A stretch of 57,615 nt of DNA from Gammaproteobacteria bacterium (GTDB taxonomy: Bacteria; Pseudomonadota; Gammaproteobacteria; Burkholderiales; Gallionellaceae). Each line of letters opens with the position of its first letter. The stretch's first letter is position 1. Under the pieces are notes generated by a model, which saw nothing but the letters and a program-made list of their open reading frames with translations, was not told the DNA's origin and made no database searches. The DNA is taken from NCBI GenBank assembly GCA_018820925.1, contig JAHJNJ010000031.1, positions 1 through 57,615 of the forward strand, in the 5' to 3' direction. Below are positions 1 through 57,615 of this stretch, one piece after another. The translations under genes and the position numbers were made by a program.

Positions 1-405
1 ATCAAGACCGCTGAAGAAGCGGCGACCCGCCAGCACACGCCGAAGGTCGCCTTCGTTGCGCCGCCGGTCGATCATGTGTCTTCCAGCGGCAAAGCGATCA
101 AAGCGTCTGAAGTCGACTTGCTGGTGCGCGCGCTGTCGATGGGCAAGCTGCACCATGCCATGATGGGCACGGCTGCCGTTGCCATCGGTACGGCGGCGGC
201 GATCCCCGGCACGCTGGTGAATCTGGCCGCTGGCGGTGGTGAACGAGATGTGGTTAAGTTCGGCCATCCCTCCGGTACATTGCGAGTCGGTGCCGCCGCC
301 AGCAACAACGGCGGCGAGTGGAAGGTCGAGAAAGTGACCATGAGCCGCAGCGCGCGCGTGCTGATGGAGGGCTGGGTACGTGTTCCGGGAGACAGTTTTA
401 ATTGA
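1..405 (+). CDS. prpF: PrpF, 2-methylaconitate isomerase (3' part only)
   Basis: The gene enters from outside the window; the last 134 codons are visible, in frame from base 1 to a TGA at 403-405. PrpF isomerises 2-methylaconitate in the AcnD-dependent methylcitrate cycle of propionate breakdown in the cytoplasm. The visible part carries the C-terminal PrpF/DAP-epimerase-like fold features: a Gly/Ala-rich segment (AVAIGTAAAIPGTLVN), then GHPSGTLRVGA and a VERTSRVLMEGWVRVP-like ending (here KVTMSRSARVLMEGWVRVP). prpE follows 210 bp downstream, which supports the assignment. The last two residues (FN) appear to have been changed by an element inserted at the stop codon: a second copy of the 20-bp gene end occurs at 528-547 and reads DSL-stop instead. 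Confidence 0.85.
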   Translation: MKTAEEAATRQHTPKVAFVAPPVDHVSSSGKAIKASEVDLLVRALSMGKLHHAMMGTAAVAIGTAAAIPGTLVNLAAGGGERDVVKFGHPSGTLRVGAAASNNGGEWKVEKVTMSRSARVLMEGWVRVPGDSFN

Positions 406-547
406 GTTTTCCAAAACTCATGGCAAATAGACAGGCACTTGTAGGGTGGGTGGAGCGCAGCGATACCCGCCGCACAATCGAGAAAATTGATGGGTATCGC
501 TTCGCTCCACCCATCCTACTTTTTGTGCGTGTTCCGGGAGACAGTTT
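379..547. repeat. Hairpin element flanked by a 20-bp direct duplication of the prpF end
   Basis: The 20-mer CGTGTTCCGGGAGACAGTTT occurs at 379-398 and again at 528-547. Between the copies lie 129 bp that contain a long inverted repeat: left arm about 441-469 (starts GTAGGGTGGGTGGAGCGCAG), right arm about 491-519 (ends CGCTCCACCCATCCTAC). This looks like a small palindromic mobile element (MITE/REP class) with a target-site duplication. Similar GTAGGGTGGG-type palindromes are common intergenic repeats in proteobacteria, from general knowledge. The mobility is inferred from the duplication. Confidence 0.65.
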
Positions 548-615
548 GTAATGTCCGTGTCAGCCTGATAAGCGATACTGTCCCGCACTAGCTGTATAAA
601 CAGGGAGGAGTCGAG

Positions 616-2505
616 ATGAGTTACCAACAAGAGTATGACCGTTCGATGCAAGATCCGGAGGGCTTTTGGCGCGAGCAGGCCAAAGCTTTGGAGTGGTACA
701 AGTTCCCGCAGCATATCCTCACCCGCGATGCCCACGGCATCGGCCACTGGTTCGCCGACGGCGAGATGAACACGGCGTACATGGCGCTGGACCATCACGT
801 GAAGAACGGGCGCGGTGACCAAGTCGCGCTCATCTACGACTCACCTGTCACCGACACAAAAAAGAAGTACACCTATGCCGAACTGACCGACCTGGTCGCG
901 CGCACGGCCGGCATGCTGACCGATCTCGGCGTGGTGAAAGGCGACCGCGTCATCATCTACATGCCGATGATCCCCGAGGCCATCATTTCCATGCTGGCGG
1001 TGGCGCGGCTGGGCGCGATCCACTCGGTGGTGTTCGGCGGTTTCGCCCCGCCCGAACTGGCGCTGCGCATCGACGACGCCACGCCCAAGGTTATCCTCAC
1101 CGCGTCCTGCGGCATCGAGGTGAAGAAGATCATCGAATACAAGCCGCTGGTGGACAAGGCCATCGAACTGGCGAAACACAAGCCGCAAAGCTGCGTGCTG
1201 CTGCAACGGCCGCAGGCGGTCGCGACGATGGTCGCCGGGCGCGACCATGACTGGACAGCATTGCTGGCGAAAGCGAAAGCGGTCGGCTGCACGCCGGTGA
1301 AAGGCAGCGACCCGCTGTACATCCTCTACACCTCCGGCACCACCGGCAAACCGAAAGGTGTGGTGCGCGACAACGGCGGCCATGCGGTCGCGCTCAAATA
1401 CAGCATGAAGGCGATCTACAACGTCGAGCCCGGCGATGTGTACTGGGCGGCGTCGGACGTGGGCTGGGTGGTCGGCCACTCCTACATCGTGTACGGCCCG
1501 CTGTTGCACGGCTGCACCACGATTGCCTACGAAGGCAAGCCCATCATGACGCCGGATGCGGGCGCACTGTGGCGCGTCATCTCGGAATACGGGGTGAAGT
1601 CGTTCTTCACCGCGCCGACCGCCTTCCGCGCGGTGAAGAAGGAAGACCCGGATGCCTTGCTGATGAAGCCCCATGACCTCTCCAGCTTGCAGGTCATCTT
1701 CTCGGCGGGCGAACGTCTTGATCCGCCGACGCAGGAATGGCTCACCGAGAAAAGCGGCAAGACCGTGGTGGACCACTGGTGGCAGACCGAGACCGGCTGG
1801 GGCATCACCGCCAACCTGTGGGGCGTGGAGCAGAAGCCGGTGAAGTTCGGCTCATCCACCCTGCCCACCCCAGGTTTCGACGTGCGCATCCTGGACGAAA
1901 GCGGCAAGGAACTGGCGCGCAACGAACAGGGCTATATCGCCATCAAGCTGCCGCTGCCGCCGTCCTGCCTGAATCGCATATGGGGCGACGACAACAAGTT
2001 CCGCGAGAGTTATCTGCAATTCCTGCCCGGCTACTACACCACGGGCGACGGTGGTTATATCGACGAGGACGGCTACGTATTCGTGATGGGGCGCGTGGAC
2101 GACGTAATCAACGTGGCGGGACACCGGCTCTCCACCGGCGAGATCGAGGAAATCGTGGCCGCGCATCCGGCGGTGGCGGAATGCGCGGTGATCGCGCGCA
2201 ACGACGATCTCAAGGGCCAGGTCCCCATGGGACTGGTGGTGCTGAAATCCGGCGCGACCATCACGGAAGAAGCGCTGCAACAGGAACTGGTCGCCAGCAT
2301 CCGCGACAACATCGGCGCGATCGCCTGCTACAAGGACACGGTGATCCTGAAACGCCTGCCCAAGACGCGCTCGGGCAAGACGCTGCGCAAGACGCTGAAC
2401 AGGATCGTCAACGGGCAGGAATATATCGTCCCCTCAACCATTGATGACCCGGGTGTCATCGCCGAGATCATAGACACGTTACGCAGCAAGAAGATAATCG
2501 CGTAA
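616..2505 (+). CDS. prpE: Propionyl-CoA synthetase PrpE
   Basis: A 629-residue AMP-forming acyl-CoA synthetase of the acetyl/propionyl-CoA synthetase type. It activates propionate to propionyl-CoA through an acyl-adenylate and so feeds the methylcitrate cycle. The N-terminal ACS domain contains SMQDPEGFWREQA (about 10-22). The phosphate-binding loop YTSGTTGKPKG is at 238-248. The adenine-site region DHWWQTETGWG follows, and then YYTTGDGGYIDEDGY with the hinge Asp. The acylation-sensitive catalytic Lys lies in TRSGKTLRKTL (about K588). The length fits PrpE. A good ribosome site (CAGGGAGGAG) precedes the ATG. PrpE rather than acetyl-CoA synthetase is favoured by prpF upstream and by the length; the substrate itself cannot be read from the sequence. 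Confidence 0.9.
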   Translation: MSYQQEYDRSMQDPEGFWREQAKALEWYKFPQHILTRDAHGIGHWFADGEMNTAYMALDHHVKNGRGDQVALIYDSPVTDTKKKYTYAELTDLVARTAGMLTDLGVVKGDRVIIYMPMIPEAIISMLAVARLGAIHSVVFGGFAPPELALRIDDATPKVILTASCGIEVKKIIEYKPLVDKAIELAKHKPQSCVLLQRPQAVATMVAGRDHDWTALLAKAKAVGCTPVKGSDPLYILYTSGTTGKPKGVVRDNGGHAVALKYSMKAIYNVEPGDVYWAASDVGWVVGHSYIVYGPLLHGCTTIAYEGKPIMTPDAGALWRVISEYGVKSFFTAPTAFRAVKKEDPDALLMKPHDLSSLQVIFSAGERLDPPTQEWLTEKSGKTVVDHWWQTETGWGITANLWGVEQKPVKFGSSTLPTPGFDVRILDESGKELARNEQGYIAIKLPLPPSCLNRIWGDDNKFRESYLQFLPGYYTTGDGGYIDEDGYVFVMGRVDDVINVAGHRLSTGEIEEIVAAHPAVAECAVIARNDDLKGQVPMGLVVLKSGATITEEALQQELVASIRDNIGAIACYKDTVILKRLPKTRSGKTLRKTLNRIVNGQEYIVPSTIDDPGVIAEIIDTLRSKKIIA

Positions 2506-2514
2506 CAGCGTAAC

Positions 2515-2532
2515 GGGTGCGCTTGCGCACCC
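2515..2532. terminator. Possible terminator hairpin between prpE and the cupin gene
   Basis: GGGTGCGC/GCGCACCC form an 8-bp GC-rich stem with a 2-nt spacer, 10 bp after the prpE stop. A moderately T-rich stretch (TGCATTCTCTTT) follows on the plus strand. It lies between convergent stops. Confidence 0.5.
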
Positions 2533-2542
2533 TGCATTCTCT

Positions 2543-3004
2543 TTACGCGATTTCGTCGCCCACCTGCGCGACGGCATACCACGCGTTCAATTCCGAAGCT
2601 GAACGCCCTTTGCTCCAGGCCGCGACATCCGCATCGGCAATCGGGGCATAAGGACCGTGCTTCACCTCGAAGATCACCGCCCCGCTGTCTTGCGACAGCA
2701 CGGCATGCCAGCCGCCGGCGGGAATCTCCACTACGCTGCAGTCATCGCCCAGTACCGCGCGCTGTTTGACCCTGCCTTTGTCGTCGAATACCAGCACGGT
2801 AAAACGGCCGCGCAAGGCGGTCAGCACTTCCCAGGTATGCGGGTGGCGGTGCGGCAGGATCAGTGTATCCGGCTCCATGGCAATGGCGAGACGCTGGATG
2901 GGGTCACTCAGTTCCTGGTGCAGGTTGGAATTGGCGCGCAGGCGCGGCGCCTGGCGGGCTTGCCGGCTCAGTTTATCCAGATCAGTTGCGGTGAGTTTCT
3001 TCAA
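2543..3004 (-). CDS. WbuC-family cupin-fold metalloprotein
   Basis: A 153-residue single-domain cupin. The first cupin motif reads PHRHPHTWEVLTALRGRF (about 51-68), giving the His/His/Glu metal set, and a later IPAGGWHAVLSQDSGAVIFEVKHGPY (about 93-118) supplies the second motif. WbuC-type proteins are small cupins often found in O-antigen loci, with no settled reaction. Here the gene stands alone, convergent to prpE and divergent from the outer-membrane protein gene, with no sugar genes nearby. The start is a TTG (3002-3004), chosen because AGGAG lies 7 nt upstream and no ATG is better placed. The family is fairly clear; the role is not. Confidence 0.75.
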   Translation of the reverse strand: MKKLTATDLDKLSRQARQAPRLRANSNLHQELSDPIQRLAIAMEPDTLILPHRHPHTWEVLTALRGRFTVLVFDDKGRVKQRAVLGDDCSVVEIPAGGWHAVLSQDSGAVIFEVKHGPYAPIADADVAAWSKGRSASELNAWYAVAQVGDEIA

Positions 3005-3099
3005 AATGGTTCTCCTGTGAACTCGGGTATTCTACAGAAACTCGCCTCGCTTGTTTCCCCGTGCTTTTGCTAATGGGCGACAGCATATAGAATCGCCCC

Positions 3100-4056
3100 A
3101 TGCTCTTTTCTTCCGGCCACTTTCGATTTCTCTGCTGCATCGCCACCTTTTGCATCGGCACATCGCCAGTGCAGGCCGAACCGGCCAATACCGAAGAGCG
3201 CCCCGCCGAAGTTGCAAACCGAGCAGAACTGGTATTCGAAGCCGACCCCTACTATTCCAATATCGACTACAACGTGGCGCTCAGCGACAAGCCCATTCCC
3301 ACCATCACTTCCGACAGCGAGGCGGTCATTTACCGCGAACTCATCAAGGATTCGCTCATACCGCGTTTCATGGTGCTGGAAACCAGTGTGTATCCGCTTG
3401 CCTGGCTGGGCACGTATCTCAAGTCGCACTCGCCGCATCTCTACCGGCAGGCAGAAATCGGCAACACCGGCATCAATCTGTTCGAGTCCGCCACCGCCGG
3501 TTTTCAGGAGCCGTGGGCGGTGTCGGCATTCTTCGGCAATGTGGCAAAACTGAATCGTCCGAAAGAAACACGCCGTGGCAATAACTACGGCTACACCGGC
3601 TATCTGTTCAGCGCCGGCAACCGGCACATCAAGAACAACACATTCGTCGCCGACAACTGGTACGAACTGGAATGGAAACTCAAGGGCAAACTCGACTATG
3701 ACGACGAGAAGCTCTCCTGGAGTTTCCGCGCCGGAGGACGTTTCAACGCCAACAAGGACGTTAACGATGTGACTTATATCAGTCTGCACCGCAGCAACCT
3801 GGATCTCCGTTTCTCGTTCCTCGAGTGGCTGGAGAACGCCAATTACGAGTTGCGCATGCATTTCCTGCAGCATGGCGGGGAAATGGTGCGACTGGAACTG
3901 ATTGCGGGGAAAAAAGTGCCTGTAGCGGGTTGGAGCTTCGCCCCCACGCTGGATATCGGTTTCGTCTGGACCAGCCCGAATGAATATTCAGGCGCGCTGA
4001 AAGACCAGCGAGGCAACACCACGACACTGGTGTTCCGTCCATCGCTCGAGTTTTAA
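3100..4056 (+). CDS. Outer-membrane beta-barrel protein, function unknown
   Basis: A 318-residue protein with a signal peptide (hydrophobic stretch about 9-20, likely cleavage after SPVQA). The mature part alternates polar and aromatic residues and ends VFRPSLEF; a terminal Phe is typical of outer-membrane barrels. The N-terminal mature segment (residues 28-110) is not barrel-like. I do not recognise the family. The phospholipase A (PldA) motif with His-Ser was considered and not seen. No clear Shine-Dalgarno precedes the ATG. A TATAGAAT box lies only about 9 bp upstream, so the message could be nearly leaderless. The acyl-CoA ligase follows 71 bp downstream on the same strand, so a link to fatty-acid uptake is possible but only inferred. 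Confidence 0.6.
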   Translation: MLFSSGHFRFLCCIATFCIGTSPVQAEPANTEERPAEVANRAELVFEADPYYSNIDYNVALSDKPIPTITSDSEAVIYRELIKDSLIPRFMVLETSVYPLAWLGTYLKSHSPHLYRQAEIGNTGINLFESATAGFQEPWAVSAFFGNVAKLNRPKETRRGNNYGYTGYLFSAGNRHIKNNTFVADNWYELEWKLKGKLDYDDEKLSWSFRAGGRFNANKDVNDVTYISLHRSNLDLRFSFLEWLENANYELRMHFLQHGGEMVRLELIAGKKVPVAGWSFAPTLDIGFVWTSPNEYSGALKDQRGNTTTLVFRPSLEF

Positions 4057-4127
4057 TAGCAGCTTGCTGCACTGCCGACGCGATACAGCGAAGAATATAA
4101 GTTATACGCAGGGAGGAAAACAGGAGC

Positions 4128-5927
4128 ATGAAAACCGATCTGATTGCGCAGGATATCGCCGTCACACTGGACGGCTTGTTCCATGAACGCGCGCGCCGTT
4201 CGCCGGACAAGGCGGCCTATCGTTATTTCGACGACCACCGCTGCGAATGGTATGAACTAACCTGGCGCGAAATGGAACTCGAGATTGCGCGCTGGCAAGG
4301 TGCCATGACGCGCGAAGGACTGCAGCCCGGAGACCGGGTCGCCATCATGCTGAAAAATTCGCCGCAATGGGTGGTGTTCGACCAGGCCGCATTGGGTCTG
4401 GGATTGGTCACGGTACCGCTGTACGTGGCCGACCGTCCCGAAAATGTCGCGCATGTGCTGCAGGATTCCGGCGCCAGGGTATTGCTCATAGACAACGCGA
4501 CACACTGGCACCCGCTGCACGAAGCCTGCACCGGCATCACCACGCTGACCCGCATTGTGACGCTGCGCGCGCCCCCCGAAGGCGACAACGACGAACGCCT
4601 GCGCAGCGTGGACGAATGGGTGCCGGATACCCACGACGGCTTCCGCCACCTGGTGAGTGATCCCGGCACGCTCGCCACCATCGTCTACACCTCCGGCACC
4701 ACCGGCAAATCCAAAGGCGTGATGCTGAGTCACCGCAATTTGCTCAGCAACGCGGAAGGATCACTGCAATGCTTTACCGTCTACACCAGCGACACCTTCC
4801 TGTCGTTCCTGCCGCTGTCGCATTGCCTGGAACGCACGGCGGGTTATTACGTGGCAGTGATGGCAGGAGCGAAAGTCGCGTACGCGCGTTCGGTGCAGCA
4901 GTTGCAGGAAGATCTGGCGCTCATTCGCCCCACGGTGCTGATTTCGGTACCGCGCATTTTCGAGCGCATCCAATCGGGTATCCGCAGCAAACTGGACAAG
5001 GGGCCTGCCCTGACACGGCGCCTGTTCAATCTGGCCGTCAGCGTCGGCAACCGCCATTTCGAACATCTCCAGGGACGTGCATCCTGGCATCCGGCATTGC
5101 TCGTGTGGCCGCTGCTCAAAATGCTGGTCGCGGATAAACTGCTGGCGCGCCTCGGCGGCAGATTGCGTCTCGCCATCACCGGGGGGGCGGCACTCTCCGC
5201 AGACAATGCGCGCACCTTCATCGGCCTCGGCATGCACATTTTGCAGGGCTACGGCCTGTCCGAAACCAGCCCGGTCATCAGTGTCAACCGTCTGGACAAT
5301 AATCTGCCGAGCAGCGTCGGCCCCAAAGTGCCGAATCTGGAAATACGCCTGGGCGAACACAACGCGCTGGAAGTGCGCGGCCCCAGCGTGATGCTGGGCT
5401 ACTGGAACAATGACGCGGCAACCAAGGCGATGATTGCCGCCGACGGCTGGCTCAACACCGGCGATGTGGCCAGCATCGACGAACAGGGCCGCATCACCAT
5501 CACCGGGCGCATCAAGGAAATCATCGTGCTGTCCAACGGCGAAAAGATCCCGCCCAACGACATGGAAGCCGCCATCCTCGCCGATCCGCTGTTCGAACAA
5601 GTCATGGTGGTTGGCGAAGGAAAAGCCTACCTCGGCCTGCTCGCCGTGGTAAACCGCGAGCGCTGGGTCGACGCCATGCGCGAGCGCAACCTGCCCGCCG
5701 AATGGCCGGAAAGTCTGCATTCTTCGCAAACCAGAGCCTACGCCCTGCAGCGCGTCACGCAACAACTGCACGCCTTTCCCGGCTATGCGCGCATCCGCAA
5801 GATCGCATTGCTGGGCGACCCCTGGGCTACGGACAACGGTTTGTTGACACCCACACTGAAAATCAAACGCGCCAGGGTGCTGGAGCATCATGCGAAGGAA
5901 TATGCGATGTTGTACGACGGATATTGA
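4128..5927 (+). CDS. Long-chain fatty-acid CoA ligase (AMP-forming)
   Basis: A 599-residue ANL-superfamily enzyme of the long-chain acyl-CoA synthetase type (FAA1/FadD15-like). It would activate fatty acids to acyl-CoA at the inner membrane. The P-loop YTSGTTGKSKGVM is at 187-199. FLPLSHCLERTAGYY is the typical long-chain ACS segment. The adenylate-binding QGYGLSETSPV motif, the GWLNTGDVASIDEQGR hinge region and GRIKEIIVLSNGEKIPP follow in order, and the C-terminal LTPTLKIKRARV carries the catalytic Lys. GGAGG (in CAGGGAGGAAAACAGGAGC) precedes the ATG. It is probably co-transcribed with the outer-membrane protein upstream. Chain-length preference cannot be read here. Confidence 0.85.
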   Translation: MKTDLIAQDIAVTLDGLFHERARRSPDKAAYRYFDDHRCEWYELTWREMELEIARWQGAMTREGLQPGDRVAIMLKNSPQWVVFDQAALGLGLVTVPLYVADRPENVAHVLQDSGARVLLIDNATHWHPLHEACTGITTLTRIVTLRAPPEGDNDERLRSVDEWVPDTHDGFRHLVSDPGTLATIVYTSGTTGKSKGVMLSHRNLLSNAEGSLQCFTVYTSDTFLSFLPLSHCLERTAGYYVAVMAGAKVAYARSVQQLQEDLALIRPTVLISVPRIFERIQSGIRSKLDKGPALTRRLFNLAVSVGNRHFEHLQGRASWHPALLVWPLLKMLVADKLLARLGGRLRLAITGGAALSADNARTFIGLGMHILQGYGLSETSPVISVNRLDNNLPSSVGPKVPNLEIRLGEHNALEVRGPSVMLGYWNNDAATKAMIAADGWLNTGDVASIDEQGRITITGRIKEIIVLSNGEKIPPNDMEAAILADPLFEQVMVVGEGKAYLGLLAVVNRERWVDAMRERNLPAEWPESLHSSQTRAYALQRVTQQLHAFPGYARIRKIALLGDPWATDNGLLTPTLKIKRARVLEHHAKEYAMLYDGY

Positions 5928-6040
5928 AGTGCGGAAATAATATGGCATGCACGCACTGCTGCGTGGTAGGCTTTCATCATAAGCACCCCGCCATGCAATT
6001 ATTGATTCAGGCTTGCGCACACGACGGAAAGGAGTGAAAA

Positions 6041-7561
6041 ATGAAAGCCCGCATTTTCTTCCGTTCTGTCCGTCCTTTCGTCTCGGCTTTGGCCGTCATC
6101 ACCACCTCTGCGGCACTCGTTTTCACGATCTACTTTACCGACCTTGGCCTGCAATGGGCCACGTTCCTGAGCGGCGTACTGATGGCTTCGGTATTGTCGG
6201 AAGCGACCCGCGTGTCGCGAATCGAATGGCTGGCGGCAAGACGTTCGGCGCAATTGACGGCCATCAAGGACAAGCTTGAGCATGAAAAAAAACTTCGGCA
6301 ATGGGCGGAAGATGCGGTTGCCGCCGGCAAGCCGCGCCTGCACCTGATCGACGAAGTATTGCCGGTCATGATTGCGTTCTTCGATACCGAGGGGCAATGC
6401 CGCTACCACAATCGCGCCTTCATGGAATGGGTGCATTTGCGGCCGGACCAGATCGACGGCCAGCACATCCGGAAAATCCTGGGCTCCCACGTTTACCAGG
6501 AAACGGCGACTGCGGTGCGCCAATCGCTGGAAGGACAGCATGTGCACTATGAGCGAACCCACGAGATGACCGACGGCGCGATCTACCGGTTGCTCGTCGA
6601 ACACCTTCCGCAATTGGGCGACGATGGCAAGGTGAGCGGCTTCTTCATGTTGATGAATGACATCACGTCGCCCGGCGATGTGCAGAATGCCGAAGCCGAC
6701 ACCCAGGCTGCAGCCCATGCCGAAGATGCAGCCGTGCTGCATGCACTCGTCCAGGATGAAATTTCAAACCAGGACGCCTATGTGGACTCTTTCTCCGAAC
6801 AAGTTTCCGGACAGAAGGATATCAACAATATCCGGGCCGCCATTGAAAAAGGGGATTTCAGTTTGTACTGCCAGCTCATTACGCCTTTGGCACCTGATTC
6901 CACCGAGGCGGAGCATTATGAGGTTCTGGTCCGGCTGCTGGAGGAAGAGGAAGGCATGATGCCGCCCGGCGCATTTTTCCCGCTTGCCGAAAAATACGGA
7001 CTCATGCCGCATCTGGACCGCTGGGTTGTACAGCATGTGACCGAGTGGGCTTCCATGCAAAACCCCGGGGACGAAAAAGGCAAGAATTCACTGTTCTTCA
7101 TCAACCTGTCCGGCGCCACGATAGGCGATCCCGGTTTCCCCGAATTCCTGCAATTGACGCTCATGGAATATGGCGTGCCCGGCGCTGTATTGTGTTTTGA
7201 AATACCGAATTCGGAACTGACCCTGAGACCCCAGGTTGTTGCCGAATTTGCGCAACACGTCAGACAATGCGGCAGCATGCTGGCGATCAGCGGCTTTGGT
7301 CACGACCGGATTTCTTTCGACCTGATACGCGGGTTCCGCGTGGAATTCCTGAAGATCGACGGCAACATCATTTTCAATATCCTGCGCGACCCGGTGGAAC
7401 TCGCCAAAATCACCGCCGTCAACCGCGTGGCCAAATCCATCGGCGTGAAAACGATCGCGGAACTGGTTGAAAGCGAGGAAACCATTGCCAAGCTGCGCGA
7501 GGTCGGCATTGATTACGCGCAAGGCTTCGGCATTTCGCGCCCGCGTCCGCTGGCCGGGTGA
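6041..7561 (+). CDS. Membrane-anchored PAS-EAL protein, EAL site degenerate
   Basis: 506 residues. Two hydrophobic helices (about 13-32 and 39-52) are followed by a coiled stretch (60-95), a PAS domain (about 100-210, with FFMLMNDIT at its end) and an EAL domain (about 260-503). EAL domains hydrolyse cyclic di-GMP. Here the signature reads EVL (294-296), NLS (355-357), a Glu at 387, KID (438-440), E474 and QGFG (494-497). The loop normally reading DDFG is replaced by SGFG (417-420), so the paired metal-binding Asp residues are missing. The protein is therefore more likely a c-di-GMP binder or scaffold than a phosphodiesterase (inference). There is no GGDEF domain. An HDOD gene lies convergently downstream. 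The start has AAAGGAG nearby (GGAAAGGAGTGAAAA). Confidence 0.8.
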   Translation: MKARIFFRSVRPFVSALAVITTSAALVFTIYFTDLGLQWATFLSGVLMASVLSEATRVSRIEWLAARRSAQLTAIKDKLEHEKKLRQWAEDAVAAGKPRLHLIDEVLPVMIAFFDTEGQCRYHNRAFMEWVHLRPDQIDGQHIRKILGSHVYQETATAVRQSLEGQHVHYERTHEMTDGAIYRLLVEHLPQLGDDGKVSGFFMLMNDITSPGDVQNAEADTQAAAHAEDAAVLHALVQDEISNQDAYVDSFSEQVSGQKDINNIRAAIEKGDFSLYCQLITPLAPDSTEAEHYEVLVRLLEEEEGMMPPGAFFPLAEKYGLMPHLDRWVVQHVTEWASMQNPGDEKGKNSLFFINLSGATIGDPGFPEFLQLTLMEYGVPGAVLCFEIPNSELTLRPQVVAEFAQHVRQCGSMLAISGFGHDRISFDLIRGFRVEFLKIDGNIIFNILRDPVELAKITAVNRVAKSIGVKTIAELVESEETIAKLREVGIDYAQGFGISRPRPLAG

Positions 7562-7579
7562 AGCCAGAGCCCAAACCGG

Positions 7580-8431
7580 CTAGAACTGCAGCGCCTTGGT
7601 CAAAGATCCGATCTCTTCGGCTGATTCGGCGAGAATGCGCGTAAGCGTTTCTTCGCCGATCTCCATCTCGATGTTTGCCTTCATGCTGCTGTCCGTATTC
7701 TTGCTGTCTACCTTGTGCAAAGGTGAGGGCACGGGAGACAGTTCTTCCGCCAGCAGCAGGGTGTCCGCCAGTGTCGTGGGCGGTATGGAAAGAAAACCGT
7801 CCCAGAATGTTTCCATGACAGCGGTCACCGAGGCGGGCACCTGAAGCTTGCCGATTACTGCCCTTCCCACTTTGATTTCTCCCCCTTCTACCCACTCATC
7901 GAAGTCGCCCTCCACCAAGCCCGGATAATCTTCCGCACGCGAAAGCAGGTAAAACCCGCCAATCTCGTGAATGATGCCGGCAAACAATGCGGCCTCCGGA
8001 TCCTGATGCGTGACATGGCGTGCGATCGCATGCGCGAGCGAAGCGACATGTGCCGAATGTTCCCATAGTTTGTTGACCAACTCCTGCTGCAACGGGTTTT
8101 TCGATTTCCCCGCCATCTGGCGCGTTACCAATGCCATCGCCAATGAGCGGATTGTCTGAAATCCGAGCAGAGATACGGCCACATGCACATCGGCAATTTC
8201 CCGGCCGGAGCGGTTGTAGACCGCCGAATTGGCGATGGCAACCACGCGCGCCGAGAGTAGCGGTTCGGCCTGTATCAGCCTGGATGCGGTATTGATATGA
8301 CAGTCAGGATCGTCAAGCGCACGGCGCAGCTTGAGCGCAACCTGGGCCCCGGTCGAGAACACCAGGTCTCTCTGGGTTGCCTGCATGGCAAGGGTATCGA
8401 ATATTGCAGTTTTGTCCATGTGCTGAGTCAT
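7580..8431 (-). CDS. HDOD-domain signalling protein
   Basis: A 283-residue protein from the ATG at 8429-8431, chosen because GGAGG sits 7 nt upstream; an in-frame start 13 codons earlier lacks a ribosome site. The HDOD domain spans roughly 15-215, with ASRLIQAEPLLSARVVAIANSAVYN near its N-terminus and a LLGFQTIRSLAMALV helix. HEIGGFYLLSR stands where HD-type phosphohydrolases have metal ligands. HDOD proteins lack the full HD motif and usually act as regulatory partners in two-component and second-messenger pathways. The PAS-EAL gene converges on it, which suggests a shared signalling theme but proves nothing. No output domain is visible. Confidence 0.75.
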   Translation of the reverse strand: MTQHMDKTAIFDTLAMQATQRDLVFSTGAQVALKLRRALDDPDCHINTASRLIQAEPLLSARVVAIANSAVYNRSGREIADVHVAVSLLGFQTIRSLAMALVTRQMAGKSKNPLQQELVNKLWEHSAHVASLAHAIARHVTHQDPEAALFAGIIHEIGGFYLLSRAEDYPGLVEGDFDEWVEGGEIKVGRAVIGKLQVPASVTAVMETFWDGFLSIPPTTLADTLLLAEELSPVPSPLHKVDSKNTDSSMKANIEMEIGEETLTRILAESAEEIGSLTKALQF

Positions 8432-8844
8432 TACTGAACCTCCACACTGATTGGTGCAATTCATGAACATCCGTCAGTGCCGCCCGGGCCACCCTACGCA
8501 TTGAGATAGCAAGCTTCCCGATCCGATCACCCTGACAAATACGGGGATGAAACTCCAAACATTGATGTGAACGCGGCTCCAAAACAGCATGGTAGCGGTA
8601 CATCAATCCTGCGCCATTATGGCTGATCAGAACCGCAAAAACTGCCCAATGAAGACAGAATGATAAAAAATAGCGCCGAACACTGCCAATGGCAAAAGAT
8701 ACGCCTTCTTTTGCCCTTTTCGGCTTCGAGGGTACGTTCGACCAGAGTCCCGGCGGGCGGCGTGCATACAATCGCGGAAAAACCTGTGCAGCAAACCCTG
8801 CCGTCGAATTACCCCCATCGCACCGATGACAAGACTGATAACAA
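8432..8844. other. Intergenic stretch without a recognisable gene
   Basis: About 410 bp between the HDOD start and the tRNA-Lys terminator. Short open frames occur on both strands, but none has a ribosome site or a recognisable product. It should hold the HDOD promoter (minus strand). Confidence 0.5.
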
Positions 8845-8846
8845 AA

Positions 8847-8873
8847 GGCCCCGCGAATATGCGAGGCCTTTTT
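8847..8873 (-). terminator. Terminator downstream of tRNA-Lys
   Basis: AAGGCC and GGCCTT arms (within AAAAGGCCCC...GAGGCCTTTTT) form a stem just past the tRNA 3' end on the minus strand, ending in a T run. The symmetry would let it work in both directions. Confidence 0.7.
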
Positions 8874-8875
8874 AT

Positions 8876-8951
8876 TGGTGGGGCGTGAGTGGATCGAACA
8901 CTCGACAAACGGATTAAGAGTCCGCTGCTCTACCAGCTGAGCTAACGCCCC
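8876..8951 (-). tRNA. tRNA-Lys (anticodon CTT)
   Basis: Read on the minus strand, the 76-nt gene starts GGGGCGTTAGCTCAGCTGG, has the anticodon stem GCGGA/TCCGT with loop CTCTTAA (anticodon CTT, decoding AAG), a T-arm containing GTTCGATCC and the encoded 3' ACCA. The acceptor stem GGGGCGT/ACGCCCC pairs perfectly. Confidence 0.95.
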
Positions 8952-8964
8952 GGAAGAGGCGCGC

Positions 8965-8992
8965 ATTTTATGCGAGCAGGCAAAATTGTCAA
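8965..8992 (-). promoter_or_regulatory. Sigma-70-type promoter of tRNA-Lys
   Basis: On the minus strand a perfect -35 box TTGACA (8987-8992) and a -10 box TAAAAT (8965-8970) are 16 bp apart. The -10 box ends 13 nt before the first tRNA base. Confidence 0.8.
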
Positions 8993-9009
8993 GGCTAATG
9001 TACCCGCTG

Positions 9010-10077
9010 TCACGCGCCGGAATGGCGTTGCAATGCCCATGCGACATGCTCGCACACCAGTGCGGACGGGTGTTGTGAGCGCATCTGCAGCGCGGCAACG
9101 ACCCCGTGCGAGCTTGGTGCATTGCCCAGCGCCACGGCGATATTGCGCAGCCATTGTTCGTGTCCGATGCGGTGGATGGCAGAGCCCGACAGTCTGGTAT
9201 GAAAACTTGCCTCGTCCCAGGCGAACAGGTCAGTCAGGGCAATATCGTCGAGACCGTTGCGCACCGCAAAATCCGGTTCCTCGGTCTGTCGTGCAAATCG
9301 GTTCCACGGGCAGACCAGTTGGCAGTCGTCGCAACCATAGATGCGGTTGCCGATGAGCGGACGCAGCTCGACCGGGATGCTGCCATTGAGTTCGATGGTG
9401 AGGTAGGAGATGCAGCGCCGCGCATCCAACTGGTAGGGCGCGACGATGGCTTGCGTGGGGCAGATGTCGATACAGGCACGGCAGGTGCCGCAGTGATTCT
9501 CTTCCGCGGTATCCGCTGGTAGCGGCAGATCGATGAAGATTTCGCCCAGGAAAAACCACGAGCCCTGCTCGCGCGACAGCAGCAGCGTATGTTTGCCGCG
9601 CCAGCCCAGATGGGCTTTCTGCGCCAGTTCCACTTCCAGCACCGGCGCACTGTCGGTGAACACACGACACTGGCATTCGGCTTCATCGCGTATCTGCTGC
9701 GCCAGTTTCTCCAGCCGGTTGCGCAACACCTTGTGATAATCGCGCCCCACAGCATAGCGCGAGATAAACGCATGCTCGCCCTGTGCCAGCACCTCTTGCG
9801 CATCCCGGGCCTGTTGCGGGTAGTAGTTCATGCGCAGCGAGATGACACGCACAGTACCGGGCACCAATTCCTGAGGTCGCGCGCGTTTGGCACCGTGTTT
9901 TGCCATATAATTCATCGCGCCGTGATTGCCGTCCGCCAGCCATTGCAGCAGGTGTGTTTCGGCTGCTTCGAGGTGCGTGTCGCTGATGCCAACCGCCTGA
10001 AATCCAAGCGCTTTGCCCCACGCCTTGATGCGTGCGGCGAGCGCAGCATAATCCCTTTGAGGTGTCCCGTTTTGCAT
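9010..10077 (-). CDS. queG: Epoxyqueuosine reductase QueG
   Basis: 355 residues from the ATG at 10075-10077. QueG performs the last step of queuosine synthesis, reducing epoxyqueuosine to queuosine in tRNA, using cobalamin and two 4Fe-4S clusters. The protein shows the family landmarks: RYAVGRDYHKVLRNRL, then TDSAPVLEVELAQKAHLGW, the first cluster HCGTCRACIDICPTQAI and the second GCDDCQLVCPWN. A C-terminal HEAT-like repeat (LRNIAVALGNAP...VCEHVAWALQ) closes it. The start was placed where homologues usually begin; an upstream in-frame ATG 4 codons earlier is also possible. It diverges from tsaE, a common arrangement in betaproteobacteria. Confidence 0.93.
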   Translation of the reverse strand: MQNGTPQRDYAALAARIKAWGKALGFQAVGISDTHLEAAETHLLQWLADGNHGAMNYMAKHGAKRARPQELVPGTVRVISLRMNYYPQQARDAQEVLAQGEHAFISRYAVGRDYHKVLRNRLEKLAQQIRDEAECQCRVFTDSAPVLEVELAQKAHLGWRGKHTLLLSREQGSWFFLGEIFIDLPLPADTAEENHCGTCRACIDICPTQAIVAPYQLDARRCISYLTIELNGSIPVELRPLIGNRIYGCDDCQLVCPWNRFARQTEEPDFAVRNGLDDIALTDLFAWDEASFHTRLSGSAIHRIGHEQWLRNIAVALGNAPSSHGVVAALQMRSQHPSALVCEHVAWALQRHSGA

Positions 10078-10143
10078 GAACCGAATCATAGCCGAAGTGG
10101 TGTAAGCAGGTATTCCGCCGAGGGGCGGAAGCTCGCGATAACC

Positions 10144-10584
10144 TTGCCCGACGAGGCCGCCACTGCCGCCTTTGCTGCACATTTCGCGCGCGCACTACAG
10201 CCGGGGCTGGTGATTTATCTGCGCGGCAATCTGGGCGCAGGCAAGACGACGCTGGTGCGCGCATTGTTGCAGGCACTGGGTTACACGGGGCGCGTGAAAA
10301 GCCCTACTTACACCTTGATTGAGCATTACGAAGTGTCTGGGTTACACTTGTGCCACTTCGATCTGTATCGCTTCCGCGATGCCGAAGAATGGGAGGGCTC
10401 CGGATTCCGTGACGAATTCGACGGACGCAATATTTGTCTGGTGGAGTGGCCGGATCAGGCCACGGGACTGTTGCCCCCCGCAGATATCAGCATCACTTTT
10501 GAAATTCTCCAGGATGGGCGCGAGATATTGCTCCACGCCTACACCGACGCAGGACAGAAATGTTTGAACGCACTGCCCGCCTGA
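10144..10584 (+). CDS. tsaE: tRNA threonylcarbamoyladenosine synthesis ATPase TsaE
   Basis: About 146 residues from a TTG at 10144. TsaE is the small ATPase that works with TsaB and TsaD to make t6A37 in tRNA. The Walker A motif is GNLGAGKTTLVRALL. SPTYTLIEHY, HFDLYRFRDAEEW and LVEWPDQ follow, all TsaE hallmarks. No in-frame ATG or GTG exists between the queG start region and the P-loop. The frame is open far upstream, but that part is the reverse of queG. The start is thus uncertain: TTG at 10144 fits the usual distance to Walker A, though homologues often have a few more N-terminal residues. It overlaps amiC by 25 nt. Confidence 0.88.
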   Translation: MPDEAATAAFAAHFARALQPGLVIYLRGNLGAGKTTLVRALLQALGYTGRVKSPTYTLIEHYEVSGLHLCHFDLYRFRDAEEWEGSGFRDEFDGRNICLVEWPDQATGLLPPADISITFEILQDGREILLHAYTDAGQKCLNALPA

Positions 10585-11855
10585 CATGCATCGCATTGCT
10601 TTTCTGGCTGCCCTCCGCTTTCGCGGAGGTCGCCGTCACCGCGACACGTATCTGGCCGGCCCAGGACTACACGCGTCTCACGCTCGAATCGAAACAGCCC
10701 ATTCACTACAACCTGTTCACCCTCTCCGACCCGGACCGTCTGGTCATCGACCTTGAGGATGTCGAAATCAACACCGCGCTGAACGACCTGACCGGCAAGG
10801 TTGGCAACAACGATCCCTATATCGAGAGCATACGCATCGGCCGCTTCAAACCCGGAGTGGTGCGGCTGGTGCTTGACCTCAAGGCCCAGGTCAAACCGCA
10901 GTTGTTCAGCCTGAATCCCGTCGCAGAATACGGCCATCGTCTGGTGCTGGACGTGTATCCGCTGGTCGCCATCGACCCGCTGATGGCGCTGGTGCAACGC
11001 GGTGAAAACAAACTCGGCGCGAGCGAGCCGGCCGCCACCGCTGCCGTCGAGGGAACAAGCGGCCCCTGGATCAAACCCGAAACCGCCGAACCCGGCATGA
11101 CCAAACCCGCACCGCCGGTACACCCCGAACTCAGCAACCGCATCCTGCTCATCGCCGTGGATGCCGGACACGGCGGCGAAGACCCGGGCGCGCGCGGACG
11201 TCACGGCACGCATGAAAAGGATGTGACGCTGGCCATTGCGCGCAAACTGAAAGCGCAGATCGACGATACGCCGGGCATGCGCGCCCTGCTGATTCGCGAC
11301 GGCGATTACTTCATCCCGCTGGTGGGACGCGTGGAAAAAGCACGCAAGGCGCATGCCGACCTGTTCGTCTCCATCCATGCCGATGCTTTCGTCAAATCGC
11401 ATGCGCGCGGGTCGTCCGTGTTTGCACTTTCCGAACACGGCGCCACCAGCGCCAGCGCCCGCTGGTTGGCGAAGAAAGAGAACGATGCCGACCTGATCGG
11501 CGGCGTAAACCTCGCGGTAAAAGATCCCTACCTTGCACGCACCCTGCTCGACCTCTCGCAAACCGCCACCATCAACGACAGCATGAAACTCGCCAGACAT
11601 GTGCTCAGGGAATTGGGCGGCATCAACACGTTGCATAGAGGGCGTGTCGAACAAGCCGGTTTTGCCGTGCTGAAATCGCCGGACACCCCTTCGATCCTGG
11701 TAGAAACCGCGTTCATCAGCAATCCCAACGAAGAGCGGCGACTGAAGGATGAAAATTATCAGGAGAAAATGGCGCGTGCCATTCTGGGCGGCATCAAACG
11801 CTACTTCGCGCAGAACCCGGCATTATCCAAACCCAGACTGGCGCAGGGCGATTAG
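10560..11855 (+). CDS. amiC: N-acetylmuramoyl-L-alanine amidase, AmiC type
   Basis: 431 residues, exported. The signal peptide ends PSAFA (about residue 22). An AMIN domain (about 24-135) targets the septum or peptidoglycan. A variable linker (140-190) leads to the Amidase_3 zinc domain, with metal and catalytic residues readable as H204 (DAGHGGEDPG), E219 (GTHEKDV), H273 (SIHADAF) and E382 (LVETAFISN). The enzyme cleaves the amide between MurNAc and the stem peptide during daughter-cell separation. The ATG lies inside the end of tsaE with AGGA just upstream, so the two are probably translationally coupled; tsaE-amiC pairing is common in proteobacteria. Confidence 0.92.
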   Translation: MFERTARLTCIALLFWLPSAFAEVAVTATRIWPAQDYTRLTLESKQPIHYNLFTLSDPDRLVIDLEDVEINTALNDLTGKVGNNDPYIESIRIGRFKPGVVRLVLDLKAQVKPQLFSLNPVAEYGHRLVLDVYPLVAIDPLMALVQRGENKLGASEPAATAAVEGTSGPWIKPETAEPGMTKPAPPVHPELSNRILLIAVDAGHGGEDPGARGRHGTHEKDVTLAIARKLKAQIDDTPGMRALLIRDGDYFIPLVGRVEKARKAHADLFVSIHADAFVKSHARGSSVFALSEHGATSASARWLAKKENDADLIGGVNLAVKDPYLARTLLDLSQTATINDSMKLARHVLRELGGINTLHRGRVEQAGFAVLKSPDTPSILVETAFISNPNEERRLKDENYQEKMARAILGGIKRYFAQNPALSKPRLAQGD

Positions 11856-11863
11856 ACCGTACT

Positions 11864-12289
11864 CTAACCTGCGAGCCCGGGCAGGAACAACAGCACCAGG
11901 TTGTACCAGACATGCAACACCACCGGCACAGTAATACCTTTATAACGCTCGCGAAAATAGCCCAGGACGAGCGAGACCGCGAAATATCCCGGAACCAGCG
12001 CAAAGGGATGCTGCCAGACATGCGCTGCGGCGAAGAGCGCACTGGTCAGCCAGTTCGCCCGGCTCAAGCCGAGCAGCTTGATTCCGAAAAACGCTTTGCG
12101 CAGCAACCCGCCCTGAATGCCGCCACGGAAGATCACCTCCTCCAGCACAGCAACGGATGCGCAAAAAACGATTGCGCCGGACAGCCCCCACGCAAAGATG
12201 GATTCATCCCAAGGCGGGAGCCACGGGCCCAGCAACAGCGGCGCAACGGCCGCAGCAATCAGCCGATAGTCAGGCCGCATTGCTTGCAT
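11864..12289 (-). CDS. CPBP-family glutamic intramembrane protease
   Basis: A 141-residue membrane protein with about four hydrophobic helices. The CPBP/Abi motifs are complete: EEVIFRG (motif 1, EExxxR), FAAAH (motif 2) and HVWYN (motif 3, HxxxN). CPBP proteases cleave within or near membranes. The short single-domain form resembles proteases paired with C-terminal sorting signals (for example the JDVT-CTERM/MrtJ type). That subfamily label is an inference, and no protein in this window ends in an obvious sorting tag. It is convergent with amiC (8-bp gap) and shares the strand with the S8 protease cluster 158 bp upstream. The ATG has no clear ribosome site. Confidence 0.75.
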   Translation of the reverse strand: MQAMRPDYRLIAAAVAPLLLGPWLPPWDESIFAWGLSGAIVFCASVAVLEEVIFRGGIQGGLLRKAFFGIKLLGLSRANWLTSALFAAAHVWQHPFALVPGYFAVSLVLGYFRERYKGITVPVVLHVWYNLVLLFLPGLAG

Positions 12290-12447
12290 GAACTACGCAA
12301 CGATTCAGCCAATAAGCACCGGCCCCGACAGCAGGGAAATGACTGGTGAAGCACCCGGCGGGGTGGCTGAACAAGCTCCTCTCCCACACAAGTTGAATCA
12401 ATACGCTTTCGTTAATAGACAATCTGTGAAGCAGGCTGTACGTGTGC

Positions 12448-12816
12448 TTAGTAGGCATGGTAAATAAAATTCGGCTGGATTGCCGTTATCGCTCCATTCG
12501 ATCCGGTCGCAAGACCTTGCAGTACGTCGATACCGGGATCACGCTCCAGTCGCATCTCATATTGCTCGTGCCCGAGCGAATTCACCCGCATCACACCATA
12601 TTGCGCAAAATATTTTCGAATCGCCGCCGTGCCGTCCCCGGATGCCTTGACGATATAGCTGCCGGGAACAGTCTGGCCCGCTTGCCCGCGCTCCTTGTAA
12701 ACCACTGCGGGCTTACCGGAAGCCAAAGCGGGCTGTTGTTTTTCTGCCCGGGAACAGGCAACCAGCGTCGTCAAAGACAACATGGCTGCCATGCCGATCA
12801 AGTGATTCGATCTCAC
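12448..12816 (-). CDS. Lipoprotein consisting of a standalone I9-type protease prodomain
   Basis: 122 residues from a GTG at 12814-12816, only 1 nt after the S8 protease stop, so translation is probably coupled. The N-terminal signal has a lipobox LVAC (Cys about 21). The rest (about 50-122) resembles the prodomain of the adjacent protease: IVKASGDGTAAIRKYFAQYGV matches its VLIKFKPG start region in layout, and the end AIQPNFIYHAY matches the protease's AQPNYIYHAL. The protein stops right there, without a catalytic domain. I9-type prodomains fold and inhibit subtilases, and their C-terminus sits in the active site. A membrane-anchored inhibitor or folding chaperone acting in trans is therefore a reasonable inference; no experiment is known to me. 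Confidence 0.7.
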   Translation of the reverse strand: MRSNHLIGMAAMLSLTTLVACSRAEKQQPALASGKPAVVYKERGQAGQTVPGSYIVKASGDGTAAIRKYFAQYGVMRVNSLGHEQYEMRLERDPGIDVLQGLATGSNGAITAIQPNFIYHAY

Positions 12817-12817
12817 A

Positions 12818-14656
12818 TCAATGTACCGTTACCGCAATCCCGGTTGGCGGGTTGATATAGGTCAGCGAACCCAGCGCATCCACGGCCTTGCCCGTGGTGG
12901 TCTTGCCGTTCAACGCGGCGATGGAATCGCCGCCGTTCCTGATGGCCGCTGCCACATCAGCGTAAGTGAATGATGGGTTATGCGCCCACACCAGCGCGGC
13001 GACACCCGCCACCTCGGGGGTGGCCATGGAGGTTCCGTTGGCGGTGTTGTAGCCGTTGGTGGTGTAGGTCAGCGTCGAGATCGTGAAATCAGTCAGCGTC
13101 ACGCCATAATTCTGCAAGGTGGCATTGGTGAGCAACCCGAAACCGATCGTGCACGTCGCACTGCGGCAGCCGTCGAGATAGAAGCCGCTATATGAGGGAA
13201 AATCAGTTACACCGTCATTCCAGCCCGCGAGTCCATAGGACCGGTCCGGAGATACGAACGGATCGCCTCCGGCATTACGATAATTCACCAGGAACCAATC
13301 GCCGGTAGTAATGTTGACCGATGCGGTGAAGCTCAGGGTGGCGACATCGACCCCATTCAGGTTGAAGTTCTTGTAGGCGCGGTCATCCGTGCTGGCGTTG
13401 TAGGTCGCCGTACCCCATGACGTACCCGGTACTTCAAGCCAGTTGTAAACCCCATAGGCATTCACTACCCAACCGCCGCCCGTACCCGCTGTCGTGCTGC
13501 TGTACGTCCAGCCAGCCGTGAAGGTGTCGGTTATCGTGCCGCTGGTGCCGGCCCAGGTGCTGTAAATGTTGGTGCCCGGCGCGCCCACATCGACGCTGGT
13601 CGAACCCCAGTTCGAAAAACCGGCCAGCGCATAGTTCTGGTCGAGTGCCGCAACGCAGATAAGGTTCGTCTGGGTGTAGTTGCACGGATAACTGGCGCTC
13701 GTTACATCATTGTCATTGCTCTCGTTACCCGCAGCCACCACGACCAAGACTCCTGCTGTCTGCGCATCAGTGATAGCCTGGATGAAGGTCGGGTCTTCGC
13801 TGCCACCCCCCAAACTCATATTGATCACCTTGGCGCCATTGGCTATGGCGTAGTCGATACCTTCGACGATGCTTGTCGTCGTGCCGGAACCGGTCGCTTC
13901 CAGCACGCGTACCGCCATGAGTTTCGCAGACCAGCACACGCCGACTCCGCCGACACTGTTCGCGGCAGCACCGATGATGCCGGCGACATGGGTGCCGTGA
14001 CCGTAACGATCCATCGGGTCGCTGTTGGGGCCGGTGGCGACATCGGCCGCAAAGTTCCGGCCATGCAGCGTGTCGGTGCCTGATAAATCCGTCCACATGT
14101 TCGCGGACAGATCCTCGGAGTTGTAGTTGATGCCGGTATCGACCACCGCGACCACGACCGAACTGCAATCGGTCTGCATGTCCCAGGCCGCTTCAAGGTT
14201 CATATCCCTGCCTGCGGTGCCCGTTGCCGGCACATAGCCTCCGGTGAGCATCGTCTGCCCGGTGTTCTTTGCGGCCCAGAGTTGACCGGCCGCGTATACC
14301 GGATCAGTTGGCACTGCCAGCGCATGGTAGATGTAGTTGGGCTGCGCATATTCCACGCCCGGGTCTCTGGACAGGTCGTTAACCGCCTGTTCCACACTTT
14401 GTCCGCGGATCAGTTTCGCAAGAATCACATCTTTCCTGCTTCCGACGGTTTGCATGGTGCTGGCACCATAAGCCCGGGCTGTCTGGCTGTGAGCTGTTGC
14501 GGCCACGCCGGGTTTGAATTTGATCAGCACCTGATCCTTGACGTATTGCGGTTGCTGGCTGGGTGCAGCAGATGCCGACGGACGGGCGAACGACGCTGCC
14601 TGCACAAACAACAGGCCAATGCCGGTCAGAAGCGAAACAAATATTGGTTTGTTCAT
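12818..14656 (-). CDS. Secreted S8 (subtilisin-like) serine protease
   Basis: 612 residues from the ATG at 14654-14656 (GGGA upstream; a TTG 7 codons earlier is less likely). Order: signal peptide (to about residue 25), I9/fervidolysin-type prodomain (about 35-113, ending AQPNYIYHA) and a catalytic domain with Asp173 (VVDTGIN), His223 (GHGTHVAG), oxyanion Asn311 (AAGNES) and Ser543 (GTSMATPEVAG). Between the PGTNIYSTW strand and the Ser motif about 170 residues are inserted (about 370-535); these look like a beta-rich domain with two Cys (GCRSATC). The C-terminal LTYINPPTGIAVTV may begin another beta module. Neighbours are two lipoproteins on the same strand, one of them a copy of the prodomain. 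Confidence 0.88.
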   Translation of the reverse strand: MNKPIFVSLLTGIGLLFVQAASFARPSASAAPSQQPQYVKDQVLIKFKPGVAATAHSQTARAYGASTMQTVGSRKDVILAKLIRGQSVEQAVNDLSRDPGVEYAQPNYIYHALAVPTDPVYAAGQLWAAKNTGQTMLTGGYVPATGTAGRDMNLEAAWDMQTDCSSVVVAVVDTGINYNSEDLSANMWTDLSGTDTLHGRNFAADVATGPNSDPMDRYGHGTHVAGIIGAAANSVGGVGVCWSAKLMAVRVLEATGSGTTTSIVEGIDYAIANGAKVINMSLGGGSEDPTFIQAITDAQTAGVLVVVAAGNESNDNDVTSASYPCNYTQTNLICVAALDQNYALAGFSNWGSTSVDVGAPGTNIYSTWAGTSGTITDTFTAGWTYSSTTAGTGGGWVVNAYGVYNWLEVPGTSWGTATYNASTDDRAYKNFNLNGVDVATLSFTASVNITTGDWFLVNYRNAGGDPFVSPDRSYGLAGWNDGVTDFPSYSGFYLDGCRSATCTIGFGLLTNATLQNYGVTLTDFTISTLTYTTNGYNTANGTSMATPEVAGVAALVWAHNPSFTYADVAAAIRNGGDSIAALNGKTTTGKAVDALGSLTYINPPTGIAVTVH

Positions 14657-14673
14657 GTTATTTGTTCCCGATA

Positions 14674-15015
14674 TCAATAAGGTACTGAGAAGCCATAGGC
14701 GGCTGAAACGGTTCCGGTTGGATTCAACGCGGAATAGGCCGTAACCGTTACCGTATAACCGCCTGACATCAGGGTGGTGGAAGTCGATGTCGGCGCCGCG
14801 ACACCGGACACATAGGGTAAATCAATCACTGGCTGACCACTGATCGCCACCCTGTAGCCTCCGCCCGCCTTGTTAACCTCCACTTCCCGGTTTGCCGTCC
14901 AGGACAAATCGACCGAGTGAGAGGTAGGTGTTGGAGTGGAAACGCCGCCGCCACAGGCGGAAAGCATCAGCGCCGAGAATACAATCAAAATGGAACAGCA
15001 AGCACTTCTTTTCAT
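14674..15015 (-). CDS. Small lipoprotein with Fn3-like domain
   Basis: 113 residues from the ATG at 15013-15015, chosen for AGGAAG 7 nt upstream. The signal peptide ends in a lipobox LSAC (Cys about 24), followed by GGG and a Thr/Pro/Ser linker. The remaining 80 residues read like one fibronectin type III repeat: VDLSWTANREVEVNKAGGGYRVA at the start and YTVTVTAYSALNPTG near the end. It precedes the S8 protease by 17 bp and should be in the same operon. It may anchor or present the protease at the outer membrane (inference). Confidence 0.65.
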   Translation of the reverse strand: MKRSACCSILIVFSALMLSACGGGVSTPTPTSHSVDLSWTANREVEVNKAGGGYRVAISGQPVIDLPYVSGVAAPTSTSTTLMSGGYTVTVTAYSALNPTGTVSAAYGFSVPY

Positions 15016-15172
15016 GAGCATTCTTCCTAAATTAATAAATCCACTCCACCTGCGCATTTCCATCATGTGTCTCGGTATCTTTTCGGCCAGCAGTGCCGAC
15101 GCCGGTTGCGCCCGCACGGCATGCTCTATCAACACCAACCGGGATGCAGAGTACCGCTTTTCTATGCTGCAA

Positions 15173-16183
15173 TCACTTCGATTCATCGAACAGGATTTCC
15201 AGCCGCATGCTTAACAACGGGCTGGCCCGGAAATTCCGTTCCCGCGGAAAGTGCAATTGCGGGCTGACATCGAAATACATCCATTCCCGGTGCAAACGGT
15301 AGCGGTAAGACATGAGCAGAACATAGTCCATCACTTGCACCTGCGGTCTGCTCACGCCGATCACGCTCGCCTGGTACAACAGGGCGGTCCGCTCATCCAA
15401 CTGGTGAAAAACCGTCAAATCCTGGCGCATATCGAAGTTCTGCGTCTCATGCAGCCAGGTGGCATTGCTGGTAGCGCGCAGCAGTACGGTTTCGCTGAGC
15501 GTGCGTTCGAAGTCCAGCTGTGTGGTTTCACCCGTACCGATGCTGTTGAACCAGAAAACGGTCTCTGCCAGCTTCGCCCGCCACTCTCCCATCGGGGCCT
15601 CCAGGCTGGCCCTGGTACGCACAAAAGGCTCTGTTTTGATGCCCCGAAATTTAAGCCCGGCATCCGCACTGAGATGCCAACGCTCCGCTTCCGCTTTCAC
15701 GTAGCGCAACGCTGCCGCGAGCCCCTGGGGAGTGGCCTGTTGCGTGGGCGTCTGCGGCTGCAACTGGGTCTGCTTCGAGTCCGTGACTGTATTCTGTTCC
15801 GGGTCTGTCTCGATCAGCAAATGCAGTTTCTGCTCGGCAATGGGCAAACGCACGTTGGCTCTGGCCGACAGCACAAACCGGTGCTCCCCGGTGTAGCCGA
15901 ACATCCTGACAACATCCAGCTGGAGCACACTGTCGTTCGCCTCCTGGTAATGCCGGTCATCGCCAAAAAACCGGTCAACGCCGCTCACAAAGTTGACAAA
16001 CTTTTCGGACACGTAATCGCGCGGCTTATCCAGCGCATTCATCATCTCGACGACGATGGAAGGGGGTAGGGGCGGGCCGACGAATTCTTCGCCGTATGCA
16101 AGCAGCGGAACCAGGAAGGCCGCGCACAATGACAGGCGCGCAGTTAATCCGAAAAATAATGCGGATCGCAACACCATGCGCAT
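15173..16183 (-). CDS. Outer-membrane beta-barrel protein, function unknown
   Basis: 336 residues with an N-terminal signal peptide (about 1-31, ending LLAYG). The mature chain has amphipathic strands such as RFVLSARANVRLPI, HLSADAGLKFRG and TQLDFERTLSETVLLRATSNATW, and ends SPLLSMRLEILFDESK. A low-complexity Gln/Thr stretch (QLQPQTPTQQATPQ, about 145-158) forms a loop or linker. I do not recognise the family. Its ATG overlaps the cysM stop (TGATG at 16181-16185), so the two are translationally coupled. Why a cysteine synthase should be coupled to an envelope protein is unexplained. A promoter for the lipoprotein-protease genes downstream could lie in 15016-15172. Confidence 0.6.
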   Translation of the reverse strand: MRMVLRSALFFGLTARLSLCAAFLVPLLAYGEEFVGPPLPPSIVVEMMNALDKPRDYVSEKFVNFVSGVDRFFGDDRHYQEANDSVLQLDVVRMFGYTGEHRFVLSARANVRLPIAEQKLHLLIETDPEQNTVTDSKQTQLQPQTPTQQATPQGLAAALRYVKAEAERWHLSADAGLKFRGIKTEPFVRTRASLEAPMGEWRAKLAETVFWFNSIGTGETTQLDFERTLSETVLLRATSNATWLHETQNFDMRQDLTVFHQLDERTALLYQASVIGVSRPQVQVMDYVLLMSYRYRLHREWMYFDVSPQLHFPRERNFRASPLLSMRLEILFDESK

Positions 16184-17070
16184 CAGGCGGGGAACACCCC
16201 GGTGGAAAGGTAACGGTCGCCCCGGTCGCAGACGATGAACACGATGGTTGCGTCCCGGACTTGCCGCGAGATGCGCAGGGCCACGCTCAAGGCGCCGCCG
16301 GAGGAAATGCCGCAGAAAATGCCTTCTTCGCTCGCCAGGCGCCGCGTCATGTCTTCGGCCTCTTTTTGCCCGACATTCACCAGCAAGTCGACGTTCTTCG
16401 GGTCATATATCTTCGGCAGGTATTCCTCCGGCCATTTGCGGATACCCGGAATCTGCGCGCCCTCTTCCGGTTGCGCGCCGATGATCTGGATGCCGGGATT
16501 CATTTCCCTGAAGTAACGCGAGCAGCCCATGATGGTGCCGGTGGTGCCCATGCTGCTCACGAAATGCGTGATCCCGCCCTGTGTGTCGCGCCATATCTCC
16601 GGCGCCGTGCCTTCGTAATGCGCCAGCGGATTGTCAGGATTCGCGAACTGGTCGAGAATGATGCCGCGCCCCTCGTCGCGCAATTTCTCTGCCGTATCGC
16701 GCGCCAACTCCATGCTGCCGGCCTTCGGCGTGAGCACCAGTTCTGCACCGAAGGCGCGCATGGTCTGGCGGCGCTCCACGCTCTGGTTCTCGGGCATCAC
16801 CAGGATCATCCTGTAGCCGCGCATCGCGGCCGCCATCGCCAGCGCGATACCGGTGTTGCCGCTGGTCGCCTCGATCAGTGTGTCGCCGGGCTTGATGTCG
16901 CCGCGTTCTTCGGCGCGGCGGATCATGGAAAGCGCCGGACGGTCTTTTACCGAACCGGCGGGGTTGTTTCCTTCCAGTTTCGCGAGAATGACATTGGTTG
17001 TATCGCCCGGAATGCGCTTGAGTCTGACCAGCGGCGTGTTGCCGACGTAATCGTCCAGAGTCTTGTACAT
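16183..17070 (-). CDS. cysM: Cysteine synthase B
   Basis: 295 residues, a PLP enzyme of the O-acetylserine sulfhydrylase family. The PLP Lys is K42 in NNPAGSVKDRPA; the phosphate/substrate loop is [12 protein letters not shown]; and GISSGGALSVALR lies near the C-terminus. The short length and RRQTMRAFGAELVLT segment fit CysM rather than CysK. CysM makes cysteine from O-acetylserine with sulfide or thiosulfate. cysK lies upstream on the same strand but a strong terminator separates them, so each may be expressed independently. The stop overlaps the start of the outer-membrane protein gene downstream. Confidence 0.9.
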   Translation of the reverse strand: MYKTLDDYVGNTPLVRLKRIPGDTTNVILAKLEGNNPAGSVKDRPALSMIRRAEERGDIKPGDTLIEATSGNTGIALAMAAAMRGYRMILVMPENQSVERRQTMRAFGAELVLTPKAGSMELARDTAEKLRDEGRGIILDQFANPDNPLAHYEGTAPEIWRDTQGGITHFVSSMGTTGTIMGCSRYFREMNPGIQIIGAQPEEGAQIPGIRKWPEEYLPKIYDPKNVDLLVNVGQKEAEDMTRRLASEEGIFCGISSGGALSVALRISRQVRDATIVFIVCDRGDRYLSTGVFPA

Positions 17071-17083
17071 GCTCAGTCCCGCA

Positions 17084-17124
17084 AAAAGGTAACGCCAGCA
17101 TGATAAATGCTGGCGTTACCTTTT
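17084..17124 (-). terminator. Strong terminator between cysK and cysM
   Basis: A perfect 17-bp inverted repeat (AAAAGGTAACGCCAGCA, 17084-17100, with its complement at 17108-17124) with a 7-nt loop, ending in a T run in the direction of cysK transcription. It lies 26 bp after the cysK stop and 14 bp before the cysM start. Confidence 0.85.
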
Positions 17125-17149
17125 GCACTTCAAAATCCAGAATCCGCTT

Positions 17150-18124
17150 CTAGATGGCCAAACCCGACGCGTCGAATAGTCCCTCAAACAGGACGGAACT
17201 GAGATAACGTTCCCCCGAATCCGGCAGGATCACCACGATGGTCTTGCCCGCATTTTCCGGCTTCTTTGCCAGACGCACCGCAACCGCCACGGCCGCCCCG
17301 CTGGAGATGCCGGAGATGATGCCTTCCTCTCGCGCCAGACGCAGCGCATACAGCACCGCATCTTCATTGCTCACTTGCTCGATGTCGTCCACCAGCGACA
17401 GATCCAGGACGCCCGGCACGAAGCCTGCGCCTATGCCCTGTATTTTGTGCGGCCCCGGTTTGAGTTCCTGGCCCGCGCGTTGCTGCGTCAGCACGGGACT
17501 GGCGGAAGGCTCAACCGCCACCGACCTGATTGCCTTGCCGCGTATTTTCTTGATGTAGCGCGACACGCCGGTGATGGTGCCGCCCGTGCCCACGCCGGAA
17601 ATAAAGATGTCGACCTTGCCGTCGGTGTCGTTCCAGATTTCCGGGCCGGTGGTCTTTTCATGGATAGCCGGATTGGCCGGATTCTCGAACTGCTGCAGCA
17701 GCACGTACTTTGAATCGGAGGCCGCGATTTCCTTGGCTTTGGCAATCGCACCGCTCATGCCTTTCGCGCCTTCGGTCAGCACCAGTTTCGCACCGTAACC
17801 AACCAGCAGCTTGCGCCGCTCGACACTCATGGTTTCGGGCATGGTCAGCGTGAGCGGGATGCCGCGCGCCGCCGCGACAAAGGCCAGCGCGATACCGGTG
17901 TTGCCGCTGGTGGGTTCGACGATCTCCTTGCCCGGCCCGAGCAAACCCTTCTTCGTGGCATCGTCAATCATCGCCACGCCGATGCGGTCTTTCACCGAAT
18001 ACGCCGGATTGCGGCCTTCGATCTTGGCCAGGATGACGGCGTGTGCTCCGTCGGCGATGCGGTTCAGTTTCACGAGCGGCGTATTGCCGATGGACAGCGA
18101 ATTATCTGCAAACTGGTTGGCCAT
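17150..18124 (-). CDS. cysK: Cysteine synthase A
   Basis: 324 residues, PLP-dependent O-acetylserine sulfhydrylase. K45 in [12 protein letters not shown] binds [15 protein letters not shown] is the asparagine/substrate loop. The [15 protein letters not shown] glycine-rich phosphate-binding loop and [15 protein letters not shown] follow. The C-terminal [13 protein letters not shown] is in the position where CysK-type enzymes differ from CysM. It catalyses cysteine formation from O-acetylserine and sulfide in the cytoplasm. The ribosome site AGGTAGAGAG precedes the ATG. There is a 121-bp gap to the next gene upstream, which should hold its promoter. Confidence 0.92.
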
Positions 18125-18245
18125 GACTCTCTACCTGAAATGGATTGACGATGCCGCAAGTCTAACCAAACTGCGGCGCGTTATGAACTGGTCAATTGTT
18201 ATATCCATATAACCGGAAGGAGTCGAGTGCTTATTGCCAACCGGA

Positions 18246-18986
18246 CTATGTCTTTTCCAGAAAACCGCCCGCCCGGAAAGTCAGCACCAGCGTGTCGCGA
18301 TGCCCGCCTTCCGCCGTCGGCTGGATGGGCGTGGATTCATGGATGACTTTCTGGTCGTCCAGCAACAGCAGCGTCCATTTTTCGGTCAGGGTAAAGCGCT
18401 GGCCGTGGCGCCCGTTGAATTCGAAGATGCGGCTTTCGCCGCCGCGAATGTTTTCCCGTCCCGCAAACAGGATGGCGACAAAATCGGTCCCGTCGCGATG
18501 CGCCCCTTCCGGCGTCGGCCGTCCGATGCCGTTGGCGGTATCGATGCGGAACTGGTGCGCCTCCACATGCCAGGGTTGTTCGCCTTTGACCGCGGAACAG
18601 ACTTGGGCGATGGACTGCATCAATTTTGAAAATACGGGTTGCGCCACGATTTCCGCTTTCATCGGCTCGAACATGCGCAACATGCCGCCGTGCAGCGCGT
18701 TGTATTCCAGCGGCTGGTAATGCGCGCGGTGCGCAACCTGCCGGATGTCAGTCCCGCTCACAATGAAACTGGAGTGTCTGCGGCGGCGGTATTTCCCGCT
18801 GTCTTTCAGGAAGTTGTCGGGCGGCAGATCGTCCCAGCCAGGTTTCAGCGCGTCCAGCGCAGACAAAGGGCAATCGAGGAAAGTGGCCAGTCCCGAAGGA
18901 CTTAACACGCCAAAACCCTGGCTTTTTACGGCATCGGCAAGGTGCGAGGGATCGGTATACGTGGGAGAAAGATTTGCAATAGTCAT
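18246..18986 (-). CDS. 2-oxoglutarate/Fe(II) dioxygenase family protein
   Basis: 246 residues from the ATG at 18984-18986; a GTG 10 codons upstream is an alternative, and neither has a strong ribosome site. It matches the bacterial 2OG-Fe dioxygenase family that includes amino-acid hydroxylases such as the Bacillus isoleucine dioxygenase. Iron ligands are readable as H163 and D165 in EGAHRDGTDF and H216 in DQKVIHEST; the Arg binding 2-oxoglutarate is probably in HRDTLVLTFR. QPWHVEAHQFRI is also typical. The substrate is unknown. The gene is divergent from the small GIY-YIG-like protein (216-bp gap) and shows no biosynthetic partners. Confidence 0.78.
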   Translation of the reverse strand: MTIANLSPTYTDPSHLADAVKSQGFGVLSPSGLATFLDCPLSALDALKPGWDDLPPDNFLKDSGKYRRRRHSSFIVSGTDIRQVAHRAHYQPLEYNALHGGMLRMFEPMKAEIVAQPVFSKLMQSIAQVCSAVKGEQPWHVEAHQFRIDTANGIGRPTPEGAHRDGTDFVAILFAGRENIRGGESRIFEFNGRHGQRFTLTEKWTLLLLDDQKVIHESTPIQPTAEGGHRDTLVLTFRAGGFLEKT

Positions 18987-19202
18987 GGTCGGTTGGTCGC
19001 GGAATTTGGTACACACGACCTTGAATATCAGCGCTGCGTCGTGCGGCCCGTACTATAAATCACCGCAGGCCTTTGGCGCCTGACTTCTTTCTGTAATCCG
19101 GAGAATGGCTGCGCCTGCCATTCATTCGCAGGCGATTCGAATTACAATCTGCCCGCCAATATTTTCACCCGACCCGGGGCAAATCCACTCACCGGAACAA
19201 TC

Positions 19203-19529
19203 ATGGGACGCCGCAAACACTACCACGTCTATGTGATCGAACTGTCGAAAGACGTGCTGCACGAAGGCCGCTTCAAACGCTGCAATCCCGGCTACATCCC
19301 CGGCAAACCCTGCGTCTATGTCGGCATGACAGGGCTGGATCCCGACCTGCGCTTCGACAAACACAAGGCCGGCATCCAGTCCAATCGCTATGTCAAGGAA
19401 TACGGTCTGCGCCTGTTGCCGGATCTGTACGAGGCCTTTAACCCGATGTCCTATGACGAAGCCTGCGACAAGGAAGTAGAAATAGGCATTGATCTGCGTG
19501 AGGCCGGATTTGGCGTCTGGCAGGCCTGA
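19203..19529 (+). CDS. Small GIY-YIG-like protein
   Basis: 108 residues. The fold signature of GIY-YIG nucleases is recognisable: HYHVYVIEL as the first strand, CVYVGMTGLDP as the second (YVGMT replacing YIG), then a helix with RFDKHKAG and a late Glu-rich helix (DEACDKEVEIGIDLREAG) that could supply the metal-binding Glu. Standalone proteins of this type are common and mostly uncharacterised. Whether it cuts DNA cannot be told. A stem of 8 bp (19524-19544) overlaps the stop codon. Confidence 0.65.
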   Translation: MGRRKHYHVYVIELSKDVLHEGRFKRCNPGYIPGKPCVYVGMTGLDPDLRFDKHKAGIQSNRYVKEYGLRLLPDLYEAFNPMSYDEACDKEVEIGIDLREAGFGVWQA

Positions 19530-19544
19530 CCGGACAGGTCAGGC
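19524..19544 (+). terminator. Hairpin at the end of the GIY-YIG-like gene
   Basis: GCCTGACC/GGTCAGGC form an 8-bp stem with a 5-nt loop around the stop. No T run follows, so it may protect the mRNA 3' end rather than terminate. Confidence 0.4.
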
Positions 19545-19819
19545 GCACACCACTCAAGGGAATGGAGGAAACCTTCCCTTATCAGGTCACACTTTTCCTG
19601 TGGCGGCAGTCGACAGATTGATGAGAGGTCATGTACGGGGGCCATGCTGAACATCATCCCTATCCCCGGTTGGCGACCACTATAACAACAGGAAGTTTCG
19701 AAAAGAAAACGATTTGGGCGTACATTCAGATACGCACGGAACTCGCGCAGCGATTTCGCATCAGATCAAATGCAGGAACAAGCGGCGCGCAAGAACACAC
19801 AATAAGAAGGAGCTTAAAG
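19545..19819. other. Upstream region of the pgl-gnd-zwf operon
   Basis: About 275 bp with no recognisable gene. It must hold the promoter of the pentose phosphate operon. I could not place convincing -35/-10 boxes. Confidence 0.4.
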
Positions 19820-19906
19820 ATGAATAGTCTCCGCAAGCTGCATCGTATCCCCCCTGGTCGCATGTGCAATGCTGCCCAGCTTCAGCAGCGAAATGAAACC
19901 TCCTGA
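19820..19906 (+). CDS. Putative 28-residue leader ORF overlapping pgl
   Basis: An ATG at 19820 has a strong ribosome site (AAGAAGGAG, 6-nt spacing), the best in this region. It encodes MNSLRKLHRIPPGRMC... (28 residues), basic, ending at TGA 19904-19906. The likely pgl ATG (19893) lies inside it in another frame with a weak ribosome site. The arrangement suggests that pgl is translated by coupling to this leader. It may also be a fortuitous ORF. Confidence 0.4.
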   Translation: MNSLRKLHRIPPGRMCNAAQLQQRNETS

Positions 19907-20705
19907 CCGAAAAAATCAGCAACGCCACACGGCAACGGAGCGGGCGACTCGCATACCGAATCGCGCAGATTCGGAACTGTATCGCTGGCATGCCGTCAGC
20001 GATGTACATGAATTACAAGGCGCGGCGATTTCAGCGCTTCTCGCGAATGCTGCACAGGCAATACGGGAACGCGGCCAATTTCATATCGTGCTGGCGGGCG
20101 GCAAGACACCGCGTGAAATCTATCATGCCCTGGGCACAGCCAAAACGGATTGGTCGGCGTGGCACATCTACTTCGGCGACGAACGCTGCCTGCCGCCGCA
20201 CGATCCGGCGCGCAACTCGCGCATGGCCCGTGAAGTCTGGCTCAACAACGTACCGATTCCGGCGCAGCAGTTGCATGTGATTGCGGGCGAACTGGGCGCG
20301 CATGAAGCGGCGCGACAGTATGCCGCAGTGCTTGGCGCAGTCGGCGACTTCGACCTGGTGCTGCTCGGACTGGGCGAGGATGGGCACACGGCAAGCCTTT
20401 TCCCCGGTCATGAATGGGGAAGCGCGCCGGACGCGCCGGATACGCTGGCAGTGTTCGATGCCCCCAAGCCGCCGCCGCAGCGCGTATCACTGAGTGCGGC
20501 GCGCCTGAGCCGCGCACGGCAAGTGATCTTTCTGGTCAGCGGTGAATCCAAACTCAGGGCGGTGGGGACATGGCGCGCAGGCGCAGATATTCCGGCACGG
20601 GCGATCAGGCCCGCAGCAGGAGTGGATGTGCTGCTTGAATCCGCACTGCTGAACCCGTTGCCGGTAACCGGACAAAAAGGAGACAGCAAATGCAACTCGG
20701 CATGA
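19893..20705 (+). CDS. pgl: 6-phosphogluconolactonase
   Basis: 270 residues from the ATG at 19893; an in-frame ATG at 19869 is also possible. The DevB/SOL-type lactonase hydrolyses 6-phosphogluconolactone, step two of the oxidative pentose phosphate pathway. Motifs: [15 protein letters not shown] near the N-terminus, [23 protein letters not shown] in the middle and [19 protein letters not shown], the family signature with the catalytic His. The N-terminal 30 residues are polar and probably not part of the fold. The stop overlaps the gnd start by 16 nt, so pgl, gnd and zwf are likely one operon with coupled translation. Confidence 0.9.
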
Positions 20706-21709
20706 TCGGATTGGGAAGAATGGGCGCCAGCCTGGTGCGGCGTCTGAGCAAGGATGGTCACGACTGCGTCGTTTACGACATGAATGCCGCCGCCGTGCAG
20801 AAACTTGCGAGCAGCAACATACAGGGTGCTACCTCCATGGATGAATTGGTGACCAAGTTATCCAGGCCCCGTGCAGTCTGGGTGATGGTGCCCGCTGCGG
20901 TGACGGGAAAAACCATCGAGGATCTGGCCTCGCGCCTGGCTGCCGGCGACATCATCATCGACGGCGGCAACAGCTATTACCGCGACGACATCCTCAGGGC
21001 GAAAGCGCTCAAAGCCAAAGGTATCCACTACATCGATTGCGGCACCAGCGGCGGCGTGTTCGGTGAGGAGCGCGGCTTCTGCCTGATGATCGGCGGCGAA
21101 AAACAAATCGTGAAACAGCTGGAGCCAATTTTCAGAACCATCGCGCCGGGCGTCGACGCCGCAGCACGCACCCCGGGCAGGCAGGGCGATCCCTCTGCGG
21201 CAGAACAGGGCTACCTGCATTGCGGTCCGAGCGGCGCGGGCCACTTCGTCAAGATGGTGCACAACGGCATCGAGTACGGCCTCATGGCCGCGTACGCCGA
21301 AGGCATGAACATCCTGCACAACGCCAATGCAGGCAATCGTCCCCGCGAAAGCGATGCCGAAACCACGCCGCTGCGCGAGCCCGAGTTTTATCAATATGAG
21401 TTTGACCTGCCGCAGATCGCGGAAGTCTGGCGCCGCGGCAGTGTGGTGGCGTCATGGCTGCTCGACCTGACGGCGGAGGCACTGGTCGAGGACGCGAACC
21501 TCAGCGGTTTCTCCGGGCGCGTGTCGGATTCGGGTGAAGGACGCTGGACGGCCATGGCCGCCATCGACGAGGGCGTGCCCGCACCGGTCATCAGTGCCGC
21601 GCTATTCGGGCGCTTTGCCTCGCGCGGCGATGCCGACTATGCCGACCGCCTGCTGTCCGCGATGCGCAAGCAGTTCGGCGGCCACAATGAAAAAAAGAAC
21701 GGGGGCTGA
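20690..21709 (+). CDS. gnd: 6-phosphogluconate dehydrogenase, short type
   Basis: 339 residues, the short decarboxylating form (full-length enzymes have about 470). It oxidises 6-phosphogluconate to ribulose 5-phosphate. The nucleotide-binding motif GLGRMG is at residues 7-12, and the second strand ends VVYDMN: an acidic Asp there suggests NAD rather than NADP preference (inference). The substrate site is [31 protein letters not shown], and the catalytic helix [18 protein letters not shown] with Lys and His. Ends are tight: the start lies within pgl and zwf begins 1 nt after the stop. Confidence 0.92.
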
Positions 21710-21710
21710 G

Positions 21711-23129
21711 ATGGACTATAAACATATCCGCACAGCACCGGCCGATGCTCTGGTGATTTTCGGCGTGACCGGCGACCTCGCCCACAAGATGATTTTTCCG
21801 GCACTGTACGCGATGGTCAAGCGCGGCCTGCTCGATGTGCCGGTGATCGGCGTCGCTTCTTCAAAGTGGACGCTGGCACAACTGCGCAAACGGGTGCGCG
21901 ACAGCATCCGCCAGACCGGCAGGATCGATGACCGGGCCGCCCTCGATCACCTGCTTTCACTGCTGCAGTATGTTTCCGGCGATTACAACGACCCGGGCAC
22001 ATTCGACGCAGTCAAACAAACACTGGGCAAAGCCAAACGTCCGGCACACTATCTCGCCATTCCGCCTGCGCTGTTCGCCACGGTGATCCGGAACCTGGGG
22101 ACATCGGGTCTGGCCAAGCAGGCGCGTGTCATCGTCGAAAAACCGTTCGGCCGCGATCTGGCTTCGGCGCGCGAGCTCAATCGCGTCGCGCTGTCGGTGT
22201 TCGCGGAAGAGGCGATTTTCCGCATCGATCACTATCTCGGAAAAGAGTCGATCATGAATATCCTCTATTTCCGTTTTGCCAATTCCTTCCTCGAACCGAT
22301 CTGGAACCGCGACAACGTGGCCAGCGTGCAGATCACGCTGGCCGAGGATTTTGGCGTGAAAGGCCGTGGTTCCTTTTACGAAAGTGCCGGATGCCTGCGC
22401 GACGTCATTCAGAACCACTTGTTCCAGGTCGTCGCGTTGCTGGCCATGGAACCGCCCGCATATCAAAGCTTCGCTGCCGTACACAGCGAGAAGGCCAAGG
22501 TGTTCCAGGCCATGCGGCCGCTGGTGCCGGACGACGTGGTGCGCGGCCAGTACAGCGGTTACCGCAGGGAACCCGGTGTGGCGAAGAAATCGGATGTCGA
22601 GACTTTCTGCGCCCTGCGCCTGTTCATCGACTCCTGGCGCTGGGCCGGCGTACCGTGGTATCTGCGTTCCGGAAAATATCTGGCGTCAACCGCGGCCGAG
22701 GTGCTGGTGGAATTGAAGGCGCCGCCGCAAAGACTGTTCGACGATTCGGCTCCTGTTGAGGGGCGCACCAATTATCTGCGCTTCCGCCTTTCCCCCAATT
22801 CCGCCATCGCGCTTGCCGCGCGCGTCAAATGCGACGGCAAGGCATTCGTCGGCGAGCAACGCGAACTCCTTTTGCTGGATGAACATGACGGAGCGGAGAC
22901 GCCGTATGAACGGCTGTTGAGCGATGCCATGGCCGGCGACGGTGCGCTGTTTACCCGCGAGGACGCAGTCGAGGCTGCCTGGGCAGTCGTCGATCCGGTG
23001 CTTGCCCGGCATCAACCGGTGCTGCCCTACAAACCGGGAAGCTGGGGGCCGAAGCAGGCCGACGCGCTGATTGCCGCAGATGGCCGCTGGCACAACCCGA
23101 TTGGCGCAAAGAAGGCAACATGGGACTGA
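21711..23129 (+). CDS. zwf: Glucose-6-phosphate 1-dehydrogenase
   Basis: 472 residues from the ATG at 21711, right after the gnd stop; the upstream in-frame extension runs through gnd and is not real. It oxidises glucose 6-phosphate to the lactone. The NADP-binding motif is [10 protein letters not shown]; the active-site signature RIDHYLGKE is intact; [13 protein letters not shown] precedes it. [12 protein letters not shown] follows, with the substrate-contact Lys. The order pgl-gnd-zwf runs against the pathway order, with zwf last of the three. Its end overlaps the GH15 gene by 10 nt. Confidence 0.95.
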
Positions 23130-25501
23130 ATATTGAAGCTGAACCAAAGACCAACGCGGACGCGCCCGGCGGTCCGGGCATCCCGCCCACCTGGTGCAGC
23201 AGCGCCAAGGAGATCGTCGGCTGTTCCCTGGGTCCTTCGCGCCTGTGGTTCACGATAGGCGGCGGCATTGTCAATGAAGTTTTTTATCCGCGCGTCGATA
23301 TTCCGCAGATCCGCGATCTCGGCTTCATCGTGGCCGACGATCAGGGATTCTGGGTGGAAGTAAAGCGCATGGACAGCCACAAGCTGGTATGGGCGGCACA
23401 GGGCGTTCCGGCACTGGAGATCGTTCATCAGCATGCACGTTTCACCTTGCGTTTGCGTATCGCACCCGATCATCACCGCGACGTGTTGCTGGTTGACATC
23501 AAGCTTGAGGGCGAACCGGGTCTGCGTCCATATGCGCTGCTCGCACCGCATCTGGGCAGCAGCGGCCATGACAATCAGGCTGAAGTGTGCAGCTATCGCA
23601 ATCGCCGCATGCTTTGGGCGGAACAAGGTCCGTTCGGTCTTGCGCTCGCCGCAGTTGACAACAGACAGCAAGATGCCTGGGGACGCGCCAGCGCAGGATA
23701 TGTCGGTGCCAGCGACAGTTGGCAGGATTTTTCTCAACACGGCAGGATGGAATGGCAATATTCGCGCGCCGGCCCCGGCAATGTGTCGTTGACGGGAGAA
23801 CTTCCCCGGCACGCAACACTCGCCCTCGGTTTTGCAAGCAGCAAGGAATCGGCCGCCACGCTGGCCATCTCCGCCCTGATGCAACCGTTCAATGAACCCT
23901 GGCAACGACTGCTCGACGCTTGGTCGGACTGGCACCGCTGCTGCGTTGAGCAGCACGAGTTCCAGAATGATATTCCGGACGCGCTGCGCGAACAGTACTT
24001 CACATCGGCCATGGTGTTGCGCGTCCATCAGGACAAAATTTATCCCGGCGCGATGGTGGCCAGCCTCAGTATTCCGTGGGGCAATACCCGCGACGAACGC
24101 GGCGGCTACCATCTCGTGTGGCCGCGCGACCTGGTGGAAAGCGCAGGTGCCCTGTTGGCGCTCGGTGCCGAAGATGAAGCGCGCGACATTCTGCGCTACC
24201 TCATCGCCACCCAGCATGCCGACGGGCACTGGTACCAGAACCAGTGGCTGGGGGGCAAGGCTTACTGGCAGGGCGTGCAACTCGACGAAGTCGCGTTTCC
24301 CGTGCTGCTCGCGGCACGCCTGGCGGAACGGAATGCGCTGCAAGGCATAGAGGTCGCCGACATGATCAGACGGGCCGTCGGATTCATCGCGCGCACCGGC
24401 CCCATCAGCCAGCAGGATCGCTGGGAAGAAGATACCGGGATCAACACGTTCACATTGTCGGTATGTATCGCCGCGCTGGTTGCGGGGGCCGCATGGCTGG
24501 AAGACGGAACGCGCGAATTCGTTCTGGACCTCGCGGATTACTGGAACGCGCATATCGAAGACTGGACTGTGGTTTACGACACGGAACTTGCCCGGCGCTT
24601 GGGTGTGCATGGCTACTACATCCGCAATGCGCCTTCGGAGCGAGACATCAATCCGCGCGCGCTGCTCGACGTGCTGCCGATCAAGAATCGCGCCGATGCA
24701 CCGGTTTTGACCGCTGCGGAACAGGTGGGTATCGATTTTCTGCAACTGGTGCGCTTCGGCCTGCGCCGGGCTGACGATCCGTTGATCCTCGACAGCATTC
24801 GTGTCGTCGATGAACTGCTGAAAGTGGATACCCCGAACGGGCCATCCTGGCATCGCTACAACGGCGACGGCTATGGCGAACATGACGACGGGACGCCGTT
24901 CGACGGTGCGGGACAGGGGCGCGTCTGGCCCTTGCTGACCGGGGAACGGGGTCACTATGAACTTGCCGCCGGGAAAGATCCCCTGCCTTATCTGCAAGCG
25001 ATGGTTGCAATGAGCGGCACTGGCGGAATGATCCCGGAACAGGTGTGGGACAGCGCACCCATCCCGGCCAAAGGACTCTTTCCGGGCTGTCCCAGCGGCT
25101 CCGCCATGCCTCTGGTTTGGGCACACGCCGAATACATCAAGCTGCTGTTCTCGCGCCAGCTTGGCCGTCCCTGCGATCAACCCGCTGCAACCTCGCAACG
25201 TTATAAGGGGGAGCGCCCCATCATCAAGCACGCCATCTGGTTGCCGCAGGATCAGATTCCGAAAATCGGCGGCGGACAGACCCTGTTCATCGCGCTGTAT
25301 GAACCAGGCGTCATTCACTGGAGCAGCGACGGCTGGCAATCGGCCTGGGACAGCGCAACCCGTGACACCGGCCTCGGATTGCACTTGGTCGAACTGGATA
25401 CGCAGGCGTTGCGCTCCGGTCAAATCGATTTCACGACCCGGCGTGCAGCTACCGGTGAATGGCTGGGCCGTAACTACACGATTGAAATAACAAACAGTTG
25501 A
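23120..25501 (+). CDS. Glycoside hydrolase family 15 (glucoamylase/glucodextranase type)
   Basis: 793 residues. An N-terminal beta-sandwich (about 1-270) precedes the (alpha/alpha)6 barrel (about 285-680), and a further beta domain (about 690-793) closes the protein, the layout of bacterial glucoamylases and glucodextranases. The catalytic pair is readable: E437 in [11 protein letters not shown] (general acid) and E640 in [10 protein letters not shown] (general base). [17 protein letters not shown] is typical of the family. No signal peptide is visible, so the enzyme should be cytoplasmic and could release glucose from glycogen-like or other alpha-glucans. The ATG lies inside zwf, which ties it to the pentose phosphate operon. 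Confidence 0.88.
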
Positions 25502-25545
25502 TCAGGGAATTCGCGGCTTTGCGCCGCATTCGAAAGGAGATCACC

Positions 25546-26082
25546 ATGAAAATGCATGCCAATCATTTTGTCGGGGCGGTATTCGACAAGGCGGACAATG
25601 CCCGCGCCCTGGTAGAAGAGATGATCAAACACAATTTCCCGATGGATCAGGTATCCATCCTGCACAAGGCCGGAGGACAAGGCGACGACTTTCTCGGCAT
25701 CGTGTACTCCAACGAAAAGGAACGTTTCAAAGTCTGGGGCGAACAAGGTGCGCTATGGGGCTCGCTGGGCGGGCTGCTGGCAGGTGCCGCCGGTCTGCTG
25801 CTGCTGCCCGGAATCGGCCCCGTGCTCATTGCCGGCCCACTGATCGATGCCATCGCCGGTGCGGCGGTCGGTGCCGGTCTGATGACGGCCGGCGCAGCGG
25901 CAACTCACCTGACCTTTGCGCTGCGTCGTATTGGCATTCCGGAGGACAAGCTCGAGACGCTGCATCAGGCGGTCATGGATGGCAAAACGCTGGTACTGAT
26001 GCATTGTGGCAATGACGATCCCGAATTCTGGCGCCAGCGTCTGGCATGGAAAGGTGCCAATCCGGTGTTCAGCCTGCCTTAA
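25546..26082 (+). CDS. DUF1269-like membrane protein
   Basis: 178 residues from the ATG at 25546 with GAAAGGAG 6 nt upstream; an earlier in-frame start overlaps the GH15 stop. The first 60 residues form a small alpha/beta ferredoxin-like part (FVGAVFDKADNARALVEEMIKHNF). A glycine-rich hydrophobic stretch (about 78-125) gives two membrane segments (LGGLLAGAAGLLLLPGIG and further on DAIAGAAVGAGLMTAGAA), and the tail (LRRIGIPEDKLETLHQAV) is soluble. The layout matches DUF1269 and general-stress (17M-type) proteins of unknown job. It probably ends the pgl-gnd-zwf operon. Confidence 0.65.
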   Translation: MKMHANHFVGAVFDKADNARALVEEMIKHNFPMDQVSILHKAGGQGDDFLGIVYSNEKERFKVWGEQGALWGSLGGLLAGAAGLLLLPGIGPVLIAGPLIDAIAGAAVGAGLMTAGAAATHLTFALRRIGIPEDKLETLHQAVMDGKTLVLMHCGNDDPEFWRQRLAWKGANPVFSLP

Positions 26083-26131
26083 AAAAGGCAAGTGCCAATT
26101 GTTGCAATCGCAGCTATCCGGATTAAGGATT

Positions 26132-26419
26132 TCATTTCCACATGACGTCGCGCTGTTCTTTTGCCGCAGCCGACAACAGGTTGATCAGGGGCAGCGCACG
26201 ATGCGCAAGGCTCACCGCATCATCCTTGTCCCCGGTTGGCTGTGCGCCTTTTCCCGCATTGATGGCGGCGGTTAACCGCTCCAGTGCCGCGGGCACATCT
26301 TCAGCCCGAATGGCGCTCGGTACGGTTCCGCTGTGTCCCGTCATTTTCAGCAGGGCAACTGCCACATCGCCGAACATGGTGATGTCGGCATAAGCTTTGG
26401 TGGTAAATGTCACAAGCAT
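26132..26419 (-). CDS. DUF1840-family protein
   Basis: 95 residues. It begins MLVTFTTKAYADITMFGDVA, the hallmark N-terminus of DUF1840, continues through VPAALERLTAAINAGK and ends with LPLINLLSAAAKEQRDVMWK. The family is small, cytoplasmic and uncharacterised, and common in betaproteobacteria. It has a fair ribosome site (CAGAGGAA). It sits downstream of a truncated dehydrogenase on the same strand. Confidence 0.75.
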   Translation of the reverse strand: MLVTFTTKAYADITMFGDVAVALLKMTGHSGTVPSAIRAEDVPAALERLTAAINAGKGAQPTGDKDDAVSLAHRALPLINLLSAAAKEQRDVMWK

Positions 26420-26438
26420 AAATTCCTCTGCGGTTTGG

Positions 26439-26696
26439 TTAATGGGTGTCTGTCGGTGCCATCCGCCTCAGGGATAATCCTGGCGTGTCTGACGCATCAC
26501 CCGCCACACCCGCAAATGCCGCCCCCAGTTCCGGTTCGAGCGCCCGAAGTTTTTCCGCGTTGCGGCCATTGCCGACGACACCATAGCCACTGGCTGCGAA
26601 TTTCCTCGCCGTCGCCTCCCCGATGCCCGAAGTTGCACCGGTAATGATGGCAATACGGGAATAGCGATCAGACTCAAGCGATTTCTCATTGCGCAT
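26439..26696 (-). pseudogene. Short-chain dehydrogenase, N-terminal fragment
   Basis: 85 residues from the ATG at 26694-26696 with AAAGGAG upstream. The cofactor motif TGATSGIGEATARKFAASGYGVVGNGRN is intact, but SDR enzymes have about 250 residues with a YxxxK active site, and this frame ends shortly after VAGDASD. The last residues (TPGLSLRRMAPTDTH) do not look like SDR sequence. The rest of the gene is not found before the DUF1840 gene begins, so a deletion is likely. The ribosome site and frame remain intact, so the fragment may still be translated. Confidence 0.65.
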
Positions 26697-27153
26697 GCTG
26701 TTTCTCCTTTGCAAAGTGGATGAATGCCAAACTCTGACAGTGCCCGGTGCGGATTATTTCTTTAACACCCTGCGGAATATAGGCTTTACGCCGCCACTCC
26801 GGGAGATTGCTACACCTCCTGCTTTCTTGATACCGCACGTCGGAATCCGCTTACCTTCCAAACGGCTGAAACATGCGAAAACTTGCCACCGGCATCATTT
26901 CAATAGACAGGAATTCGATGTTACCTGATTGTTTAATCACGACTTTGGTTAACCTCGCCGCAATTATCCAATTCTTGTATTGCCCGGTTCCGAGTCATGC
27001 TTTTAGCCGGATGGGCTATTGACAACCACCCACCCGGAAAGGTTATTGTCACTCCCGTCGCACCCCCCCTCTGGGTATGCAATGACCGTTCGGATGCTGA
27101 AGCACTAAAAGTAACCGTGCGGGTTTGTCCAAATCAATCAATCCGGAAATCTT
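26697..27153. other. Intergenic region upstream of the small barrel genes
   Basis: About 457 bp, visibly more AT-rich than its surroundings. No recognisable gene on either strand. A TTGACA at 27019-27024, with the weak TTATTG box at 27043-27048 18 bp later, could be a promoter for the barrel genes. Confidence 0.4.
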
Positions 27154-27660
27154 ATGAAGCGAATTCTGACTGCAGGCCTTTTGTGCAATTTCATTTTCAC
27201 TCCCGCCCTGGCTTCTCCGCTTTATGCAGGCCTCCAGATCGACGACAACACAGCAGGCGTTTTGTTTGGCTACCAGATCAGCAAAACCTACGCATTCGAA
27301 GCACATTATTCGAAATCGAGCTCCCAGATCACACACGCCGGGGTGACCGTTGACACGTCGACCACCGGCACGGGCATCGTCGGCATCGCCCGGTTTCACA
27401 TGAAATTGCGCGATGTGCTGCCCTATGATTTATTCGTCAAGGCCGGCTACGAACGCACCAGCAATACCGAAACCTATTCCATTCCGACTTCGGCCACCCT
27501 CACGCTTCCCTATGAGGGCAAAACAGACAGCCACAAGAATCAGCTCATTTTCGGGGGCGGTGCCGAGTACGATTTCACAAAATACCTGACGGGCCGCATG
27601 GGACTGGATTTTCTGGGTAAGGACAGATCCATCAATGTGGCGGCCATTTTCAAATTCTGA
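27154..27660 (+). CDS. Small outer-membrane beta-barrel protein (copy 1)
   Basis: 168 residues with a signal peptide (cleavage near PALAS, about residue 20). The mature part has about eight amphipathic strands, as in OmpA-type barrels: LYAGLQIDDNTAGVLFGYQI, YAFEAHYSKSSS, LPYDLFVKAGYERTS, and ends INVAAIFKF with terminal Phe. The next gene encodes a relative: both have AGLQ/GAQLGD-like starts, the FVKAGYERT motif and the terminal Tyr/Phe-Lys-Phe. Function unknown; a surface-adhesion or porin-like role is only a guess. Confidence 0.7.
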   Translation: MKRILTAGLLCNFIFTPALASPLYAGLQIDDNTAGVLFGYQISKTYAFEAHYSKSSSQITHAGVTVDTSTTGTGIVGIARFHMKLRDVLPYDLFVKAGYERTSNTETYSIPTSATLTLPYEGKTDSHKNQLIFGGGAEYDFTKYLTGRMGLDFLGKDRSINVAAIFKF

Positions 27661-27707
27661 CCGAAGTGCCGGACTACGCATATATCAATCGTTTATTAAG
27701 GAATAAC

Positions 27708-28253
27708 ATGGAACGAATTCTGCCGATCACCTTGTTGTCGTTTGCCATTGCAGCTCCCCTTGTCGCAGCGCCTGCCGCAGCTGCTCCGGCATCGAAAGCG
27801 GCAAATGCCGATGCAACCAGGCTGTATGTTGGCGCGCAGCTGGGCGACTCGATTGTGGGCGGCCTGCTGGGTCTGCAAATCAACAAGTCGTTCTCCATGG
27901 AAGCACGCTACGACTATATCGATACCATCTACCAGCCCAACACCACCATAAAAGCTTCCAGCACCGGTTTTGCCGGCTTGGGTATGTATCCCGTAAAGCT
28001 CGGCGATATGGAACCGTTTTATGCATTCGTAAAAGCCGGTTACGAACGCACCACTACCAAAACAACCACTGCCGACCCCGGCATACCCGGATTGTTCCCG
28101 GCCACGACCACCGTCACCACCACCGTCAGGAAACGTGCAGTGGTGGGTGCCGGCGTGCAATTTGATTTGAGTCCGGACGTCAGCGGGCGCTTCGGCATGA
28201 ATGCTGTCGGTAGCGAGCATTCAGTCTATATCACCGCAATCTACAAATTCTGA
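27708..28253 (+). CDS. Small outer-membrane beta-barrel protein (copy 2)
   Basis: 181 residues from the ATG at 27708 (AAGGAATAAC upstream). A signal peptide rich in Ala (to about residue 25) is followed by LYVGAQLGDSIVGGLLGLQI, SMEARYDYIDTIY, FYAFVKAGYERTTTK, a Thr/Val-rich loop (TTTVTTTVRKR) and the final strand VYITAIYKF. It is clearly paralogous to the gene 48 bp upstream, so a tandem duplication followed by loop divergence is the simplest explanation. It lies 27 bp upstream of the DUF1800 gene and is probably part of the same transcript. Confidence 0.7.
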   Translation: MERILPITLLSFAIAAPLVAAPAAAAPASKAANADATRLYVGAQLGDSIVGGLLGLQINKSFSMEARYDYIDTIYQPNTTIKASSTGFAGLGMYPVKLGDMEPFYAFVKAGYERTTTKTTTADPGIPGLFPATTTVTTTVRKRAVVGAGVQFDLSPDVSGRFGMNAVGSEHSVYITAIYKF

Positions 28254-28280
28254 CGAACCCAGTTGAATCTGACAACCACC

Positions 28281-29933
28281 ATGCGCACACCGTATAACCG
28301 AACCGCACAGCTCATCGGAAAGATCGCATTACTCGCCGCGTTGCTCACCGCATGCGGTGGCGGCGAAACCACGACGACAACTTCCGATGCCGTGCCCATC
28401 ACGGCAGTGGAAGCATCGCGCCTCCTGTCGCAGGCGACGTTTGGCCCGACGGTGGCGGAAATAGGCAGGTTGAGCGGCATGGGAACGGATGCCTGGTTCA
28501 GCGAACAGTTCAGGAAGCCGCAAACGCTGCATTTCGTTTATATGAATGCCGCGCAGAGCAGACTGGCTGCCGACGAGCGTCTCAGCGAAGATCAATTCTT
28601 CGAGTCGTTCTGGCAACAGGCGATCAACGGCGACGACCAGTTGCGCCAACGTGTAACGTTTGCGCTGTCGCAGATCTTCGTCATCTCGTACCAGAACAGC
28701 ACGCTCGCCTACAACGCTCGCGGCGTCGCCAATTACTACGACACGCTGGGCGCATATGCCTTCCGCAATTTCCGCGAACTATTGGAAGCGGTGACGCTGC
28801 ACCCCATGATGGGAGTCTACCTGGATGCATTGGGCAACCAGAAAACGTCGGCCACACGCGTACCTAACGAGAATTATGCGCGCGAGATCATGCAGCTTTT
28901 CAGCATCGGCCTCAGACAGCTCAACCAGGATGGCACCGATACCACCATTCCCCCGACCGCCACGTATATCAACGACGACATCAAAGGTCTGGCCAAGGTG
29001 TTCACCGGCTGGAGCTGGGCCGGGCCGGACAAAAGCTCAAGCCGCTTTAACGGCTGGGGGGATGAAGACCCGAATTGCGACTGGCTGCCAATGCAAAATT
29101 ATCCGGCCTACCATGAAACTTTGGAGAAGGTATTTCTGGGCGTAACGATCCCGGCGAATACTTCGGGCGAAGCCAGCCTGAAGATCGCACTGGATACGCT
29201 GTTCAATCATCCGAATGTCGGGCCCTTCATCGGCCGCGAACTCATCCAGCGCCTGGTCACCAGCAACCCCAGCCCCGCCTATGTCGGACGCGTTGCGGCC
29301 GCCTTTGCCAACAACGGGCAAGGTGTGCGCGGCGACATGAAGGCCGTGATCAAAGCCGTGCTGCTGGATCCGGAAGCAATAACGCCGCCCCTGTCGACAG
29401 ACTACAATGCAGGAAAATTGCGCGAACCCGTCCTGCGCCTGGCCAACTGGATGCGCGCTTTTCACGCCACCTCCGCTTCGGGCCGTTTCCAGATGGGCGA
29501 CCTCGACGACCCGCTCTACAGACTCGCGCAAACGCCGATGCGCTCACCTTCCGTGTTCAACTTTTTCCGCCCCGAATATGTGCCGCCGAATACCAGTATC
29601 GCGGCTGCAGGCAAGTTTTCACCGGAGATGCAGATTACCGATGAAACGTCTGTTGTCGGCTACCTGAATTACATGCGCAATGCCATCCCCAACGGCGTCG
29701 GTTTGTCACGCGAAATCAAAGCCGATTACACGGCGGAGCTTGCGCTGGCTGCCACGCCGGATATCCTGGTGGATCGTGTCAATCTGCTGCTCATGCAAAA
29801 CCAGATGTCGGCAACCTTGCGCGCGCAGATTCTCGCCGCGATCAACTCCAACCCGAACAATTCCAATTTGAATCGTGTTTATCTCGCGATCTTCCTGACC
29901 ATGGCATCACCGGAATATCTCGTGCAGAAATAA
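28281..29933 (+). CDS. DUF1800-family lipoprotein
   Basis: 550 residues from the ATG at 28281 (a TTG 6 codons earlier is less likely). The signal ends with lipobox LLTAC followed by GGG, so the protein should be a lipoprotein. The DUF1800 hallmarks are VEASRLLSQATFGPTVAEI near the start, QLRQRVTFALSQIFVIS, NENYAREIMQLFSIGL and FTGWSWAG, with PSVFNFFRPEY near the C-terminus. DUF1800 proteins are nearly always paired with a DUF1501 protein, as here (12-bp gap). Their function is unknown. Confidence 0.85.
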   Translation: MRTPYNRTAQLIGKIALLAALLTACGGGETTTTTSDAVPITAVEASRLLSQATFGPTVAEIGRLSGMGTDAWFSEQFRKPQTLHFVYMNAAQSRLAADERLSEDQFFESFWQQAINGDDQLRQRVTFALSQIFVISYQNSTLAYNARGVANYYDTLGAYAFRNFRELLEAVTLHPMMGVYLDALGNQKTSATRVPNENYAREIMQLFSIGLRQLNQDGTDTTIPPTATYINDDIKGLAKVFTGWSWAGPDKSSSRFNGWGDEDPNCDWLPMQNYPAYHETLEKVFLGVTIPANTSGEASLKIALDTLFNHPNVGPFIGRELIQRLVTSNPSPAYVGRVAAAFANNGQGVRGDMKAVIKAVLLDPEAITPPLSTDYNAGKLREPVLRLANWMRAFHATSASGRFQMGDLDDPLYRLAQTPMRSPSVFNFFRPEYVPPNTSIAAAGKFSPEMQITDETSVVGYLNYMRNAIPNGVGLSREIKADYTAELALAATPDILVDRVNLLLMQNQMSATLRAQILAAINSNPNNSNLNRVYLAIFLTMASPEYLVQK

Positions 29934-29945
29934 CCTGGGGCACCC

Positions 29946-31391
29946 ATGACTGAACATATCGACAAATCCCGCCGTGAATTCTTGCGCAACACTTCGCTGC
30001 TTTCCTTCGCCGGTTCTTTAAGCGCGCCTTTTGCGCTGAACCTGTTTGCCATGAGCGAAGCTGCCGCATCGACGTACACCTCGGACTACAAGGCACTGGT
30101 GTGCATTTATCTGGCGGGAGGCAACGACAGTGCGAATATGGTTGTGGCGACCGATACGCCGTCGTGGACGACTTACCAGGCAGCCCGCGGCGGTTCCATC
30201 GCGTTGCCGCTGGCAAATTTGTTGCCCATCGTGCCGAACACCCCCAAGGTAGATGCTGTCGGCACGCGTTCATTCGCCTTGCATCCCGGCATGGCGCCGT
30301 TACAGACCTTGTTCGACGCAGGGCGCGCCGCCATCGTCGCGAATGTCGGCACATTGATCGAACCGATCGCAGATAAGGTTGCCTACCGGGGTACCGCTCA
30401 AAAACCGGCCAGCCTGTTTTCACACAGCGACCAGACCAGCCAGTGGCTCTCTGCCGATCCCGCGAAACTTGTTTATGGATGGGGTGGCCGCATGGGCGAT
30501 TGGCTGAAATCCAGCAACAGCAAACAGAACTTTACCAGCCTGTCTTTATCCGGAAATAGCGGATTTCTGGCAGGCGAAACCATCAACCAATACCAGATCG
30601 ACTCCGATGGCAGCGCTGTGTCTATTGGAGGAATAACCAACCTGTTTGGCTCCAGCAATAGTCCGCTCCAGGCAATCATTACCAACACGGCTGTCGGTAA
30701 TATTTTCGAGAAAGAACACGCTGCCGTCATGCAAAGTGCGATCGCTGCACAAGCCGACCTCAACGCGGTCATGCAGGCAACCGCTACATCAGTGCTGGCA
30801 CCCACCCAGTACACGGCGTACTACAATTATCTCGCCAACAACCCTATTGCAACCCAATTGCGCACCGTGGCGCGCATCATCGCTGGCCAATCTGCACTGG
30901 GCGCCCACCGGCAGGTCTTCTTCATCAACGTGAGCGGGTTCGATACGCACGGCGGGCAACTGGCAGGCCACGGCGACCTGATGGCGCGCCTGGCGCACGC
31001 GATAGCGTATTTCGACGACGCGCTGGCAGCCCTGCCCATCGGCGACATGAGAAACAATGTGACCCTGTTCACCGCTTCCGACTTCGGCCGGACTTTCGCC
31101 AGCAACGGCAACGGCACCGACCACGGCTGGGGCGGACATCACATCGTGGCGGGCGGTGCCGTCAGAGGCAAGGAAATCTACGGCGAATTTCCGCAGACTG
31201 CCGTCAGCAACAGCGGCACCGGTGTCGACAACCCGCGCGATGCCGGCTCCGGCAGCCTGATACCGGCCATTTCTGTTGACCAGTATGCGGCCACGCTGGC
31301 CAAATGGTTTGGATTGAGTCCGACGGAAATCACGGCTGTATTCCCGAATCTAGCCAACTTCACCACTCAGGATCTTGGCTTCATGGTCTGA
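29946..31391 (+). CDS. DUF1501-family protein with Tat signal
   Basis: 481 residues. The N-terminus has a twin-arginine motif (SRREFLRN) and a hydrophobic stretch ending about residue 40 (AMSEAAAS), so the protein should be exported folded. DUF1501 is related to alkaline-phosphatase/sulfatase-like folds: KALVCIYLAGGNDSANMVV is its first strand and loop, FDTHGGQLAGHGDLMARLAHAI an internal signature and TLFTASDFGRTFASNGNGTDHGWGGHH the metal-type cluster. A folded, cofactor- or metal-containing periplasmic enzyme is the natural inference; the substrate is unknown. It pairs with DUF1800. Confidence 0.85.
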   Translation: MTEHIDKSRREFLRNTSLLSFAGSLSAPFALNLFAMSEAAASTYTSDYKALVCIYLAGGNDSANMVVATDTPSWTTYQAARGGSIALPLANLLPIVPNTPKVDAVGTRSFALHPGMAPLQTLFDAGRAAIVANVGTLIEPIADKVAYRGTAQKPASLFSHSDQTSQWLSADPAKLVYGWGGRMGDWLKSSNSKQNFTSLSLSGNSGFLAGETINQYQIDSDGSAVSIGGITNLFGSSNSPLQAIITNTAVGNIFEKEHAAVMQSAIAAQADLNAVMQATATSVLAPTQYTAYYNYLANNPIATQLRTVARIIAGQSALGAHRQVFFINVSGFDTHGGQLAGHGDLMARLAHAIAYFDDALAALPIGDMRNNVTLFTASDFGRTFASNGNGTDHGWGGHHIVAGGAVRGKEIYGEFPQTAVSNSGTGVDNPRDAGSGSLIPAISVDQYAATLAKWFGLSPTEITAVFPNLANFTTQDLGFMV

Positions 31392-31525
31392 CTGAAGAAG
31401 CGGTCTAATGCCCCGAAGAAACCGGGGCTGCCTACACCAAATCATGCCCGCCATCGCGATCACGTAAAATACGTCTGCTATTGCGATACTCGCCTCAATC
31501 CCATTTTCGAAAGTCTTCAGGGAAA

Positions 31526-32311
31526 ATGAAAACTTTGCCGTTGAAATTTCTTGTACGACTCTCTTTGGTGTGCGGAGCGCTCGCCACCTCAACTGCATAC
31601 GCCATTGTGAACGTGGAGCAGGCGATCATCGGCCAGCCCACGGAAGGCATGCACACCACGCTTGATCTGCTTGCAAACGGGGCGAGCGGCAACACCGAAA
31701 AAAGCTCGACCAGGATAGATTCCCTCAGCCTCTGGCAACACGAAGCGCACACCGAGTTCCTGCAATTGCAATATGCCTATGGCAAGAGCCGCGGGCAGGT
31801 CGATACGGACAGTGCATTCGCGCATCTGCGCCACCGCACTGCCGTCACGTCAAGCTGGGGCGCGGAGGCTTTCGCGCAGATCGGAAGGAACCCGTTTGCG
31901 CGGCTCACACAGCGCACGTTGCTGGGCGGCGGAGCGCGCTGGATCATGTTCGAGGAAGACAAAATTTCGGCGGGCTATCTCGGCCTCGGCGCATTTCACG
32001 AACAGGAGACGCTCACGGACAAACTGGGCACCACCGACCAGACGCATGTCAGCCTGTGGCGATTCAACTCCTACCTGATATTGAAGCAGCAGATCAACGA
32101 ACAGGTTCGCGTTTACAACACCACCTACTACCAACCCGCCTTCGGCGACACATCCGATTACCGCATCCTGGAACAAGCCTCCATGCTGGTGAAGCTACGC
32201 GACAATCTCGACCTGAAACTCAGCCTGGATATCGCGTTTGACTCCAAGCCGCCGCAGACCGTGCAGAAAAGGGATATGGTCTACAGCACCGGACTGGAGT
32301 TCTCTTTTTAG
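31526..32311 (+). CDS. DUF481-like outer-membrane barrel protein
   Basis: 261 residues from the ATG at 31526 (AGGGA close upstream). The signal peptide ends STAYA (about 25). The mature chain resembles DUF481 barrels (salt-stress/YdiY type): GASGNTEKSSTRIDSLSLW, EFLQLQYAYGKSRG, RHRTAVTSSWGAEAFAQIGRNPFARL, and LLGGGARWIMFE, then YSTGLEFSF with terminal Phe. No ligand can be deduced. It follows DUF1501 on the same strand after 134 bp, so it could belong to the same cluster or have its own promoter. Confidence 0.7.
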   Translation: MKTLPLKFLVRLSLVCGALATSTAYAIVNVEQAIIGQPTEGMHTTLDLLANGASGNTEKSSTRIDSLSLWQHEAHTEFLQLQYAYGKSRGQVDTDSAFAHLRHRTAVTSSWGAEAFAQIGRNPFARLTQRTLLGGGARWIMFEEDKISAGYLGLGAFHEQETLTDKLGTTDQTHVSLWRFNSYLILKQQINEQVRVYNTTYYQPAFGDTSDYRILEQASMLVKLRDNLDLKLSLDIAFDSKPPQTVQKRDMVYSTGLEFSF

Positions 32312-32415
32312 GATAAGCCGATTAGGTACCTTCGCCCCGAGTTTGTCCCCGGTCAGGTTCCACAACGACCAGATTCCCTGGATGCACCCGGATAACAGTA
32401 TGTGTTGCAACACGC

Positions 32416-32458
32416 AAAAAACGACAAGCCCGTCCGGCTGCGCGCCAGACGGGCTTGT
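32416..32458 (-). terminator. Terminator of the comEA-like gene
   Basis: ACAAGCCCGTC (32424-32434) pairs with GACGGGCTTGT (32448-32458); the minus-strand RNA continues into six U residues (AAAAAA at 32416-32421). It closes the long minus-strand block and lies 19 bp from the comEA-like stop. Confidence 0.85.
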
Positions 32459-32476
32459 TTGCACAAGACTAACGAA

Positions 32477-32764
32477 CTACTTCTTGGCCGTCTTGTCTGC
32501 CGGCTTGGCAGCGCCACCTACCGTCACTTCGCCTTTCAGCTTTTCCACCGACTTGTCACCGAACCCCTTGATCTCGCTCAGGTCGTCAACCTTCTTGAAC
32601 GGGCCGTGCTGCTTGCGATACTCGATGATGGCATCCGCCTTGGATGGGCCGATGCCCTTGACCGCAATCAGTTCCTCCTTGGTTGCGGTGTTCAGGTCGA
32701 CAGTTGCGTAAGCGATACCGGAGAATGCTAACGATACAAACAAGGACAGCAAGAATTTCTTCAT
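32477..32764 (-). CDS. ComEA-like helix-hairpin-helix protein
   Basis: 95 residues from the ATG at 32762-32764 (AAAGGA upstream; the GTG before it is less likely). A signal peptide (to about residue 20, IAYA) is followed by the ComEA-type tandem HhH motif: VDLNTATKEELIAVKGIGPSKADAII and LSEIKGFGDKSVEKLKG, which bind DNA non-specifically. A Lys-rich tail (KPADKTAKK) follows. Small periplasmic ComEA proteins are the DNA receptors of natural transformation, but in many betaproteobacteria such short copies occur without other competence genes. None is seen here. Confidence 0.85.
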   Translation of the reverse strand: MKKFLLSLFVSLAFSGIAYATVDLNTATKEELIAVKGIGPSKADAIIEYRKQHGPFKKVDDLSEIKGFGDKSVEKLKGEVTVGGAAKPADKTAKK

Positions 32765-32857
32765 CACAATTTCCTTTCTATAGAGTTAAGCGACGAAAGT
32801 CGCGGATCGTAATATCCTCCCGGGTTGACTGCACCAGCTTGTAATACGGCGATCCTC

Positions 32858-33856
32858 CTATTTCGACTTCTCCAGCATGTAATTAACGTAACGCGTCGTG
32901 CCCTGCTCCACGTTCAGCAACGACTCGGTATAACCGATCTCACGCAGGGCGGCGATGTCGGCCTGGGTGTAGCTCTGGTACTTGCCGCGCAGCGCATCCG
33001 GGAACGGAATGTAGCGGATGAGTTGTTGCTGGTGCATCTGCGCCAGCGTGAGCGCGCTTTCGCCTTTCGATGCGCGCAGCGCGTTGATGGTCGCCACGGC
33101 CACGTCGTTGAAGCTCTGCGCCTTGCCGGTACCCAGATTGAAGATGCCGGATTTGCCGGGGTTGTCGAGGAAGTACATATTGATCTTGGCCACGTCTTCC
33201 ACCGAGACAAAGTCGCGCAATTGCCCGCCGTTGGCGTAGCCGTCGCAACCTTCGAACAGTTTCACGAAACCGTCGGCGCGGTACTGGTTGAAGAAGTGAT
33301 GAGCCACCGAGGCCATGCGTCCCTTGTGTTGTTCGCGTTGTCCGTACACGTTGAAGTAGCGGAAGCCGACGATCTGCGAGGTGCGATGCGCCCAGCGGCG
33401 GCGCACAACCTGGTCAAACAGGAATTTGGAGTAAGCATAAACATTGAGCGGCGATTCGTATTCGCGGCTCTCCTTGAACACGCCGCCGCCGCCGTACACC
33501 GAGGCGGAAGACGCATACAGGAACGGCACTTCCTCGTTCTGGCAATGGTTCAGTATTTCCAGCGAGTAGCGGTAGTTGTTCTCCATCATGTAACGGCCGT
33601 TGGTTTCCATGGTATCGGAACACGCGCCCTCGTGCAGGATCGCAGCGATGGTGCCGTCAAAGGATCCGTCCTGCAGCAAGCCGACGAAATCCTCCTTGTC
33701 GATGTAATCGGCAATCTCGCAATCGGTCAGATTCCTGAATTTGTCGGCGTTGGTCAGATTGTCCACGGCGATGATATTGGTCTCGCCGCGCTCGTTGAGC
33801 GCCTTGACCAGGTTGGAACCGATGAATCCTGCTGCTCCAGTAACGACGTAGTACAT
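32858..33856 (-). CDS. hldD: ADP-L-glycero-D-manno-heptose 6-epimerase
   Basis: 332 residues from the ATG at 33854-33856 (GGGGAA upstream); it begins one base after the kinase gene stops. The enzyme epimerises ADP-D-glycero-heptose at C6 to give the heptose donor for the LPS inner core. The Rossmann motif is [13 protein letters not shown] (about 4-16), the catalytic set SSASVYGGG and [28 protein letters not shown] is characteristic of the family. With hldE1 next to it, it forms the heptose-activation pair. Confidence 0.95.
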
Positions 33857-33857
33857 A

Positions 33858-34796
33858 TTATTTCCCCATATCCTCAAGTATCTCTTCGCGCGACACCACG
33901 GCCGTGCCCAGTTTGCCAACCACAACGCCCGCCGCACGGTTGGCGATGCGCACCGCATCCGCCATATCCGCGCCGCTTGCCAGCATCACTGCCAGCGTGG
34001 CGATCACCGTATCGCCCGCACCGCTGACATCGAATACTTCGCGGGCATGCGTCGGCTCGTGCAACACATCCTGCTCGCGGAACAGCGACATGCCTTCCTC
34101 GCTGCGCGTGACCAGCAATGCGTCCAGTCCTAACTCGCTGCGCAGCTTTTGTGCCTTCGCGCTCAACTCTGTCTCATTCTTCCAGCTTCCGGCCACATCG
34201 CGGAACTCGCTGCGGTTGGGTGTGAGCAGGGTAGCACCCTGATAGCGCGCATAGTCGTCGCCCTTGGGATCGACCAGCACCGGTTTTCCTGCTGCGCGTA
34301 CTGCCTTGATCATCTCGGCAATGTGCGCCAATCCGCCCTTGCCGTAATCCGAAAGAATCACCACATCGGCCAGCGGCAGCTTGGCATGAAAATCCGCAAG
34401 CTTGGCATTCAATACTTCATGACTGGGCGGCGTCTCAAAGTCGATGCGTAGCAGTTGCTGGTGGCGCGCAATGGCGCGCAGTTTGACAATGGTGGAAATA
34501 GTGGCATCACGATGCAACAACGCTTCCACGCCGCCCTGCTCGGTCAGCAGCCGCTGCAGGCAATCGCCCGCCTCGTCCGCACCGACTACGGACAACAACG
34601 TACAATGCGAGCCCAACGAGGCGATGTTGCGCGCCACGTTGGCAGCGCCGCCGGGGCGCTCCTCGACTTTGTTCACTTTCAACACCGGCACGGGCGCTTC
34701 CGGCGAAATGCGCGTCACATCGCCGAACCAGTAGCGGTCCAGCATCACGTCGCCCACCACCAATACCCGCGCTTTATCAAACGATGGCAGCTTCAT
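33858..34796 (-). CDS. rfaE1: D-glycero-beta-D-manno-heptose-7-phosphate kinase
   Basis: 312 residues, the kinase half of the two-part HldE system in species where kinase and adenylyltransferase are separate. PfkB family: [21 protein letters not shown] substrate site (about 15-35), [14 protein letters not shown] (PfkB signature 1), [10 protein letters not shown], and the ATP/catalytic [13 protein letters not shown] (signature 2 with the catalytic Asp). The C-terminal adenylyltransferase domain is absent; the length (312) confirms this, so a separate rfaE2 must be elsewhere. The start overlaps the pyrF stop by 4 nt (ATGA), and hldD follows 1 nt after its stop. Confidence 0.93.
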
Positions 34797-35494
34797 GCCA
34801 ACTCTCCTGTCTCTTTCAAAATATCCTGCAATGCCTGTAACGGATCGGGGGCCTGCGTGATCGGGCGCCCGATGACCAGATAGCTGGAACCGGCGTCCAG
34901 AGCGGCGCGCGGTGTCATGATGCGCGACTGATCATCCGCCGCCGAGTTGGCGGGACGGATACCCGGTGTGACCAGGCAAAAATCCCTGCCCAACTGCTGG
35001 CGCAACAAGAACGCTTCTTGCGCGGAACACACCACGCCATCCAGACCGCTGTCGTTCGCCAATCCGGCCAGCAGTGGCACCATCTGCGACGGACTGGCAT
35101 TGATGCCGATGCCGTGCAAATCTTCCTGCGCCATGCTGGTCAGGATCGTCACGGCGATCAGTTTGGGGCGATGTTCGAAGTTGACCAGCGCTTCGCGCGC
35201 CGCATCCATCATGCGTTTGCCGCCCAGCGCGTGCACATTCACCATCCATACCCCCAGCGCAGCCGCCGTTTTGCAGGCTTGCGCCGTGGTATTGGGAATG
35301 TCGTGAAATTTGAGATCGAGGAACACCTCAAAACCGCGCTGTTGCAATTGTTCGACCAATTGCGGGCCAACAGCAGTAAACAATTCCTTACCCACCTTGA
35401 GGCGGCATAACTTCGGCTCCAGACGCTGCACCAACGCCAACGCGGGCGCAGCCTGCGAATAATCCAGGGCGACAATGATTTTGGGGTCGGTCAT
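34793..35494 (-). CDS. pyrF: Orotidine 5'-phosphate decarboxylase
   Basis: 233 residues. It forms UMP from OMP, the last step of pyrimidine synthesis. The catalytic Asp-Lys-Asp signature is [16 protein letters not shown]; the N-terminus IIVALDYSQ and C-terminal [14 protein letters not shown] (phosphate-binding) match the short bacterial family. It overlaps the lapB end by 4 nt and the heptose kinase start by 4 nt, so all three are translationally coupled. Confidence 0.96.
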
Positions 35495-36666
35495 ATGGCA
35501 ACCCCGTTCTCTTCGCTCCGCTTGGGCGAATAGCTCTCCCAGCTATGGCACGCGGGGCAATGCCAATAGAACTGGCGCGCCTTGAAACCGCAATGCGCAC
35601 AGCGATACATCGCCAGTCCGCGCGTGCGTTGAAAGATGAGATCCTTGACCAGTTCAAGATCCGCGCGGCGCTCGCCAACCATATCCAGCAACCGCGCTTC
35701 CAGCAATTTATCCAGCCCCAGCAGGGTCGGATTGCGCTTCAATTCGTTGCGCACCATGAGGTAAGCCGCTTCCGGCCCCTCGCGCTGCACCAGAACGCCG
35801 AACAACACATTCATCAGATCCAGCGAAGGATAATTCTGCAACCAGGTTTGCAGAATTTCCACACCGATCGCTTCCTCGCCGATCTGGCGATAGGCTTGCA
35901 GCAAGTGCTCCGCCACCAGCGGCAGATATTTGGAATCCTGCTGCTCGACGCGTTTCCATATCTCGATGGCGTGCACGGCACGACCGGCGGCCAATTCGAT
36001 ATCGCCCAGCATGATGCTGGCGCGCACGGATTGCGGATTGGCACTGAGCGCCTGTTCCAGATGAACCATCGCTGCCTCGGTTTGCTTGGCGGCCAACTCG
36101 CCCGCCGCCAACTCGCAGAAAAAGAACGCGGCTTCCTTGTTGTGCGGCACGCCGGTCAGGGCTGTGAGGCGCTGGCTGATATCGATCGCCTTGAGCCAGT
36201 CTTTTTCCTTCTGGAAAATCTCCAGCAGGAAATCGAGCGATTCTTTTTCGTAGGGTGTGCCCTGCAGTTCATGAAAAGCCGCTTCGGCACGATCCAGGAT
36301 GCCCGCCTTCAGGTAATCCTGTGCCAACTCGAACAGCGCCTGTTTCCTTTTGTCTTCTTCCAGATCGGCGCGCTCTACCAGATTGAGGTGCATGCGGATG
36401 GCTCTATCCACTTCGCCGCGACGGCGGAACAGGCTGCCCAAAGCAAAGTGCAGCTCGACTGTTTGCGGATCGACTTTGACGACCTCGATGAACGCTTCGA
36501 TGGCCTGGTCTTGCTGCTCGTTGAGCAGGAAATTCAGCCCCTGGAAATACGAGCGCGGCAGGGCGCTGGATTCGGTGAGCAACTCTTTGATATCGATACG
36601 CGCCGCCAGCCAGCCCATTCCGAAAAAGAGCGGGAATACCAGCAGCATCCAGGGTTCGAAATCCAT
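35491..36666 (-). CDS. lapB: Lipopolysaccharide assembly protein LapB (YciM)
   Basis: 391 residues. An N-terminal membrane anchor (about 5-20, [19 protein letters not shown]) is followed by TPR repeats (about 45-340, for example [29 protein letters not shown]) and a C-terminal rubredoxin-like zinc knuckle with CAHC and CPAC. LapB tells FtsH to degrade LpxC and so balances LPS with phospholipid; it works at the cytoplasmic face. It starts on the last base of lapA (TAATG at 36664-36668) and overlaps pyrF. Its position next to heptose genes fits the LPS role. Confidence 0.94.
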
Positions 36667-36971
36667 TAATTCACTATCTCAGGCGGTTGGGTTACTTCGC
36701 GCTCTGCATCGATTTCTGCCAGCTTGCTTTTCAATTTGAGTTCGCGCTTGACGGCGGCAAGTTCGCGTTGCCGGCGAAACAGCACACCCAGCATGGCCAG
36801 CAGACCGATGACAACACCCACCATAAAAAAACACAACAGTGCGACAACAAGTGAAGTCTGCCACTCGTAGCCGAAGAAATAGCGCAGCGTGACAGCCTGG
36901 TCGTTCTTGAGCGCAAAGCCCAGCAACAACAGGAACAGTATGACGCGCAGTAACCAGATCAGAAATCGCAT
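36666..36971 (-). CDS. lapA: Lipopolysaccharide assembly protein LapA
   Basis: 101 residues, DUF1049. Two membrane helices (about 3-21 FLIWLLRVILFLLLLGFAL, and 39-64 TSLVVALLCFFMVGVVIGLLAMLGVLF) and a cytoplasmic coiled tail (RRQRELAAVKRELKLKSKLAEI). LapA is LapB's small membrane partner and always adjacent in proteobacteria. Start with a plausible ribosome site; 116 bp separate it from ihfB, so an internal promoter is possible. Confidence 0.9.
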   Translation of the reverse strand: MRFLIWLLRVILFLLLLGFALKNDQAVTLRYFFGYEWQTSLVVALLCFFMVGVVIGLLAMLGVLFRRQRELAAVKRELKLKSKLAEIDAEREVTQPPEIVN

Positions 36972-37087
36972 GATGGCTTTATCGCTTATAAATCGGTGTG
37001 CAACGATAACATGAACGGATTAAAACGGATAAAAAATTGGCGGCACATCTCGCGACAGGCCGCCAATCAGTTTACTTCCAGGCCAAA

Positions 37088-37375
37088 TCAGGCAGAAGGA
37101 TAATCCACCCGTTCGCGCAGCTCCTTACCGGCTTTGAAATGCGGTACATACTTGGCAGGTACCTGAACCTTGTCGCCGGACTTGGGGTTGCGCCCCAGGC
37201 GCGGCGGACGATAGTTCAGGGCAAAACTGCCAAAGCCGCGAATCTCGATACGGCCGCCGCGCGACAGGGTCGACGACATGCTATCCAGAATCACTTTGAC
37301 TGCCATCTCGGCATCTTTGCCGAGCAACTGTGTGTAACGCTCCGTAAGCCTTGCGATAAGATCTGAACGGGTCAT
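37088..37375 (-). CDS. ihfB: Integration host factor subunit beta
   Basis: 95 residues. A DNA-bending histone-like protein: [18 protein letters not shown] helix, [30 protein letters not shown] carrying the beta-ribbon arm with the intercalating Pro, and [19 protein letters not shown]. It acts with IHF-alpha. It follows rpsA by 8 bp, the usual order; the ribosome site is GGAGG. Confidence 0.96.
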
Positions 37376-37383
37376 CGTCCCTC

Positions 37384-39090
37384 CTACTGTGAGTCAGCCT
37401 TGTTGGAATCCAGCTTCGCCTTGAGCAACGCACCCAGATTGGTGGTGCCGGCAATATTGGTGTTTTCTGCCGCGAACTTCTGCATTGCCGCTGCCGTATC
37501 GGCCTTGTCCATCGCCTTGATCGACAGGTTGATGCCGCGGTTCTTGCGATCCACATTGATGATGATAGCCTTGACGGTATCGCCTTCCTTCAGGTGGTTG
37601 CGGATATCTTCCACGCGGTCGGCGGAAACTTCGGATGCCTTGAGGTAAGCCTCGACATCGCCGTCCAGACTGATCACTGCGCCCTTGGCATCCAGCGACT
37701 TGACGACGCCGGTAACAATCGCACCCTTGTCGTGGCCGGTAACGAAGCCACCGAACGGATCACCTTCCAGTTGCTTCACGCCCAGGGAGATGCGCTCGCG
37801 CTCCACGTCGATGGCCAGAACCAGTGCTTCAAGTTCGTCGCCCTTCTTGTAGTTGCGCACGGCTTCTTCGCCGGGGATGGACCAGGACAGATCGGACAGA
37901 TGCACCAGACCGTCGATGCCGCCATCCAGGCCGATGAACACGCCGAAGTCGGTGATCGACTTGATCGCGCCTTTGACCTTGTCGCCCTTCTTGTGGTTGA
38001 GTGCGAAGTCGTCCCAAGGATTGGACTTGCACTGCTTCATGCCCAGCGAGATACGGCGGCGTGCTTCGTCGATCTCGAGGATCATGACTTCCACTTCGTC
38101 GCCCAGCGCTACGACCTTGGACGGATGCACGTTCTTGTTGGTCCAGTCCATTTCGGAAACGTGTACCAGACCTTCGATACCTTGCTCGATCTCGACGAAA
38201 GAACCGTAGTCGGTCAGGTTGGTCACCTTGCCGAACAGGCGCGTGCCTTGCGGGTAACGACGTGCCAGACCATTCCAGGGATCGTCGCCCATTTGCTTGA
38301 TGCCCAGGGAAACGCGGTTCTTTTCCTGGTCAAATTTCAGGATCTTGGCTTCGACTTCGTCGCCAACGGTCAGCACTTCGGACGGGTGCTTCACGCGACG
38401 CCATGCCAGGTCGGTGATGTGCAACAGGCCGTCGATACCGCCCAGGTCAACGAATGCACCGTAGTCGGTGATGTTCTTGACGATACCCTTGACGATTGCG
38501 CCTTCTTTGAGGTTTTCCAGCAGGGACTCGCGATCAGCACCTTGCGATGCTTCCAGCACAGCGCGGCGGGAAACCACCACGTTGTTGCGCTTGCGATCCA
38601 GCTTGATGACCTTGAGTTCCATGGTCTTGTTTTCGTACGGTGTGGTGTCCTTGACCGGACGTGTATCCACCAGCGAACCGGGCAGGAATGCGCGGATGCC
38701 GTTCACCATGGCAGTCAGACCGCCCTTGACCTTGCCGCTGACATAACCTTCAACGATGCGGCCTTCTTCCATTGCCTGTTCCAGATCGATCCAGGCAGCC
38801 AGACGCTTGGCCTTCTCACGCGACAAGCGCGTTTCGCCGTAACCGTTTTCCAGGGATTCGATGGCGACGGTGACGAAATCACCTGCCTTGACTTCAATTG
38901 CGCCCGCTGCGTCTTTGAATTCTTCAACGGGAATAAAACTTTCGGACTTCAATCCTGCATTCACGACCACCACGTTCTGCTCTACGCGAACAACTTGGGC
39001 TGTAATCAGTTCACCTGCGCGCATTTCCTTGCGGCTCAGGCTTTCTTCAAACATTGATGCAAAATTTTCCATATCAGCGACTGCGTTCAT
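37384..39090 (-). CDS. rpsA: 30S ribosomal protein S1
   Basis: 568 residues with six S1/OB repeats, each with the [17 protein letters not shown]- or [18 protein letters not shown]-type core (about residues 35-100, 118-185, 203-270, 288-356, 375-443 and 462-530). S1 binds mRNA at the ribosome and is essential for translation of structured messages. Length and repeat number match the family. It follows aroA-cmk by 70 bp, the usual place after cmk in proteobacteria, and precedes ihfB. Confidence 0.97.
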
Positions 39091-39160
39091 ATTTAGGTAT
39101 ACCTTGAGGACAATCCCGGGGTAAGCGGGGGGTTAGTTAATCAACCCAAACAGAAAGGCT

Positions 39161-41128
39161 CTATTTGGACGTAATCGCACGGTAGCGGCTAAGCACTTCC
39201 TGAACCGCCTGCTCGATGTTCAGAGGGGTCGTATCCAGCAAGCTCGCACCTTGCGCCTGTTGCAGAGGAGCCACGCTTCGTTGAGTATCCCGCTCGTCGC
39301 GCGCCTTGATATCCTGCAAAAGGGCGGCGATATTAGCACTCATCCCTTTCTCTATCAACTGCTTATATCGACGTTCTGCGCGCGCCTCGGCGCTGGCGGT
39401 CAGGAATATCTTGAGCCTTGCGTCCGGGAATACCACCGACGCCATATCGCGCCCGTCCGCCACCAGCCCCGGCGCACGCCGGAAAGCCCTTTGTTTATCG
39501 AGCAAAGCCGCACGCACCTTGGGCAAGGCCGCTATTTTGGAAGCTGCCGAGCCCGCTTCCTCGGTACGCAATTCGTCGCCCACCTTGGCTCCATCCAGCC
39601 AAATAGCCTCACTTTCAAAGCGGATATCCACCTGCCCGGCCAGTTCCGCTAGTCTGGTTTCCTCATCCAGGCCGACACCGCGTTTTTGCGCGGCCAGCCC
39701 CAGAAGACGATAAAGAGCCCCACTGTCAAGGTAATGCATACCCAGCGCCGTCGCCACGCGCTGTGCCACCGTGCCCTTGCCGGAGGCCGAAGGGCCGTCG
39801 ATGGCGATGACCGGGACTGCCTGCGTCACCTTGGCAAACTCGGTGAAATACTCGGGGAAAGTCTTGGCTACACACTTCGGGTCGTTGATACGGATGCCCG
39901 CTCCGCCGAATGCCGCCAGCGAGAAGCACATCGCCATGCGATGATCGTCGTAGGTGTCGATGGCGGCATGTTTGATCTGTGCAGGCGGTGTAACGCGAAT
40001 GAAATCACCCCCCTCTTCCACCGTCGCCCCGACCTTGCGCAATTCGGTTGCCATTGCCGCGATACGGTCGGTCTCTTTCACGCGCCAGCTGGCGATGTTG
40101 CGCAACGTGGTCGTACCGTCAGCAAACAAGGCTGCCACAGCCAGCGTCATTGCGGCATCGGGGATGTGGTTGCAATCGAGGTCGATAGCTTTCAGTTTGC
40201 CGTTTTCCGGTTCACGCGCTTCGATCCAATTAATCCCCCAGTTGATCCGAGCGCCCATCTTTTGCAGTTCTTCGGCGAAACGCACATCGCCCTGCACGCT
40301 GTCCTGCCCTACACCTTCCACAGTCACCGGCCCGCCACCGATGGCTCCGGCTGCAAGGAAATACGAAGCCGACGAGGCATCACCTTCAACAAAAATCACA
40401 CCCGGACTCTTGTAGCGTTGCCCACCGAGCACAACGAAACTCTGCCAGTCCTTTCGCTTCACGCGCACACCAAAGCGCGCCATCATCGCCAAGGTGATCT
40501 CGATATAGGGCTTGGAAATCAGTTCTCCGACCACTTCAACCTTGACCGTCTGGCCGGTCAGCGGCAGCGCCATCAATAGACCGGTAAGGAATTGGCTGGA
40601 CACATCCCCGCGCACCTGCACCGTATCGCCAGCCAGGTTCGCCGGAGAAATCCGCAAAGGCGGGAATCCTTCATTGCCCAGATAGCGGATGTCCGCGCCC
40701 AACTGGCGCAACGCATCCACCAAGTCGCCGATGGGACGCTCGTGCATGCGCCCTCCAGGAGAACCACTGGTTCCCCCAAACAATTCATAATTCCCGCCCG
40801 ACAATGCCAAAGCGGCAACCAAAGGACGAAATGCCGTACCGGCATTGCCGAGGAATAACTCGGCTTGCTTATTAGGTAAATTTCCGCCGCAACCCGTGAC
40901 GTGATAGGCGTTATCGCCCAAGGATTCAACCTTCACACCCAGTATGCGCAAAGCATCCAACATGCGCTCGGTATCGTCCGAATGCAGCAGGTCGCGCACC
41001 GTGGTTTCACCTTCGGCCAGCGCCGCCAGCAGCAGCACGCGATTGGAAATGCTTTTGGAACCGGGCAGGCGCACGGTGCCGTGCGCAGACATCAAGGGAG
41101 GGAGTTCAAGAAATTCGTGCTGAGTCAT
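39161..41128 (-). CDS. aroA-cmk: Fused EPSP synthase / cytidylate kinase (AroA-Cmk)
   Basis: 655 residues from the ATG at 41126-41128. Residues about 1-430 are 5-enolpyruvylshikimate-3-phosphate synthase: [38 protein letters not shown] and [18 protein letters not shown]. Residues about 437-655 are CMP kinase: [20 protein letters not shown] with its P-loop, [15 protein letters not shown] and ARDERDTQR. There is no stop between the halves, only a short linker (VTQAVP). Both functions are usual neighbours in this operon, and fusions are known in some proteobacteria. The start overlaps no gene but has no Shine-Dalgarno; the longer in-frame extension runs into tyrA and is rejected. Confidence 0.93.
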
Positions 41129-41144
41129 GCTTAGAGGAGAATAG

Positions 41145-42014
41145 TTATTGTTGCGTCCAGGCACTGCGCACTTCGCGCGCCAAACTGAAAATCTCTTCCA
41201 GCTTGGCGGCATCGTTGTTTTGCAGTGCCTGATAGACGACAAAAAGCTCATCGGCGTAGCGTTTCACTTCCACCAGCAAGGCTTCGCGATTGGCCAGGCT
41301 GATATCACGCCACATCTCCGGGGAACTGGCGGCGATGCGGGTGAAGTCGCGGAAGCCGCTGGCGGCGAAGGACAGCAACTGGTCGCGGTTGTCGCGTTGC
41401 GCGAGATCGTGCACCAGCGCGAACGACAGCAGGTGCGGCAGATGGCTCACGGCAGCAAACACGGTATCGTGCTGGGCCGCAGTCAATTCGCTCACCACGG
41501 CGCCGCACAACTCCCACGCTTTGCGCACGCGTGCCACGGAGTCTTTCGAGTTCTCCGGCAGCGGGGTGAGTACGACTTTCTTGCCTTGATACAGGTCGAC
41601 CATCGCTGCGGCTGCACCGCTTTTTTCTGCACCTGCAATGGGATGAGCAGGAATGAATTGTGAAATTTTGTTGCCCAAGTGCGCCCGTGCCGCCGCTACC
41701 ACGTCGCTCTTGGTGCTGCCTCCATCGGTGACCAACGTATGGGCGCCAAGATGAGGTGCGATGCGGGTGAAAATATCAGTCATTTGCGCCACGGGGGTGG
41801 CGAGCAAAACGATGTCGGCATCGCATACTTCCTTTGCCACATCGTGACCAATGCGGTCGAGGATGCCGAGTTGTCTGGCCTGTTCCAGGGTTGCCATGCT
41901 GCGCCCGAAACCGACCACCTCGCCGACCGCCCCCGCCTTGCGCAAGGCCAGCGAAAATGACCCGCCTATCAATCCGACGCCGAAGATGACGATTTTGGGA
42001 AAGGCGGGTTGCAT
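41145..42014 (-). CDS. tyrA: Prephenate dehydrogenase
   Basis: 289 residues, NAD(P)-dependent. The N-terminal Rossmann motif is [20 protein letters not shown] (first Gly about 12); the catalytic region [14 protein letters not shown] has the conserved His, and [17 protein letters not shown] follows. It oxidatively decarboxylates prephenate to 4-hydroxyphenylpyruvate for tyrosine synthesis. No chorismate mutase or ACT domain is attached. It lies 3 bp after aroF and 16 bp before aroA-cmk. Confidence 0.92.
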
Positions 42015-42017
42015 GAT

Positions 42018-43034
42018 TTAGAGCGTCCTTCCGATTGCCTTGGCGATGGCACCCAGCGAAACCATGAGCTTCTTCAGTTCATCCGGCGTCAGTGCCTGGT
42101 CGGCATCGCACCATGCGTCGCACGGGCTGGGGTGCATCTCGACCAGCAGGCCGTCCGCACCGGCAGCGATGGCGGCTTGCGACAGCGCGGGCACCATCCA
42201 CGCCTTGCCGCCCGCATGCGAAGGATCAACGATCACCGGCAGGTGGGTCTCTTTCTTCAGCACGGCGATGGCGGTCACATCCAGCACGTTGCGGTAGGCA
42301 GTCTCAAAAGTACGGATACCGCGTTCGCAGAAGATGATGTTATGGTTGCCGCCCGCCGCGATGTATTCAGCGGACATCAGCCATTCACTGATCGTGGCCG
42401 ACATGCCGCGCTTGAGGATGACCGGTTTGTTGACCTTGCCCACCGCTTTGAGCAGGTCGAAATTCTGCATGTTGCGCGTGCCTATCTGGATCGCGTCCAC
42501 GTCGTATTCCATGAAGGCATCGAGCTGGCGCGCATCCATCAGCTCGGTGACGATGGGCAATTTGAATTTTTCCGCTGCCTTGCGGAACATCGTCAGGCCT
42601 TCGACACCGTGCCCCTGGAAAGCATAGGGGCTGGTGCGCGGCTTGAACGCGCCACCGCGCATCAGGCGGCAACCCGCTTCATGCGTGAACTTCGCCGACA
42701 AGTCCATCTGCTCCTGCGTCTCGACCGAGCAGGGCCCGGCGATGATCTGGATCTGGTTGCCGCCCAGCGGGATGCCGCCGATATCGACAACGGTGTTCTG
42801 CTTGTGCGATTCGCGCGACACGATCTTGTATTGCTTGGCGATATGCATCGCCGATTCCACGCCCGGCAACGGGGTGAACATTTCCGCTTCCAGCTTACGC
42901 TCGTCGCCGATGGCGCCGATGACGGTGCGTTCGATACCGCGCGAGATGTTGGCCTTGAGTCCGGCCGCTTCGATCTTTTTCACCACTGCTTCGATTTGTG
43001 CGTCGGTGATTTCACTGCCCATTACGATGATCAT
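42018..43034 (-). CDS. aroF: DAHP synthase, type I-beta with regulatory N-domain
   Basis: 338 residues. The first committed step of aromatic synthesis: condensation of phosphoenolpyruvate with erythrose 4-phosphate. About 65 N-terminal residues ([24 protein letters not shown]) form the ferredoxin-like domain known from Thermotoga-type enzymes, where it binds Tyr or Phe for feedback control. The barrel follows: [50 protein letters not shown] and [13 protein letters not shown] with metal and catalytic residues. The start overlaps the end of hisC by 4 nt. Confidence 0.93.
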
Positions 43035-44152
43035 TTGTTTTCTCCGTTAACCTGCTGGTTGATAGCTTTTTCCAGTGCACCCAAAAATTTTGCGTTCTCG
43101 CTTTCCAGACCGATGCTCACGCGCAGCCAATCCGGCATACCGTAATTGGCTATGGGGCGTACGATCACCCCCAGTTCGAGCAAGCGCCGGTACATCGCCG
43201 TGGCGTTGCCGATGCGGAACGCCACAAAGTTGCCGAACGAGGGAATGTATTCCAGCCCCAGTTTGGTCAAACCGTCGGTGATCTGCTGCATGCCGCGCCG
43301 GTTCAATTCGAATGTTTTCTTGACGAAGGACACATCGCGCAACGCCGCCACGGCTGCCGCCTGCGCCACGCTGTTCACATTGAACGGCTGGCGCACGCGA
43401 TTCATCATATCCGTTACCTGTTCATGCGCCAACGCATACCCGACGCGCAATCCCGCCAGGCCGTAGGCCTTGGAGAAAGTGCGCGAGATGATCAGGTTGG
43501 GAAATTCCTTCATCCATGGCACCGAGTCGTAGCGCTTGTCTTCGGGCAGGTATTCGTTATACGCCTCGTCGAGCATCACCAGAGTCTCGGGAGACAAGCC
43601 GCGCATAAAGGCCAGCAAGTCGTCCGCACTCAGGAAGGTGCCGGTCGGATTGTTGGGGTTGGCGATGAACACGATCTTGGCCTTGTTGTCGCGGGCTGCT
43701 TCCAGCATTGCAGGCAGATCGTGACCGAAGCCCTTGGCGGCTGGCACGCTGATGCCGGTAGCGCCTACCGCCTGCGTTGCCAACGCATACACCGCAAACG
43801 CATGGTCCGAGTACACCACCTTGTCGCCCACCGTCAGGAAAGCGCGTGCGGCGAATTCGAGCAAGTCGTTGCTGCCATTGCCCAGCGTGATATTGGCATG
43901 CGTTACGCCGTAGCGTTTCACCAGCGCGTCTTTGAGTTCGAAACCGTTGCCATCGGGATACAGCGCGATGGTCTTGATCGCTTCCTGCATAGCGGCAACC
44001 GAAGCCGGGCTTGCGCCCAGCGGGTTTTCATTCGATGCCAGCTTGACGATGCCGGTGATACCCAGCTCGCGCTCCAGCTCGGAGATCGGCTTGCCCGGCT
44101 GGTACGGCGCTATAGCGCGTATATAGGATGGTGCTAAATCACAGTAATTCAT
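43031..44152 (-). CDS. hisC: Histidinol-phosphate / aromatic aminotransferase
   Basis: 373 residues, PLP fold type [16 protein letters not shown] near the start, [19 protein letters not shown], then [22 protein letters not shown] and the PLP Lys in [21 protein letters not shown]. HisC catalyses the transamination step in histidine synthesis, and in this position often also serves phenylalanine/tyrosine synthesis (HisH-b type in the supraoperon; established for relatives, inferred here). It lies downstream of pheA after a 123-bp gap that holds a palindromic repeat. Confidence 0.92.
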
Positions 44153-44193
44153 TTATTACCTTGCTTGTTAAAGACCTTAAAAACCACAACAAC

Positions 44194-44266
44194 CAGCCAC
44201 AGATTCACACGAATACACACTGATAACCTCTTTTCATCCGTGAATATCCGTGTTTATCCGTGGCTG
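44194..44266. repeat. Imperfect palindromic repeat between pheA and hisC
   Basis: Left arm CAGCCACAGATTCACACGAA (44194 onward) and right arm ending CCGTGTTTATCCGTGGCTG (to 44266) pair imperfectly over about 30 bp with a short centre. This is the widespread CCACAGAT-ACACGGAT intergenic palindrome of proteobacteria (from general knowledge). It sits inside a long operon. Confidence 0.65.
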
Positions 44267-44275
44267 ATTATTAAA

Positions 44276-45340
44276 TCAAACGGCAACCGGGTAAGAACCC
44301 AGCACCTTGACGAAAGCCGCGATCTGCTTGAGTTGCGTCAGTGCGGCAGCAACTTTGGGATCGGATTGATGGCCTTCGATATCGACATAAAAGATGTATT
44401 CCCACAGACCCGTGCGCGACGGGCGCGACTCCATCTTGGTCATGGAGACGCCATTTTTCGCCAAAGGCGTCAGCAAGTCGTGCATCGCGCCGGGACGATT
44501 CGCGGCGGACATGGCCAGCGAGGTCTTGTCCTTGCCGGAGGGCGCCACATCCTGCTTGCCGATGACCAGGAAGCGCGTGGTATTGCGCACATCATCTTCG
44601 ATGTTCGACGCCAGCACCTTCAGTTTGAAATGCTCCGCCGCCTGCGTGCTGGCGACCGCTGCGGCAAAGGACTCTTCCGCCGCCAAACGCGCCGCATCGG
44701 CGTTGCTGGATGCCGTAATGCGCTCGGCATGCGGCAGGTGCGCGTTCAACCAGCCGTTGCATTGCCCGAAGGATTGCGGATGCGAATACACCTTGCGGAT
44801 AAGCGACAGGTCATTCTCGTTCGATATCACACATTGATGCACCTGCAACATTACTTCGCCGCAGATTTTGAGGTTGCTGTTCAGCAGCAAATCAAGCGTG
44901 CGGCCGATCGCGCCTTCGGTGGAATTTTCCACCGGCACCAGACCGTAGTTCGCGGTACCGCTCTCAACGGCAGCGAACACGCTGTCGATGGATTCCGAGG
45001 GAACGCCCTCGGCCGCCTGGCCGAAGCGCTGGAAGGCCGCCGCTTCGCTGAAAGTGCCGTGCGGGCCGAGGTAGGCCACGCGCAATGGCGCTTCCAGGGC
45101 ACGGCATTGCGACATGACTTCGGTGAAAAGCTGAGTCACGGCTTTGGCGGACAACGGCCCGGTATTTGCCTTGGTCATGCGCTGCAACACTTGTGCTTCG
45201 CGCTCCGGGCGCAAGACCGCAGCGCTGCCTTTGACGTGCCCGATCTGCTGTGCCAGCGCTGCGCGCTGGTTGAACAGTTTGAGCAATTCGTCGTCGATGT
45301 GGTCGATCTGCTCGCGGTATTGTTTCAAGTCGTCACTCAT
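44276..45340 (-). CDS. pheA: Bifunctional chorismate mutase / prephenate dehydratase
   Basis: 354 residues. Residues about 1-90 are the AroQ-type chorismate mutase (LKQYREQIDHIDDELLKLFNQRAAL). About 95-270 are the dehydratase (VAYLGPHGTFSEAAAFQRFG, then VPVENSTEGAIGRTLDLLL and TTRFLVIG). About 280-354 are an ACT domain (KTSLAMSAANRPGAMHDLL and ESRPSRTGLWEYIFYVDIEGH), which gives phenylalanine feedback. Converts chorismate to phenylpyruvate. Its ATG overlaps the serA stop by 4 nt. Confidence 0.95.
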   Translation of the reverse strand: MSDDLKQYREQIDHIDDELLKLFNQRAALAQQIGHVKGSAAVLRPEREAQVLQRMTKANTGPLSAKAVTQLFTEVMSQCRALEAPLRVAYLGPHGTFSEAAAFQRFGQAAEGVPSESIDSVFAAVESGTANYGLVPVENSTEGAIGRTLDLLLNSNLKICGEVMLQVHQCVISNENDLSLIRKVYSHPQSFGQCNGWLNAHLPHAERITASSNADAARLAAEESFAAAVASTQAAEHFKLKVLASNIEDDVRNTTRFLVIGKQDVAPSGKDKTSLAMSAANRPGAMHDLLTPLAKNGVSMTKMESRPSRTGLWEYIFYVDIEGHQSDPKVAAALTQLKQIAAFVKVLGSYPVAV

Positions 45341-46527
45341 TCTACTGCCTCCAACGGCAAAGCCCGCACCACCAGCACACCGGGAATGGCGGCGATCTGT
45401 GCAATCAGTTTATCCGGTAACGCGGTGTCGGTATCCACCAGGGTGTAAGCCATTTCGCCGCGCGATTTGTTCGTCATGTTATGAATATTGATGCCCGCCT
45501 GCGCCAGCGCGGTGGAAATCTGCCCCAGCATGTTCGGCACGTTGGCGTTGGCAATCGCCAGACGGTACGCCGATTCGCGCACCATGCTGACATTGGGGAA
45601 ATTCACCGTATTCGCAATGTTGCCGTGTTCCAGATAGTCGCGCAATTGCCGGATCGCCATCACCGCGCAATTCTCTTCCGCCTCGGCGGTGGACGCGCCC
45701 AGATGCGGCAGTGCAATGATCTTGTCATTCGACAGCGACTTGTTGCCCGGGAAATCGCTTACATAATAACGCAGGTGCTTGCTCTCCAGACCGGCGATAA
45801 CCGCATCCTCATTCACGATTTCTGCGCGCGAAAAATTCAGCAGCACCGCGCCCGGCTTCATCGCCGCCACGCGCCCGGTATCGATCAGGTTGCGCGTCTC
45901 ATCCAGCAGCGGCACATGCAGCGTGACGAAATCGCTGTGCTCAAGCAGGTCTTCGATACTGGATGCCTTGCGCACTTGCGCCGACAAGTTCCACGCCGCG
46001 TCCACGGTAATATTCGGGTCGTAACCGATCACTTGCATACCGAGAGCAATGGCCGCATCCGCCACCTGCCGGCCTACCGCGCCCAGTCCGATGATGCCCA
46101 CGGTTTTTCCGCGCAACTCGGTACCGGCATACGCTTTTTTTTCATCCTCGATCTGCTTGCGCATGGCCGCATCGTCGCCCTTCAGTCCCGCCGTGAAACG
46201 CAACGCCGGCACAATATTGCGCGATGCCAGCAGCATGCCGGTGATGACCAGTTCCTTGACCGCATTGGCATTTGCACCCGGCGCGATAAACACCGGCACG
46301 CCGCGCGTGCTCAACTTTGCCACCGGCACATTGTTCGTCCCCGCACCGGCACGCGCGACAGCCTTCACGCTGGACGGAATCTCCATCTCCAACATGTCGT
46401 GCGAACGCACCAGAATCGCATCGGGTTGCGCAATGCTGTCGCCGACCTGATAGCGACCGGCAGGCAAATGCTTCAGTCCGGTCGGCGAAATTTTGTTCAG
46501 CGCGAGAATTTTGAAAACCTTAGCCAT
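45337..46527 (-). CDS. serA: D-3-phosphoglycerate dehydrogenase
   Basis: 396 residues from the ATG at 46525-46527, 8 nt inside serC. First step of serine synthesis. The NAD motif is [20 protein letters not shown]; the active-site residues stand in [19 protein letters not shown] and the His of [17 protein letters not shown]-terminal ACT domain (about 320-396, [22 protein letters not shown]) allows serine control. SerA in this supraoperon is unusual relative to the classical layout and puts both serine-pathway genes together. Confidence 0.93.
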
Positions 46528-47602
46528 TCCGCCTGGCAAACTCGTTCATGAAGTCCACCAAAGCTTGTACGCCCGCCAACGGCATGGCGTTATAGATTGA
46601 GGCGCGCATGCCGCCGACGGAGCGGTGGCCCTTCAATTGCAGCAAGCCGCGCGCATCCGCCTGTTTCAGGAATTCACCGTCCAGGCTGGCATCCTTCAGC
46701 GTGAACGGCACATTCATACGCGAGCGGTCGGCCTTGTTTACGGGGCAATGGTAGAAACCGTTGCTTGCGTCGATTGCCGCGTACAGCAGGTTGGACTTTG
46801 CAATATTGGTCTTTTCCATCGCGGCCACGCCGCCGTTCTTCTTCAACCACTGGAAAACCAGCCCGGACATGTAGATGGCAAAGGTGGGCGGCGTGTTGTA
46901 CATGGAATCAGCGTCGGCATGGATCTTGAAATCCAGCATGGTCGGCAGGCGCGGATCGGCATGCCCCAACAAGTCTTCGCGCACGATGACCAGCGCCACG
47001 CCGGCCGGACCGATGTTCTTCTGCGCGCCGGCGTAGATCAGCCCGAACTTGGAGACATCATAAGGACGCGACAGGATGTTGGACGACATGTCCGCCACCA
47101 GCGGCACCTTGCCGGTATCGGGAACCCAGTTGAACTCGACCCCACCGATGGTCTCGTTGGTGGTGTAGTGTACGTAGGCAGCGTCCTTGTCCAGCTTCCA
47201 GCTCTTGAAGTCCGGCACATAGGTACATTTCTTGTCGACATTGCTGACGACTTCGTTCACGTGGATGAACTTCTTCGCCTCCGCGATGGCCTTCTTCGAC
47301 CATTCACCGGTATTCACGTAATCGGCGGAAAGCTTGCCGCGCATCAGGTTCAGCGGAATCATGGAAAACTGCAGGTGCGCACCGCCTTGCAGGAACAGCA
47401 ACTTGTAGTTGGCGGGGATACCCATCAATTCGCGCAGATCGGCTTCGGCCTGGGCATGAATGCCCATGTATTCCTTGCCGCGGTGCGACATCTCCATCAC
47501 CGACATGCCGCTGCCATGCCAGTCGATCAGTTCCGCCTGCGCCTGTTGCAACACTTCTTTCGGCAATACTGCCGGTCCCGCGCTGAAGTTGTAGATGGTC
47601 AT
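46520..47602 (-). CDS. serC: Phosphoserine aminotransferase
   Basis: 360 residues from the ATG at 47600-47602 (AGGAGAG upstream). [18 protein letters not shown] is the textbook SerC N-terminus; [12 protein letters not shown] and the PLP Lys in [18 protein letters not shown] are clear. It transaminates 3-phosphohydroxypyruvate and acts also in PLP synthesis. The 3' end overlaps serA by 8 nt. It follows gyrA, as in other members of the supraoperon, across a G/A-rich spacer. Confidence 0.95.
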
Positions 47603-47627
47603 ATCCGCTCTCTCCTGAATCAATTCC

Positions 47628-47735
47628 GGGGACAGGTAAAGGGAGAAGGGGGAAGGGAAAAACCGATGCGATGCGGTGCGCCGCCCCAGCCTTTACCCTT
47701 CTCCCTTCCCTCATCCCCCTCTCTGCTACTGTCCC
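47628..47735. repeat. G/A- and C/T-rich imperfect palindrome between gyrA and serC
   Basis: A purine-rich block (GGTAAAGGGAGAAGGGGGAA, from 47635) is answered by a pyrimidine-rich block (CCTTTACCCTTCTCCCTTCC, from about 47690). The outer 7 bp GGGACAG/CTGTCCC also pair and reach into the gyrA stop region. Resembles common intergenic repeats; alignment is imperfect. Confidence 0.4.
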
Positions 47736-50281
47736 TCTGCCTCGTCTTCCGTCTCGGCAATGCGGCTCAAACCGGCCAGCTTTTCGCCTTCGCCCATATT
47801 CATCAAGGTCACGCCCTGTGTGGCGCGGCCCATCTCGCGAATTTCGTTGACGCGGGTACGGATCAGCACGCCGCTGGTACCGATGAGCATGATCTCGTCA
47901 TCGGTATGCACCAGTGTCGCCGCCACCACCTTGCCGTTGCGCTCGGAAGTCTGGATCGCGATCATGCCCTGCGTACCGCGTCCGTGACGGGTGTATTCCG
48001 CAATCGGCGTGCGTTTGCCGTAGCCATTTTCGGTTGCGGTCAACACGGTCTGCGTCTCGTCTTCCGCCACCAGCAAGGCGATGACCTTGCCGCCCTTGGC
48101 AAGGTTCATGCCGCGCACGCCGCGCGTCACGCGCCCCATCGAGCGCACGTCGTTTTCGTCGAAGCGCACTGCCTTGCCCTCATCCGAAAACAGCATCACG
48201 TCGTGCTTGCCGTCGGTGATCGCCACACCAATGAGGAAATCGCCCTCGTCCAGATTGATGGCGATGATGCCGGCCTTGCGCGGGTTGGCGAAATCGGACA
48301 GCGGTGTCTTTTTCACAGTGCCTTCGCTGGTCGCAAAGAAGATGAACTGGTCTTCGGGGAATTCCTTCACCGGCAGGATGGCGTTGATCTTCTCGTTCTG
48401 CTCCAACGGCAACAGATTCACAATCGGCTTGCCGCGGCTGATGCGCGTGCCCTGCGGCACATCGTAAACCTTGAGCCAATAGACACGGCCGCGATTGGAG
48501 AAGCACAGGATGTAATCGTGGGTGTTGGCGATGAACAAGTTGTCGACGAAATCGTCTTCCTTGGTCGCCGTCGCCTGCTTGCCGCGCCCGCCGCGCTTCT
48601 GCGCGCGGTATTCATCCAGCTTTTGCGCCTTCATGTAGCCGCCGTGCGACATGGTCACGACCACGTCTTCCGGCGCGATCAGGTCTTCCATGCTCATGTC
48701 CTGCGTGTGGGTGATGATCTCGCTGCGGCGCTTGTCGCCGAACTGGGAACGTACCGTCACCAGTTCGTCGCCGATGATCTGGGTCACGCGCGCCGGCTTG
48801 GCCAGGATATCGAGCAGATCGGTGATCTTGTCCATCACTTCGTGGTATTCGCCGACGATCTTGTCCTGCTCCAGCCCCGTCAAGCGCTGCAAACGCAACT
48901 CGAGGATGGCTTGGGCCTGTGCGTCGGAGAGGAAATACCCTGTATCCTTCACCAAGCCAAATTCCGGCGCCAGACCTTCCGGACGTGAGGCTGAGTCCAC
49001 GCGGGAAAGCATGTCCTCGACCAGCGACGAGCGCCACGAACGCCCCATCAGCGCCCGTTTGGCATCCGGCGGCGTCGGCGCGGCCTTGATCAGCGCAATG
49101 ATCTCGTCCACATTGGACAACGCCACGGCCAGACCTTCGAGAATATGGCCGCGTTCGCGCGCCTTGCGCAGTTCGAATATGGTGCGACGGGTGATGACCT
49201 CGCGGCGGTGGCGCAGGAAGGCTTCGATGACATCCTTCAGGTTGCACAGCTTGGGCTGGCCGTCGACGATCGCGACCATGTTGATGCCGAAGCTGTCCTG
49301 CATCGGCGTGTCCTTGTACAGCTGGTTCAGGATCACTTCGGCGTTCTCGCCGCGCTTCAGTTCGATCACCGCGCGCATGCCGGACTTGTCCGACTCGTCG
49401 CGAATCTCGGAGATGCCTTCGAGACGCTTCTCGCGCACCATCTCGCCGATGCGCATCAGCAGGTTGGCCTTGTTCACCTGATAGGGCAGCTCGTCGATGA
49501 TGATGGCCTGGCGGTCGCCCTTGCCGATGTCCTCGAAATGGGTGCGCGCGCGCATCACCACGCGGCCGCGACCGGTGCGGTAGCCTTCCTTGACCCCGGC
49601 CAGGCCGTAGATGAAACCGGCGGTCGGAAAATCCGGCGCGGGCACCAGTTCGATCAGGCGCTCGATGTCCATGTCCGGCTCGCGCAGCAGCGCCAGGCAG
49701 GCGTCGATCACTTCGCTCATGTTGTGCGGCGGAATGTTGGTCGCCATGCCCACCGCGATACCGGAAGAACCGTTCACCAGCAGGTTGGGAAAGCGCGCGG
49801 GGAACACCAGCGGTTCATGCTCGGAACCGTCGTAGTTCGGCCCGAAATCGACGGTCTCCTTGTCCAGGTCGGCGAGCAGCTCGTGCGCGATCTTGGCCAT
49901 GCGGATCTCGGTGTAACGCATCGCCGCCGCGTTATCGCCGTCCACCGAACCGAAGTTACCCTGGCCGTCCACCAGCGTGTAGCGCAGTGAGAAGTCCTGC
50001 GCCATGCGCACGATGGTGTCGTACACCGCGGTATCGCCGTGCGGGTGGTATTTACCGATCACATCACCGACGATACGCGCCGACTTCTTGTAGGCCTTGT
50101 TCCAGTCATTGGACAGCTCGTGCATCGCGAACAGCACGCGCCGGTGCACCGGCTTGAGGCCGTCGCGCACATCGGGCAGCGCGCGGCCCACGATCACGCT
50201 CATGGCGTAGTCCAGATAGGACTTGCGCATCTCTTCTTCAAGGCTTACCGGCAGGGTTTCTTTGGCGAATTGTTGTTCCAT
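47726..50281 (-). CDS. gyrA: DNA gyrase subunit A
   Basis: 851 residues. Type II topoisomerase subunit that breaks and rejoins DNA. The N-terminal [29 protein letters not shown] is diagnostic; the catalytic Tyr is Y123 in [11 protein letters not shown]. The GyrA box QKRGGRGKQ at the head of the C-terminal beta-pinwheel separates it from ParC. In the quinolone-determining region [10 protein letters not shown] the position equal to E. coli Ser83 is Thr84 and the Asp is kept (D88). It is the first gene of the minus-strand block; a weak -10 TAGAAT is at 50329-50334. Confidence 0.97.
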
Positions 50282-50328
50282 GAGCGACCTAAATTAATGA
50301 GACGAAGAGGCAAAAAATCGAAGACGGC

Positions 50329-50334
50329 ATTCTA
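50329..50334 (-). promoter_or_regulatory. Possible -10 box of the gyrA supraoperon
   Basis: TAGAAT on the minus strand, 48 bp upstream of the gyrA ATG. No good -35 box is seen 17 bp away, so the assignment is weak. Confidence 0.35.
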
Positions 50335-50439
50335 CCACACGCCCATTGCCCGCCCACCACCCGCCGGAGCCCCTTGTTTGTTTGGCTATTGGCTGGGAGA
50401 TTTGTTAAAGTCGCCCCACTATCAAACGAGGCTAAAACC

Positions 50440-51135
50440 ATGTCCAACGCCGACCCAATCGAACTGGAAAAATTCTCCCAACTCGCCCACAAGTGGTGGG
50501 ATCCGAACAGCGAATTCAAACCCCTGCACGAGATCAATCCGCTACGTTTGGAATATATCGACCGCATTGCGCCGCTCTCCGGCAAAACTGTGCTGGACGT
50601 GGGTTGCGGGGGCGGCATTCTGGCCGAAAGCATGGCGGGACTGGGCGCCCAGGTAACGGGCATCGACCTGGCCGACAAGTCGCTGCAAGTCGCCAAACTG
50701 CACCTGCTGGAAAGCGGCCGGAAGGTCGAATACCGCAAAGTGGCCGTGGAGGAACTGGCTACCGAACGTCCCGCGCATTACGACGTGGTGTCCTGCATGG
50801 AGATGCTGGAACATGTACCCGATCCCGCCGCCGTCGTGGCGGCCTGCGCCAAGCTGGTCAAGCCGGATGGCCACGTGTTCTTCTCCACGCTCAACCGCAA
50901 CCCGAAGTCCTATCTGTTTGCCATTCTCGGCGCGGAATATGTACTGAATCTGTTGCCGCGCGGCACGCATGACTTCGCCAAATTCATCAAGCCCTCGGAA
51001 CTGGCCCAGTGGTGCCGCGATGCCGGCCTGAACGTTTCGGATATCACCGGTATGAGCTACAACCCGCTGGACAAGACCTATTCGCTCGGTCGCGATACCG
51101 GCGTCAATTACATGGTGGCCTGCCGCCGTGGTTGA
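50440..51135 (+). CDS. ubiG: Ubiquinone biosynthesis O-methyltransferase UbiG
   Basis: 231 residues from the ATG at 50440 (GAGG 9 nt upstream). SAM-dependent O-methyltransferase for two steps of ubiquinone synthesis. [29 protein letters not shown] is the UbiG N-terminus; the SAM motif is [16 protein letters not shown]. Then [10 protein letters not shown] and [16 protein letters not shown] follow. It is divergent from gyrA, as in many proteobacteria, and overlaps gph by 8 nt. Confidence 0.95.
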
Positions 51136-51781
51136 GGCCGTCCTCTTCGATCTCGACGGCACGTTTGCCGACACCGCACCCGACCTTGGCGCGGCACTCA
51201 ACCATGTGCGCGCGTTGCACGACCTGCCGCCGTTGCCCCTGGATATCCTCCGGCCGCAGGCTTCGCATGGCTCGCAGGGACTGCTCAAACTGGGCATGAA
51301 CATCGAACCGGGGGCCGCGAAATACGACGAAATTCGCGATGCCTTCCTGCAACATTACGAGGAACATATTTGTGACCGCACCGTGCTGTTTCCAAGCATG
51401 GCGGCACTGGTTTCCGAACTGGAACGAAGCGACCTGCCCTGGGGTATCGTCACCAACAAGCCGCACCGCTATACCGTACCGTTGATGGTGAAACTCGGTT
51501 ATGCCAAACGGGCCGCCTGCCTGGTCAGCGGCGATACCTGCGAACATTCCAAACCGCACCCGATGCCGCTGCTGCATGCGGCCGAATTGATGGGCGTTAC
51601 CCCGGAAAACTGTCTCTATCTGGGCGACGATCTGCGCGATATGGAGGCGGCACATGCGGCGGGAATGAGAGGCATCATCGCGGCCTACGGCTATATCGAT
51701 CCGGAAGCCGACCTCGATTCCTGGCCTTCCGTCGGTAGCGTGCCCACCCCTTTTGCTTTACTGCGTTACATCCAGAGCTGA
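51128..51781 (+). CDS. gph: Phosphoglycolate phosphatase (HAD family)
   Basis: 217 residues from a GTG at 51128. HAD motifs: [13 protein letters not shown] (nucleophile Asp; the usual Leu-Val after GT is Phe-Ala), GIVTNKP with Thr, Lys in HSKPHP, and [17 protein letters not shown] with the metal-binding Asp pair. It clears 2-phosphoglycolate produced in DNA repair or photorespiration-like side reactions. The ubiG-gph pair is standard in proteobacteria. Confidence 0.9.
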
Positions 51782-51826
51782 ACGGCGGTATGATGCCCAC
51801 ATAACAAAAATGGTGGGCTGAGGAGC

Positions 51827-53209
51827 ATGGAAGAAGTACCCAAAGGGAAAAACACTCCCGACAATTCGTCTCAGGGCAGCATTCAGGAGATACTGCACAA
51901 GGTCATCATCGCCCATCAACAGGCACTGGCTTTGCTGCAGCAGACCGAGACGGCGTACGGCCGCTTGGTGCCGCACCAACTACTCAACCTGCTCGAAGCC
52001 AAAAGCATCGTGGACGTGAAGCTCGGCGACCAGGTCGAGCGCAAGATGACCATCATGTTTACGGACATCCGCGATTTCACCCCGCTGTCCGAATCCATGA
52101 CCCCCGCCGAAAACTTCGAATTCATCAATTCCTACCTCAGCCAGATGGAGCCGGTCATCAGCCGCCATCGCGGCATCATCGACAAATACATCGGCGACGC
52201 CATCATGGCGCTGTTCGAGCACGGCGCGGACGATGCCGTGAGCGGCGCCATCGCCATGCTGGAACGGCTGAGCTATTACAACGCCGGACGCGTTCGGGCG
52301 GGTTATACCCCGGTCAACATCGGTATCGGCCTGAACACCGGCATGGTCATGATCGGCACCGTGGGCGGGATCAACCGCATGGACAGCACGGTGATCGGCG
52401 ATGCGGTCAACCTGACCGCACGTCTGGAAGAAGCCACCAAAACGTATCACGCGCCGCTCATCATCAGTCAAAACACCTTGTACGACCTGCCCGATCAGGG
52501 CAAATACGACATCCGTTTCCTGGATCGAATTCGCGTAAAGGGCAAGTCGCAGCCGCTTTCCATTTATGAGGTCTTCGACAACAACGCCGACGAGTTGCGC
52601 ATCAGCAAGCGGGAAAGCCTGGCGCTTTTCGAAAGGGCAGTCGCCTATTACCACATGAAGGACATCGCCAAAGCCATTCCGCTGTTCAAACAGTGCATCG
52701 ATATTTCGACCGACGACTTTCCGTCGCTGATCTATCTGGAGCGCTGCTACGAATATCAGGCCACCGGCCAGCATCTGGGTACCGGAGAGTTGCAGGGCGA
52801 ACTGGTGTGGAAAGAAGAGCAACACACGGGCATAGCGGAAATCGACGAAGCCCACCGGAAATTAATGGAACGCATCAACATACTTACCGCACAAATCGAC
52901 CGTGATGAATGCGGCAATTTTGCCGACATCTTCACCTTTCTCTCGCTGCACAACCGGCAGCTGTTTCCTGCCGAAGAAGAAATGATGCGCGAGCACAAAT
53001 ATCCCTTCGCCGAAGTCCACGCTCAGGAACACAAACGTTTCATCCAGAATCTGGATGAACTGGAAAAGAAGGCCAGAAACAGCGCGGAAGATCCGCGTTA
53101 CTTGGCCTATTGCACCGATTTGCTGCTGCTTGACTGGTTTGCTTCCCACGCCACCAAGGCCGACCGCCACTTTGCCCGCTTTATGCTCGGCAGCAACAGG
53201 AAAAGGTAA
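51827..53209 (+). CDS. Class III nucleotide cyclase fused to a hemerythrin domain
   Basis: 460 residues, soluble. Residues about 70-250 are a class III cyclase: metal Asp D80 (MFTDIRDF) and D124 (KYIGDAIMALF), substrate Lys120, D186, and the VN-x3-R pair N195/R199 in GDAVNLTARLE, so the catalytic set is complete and ATP is the likely substrate. Residues about 262-305 look like a TPR-like helical pair. Residues about 325-455 are a bacteriohemerythrin: H343, E383, H398, H402, H441 and D446 are ligands, but the ligand His expected in HFxxEE is Leu379 (LFPAEE). An iron/oxygen-regulated cyclase is the likely idea, with an altered iron site. A GAGGAG ribosome site precedes the ATG. Confidence 0.82.
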   Translation: MEEVPKGKNTPDNSSQGSIQEILHKVIIAHQQALALLQQTETAYGRLVPHQLLNLLEAKSIVDVKLGDQVERKMTIMFTDIRDFTPLSESMTPAENFEFINSYLSQMEPVISRHRGIIDKYIGDAIMALFEHGADDAVSGAIAMLERLSYYNAGRVRAGYTPVNIGIGLNTGMVMIGTVGGINRMDSTVIGDAVNLTARLEEATKTYHAPLIISQNTLYDLPDQGKYDIRFLDRIRVKGKSQPLSIYEVFDNNADELRISKRESLALFERAVAYYHMKDIAKAIPLFKQCIDISTDDFPSLIYLERCYEYQATGQHLGTGELQGELVWKEEQHTGIAEIDEAHRKLMERINILTAQIDRDECGNFADIFTFLSLHNRQLFPAEEEMMREHKYPFAEVHAQEHKRFIQNLDELEKKARNSAEDPRYLAYCTDLLLLDWFASHATKADRHFARFMLGSNRKR

Positions 53210-53220
53210 AGTAAAGCTGA

Positions 53221-53226
53221 TATAAT
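53221..53226 (+). promoter_or_regulatory. -10 box of the tmRNA gene
   Basis: A perfect TATAAT 26 bp before the mature tmRNA 5' end. The -35 region is poor. It overlaps the end of the preceding gene's 3' flank (stop at 53207-53209). Confidence 0.55.
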
Positions 53227-53252
53227 TAGTATTGTTAGTAGCAAACCGAACC

Positions 53253-53621
53253 GGGGGCGACCTGGCTTCGACGTGGGTTACAAAGCAGCGCAGGGCATAC
53301 CGAGGACCCGCCACCTCGTAAATCAGCTGGAAAACCAATAGTCGCAAACGACGAAAAGTACGCTCTAGCCGCTTAACCGGTTAGACCTCACACCCCGCTG
53401 TCCGTGGAGGGGCTCAAGGCCGCAAGGCCGCGATGAGTGAGGTCATTTACACGGAATCGTGTTGTGCAGGGTTACTTTGCACCGCATTAAATTTAGGTGA
53501 CTCGTCCTGTAGCAGCCTGTCGGTTGGCGTCTGCCGGATAAAATTAAACAACCTGACTAAGTATGTAGAACTGCCTGTAGAGGGCTTGCGGACGCGGGTT
53601 CAATTCCCGCCGCCTCCACCA
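53253..53621 (+). ncRNA. ssrA: tmRNA (ssrA)
   Basis: 369 nt. The 5' end GGGGGCGACCTGGCTTCGAC and the 3' end CGCCTCCACCA form the tRNA-Ala-like acceptor (7 bp, one G-U). The mRNA-like part reads GCA AAC GAC GAA AAG TAC GCT CTA GCC GCT TAA at 53344-53376, encoding the tag ANDEKYALAA. The T-arm is CGGGTTCAATTCCCG. tmRNA with SmpB rescues stalled ribosomes and tags the product for proteolysis. Confidence 0.97.
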
Positions 53622-53663
53622 ACAAACAAAAACGGCACCCTTGTGGTGTCGTTTTTGTTTGTT
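53621..53663 (+). terminator. tmRNA terminator
   Basis: AACAAACAAAAACGGCACC (53621-53639) pairs with GGTGTCGTTTTTGTTTGTT (53645-53663) with one G-U; a 19-bp stem starting on the last base of the tmRNA. Confidence 0.85.
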
Positions 53664-53938
53664 GCGTAGAGATTGCACGGGAATTGAATCTGCGTCCGGT
53701 ACGGACGCGGGGCGGAGGGCGTAAAGCAAACAGCACCTGCGTGCTGTTTGTAGCCCGGAGCGGCATTCGCATGCAGGCGAATGCGCGGCCTGCAAGGCCA
53801 ATTCCCGCCTCCACAATCCATAGTCAGAACAATCATTGTTGTTTGCCCTGCCCAATTCAAAGTGTGCATTACTGCAACTTTATTGAAGCCCCCGCCCGAT
53901 AACGGTATAGTCATCGAAATTCCCTCCCAGACAAGAAT
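53664..53938. other. Non-coding stretch with three hairpins and pieces of the tmRNA 3' end
   Basis: No recognisable gene in about 275 bp. It holds an inverted copy of the tmRNA T-arm (53678-53698 against 53589-53609, two mismatches), a partial direct copy (CAATTCCCGCCTCCACA around 53799-53815), and stems GCGTCCG/CGGACGC (53692-53708), CAAACAGCAC/GTGCTGTTTG (53727-53750) and GCATTCGC/GCGAATGC (53763-53784). ssrA 3' ends are common phage/island attachment sites, so these may be scars of an excised element (inference). Confidence 0.55.
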
Positions 53939-55723
53939 ATGGCTGCTCAAGATGCTCCGGAACACAAGCTGAAACTGGCCGAATTGCTGGACCTGCTGGT
54001 CGCGGACGGCATTGTCGGCAAGGAAGAGGCCGACGATCTCGTCGCCGAGCACCGCCTGCGCCGCCATGACGACCATCCGTTGATTGTCATCGCGGGAAAG
54101 AGCTGGAAATCCAAAGTCGCGCCCTACCGCATCCAGACGCTGGATGTGCTGACCGAATGGCTGGCGAAACAGGTCGGCATGGAATATTTCCACATCGACC
54201 CCCTGAAAATCGATTTTTCCAACCTGGTCGATCTGATGTCGATCGATTATGCGAACCGCTTTGCCATCATGCCGCTGCGCATCGAGGGCAACGAACTCGT
54301 GGTTGCGACTTCGGAGCCGTTCCTGCGCGAATGGGAAAGCACCCTCAAGCACACCTCGCGCAAAAATATTCGCCGCGTATTGTCCTCGCCGGCCGACATC
54401 AAGCGCTATCTGGTCGAGTTCTACAATCTTGCGCGCTCGGTCAAGAGCGCGACCAAGGTGAAGATGGATGCCGGCAACATTGCCTCATTCGAGCAGTTGG
54501 TCGAGATGGGCAAAACCGACAAGCAGTTCGACGCCAACGATCAGCACATCGTGCACATTGTGGATTGGCTGTGGCAATACGCGTTCGACCAGCGCGCGTC
54601 GGATATCCACATTGAGCCGCGCCGCGAAATGGGTCTGGTACGTTTCCGTATCGACGGCGTATTGCATCAGGTGCATCAATTGCCGATGTCGGTGATCACC
54701 GCGATGACCAGCCGCATCAAACTGCTGGGCCGCATGGACTTGATGGAAAAACGCCGCCCGCAGGACGGCCGCATCAAGACCCGTACCGAAGAAGGCCAGG
54801 AGATCGAGCTGCGTCTTTCCACCCTGCCTACAGCTTTCGGCGAAAAACTGGTGATGCGCATCTTCGACCCGGAAGTGCTGGTGCGCGATTTTTCCGAGCT
54901 GGGGTTTTCCGAAGATGACCGCAAGCGCTGGGACATGATGACCTCCAAGCCCAACGGCATCATTCTCGTGACCGGCCCCACCGGTTCCGGCAAAACCACC
55001 ACGTTGTATTCCACACTCAAGAGCCTGGCCACGCCGGAAGTGAACGTGTGCACGCTGGAAGACCCCATCGAGATGGTGGAACCCGCGTTCAACCAGATGC
55101 AAATCCAGCAGGGGCTAGACCTGAGTTTCGCCGACGGCGTGCGCGCGCTGATGCGGCAAGATCCGGACATCATCATGGTGGGCGAAATACGCGATCTGGA
55201 AACCGCCGAAATGGCAATCCAGGCCGCCCTCACCGGCCACCTGGTGCTCTCCACGCTGCACACCAACGACGCGCCTTCCGCCATCACGCGCCTGCTCGAT
55301 CTGGGTGTGCCGTACTACATGATCAATGCCACGCTGCTCGGCATCATGGCACAGCGTCTGGTGCGCACACTGTGCCCGCACTGCAAGAAACCGACCCCCA
55401 TCCGGGAAGACGACATCGAACTGTGGAACGGTCTGGTCTCACCCTGGAAAGCGACACGCCCGACGCAGTTGCAACGCCCGCAGGGTTGTCTGGAATGCCG
55501 CATGACCGGCTATTCCGGCCGCATCGGCATTTACGAGATCCTGCTCATGTCGCCGGAACTGCGCAAAATCATCAGTACCGAAACCGACATCGCCGCGCTG
55601 CGCGAACAGGCCAACCGGGAAGGCATGAAACCGCTGCGCATTTCCGGCGCACTCAAGGTCGCCGCCGGACAGACCACACTGGATGAAGTACTGAAGACTT
55701 CGCCCCCGCCCGAACAAAAATAA
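53939..55723 (+). CDS. GspE/PulE-type secretion or pilus ATPase
   Basis: 594 residues. Order: N-terminal GspE-like helical domain (about 10-170), linker, then the ATPase with Walker A GPTGSGKTTTLYSTL (346-360), Asp box VCTLEDPIE, Walker B DPDIIMVGEIRDLETAE and His box LSTLHTND. A zinc tetracysteine element (CPHC ... CLEC, about 479-520) is followed by TGYSGRIGIYEILL. Such ATPases drive type II secretion or type IV pilus assembly. No gsp, pil or other partner genes lie in the window, so it is an orphan here; whether it serves a system elsewhere is unknown. It starts after the tmRNA region. Confidence 0.85.
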   Translation: MAAQDAPEHKLKLAELLDLLVADGIVGKEEADDLVAEHRLRRHDDHPLIVIAGKSWKSKVAPYRIQTLDVLTEWLAKQVGMEYFHIDPLKIDFSNLVDLMSIDYANRFAIMPLRIEGNELVVATSEPFLREWESTLKHTSRKNIRRVLSSPADIKRYLVEFYNLARSVKSATKVKMDAGNIASFEQLVEMGKTDKQFDANDQHIVHIVDWLWQYAFDQRASDIHIEPRREMGLVRFRIDGVLHQVHQLPMSVITAMTSRIKLLGRMDLMEKRRPQDGRIKTRTEEGQEIELRLSTLPTAFGEKLVMRIFDPEVLVRDFSELGFSEDDRKRWDMMTSKPNGIILVTGPTGSGKTTTLYSTLKSLATPEVNVCTLEDPIEMVEPAFNQMQIQQGLDLSFADGVRALMRQDPDIIMVGEIRDLETAEMAIQAALTGHLVLSTLHTNDAPSAITRLLDLGVPYYMINATLLGIMAQRLVRTLCPHCKKPTPIREDDIELWNGLVSPWKATRPTQLQRPQGCLECRMTGYSGRIGIYEILLMSPELRKIISTETDIAALREQANREGMKPLRISGALKVAAGQTTLDEVLKTSPPPEQK

Positions 55724-55752
55724 TTTTGCCCTATCATTTAACTGGAACCAAC

Positions 55753-56655
55753 ATGACTCTCACCGATCTCAACCAGCGTTTCGCTATCGGCAACCATGTG
55801 CAGTTCAAGGAAATCACCGACGGTATGATCATTGCCGAAGTCGCCAACCAGCATGCCATCGCCAACATCGCGCTGCAGGGCGCGCACATCGCCACCTTCC
55901 AGCCGCGCGGCGAAGAACCGGTAATCTGGCTCTCGCCCCACGCCAAATTCGCGCAGGGCAAATCCATACGCGGCGGCGTACCGGTCTGCTGGCCGTGGTT
56001 CGGTCCACACAAAACAGACAGCAAACTGCCCGGTCACGGCTTTGCACGCACGGTGCCGTGGGAAGTTTTTGAAACAAAAGCATTGCCGGACGGTTCGACT
56101 TTCCTGCGCTTCGGCCTGATCGAAAGCGGTGTCACCCGCGCCCAATGGCCGCACCCGTCCACGGTGCAATTGGAAGTGACAGTAGGCAGAGCGTTGCGTG
56201 TGGAACTGGTCACACATAACGCGGGTGGCGCAGCATTCGAACTCGGCGAAGCCCTGCATACCTACTTCCAGATCAGCGATGTCGCGAAAACAACTATCCG
56301 CGGGCTGGACAACTGCGCCTATCTGGACAAGGTGCAGGATTTCGCACGCTTCACCCAGCAGGACGGCATCGTCATCGACAGCGAGGTGGATCGCGTGTAC
56401 ATCAATACTGCGGCGGACTGCGTAATCGAGGATAAGGGCCTGAAACGCGCCATCCGCATTGCCAAACAAGGCAGTATGTCCACCGTGGTATGGAACCCGT
56501 GGACTGAGAAAGCCGACAAGATGGGCGACTTCGGCGAAGAAGGCCATCGCGGCATGGTGTGCGTGGAAAGCGGCAACATGATGGACAACGTTGTCGTGCT
56601 GGCGCCGGGCGAGATGCACAAACTGGTGGCGGTGTATAGCGTGGAGAAACTATAG
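55753..56655 (+). CDS. D-hexose-6-phosphate mutarotase (aldose-1-epimerase family)
   Basis: 300 residues from the ATG at 55753 (TGGAACC upstream). YeaD-type aldose-1-epimerase fold: GAHIATFQPRGEEPVIWLSPHAKF, the substrate loop IRGGVPVCWPWFGPH, HGFARTVPWE with its catalytic His, and GEALHTYFQISD; the end carries EEGHRGMVCVESGN with the catalytic Glu. It interconverts alpha and beta forms of glucose 6-phosphate or related sugars. It follows the GspE-like gene by 29 bp. Confidence 0.85.
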   Translation: MTLTDLNQRFAIGNHVQFKEITDGMIIAEVANQHAIANIALQGAHIATFQPRGEEPVIWLSPHAKFAQGKSIRGGVPVCWPWFGPHKTDSKLPGHGFARTVPWEVFETKALPDGSTFLRFGLIESGVTRAQWPHPSTVQLEVTVGRALRVELVTHNAGGAAFELGEALHTYFQISDVAKTTIRGLDNCAYLDKVQDFARFTQQDGIVIDSEVDRVYINTAADCVIEDKGLKRAIRIAKQGSMSTVVWNPWTEKADKMGDFGEEGHRGMVCVESGNMMDNVVVLAPGEMHKLVAVYSVEKL

Positions 56656-56661
56656 CTCAAC

Positions 56662-56774
56662 CGTCATTCCGGCGGAGGCCGGAATCCAGTCGGACTAACC
56701 ATCCCGCGATGCGGGGCAAAACCTAACTGCATTATGATAAATACATCTGGATTCCGGCCTCCGCCGGAATGACG
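56662..56774. repeat. 28-bp perfect inverted repeat element
   Basis: CGTCATTCCGGCGGAGGCCG... (56662-56689) and its exact complement (56747-56774) enclose 57 bp. This is the common CGTCATTCCGGC...GGAATCCAG palindrome found between genes in many bacteria (general knowledge); here it sits right after the mutarotase stop. Confidence 0.7.
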
Positions 56775-56780
56775 AAAGTA

Positions 56781-56806
56781 AAAGAGCCGCTTCGCAGCGG
56801 CTCTTT
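56781..56806 (-). terminator. Terminator of efp
   Basis: AAAGAGCCGC/GCGGCTCTTT form a 10-bp stem with a 6-nt loop; both strands end in T runs, so it may serve efp and the mutarotase gene. Confidence 0.8.
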
Positions 56807-56829
56807 CTTATTGCATAACCAAACCAGAC

Positions 56830-57387
56830 TCAGTTCGCGCGTTTCTTGAACTCGTTGGTGCGGGTGTCGATTTCGATCTTGTCGCCGATCTCGATGAATG
56901 CCGATACGGGCAACTCAAAACCGGTGTTGAGTTTGGCTGGCTTCATCACCTTGCCGGAAGTATCGCCGCGTACAGCCGGTTCGGTATAGATTACTTCGCG
57001 CACGATGGTATTGGGCAATTCTACCGAGATTGCTTTCTCGTTGTAGAACACCACTTCGCAGGGCATACCGTCCTCGATATAGTTCAGCGAGTCGCCCATG
57101 CATTCGGCTTCGATCTCGTACTGGTTATATTCGCCATCCATGAACACATACATCGGATCGGCAAAATAGGAGTAGGTGACTTCCTTGCGATCCAGAATAA
57201 TCTGGTCAAACTTGTCGTCAGCCGCGTACACCGTTTCCTTGGCGGAATCAGTCAGCAGGTTCTTCATTTTCATTTTGACCACGGAACCGTTACGGCCGGA
57301 GCGGCTGTATTCGGCCTTCAGTATCACCATCGGCTCGCCGCCCACGTTGATCACGTTGCCGGCGCGGAGTTCTTGTGCTGTTTTCAT
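56830..57387 (-). CDS. efp: Elongation factor P (EarP-modified type)
   Basis: 185 residues. Three OB-like domains; [31 protein letters not shown] starts the KOW-like domain and the tip loop is SGRNG with Arg32, the residue rhamnosylated by EarP. EF-P relieves ribosome stalling at polyproline. The presence of Arg32, not Lys, predicts EarP rather than EpmA, and an earP fragment does lie just upstream. Confidence 0.96.
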
Positions 57388-57421
57388 GTTTTACTGCCCT
57401 TCAAAAATCAAGGCGCGGATT

Positions 57422-57615
57422 CTATTCAGTTTGGCGGTAAAAATCCAGCAAATTCAATGCAAGGTTATTGTTCGCCAGCTTTTCCGCCCATTCTCCGCCG
57501 TGCCGGGTCAACACCCCGCGCTGTGCCGCAAAGTGAGTCCATGCTCCGGCAATGTCCGGCCCGCCATTCCAGGCCAGCCACATGTTGTGTACTGCCAAGG
57601 CTGCGGCGGGTGGAA
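57422..57615 (-). CDS. earP: EarP, EF-P arginine rhamnosyltransferase (3' part only)
   Basis: The gene runs off the window edge; the visible last 63 codons end at TAG (57422-57424). They read AALAVHNMWLAWNGGPDIAGAW, then EWAEKLANNNLALNLLDFY. This helical pattern agrees with the C-terminus of EarP (DUF2331), which transfers rhamnose from dTDP-rhamnose to Arg32 of EF-P. The position directly upstream of efp, same strand, supports it. Confidence 0.75.
   Translation of the reverse strand, partial: PPAAALAVHNMWLAWNGGPDIAGAWTHFAAQRGVLTRHGGEWAEKLANNNLALNLLDFYRQTE

Follow-up and report, generated by a model that had tools for sequence, protein, structure and literature searches.

Gene layout of the protease cassette

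The window analysed here, a stretch of 57,615 nt, is part of genome G000 (3.44 Mb, 52 contigs). Its minus strand carries a cassette of three genes, which encode a small fn3-like, Gly-rich lipoprotein, then an S8 protease and then a lipoprotein resembling a protease prodomain. The features are as follows:

14674..~15057, minus strand: opening gene of the cassette, for the small fn3-like, Gly-rich lipoprotein (start position uncertain)
12818..14656, minus strand: S8 protease precursor, 612 aa, ATG start, catalytic triad Asp173, His220 and Ser543
14318..14545, minus strand: the protease's own prodomain, residues 38–113, ending YHAL (ends set by us)
12817..12817, minus strand: single nucleotide between the stop codon of the protease gene and the start codon of the lipoprotein gene
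12448..12816, minus strand: prodomain-like lipoprotein, 122 aa; signal peptide with lipobox LVAC (Cys21), linker up to about residue 47, prodomain-like domain at about residues 48–118, tail YHAY at residues 119–122
12448..12462, minus strand: C-terminal end of the lipoprotein (YHAY, 12451–12462; stop codon, 12448–12450)

The gene arrangement described in the first-pass annotation was confirmed. The protease carries a prodomain of its own, which ends YAQPNYIYHAL ahead of AVPTDP, and the gene that follows after a single nucleotide encodes a protein with the lipobox LVAC and the C-terminus AIQPNFIYHAY, directly succeeded by the stop codon. The lipoprotein gene starts with GTG, which lines up with the ATG of its nearest homologue, and the three catalytic residues of the protease are invariant among the ten proteases aligned. 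Scans of the cassette for promoters and terminators yielded matches at chance level only; the claim of co-transcription therefore rests on gene spacing. Upstream of the cassette, at 16183–18124 of the window and also on the minus strand, lie two adjoining genes that by eye resemble cysteine synthase genes.

Relationship of the lipoprotein to the protease prodomain

The protease prodomain matches the Pfam family PF22148 (Fervidolysin_NPro-like) over residues 26–107 with an E-value of 6e-14, and the same family was matched by all 11 prodomains examined. None of 16 lipoproteins matched PF22148 at E-values up to 1. The PF05922 model (Inhibitor_I9) was matched neither by the lipoprotein and the 16 aligned members at E-values up to 1 nor by any protein of genome G000 at E-values up to 0.001, and for this reason the lipoprotein is not assigned to I9. 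Thus, of the earlier description as an I9-type prodomain, the homology to subtilase propeptides stands and the type has to be changed to that of Fervidolysin (PF22148). No Pfam family was convincingly matched by the lipoprotein. The best NCBIfam hit (E = 0.00084, a sec-independent translocase model matched by one of the 16 members) was judged to be due to chance, a PHROGs search with the G000 lipoprotein as the sole query gave no match, and the best hit of the lipoprotein profile among PDB sequences was to Alkaline protease 1 (8u45) with an E-value of 0.063.

BLASTP aligned the lipoprotein with the protease through the PN-IYHA stretch (E = 1e-4; 38 columns, of which 14 are a single gap). Using hhalign, a profile of 16 lipoproteins (11 linked to S8 genes and five of the 13 copies from a hemY locus, see below) was aligned to a profile of 11 prodomains with a probability of 97.2 and an E-value of 4e-11 in an alignment of 76 columns that begins at the first strand and reaches the final residue. 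The prodomain segments had been cut by us at the expected P1 position, so that the common end point of this alignment is partly built in, whereas its collinearity is not. The prodomain profile was also matched by the hemY copies alone (95.5, E = 1.4e-8) and by the five S8-linked lipoproteins of Gallionellaceae alone (92.3, E = 5.5e-7, 55 columns). A control profile of fn3-like lipoproteins, which aligned from the signal peptide onward, reached a probability of 88.9 and an E-value of 2.4e-6; given this control, the profile–profile E-values are not strict, although the prodomain segments contain no signal peptide. The local score of the G000 lipoprotein domain against the prodomain of its own protease had a z-value of 6.3 and was reached by none of 500 shuffles. 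Among eight such pairs, the own-prodomain score was reached by no shuffle in five, and by 1, 7 and 16 of 500 shuffles in the others. A chance likeness of the C-terminal motif was rejected on the strength of the profile–profile match and the shuffle tests. By these comparisons, the lipoprotein is a divergent homologue of the protease prodomain over its full length, which bears out the likeness that had been noticed from the C-termini.

An I9-like fold had been expected from structure prediction. The AlphaFold2 monomer model of the lipoprotein indeed displays a prodomain-like fold; this is weak evidence, since RRM domains and others share the fold. RRM domains rank first in both lists of structure matches and no Foldseek match was obtained at E 0.001, which counts against an inhibitory function. 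Other prodomains were absent among the structure matches listed, and this is no evidence against a prodomain fold. In the model the last two residues of the lipoprotein have a pLDDT of 60.

When the protease prodomain was aligned with the prosegment of subtilisin BPN', YIYHA fell on HVAHA, albeit in a weak alignment (E = 0.17–0.2). In this register, P1 would be the residue that follows, which is Leu113 of the protease and Tyr122 of the lipoprotein, and Tyr119 would be P4. A lipoprotein C-terminus lying in the active site of the protease, as is known for I9-type prodomains, would agree with the P4–P1 register that this weak alignment and the profile alignment assign to the tail. Seven of the 11 S8-linked lipoproteins end exactly at P1 (those of G000, G149, G073, G069, G728, G588 and G852), and the other four extend past it by 8 (G141), 6 (G180), 9 (G782) and 3 (G578) residues. 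The P1 residue itself is variable among the 11 (Y, Y, M, N, F, N, N, N, M, K and Q), which, like the four extensions, is a further point against inhibition. Gln114, Pro115 and Asn116 are each conserved in 15 of the 16 lipoproteins and Tyr119 in 13 of them. In the propeptide of subtilisin BPN', Glu69 and Asp71 cap helices of the protease, according to the passage cited (PMC6993865); in the weak BPN' alignment these residues correspond to the Gln and the Asn of the QPN motif. The presumed contact with the protease is the best conserved part of the lipoprotein after Cys21, Tyr54 and Asp93–Gly95. The lipobox Cys, read by eye, is invariant in all 16 aligned members and is, together with the QPN motif, conserved across several families. 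Since by eye none of the 16 has Asp at position +2, the lipoprotein is probably destined for the outer membrane.

Distribution, orphan copies and descent

Matches to the lipoprotein were obtained in 17 of 158 genomes of the family, four of 399 of the order and six of 369 of the class, in searches that employed differing models and cut-offs; the sets for order, class and phylum are samples. In the phylum sample four of 398 genomes were matched, two of which (G1093 and G1017, covering only model positions 10–82 and 8–84) were discarded as false, being by eye unlike the lipoproteins. Three small families (matches in 2/2, 1/3 and 1/4 genomes) and a scan of genome contigs (four loci) revealed nothing new. 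None of 49 pattern matches in viral contigs could be confirmed, and tblastn against plasmids gave no match.

All 11 lipoproteins found outside the hemY locus are encoded directly behind an S8 gene, with spacings of −4 to +9 nt: +1 in G000, G149 and G073, −1 in G141, +4 in G069, +8 in G180, +9 in G578, and −4 in G782, G728, G588 and G852. These members, which were located by sequence and not by position, are 24–63% identical to the G000 lipoprotein and span six GTDB families (f1, f24, f177, f96, f86 and f133); four relatives carrying the pair bear names, three of them Sideroxydans and the fourth Gallionella. The tight coupling of the two genes noticed at the single locus is found in all 11 S8-linked homologues, and the pair recurs in several bacterial families. 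The S8 gene of the G588 pair (L123) is split over two frames in the assembly, which reflects either a true frameshift or a sequencing error.

A search of the class with a protease profile retrieved 29 of 303 genomes at E-values up to 1e-60, most of them with other types of S8 protease that match in the catalytic part only. Eight matches exceeded 400 bits and represent the full-length type. The lipoprotein gene lies behind three of these (G000, G782 and G728) and is missing from the other five (G811, G544, G697, G701 and G663), which again speaks against an inhibitor; it is present in G578 and G588, where the protease was matched in pieces. Behind the weaker S8 matches no further prodomain-like lipoprotein was seen among the 29 loci, a result that amounts to no firm count, as five of these loci are without a full S8 gene by pattern, five have zero bases downstream and in several the downstream sequence runs to some dozens or hundreds of bases at most. 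In each of the 12 loci examined whose upstream sequence is complete, the gene for the fn3-like lipoprotein lies ahead of the S8 gene; nine of these loci also have the downstream lipoprotein, which is missing from the other three (G811, G544 and G701). Relatives of the fn3-like lipoprotein have weak, sub-threshold fn3 matches. This nameless protein accompanies the protease more constantly than the prodomain-like lipoprotein does. The prodomain-like lipoprotein is an optional third member of the cassette, because five of the eight close full-length relatives of the protease are without its gene.

Two further observations concern the relatives. The proteases of G697 and G663 (L094 and L096) end in a Gly-rich, hydrophobic and basic (Arg-rich) tail, which we take to resemble a GlyGly-CTERM sorting signal. 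S8 genes of a different type in G564, G818 and G711 (L101, L102 and L103) are immediately followed by a gene for a small predicted lipoprotein of ∼95 aa, also of a different type and by eye devoid of the prodomain motif, perhaps forming a second, unrelated protease–lipoprotein pair.

Copies of the lipoprotein gene without an adjacent S8 gene occur in 13 genomes, namely 12 others and G000, where the second copy is located on contig C50 (L031, 6060–6446). The position of these orphans is constant, behind a hemC/hemX/hemY cluster: the hemC motif was found in 12 of the 13 loci (the contig of the thirteenth is short), and Pfam names were checked for L031, L035 and L002 only. No S8 match was obtained in five of the 13 genomes (G123, G124, G135 and G145, all at least 92% complete, and G143, 69% complete), which likewise counts against the inhibitor. 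Directly behind the G000 orphan, at 6496–7065 of L031, is a gene for a protein with DUF4124 and a retropepsin-like aspartic protease domain (PF13975); genes similar to it by motif are present in L038, L039, L042 and L043.

A tree was constructed from 29 domains, comprising those of the 11 linked lipoproteins, seven of the 13 hemY copies and 11 prodomains (79 columns), its root being for drawing only. Lipoproteins and prodomains are split at 100/99, and the hemY copies fall into a single clade (99/95), next to the S8-linked copy of G180 (81/97). The tree carries a long-branch warning, foremost for G578, which was included, and groupings of long branches may be spurious. Recent copying of the neighbouring prodomain was considered and rejected, since the lipoproteins group apart from the prodomains and several of them, including that of G000, score higher against the prodomain of another genome than against that of their own neighbour. 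Therefore, the lipoprotein that had been described as a copy of the prodomain is homologous to it, but does not look like a recent copy, and its origin looks old. Most simply, the gene would have arisen once, long ago, stayed next to the protease gene and moved to the hemY locus on a single occasion.

A comparison of G000 with G149 gave dN/dS values of 0.179 (lipoprotein) and 0.18 (protease), which are rough because dS exceeds 1; the identity of the lipoprotein domain is 73%, compared with 63% for the protease's own prodomain. Five of six lipoprotein pairs gave dN/dS of 0.18–0.28 and the sixth, with very few changes, 0.64. Purifying selection on the lipoprotein is thus supported.

Candidate function and comparison with known systems

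Gram-negative bacteria must protect their own envelope from the broad proteases that they export. On balance, we think it rather probable that the lipoprotein is tethered to the membrane and serves, in trans, as a product-like inhibitor of the subtilase with which it is made. The lipoprotein would be exported, lipidated and probably held in the outer membrane, and its prodomain-like domain would dock at the protease site previously taken up by the cleaved prodomain, the YHAY tail filling S4–S1 in the manner of a cleavage product. So docked, it could protect the cell against prematurely activated protease and against enzyme left behind in the periplasm or on the cell surface. Coupled translation would supply the lipoprotein in step with the protease, and release would follow once the protease has left the envelope or the inhibitor has been broken down. 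Propeptides are described as tight inhibitors after cleavage, with tails bound like products (PMC10580911 and PMC6993865, in the parts cited). Of the two roles proposed at first, inhibitor or chaperone, the former is preferred: lasting restraint fits better because the protease keeps a prodomain of its own, and an obligatory chaperone is contradicted by the related proteases that exist without the lipoprotein.

It is fairly unlikely that the lipoprotein is instead an adaptor or scaffold that, together with the fn3-like lipoprotein, holds the protease on the outer membrane without blocking its activity. Such a role would suit a protease gene flanked by two lipoprotein genes in an operon, and the hydrophobic tails of the G697 and G663 proteases could be an alternative anchor where the lipoprotein is missing; however, G811, G544 and G701 are without both the lipoprotein and such a tail, and a tail whose end falls at or close to the P1 register, with its largely conserved P4 Tyr, is unnecessary for a mere tether. 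We also consider unlikely a membrane-bound foldase acting in trans, which would aid folding of the protease in the envelope like Lif, described as a membrane-bound steric chaperone in the sources cited (PMC3352829, PMC7046727). Prodomains act as chaperones as well as inhibitors, and a lipobox-bearing protein encoded right behind its client would be well placed for this, but the proteases with an available N-terminus keep their own prodomain, all 11 prodomains examined matching PF22148, so that a second chaperone is not obviously needed, and five close relatives manage without it. Quite improbable is a shield, in which the family would inhibit subtilases that come from predators or competing organisms, its link to the own protease giving protection from the own product: it would account for the hemY orphans in 13 genomes, four of them at least 92% complete and without an S8 match, yet all 11 other members adjoin an S8 gene, and the seven orphans included in the tree group together within the lipoprotein family as a single clade and hence speak for a side branch only. 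That the gene is a decaying duplicate without function, as its low overall identity among S8-linked members might suggest, is hard to credit in view of the low dN/dS in five of six pairs and of the lipobox Cys and QPN motif conserved over several families.

A tethered inhibitor encoded behind its protease would make of the separate prodomain lipoprotein a simple and genetically tractable means of envelope protection, and would extend to bacteria a design described for eukaryotes in the papers found. The idea is directly testable with a small soluble domain and its cognate protease. A wider proposal, which we put forward tentatively and regard as possible but doubtful, is that a single capture of a prodomain gave rise to a hitherto nameless family of bacterial outer-membrane lipoproteins serving as tethered, product-ended inhibitors of co-made proteases, and that a Sideroxydans branch escaped to the hemY locus and persists without an S8 gene as a shield against foreign proteases or in a new role. 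The orphan copies would then be a natural experiment on an inhibitor after the loss of its target.

Stand-alone propeptide-like inhibitors of subtilases are known as MEROPS type I9, including Pleurotus proteinase A inhibitor 1, yeast proteinase B inhibitor and Arabidopsis SPI-1, and also TgMIC5 and SUB1-ProM, as listed in the text cited (PMC6993865). Like the lipoprotein, they are small separate gene products with a propeptide fold, and SUB1-ProM likewise adjoins subtilase genes and inhibits the product of one of them; unlike it, those named are eukaryotic and are not called lipoproteins in the cited passages (PMC6993865), whereas the protein described here is bacterial, bears a lipobox, is encoded one base behind the protease and does not match PF05922. 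In SpeB–Spi, the staphostatins and the inhibitors of Bacteroides C10 proteases, the inhibitor gene is contiguous and co-transcribed with that of the protease, and some of the Bacteroides inhibitors are predicted lipoproteins; these systems differ in that the proteases are cysteine proteases and the inhibitors staphostatin-like and mainly beta (PMC3462683, parts cited). Lif is comparable as a membrane-bound partner of a secreted enzyme, classed with propeptide steric chaperones, but its client needs it to fold (PMC3352829 and PMC7046727, as excerpted), whereas the client here has its own prodomain. The prodomains of family PF22148 are collinear homologues of the lipoprotein domain, yet they are part of a protease precursor, and the lipoproteins miss the model. 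The potempins of Tannerella forsythia have a fold that differs from that of the prodomain-like lipoprotein. They too are small lipoproteins encoded in operon with a secreted protease, which they are said, as data to be published, to inhibit, but they are encoded in front of it, their ORFs are mutually dissimilar, and the passages cited do not describe them as derived from prodomains (PMC7296668, PMC4404884). Our literature search, which covered few subscription papers, found no bacterial lipoprotein derived from a subtilase prodomain. Both halves of the arrangement are known separately, and a bacterial lipoprotein related to a prodomain and coupled to its subtilase appears to be new.
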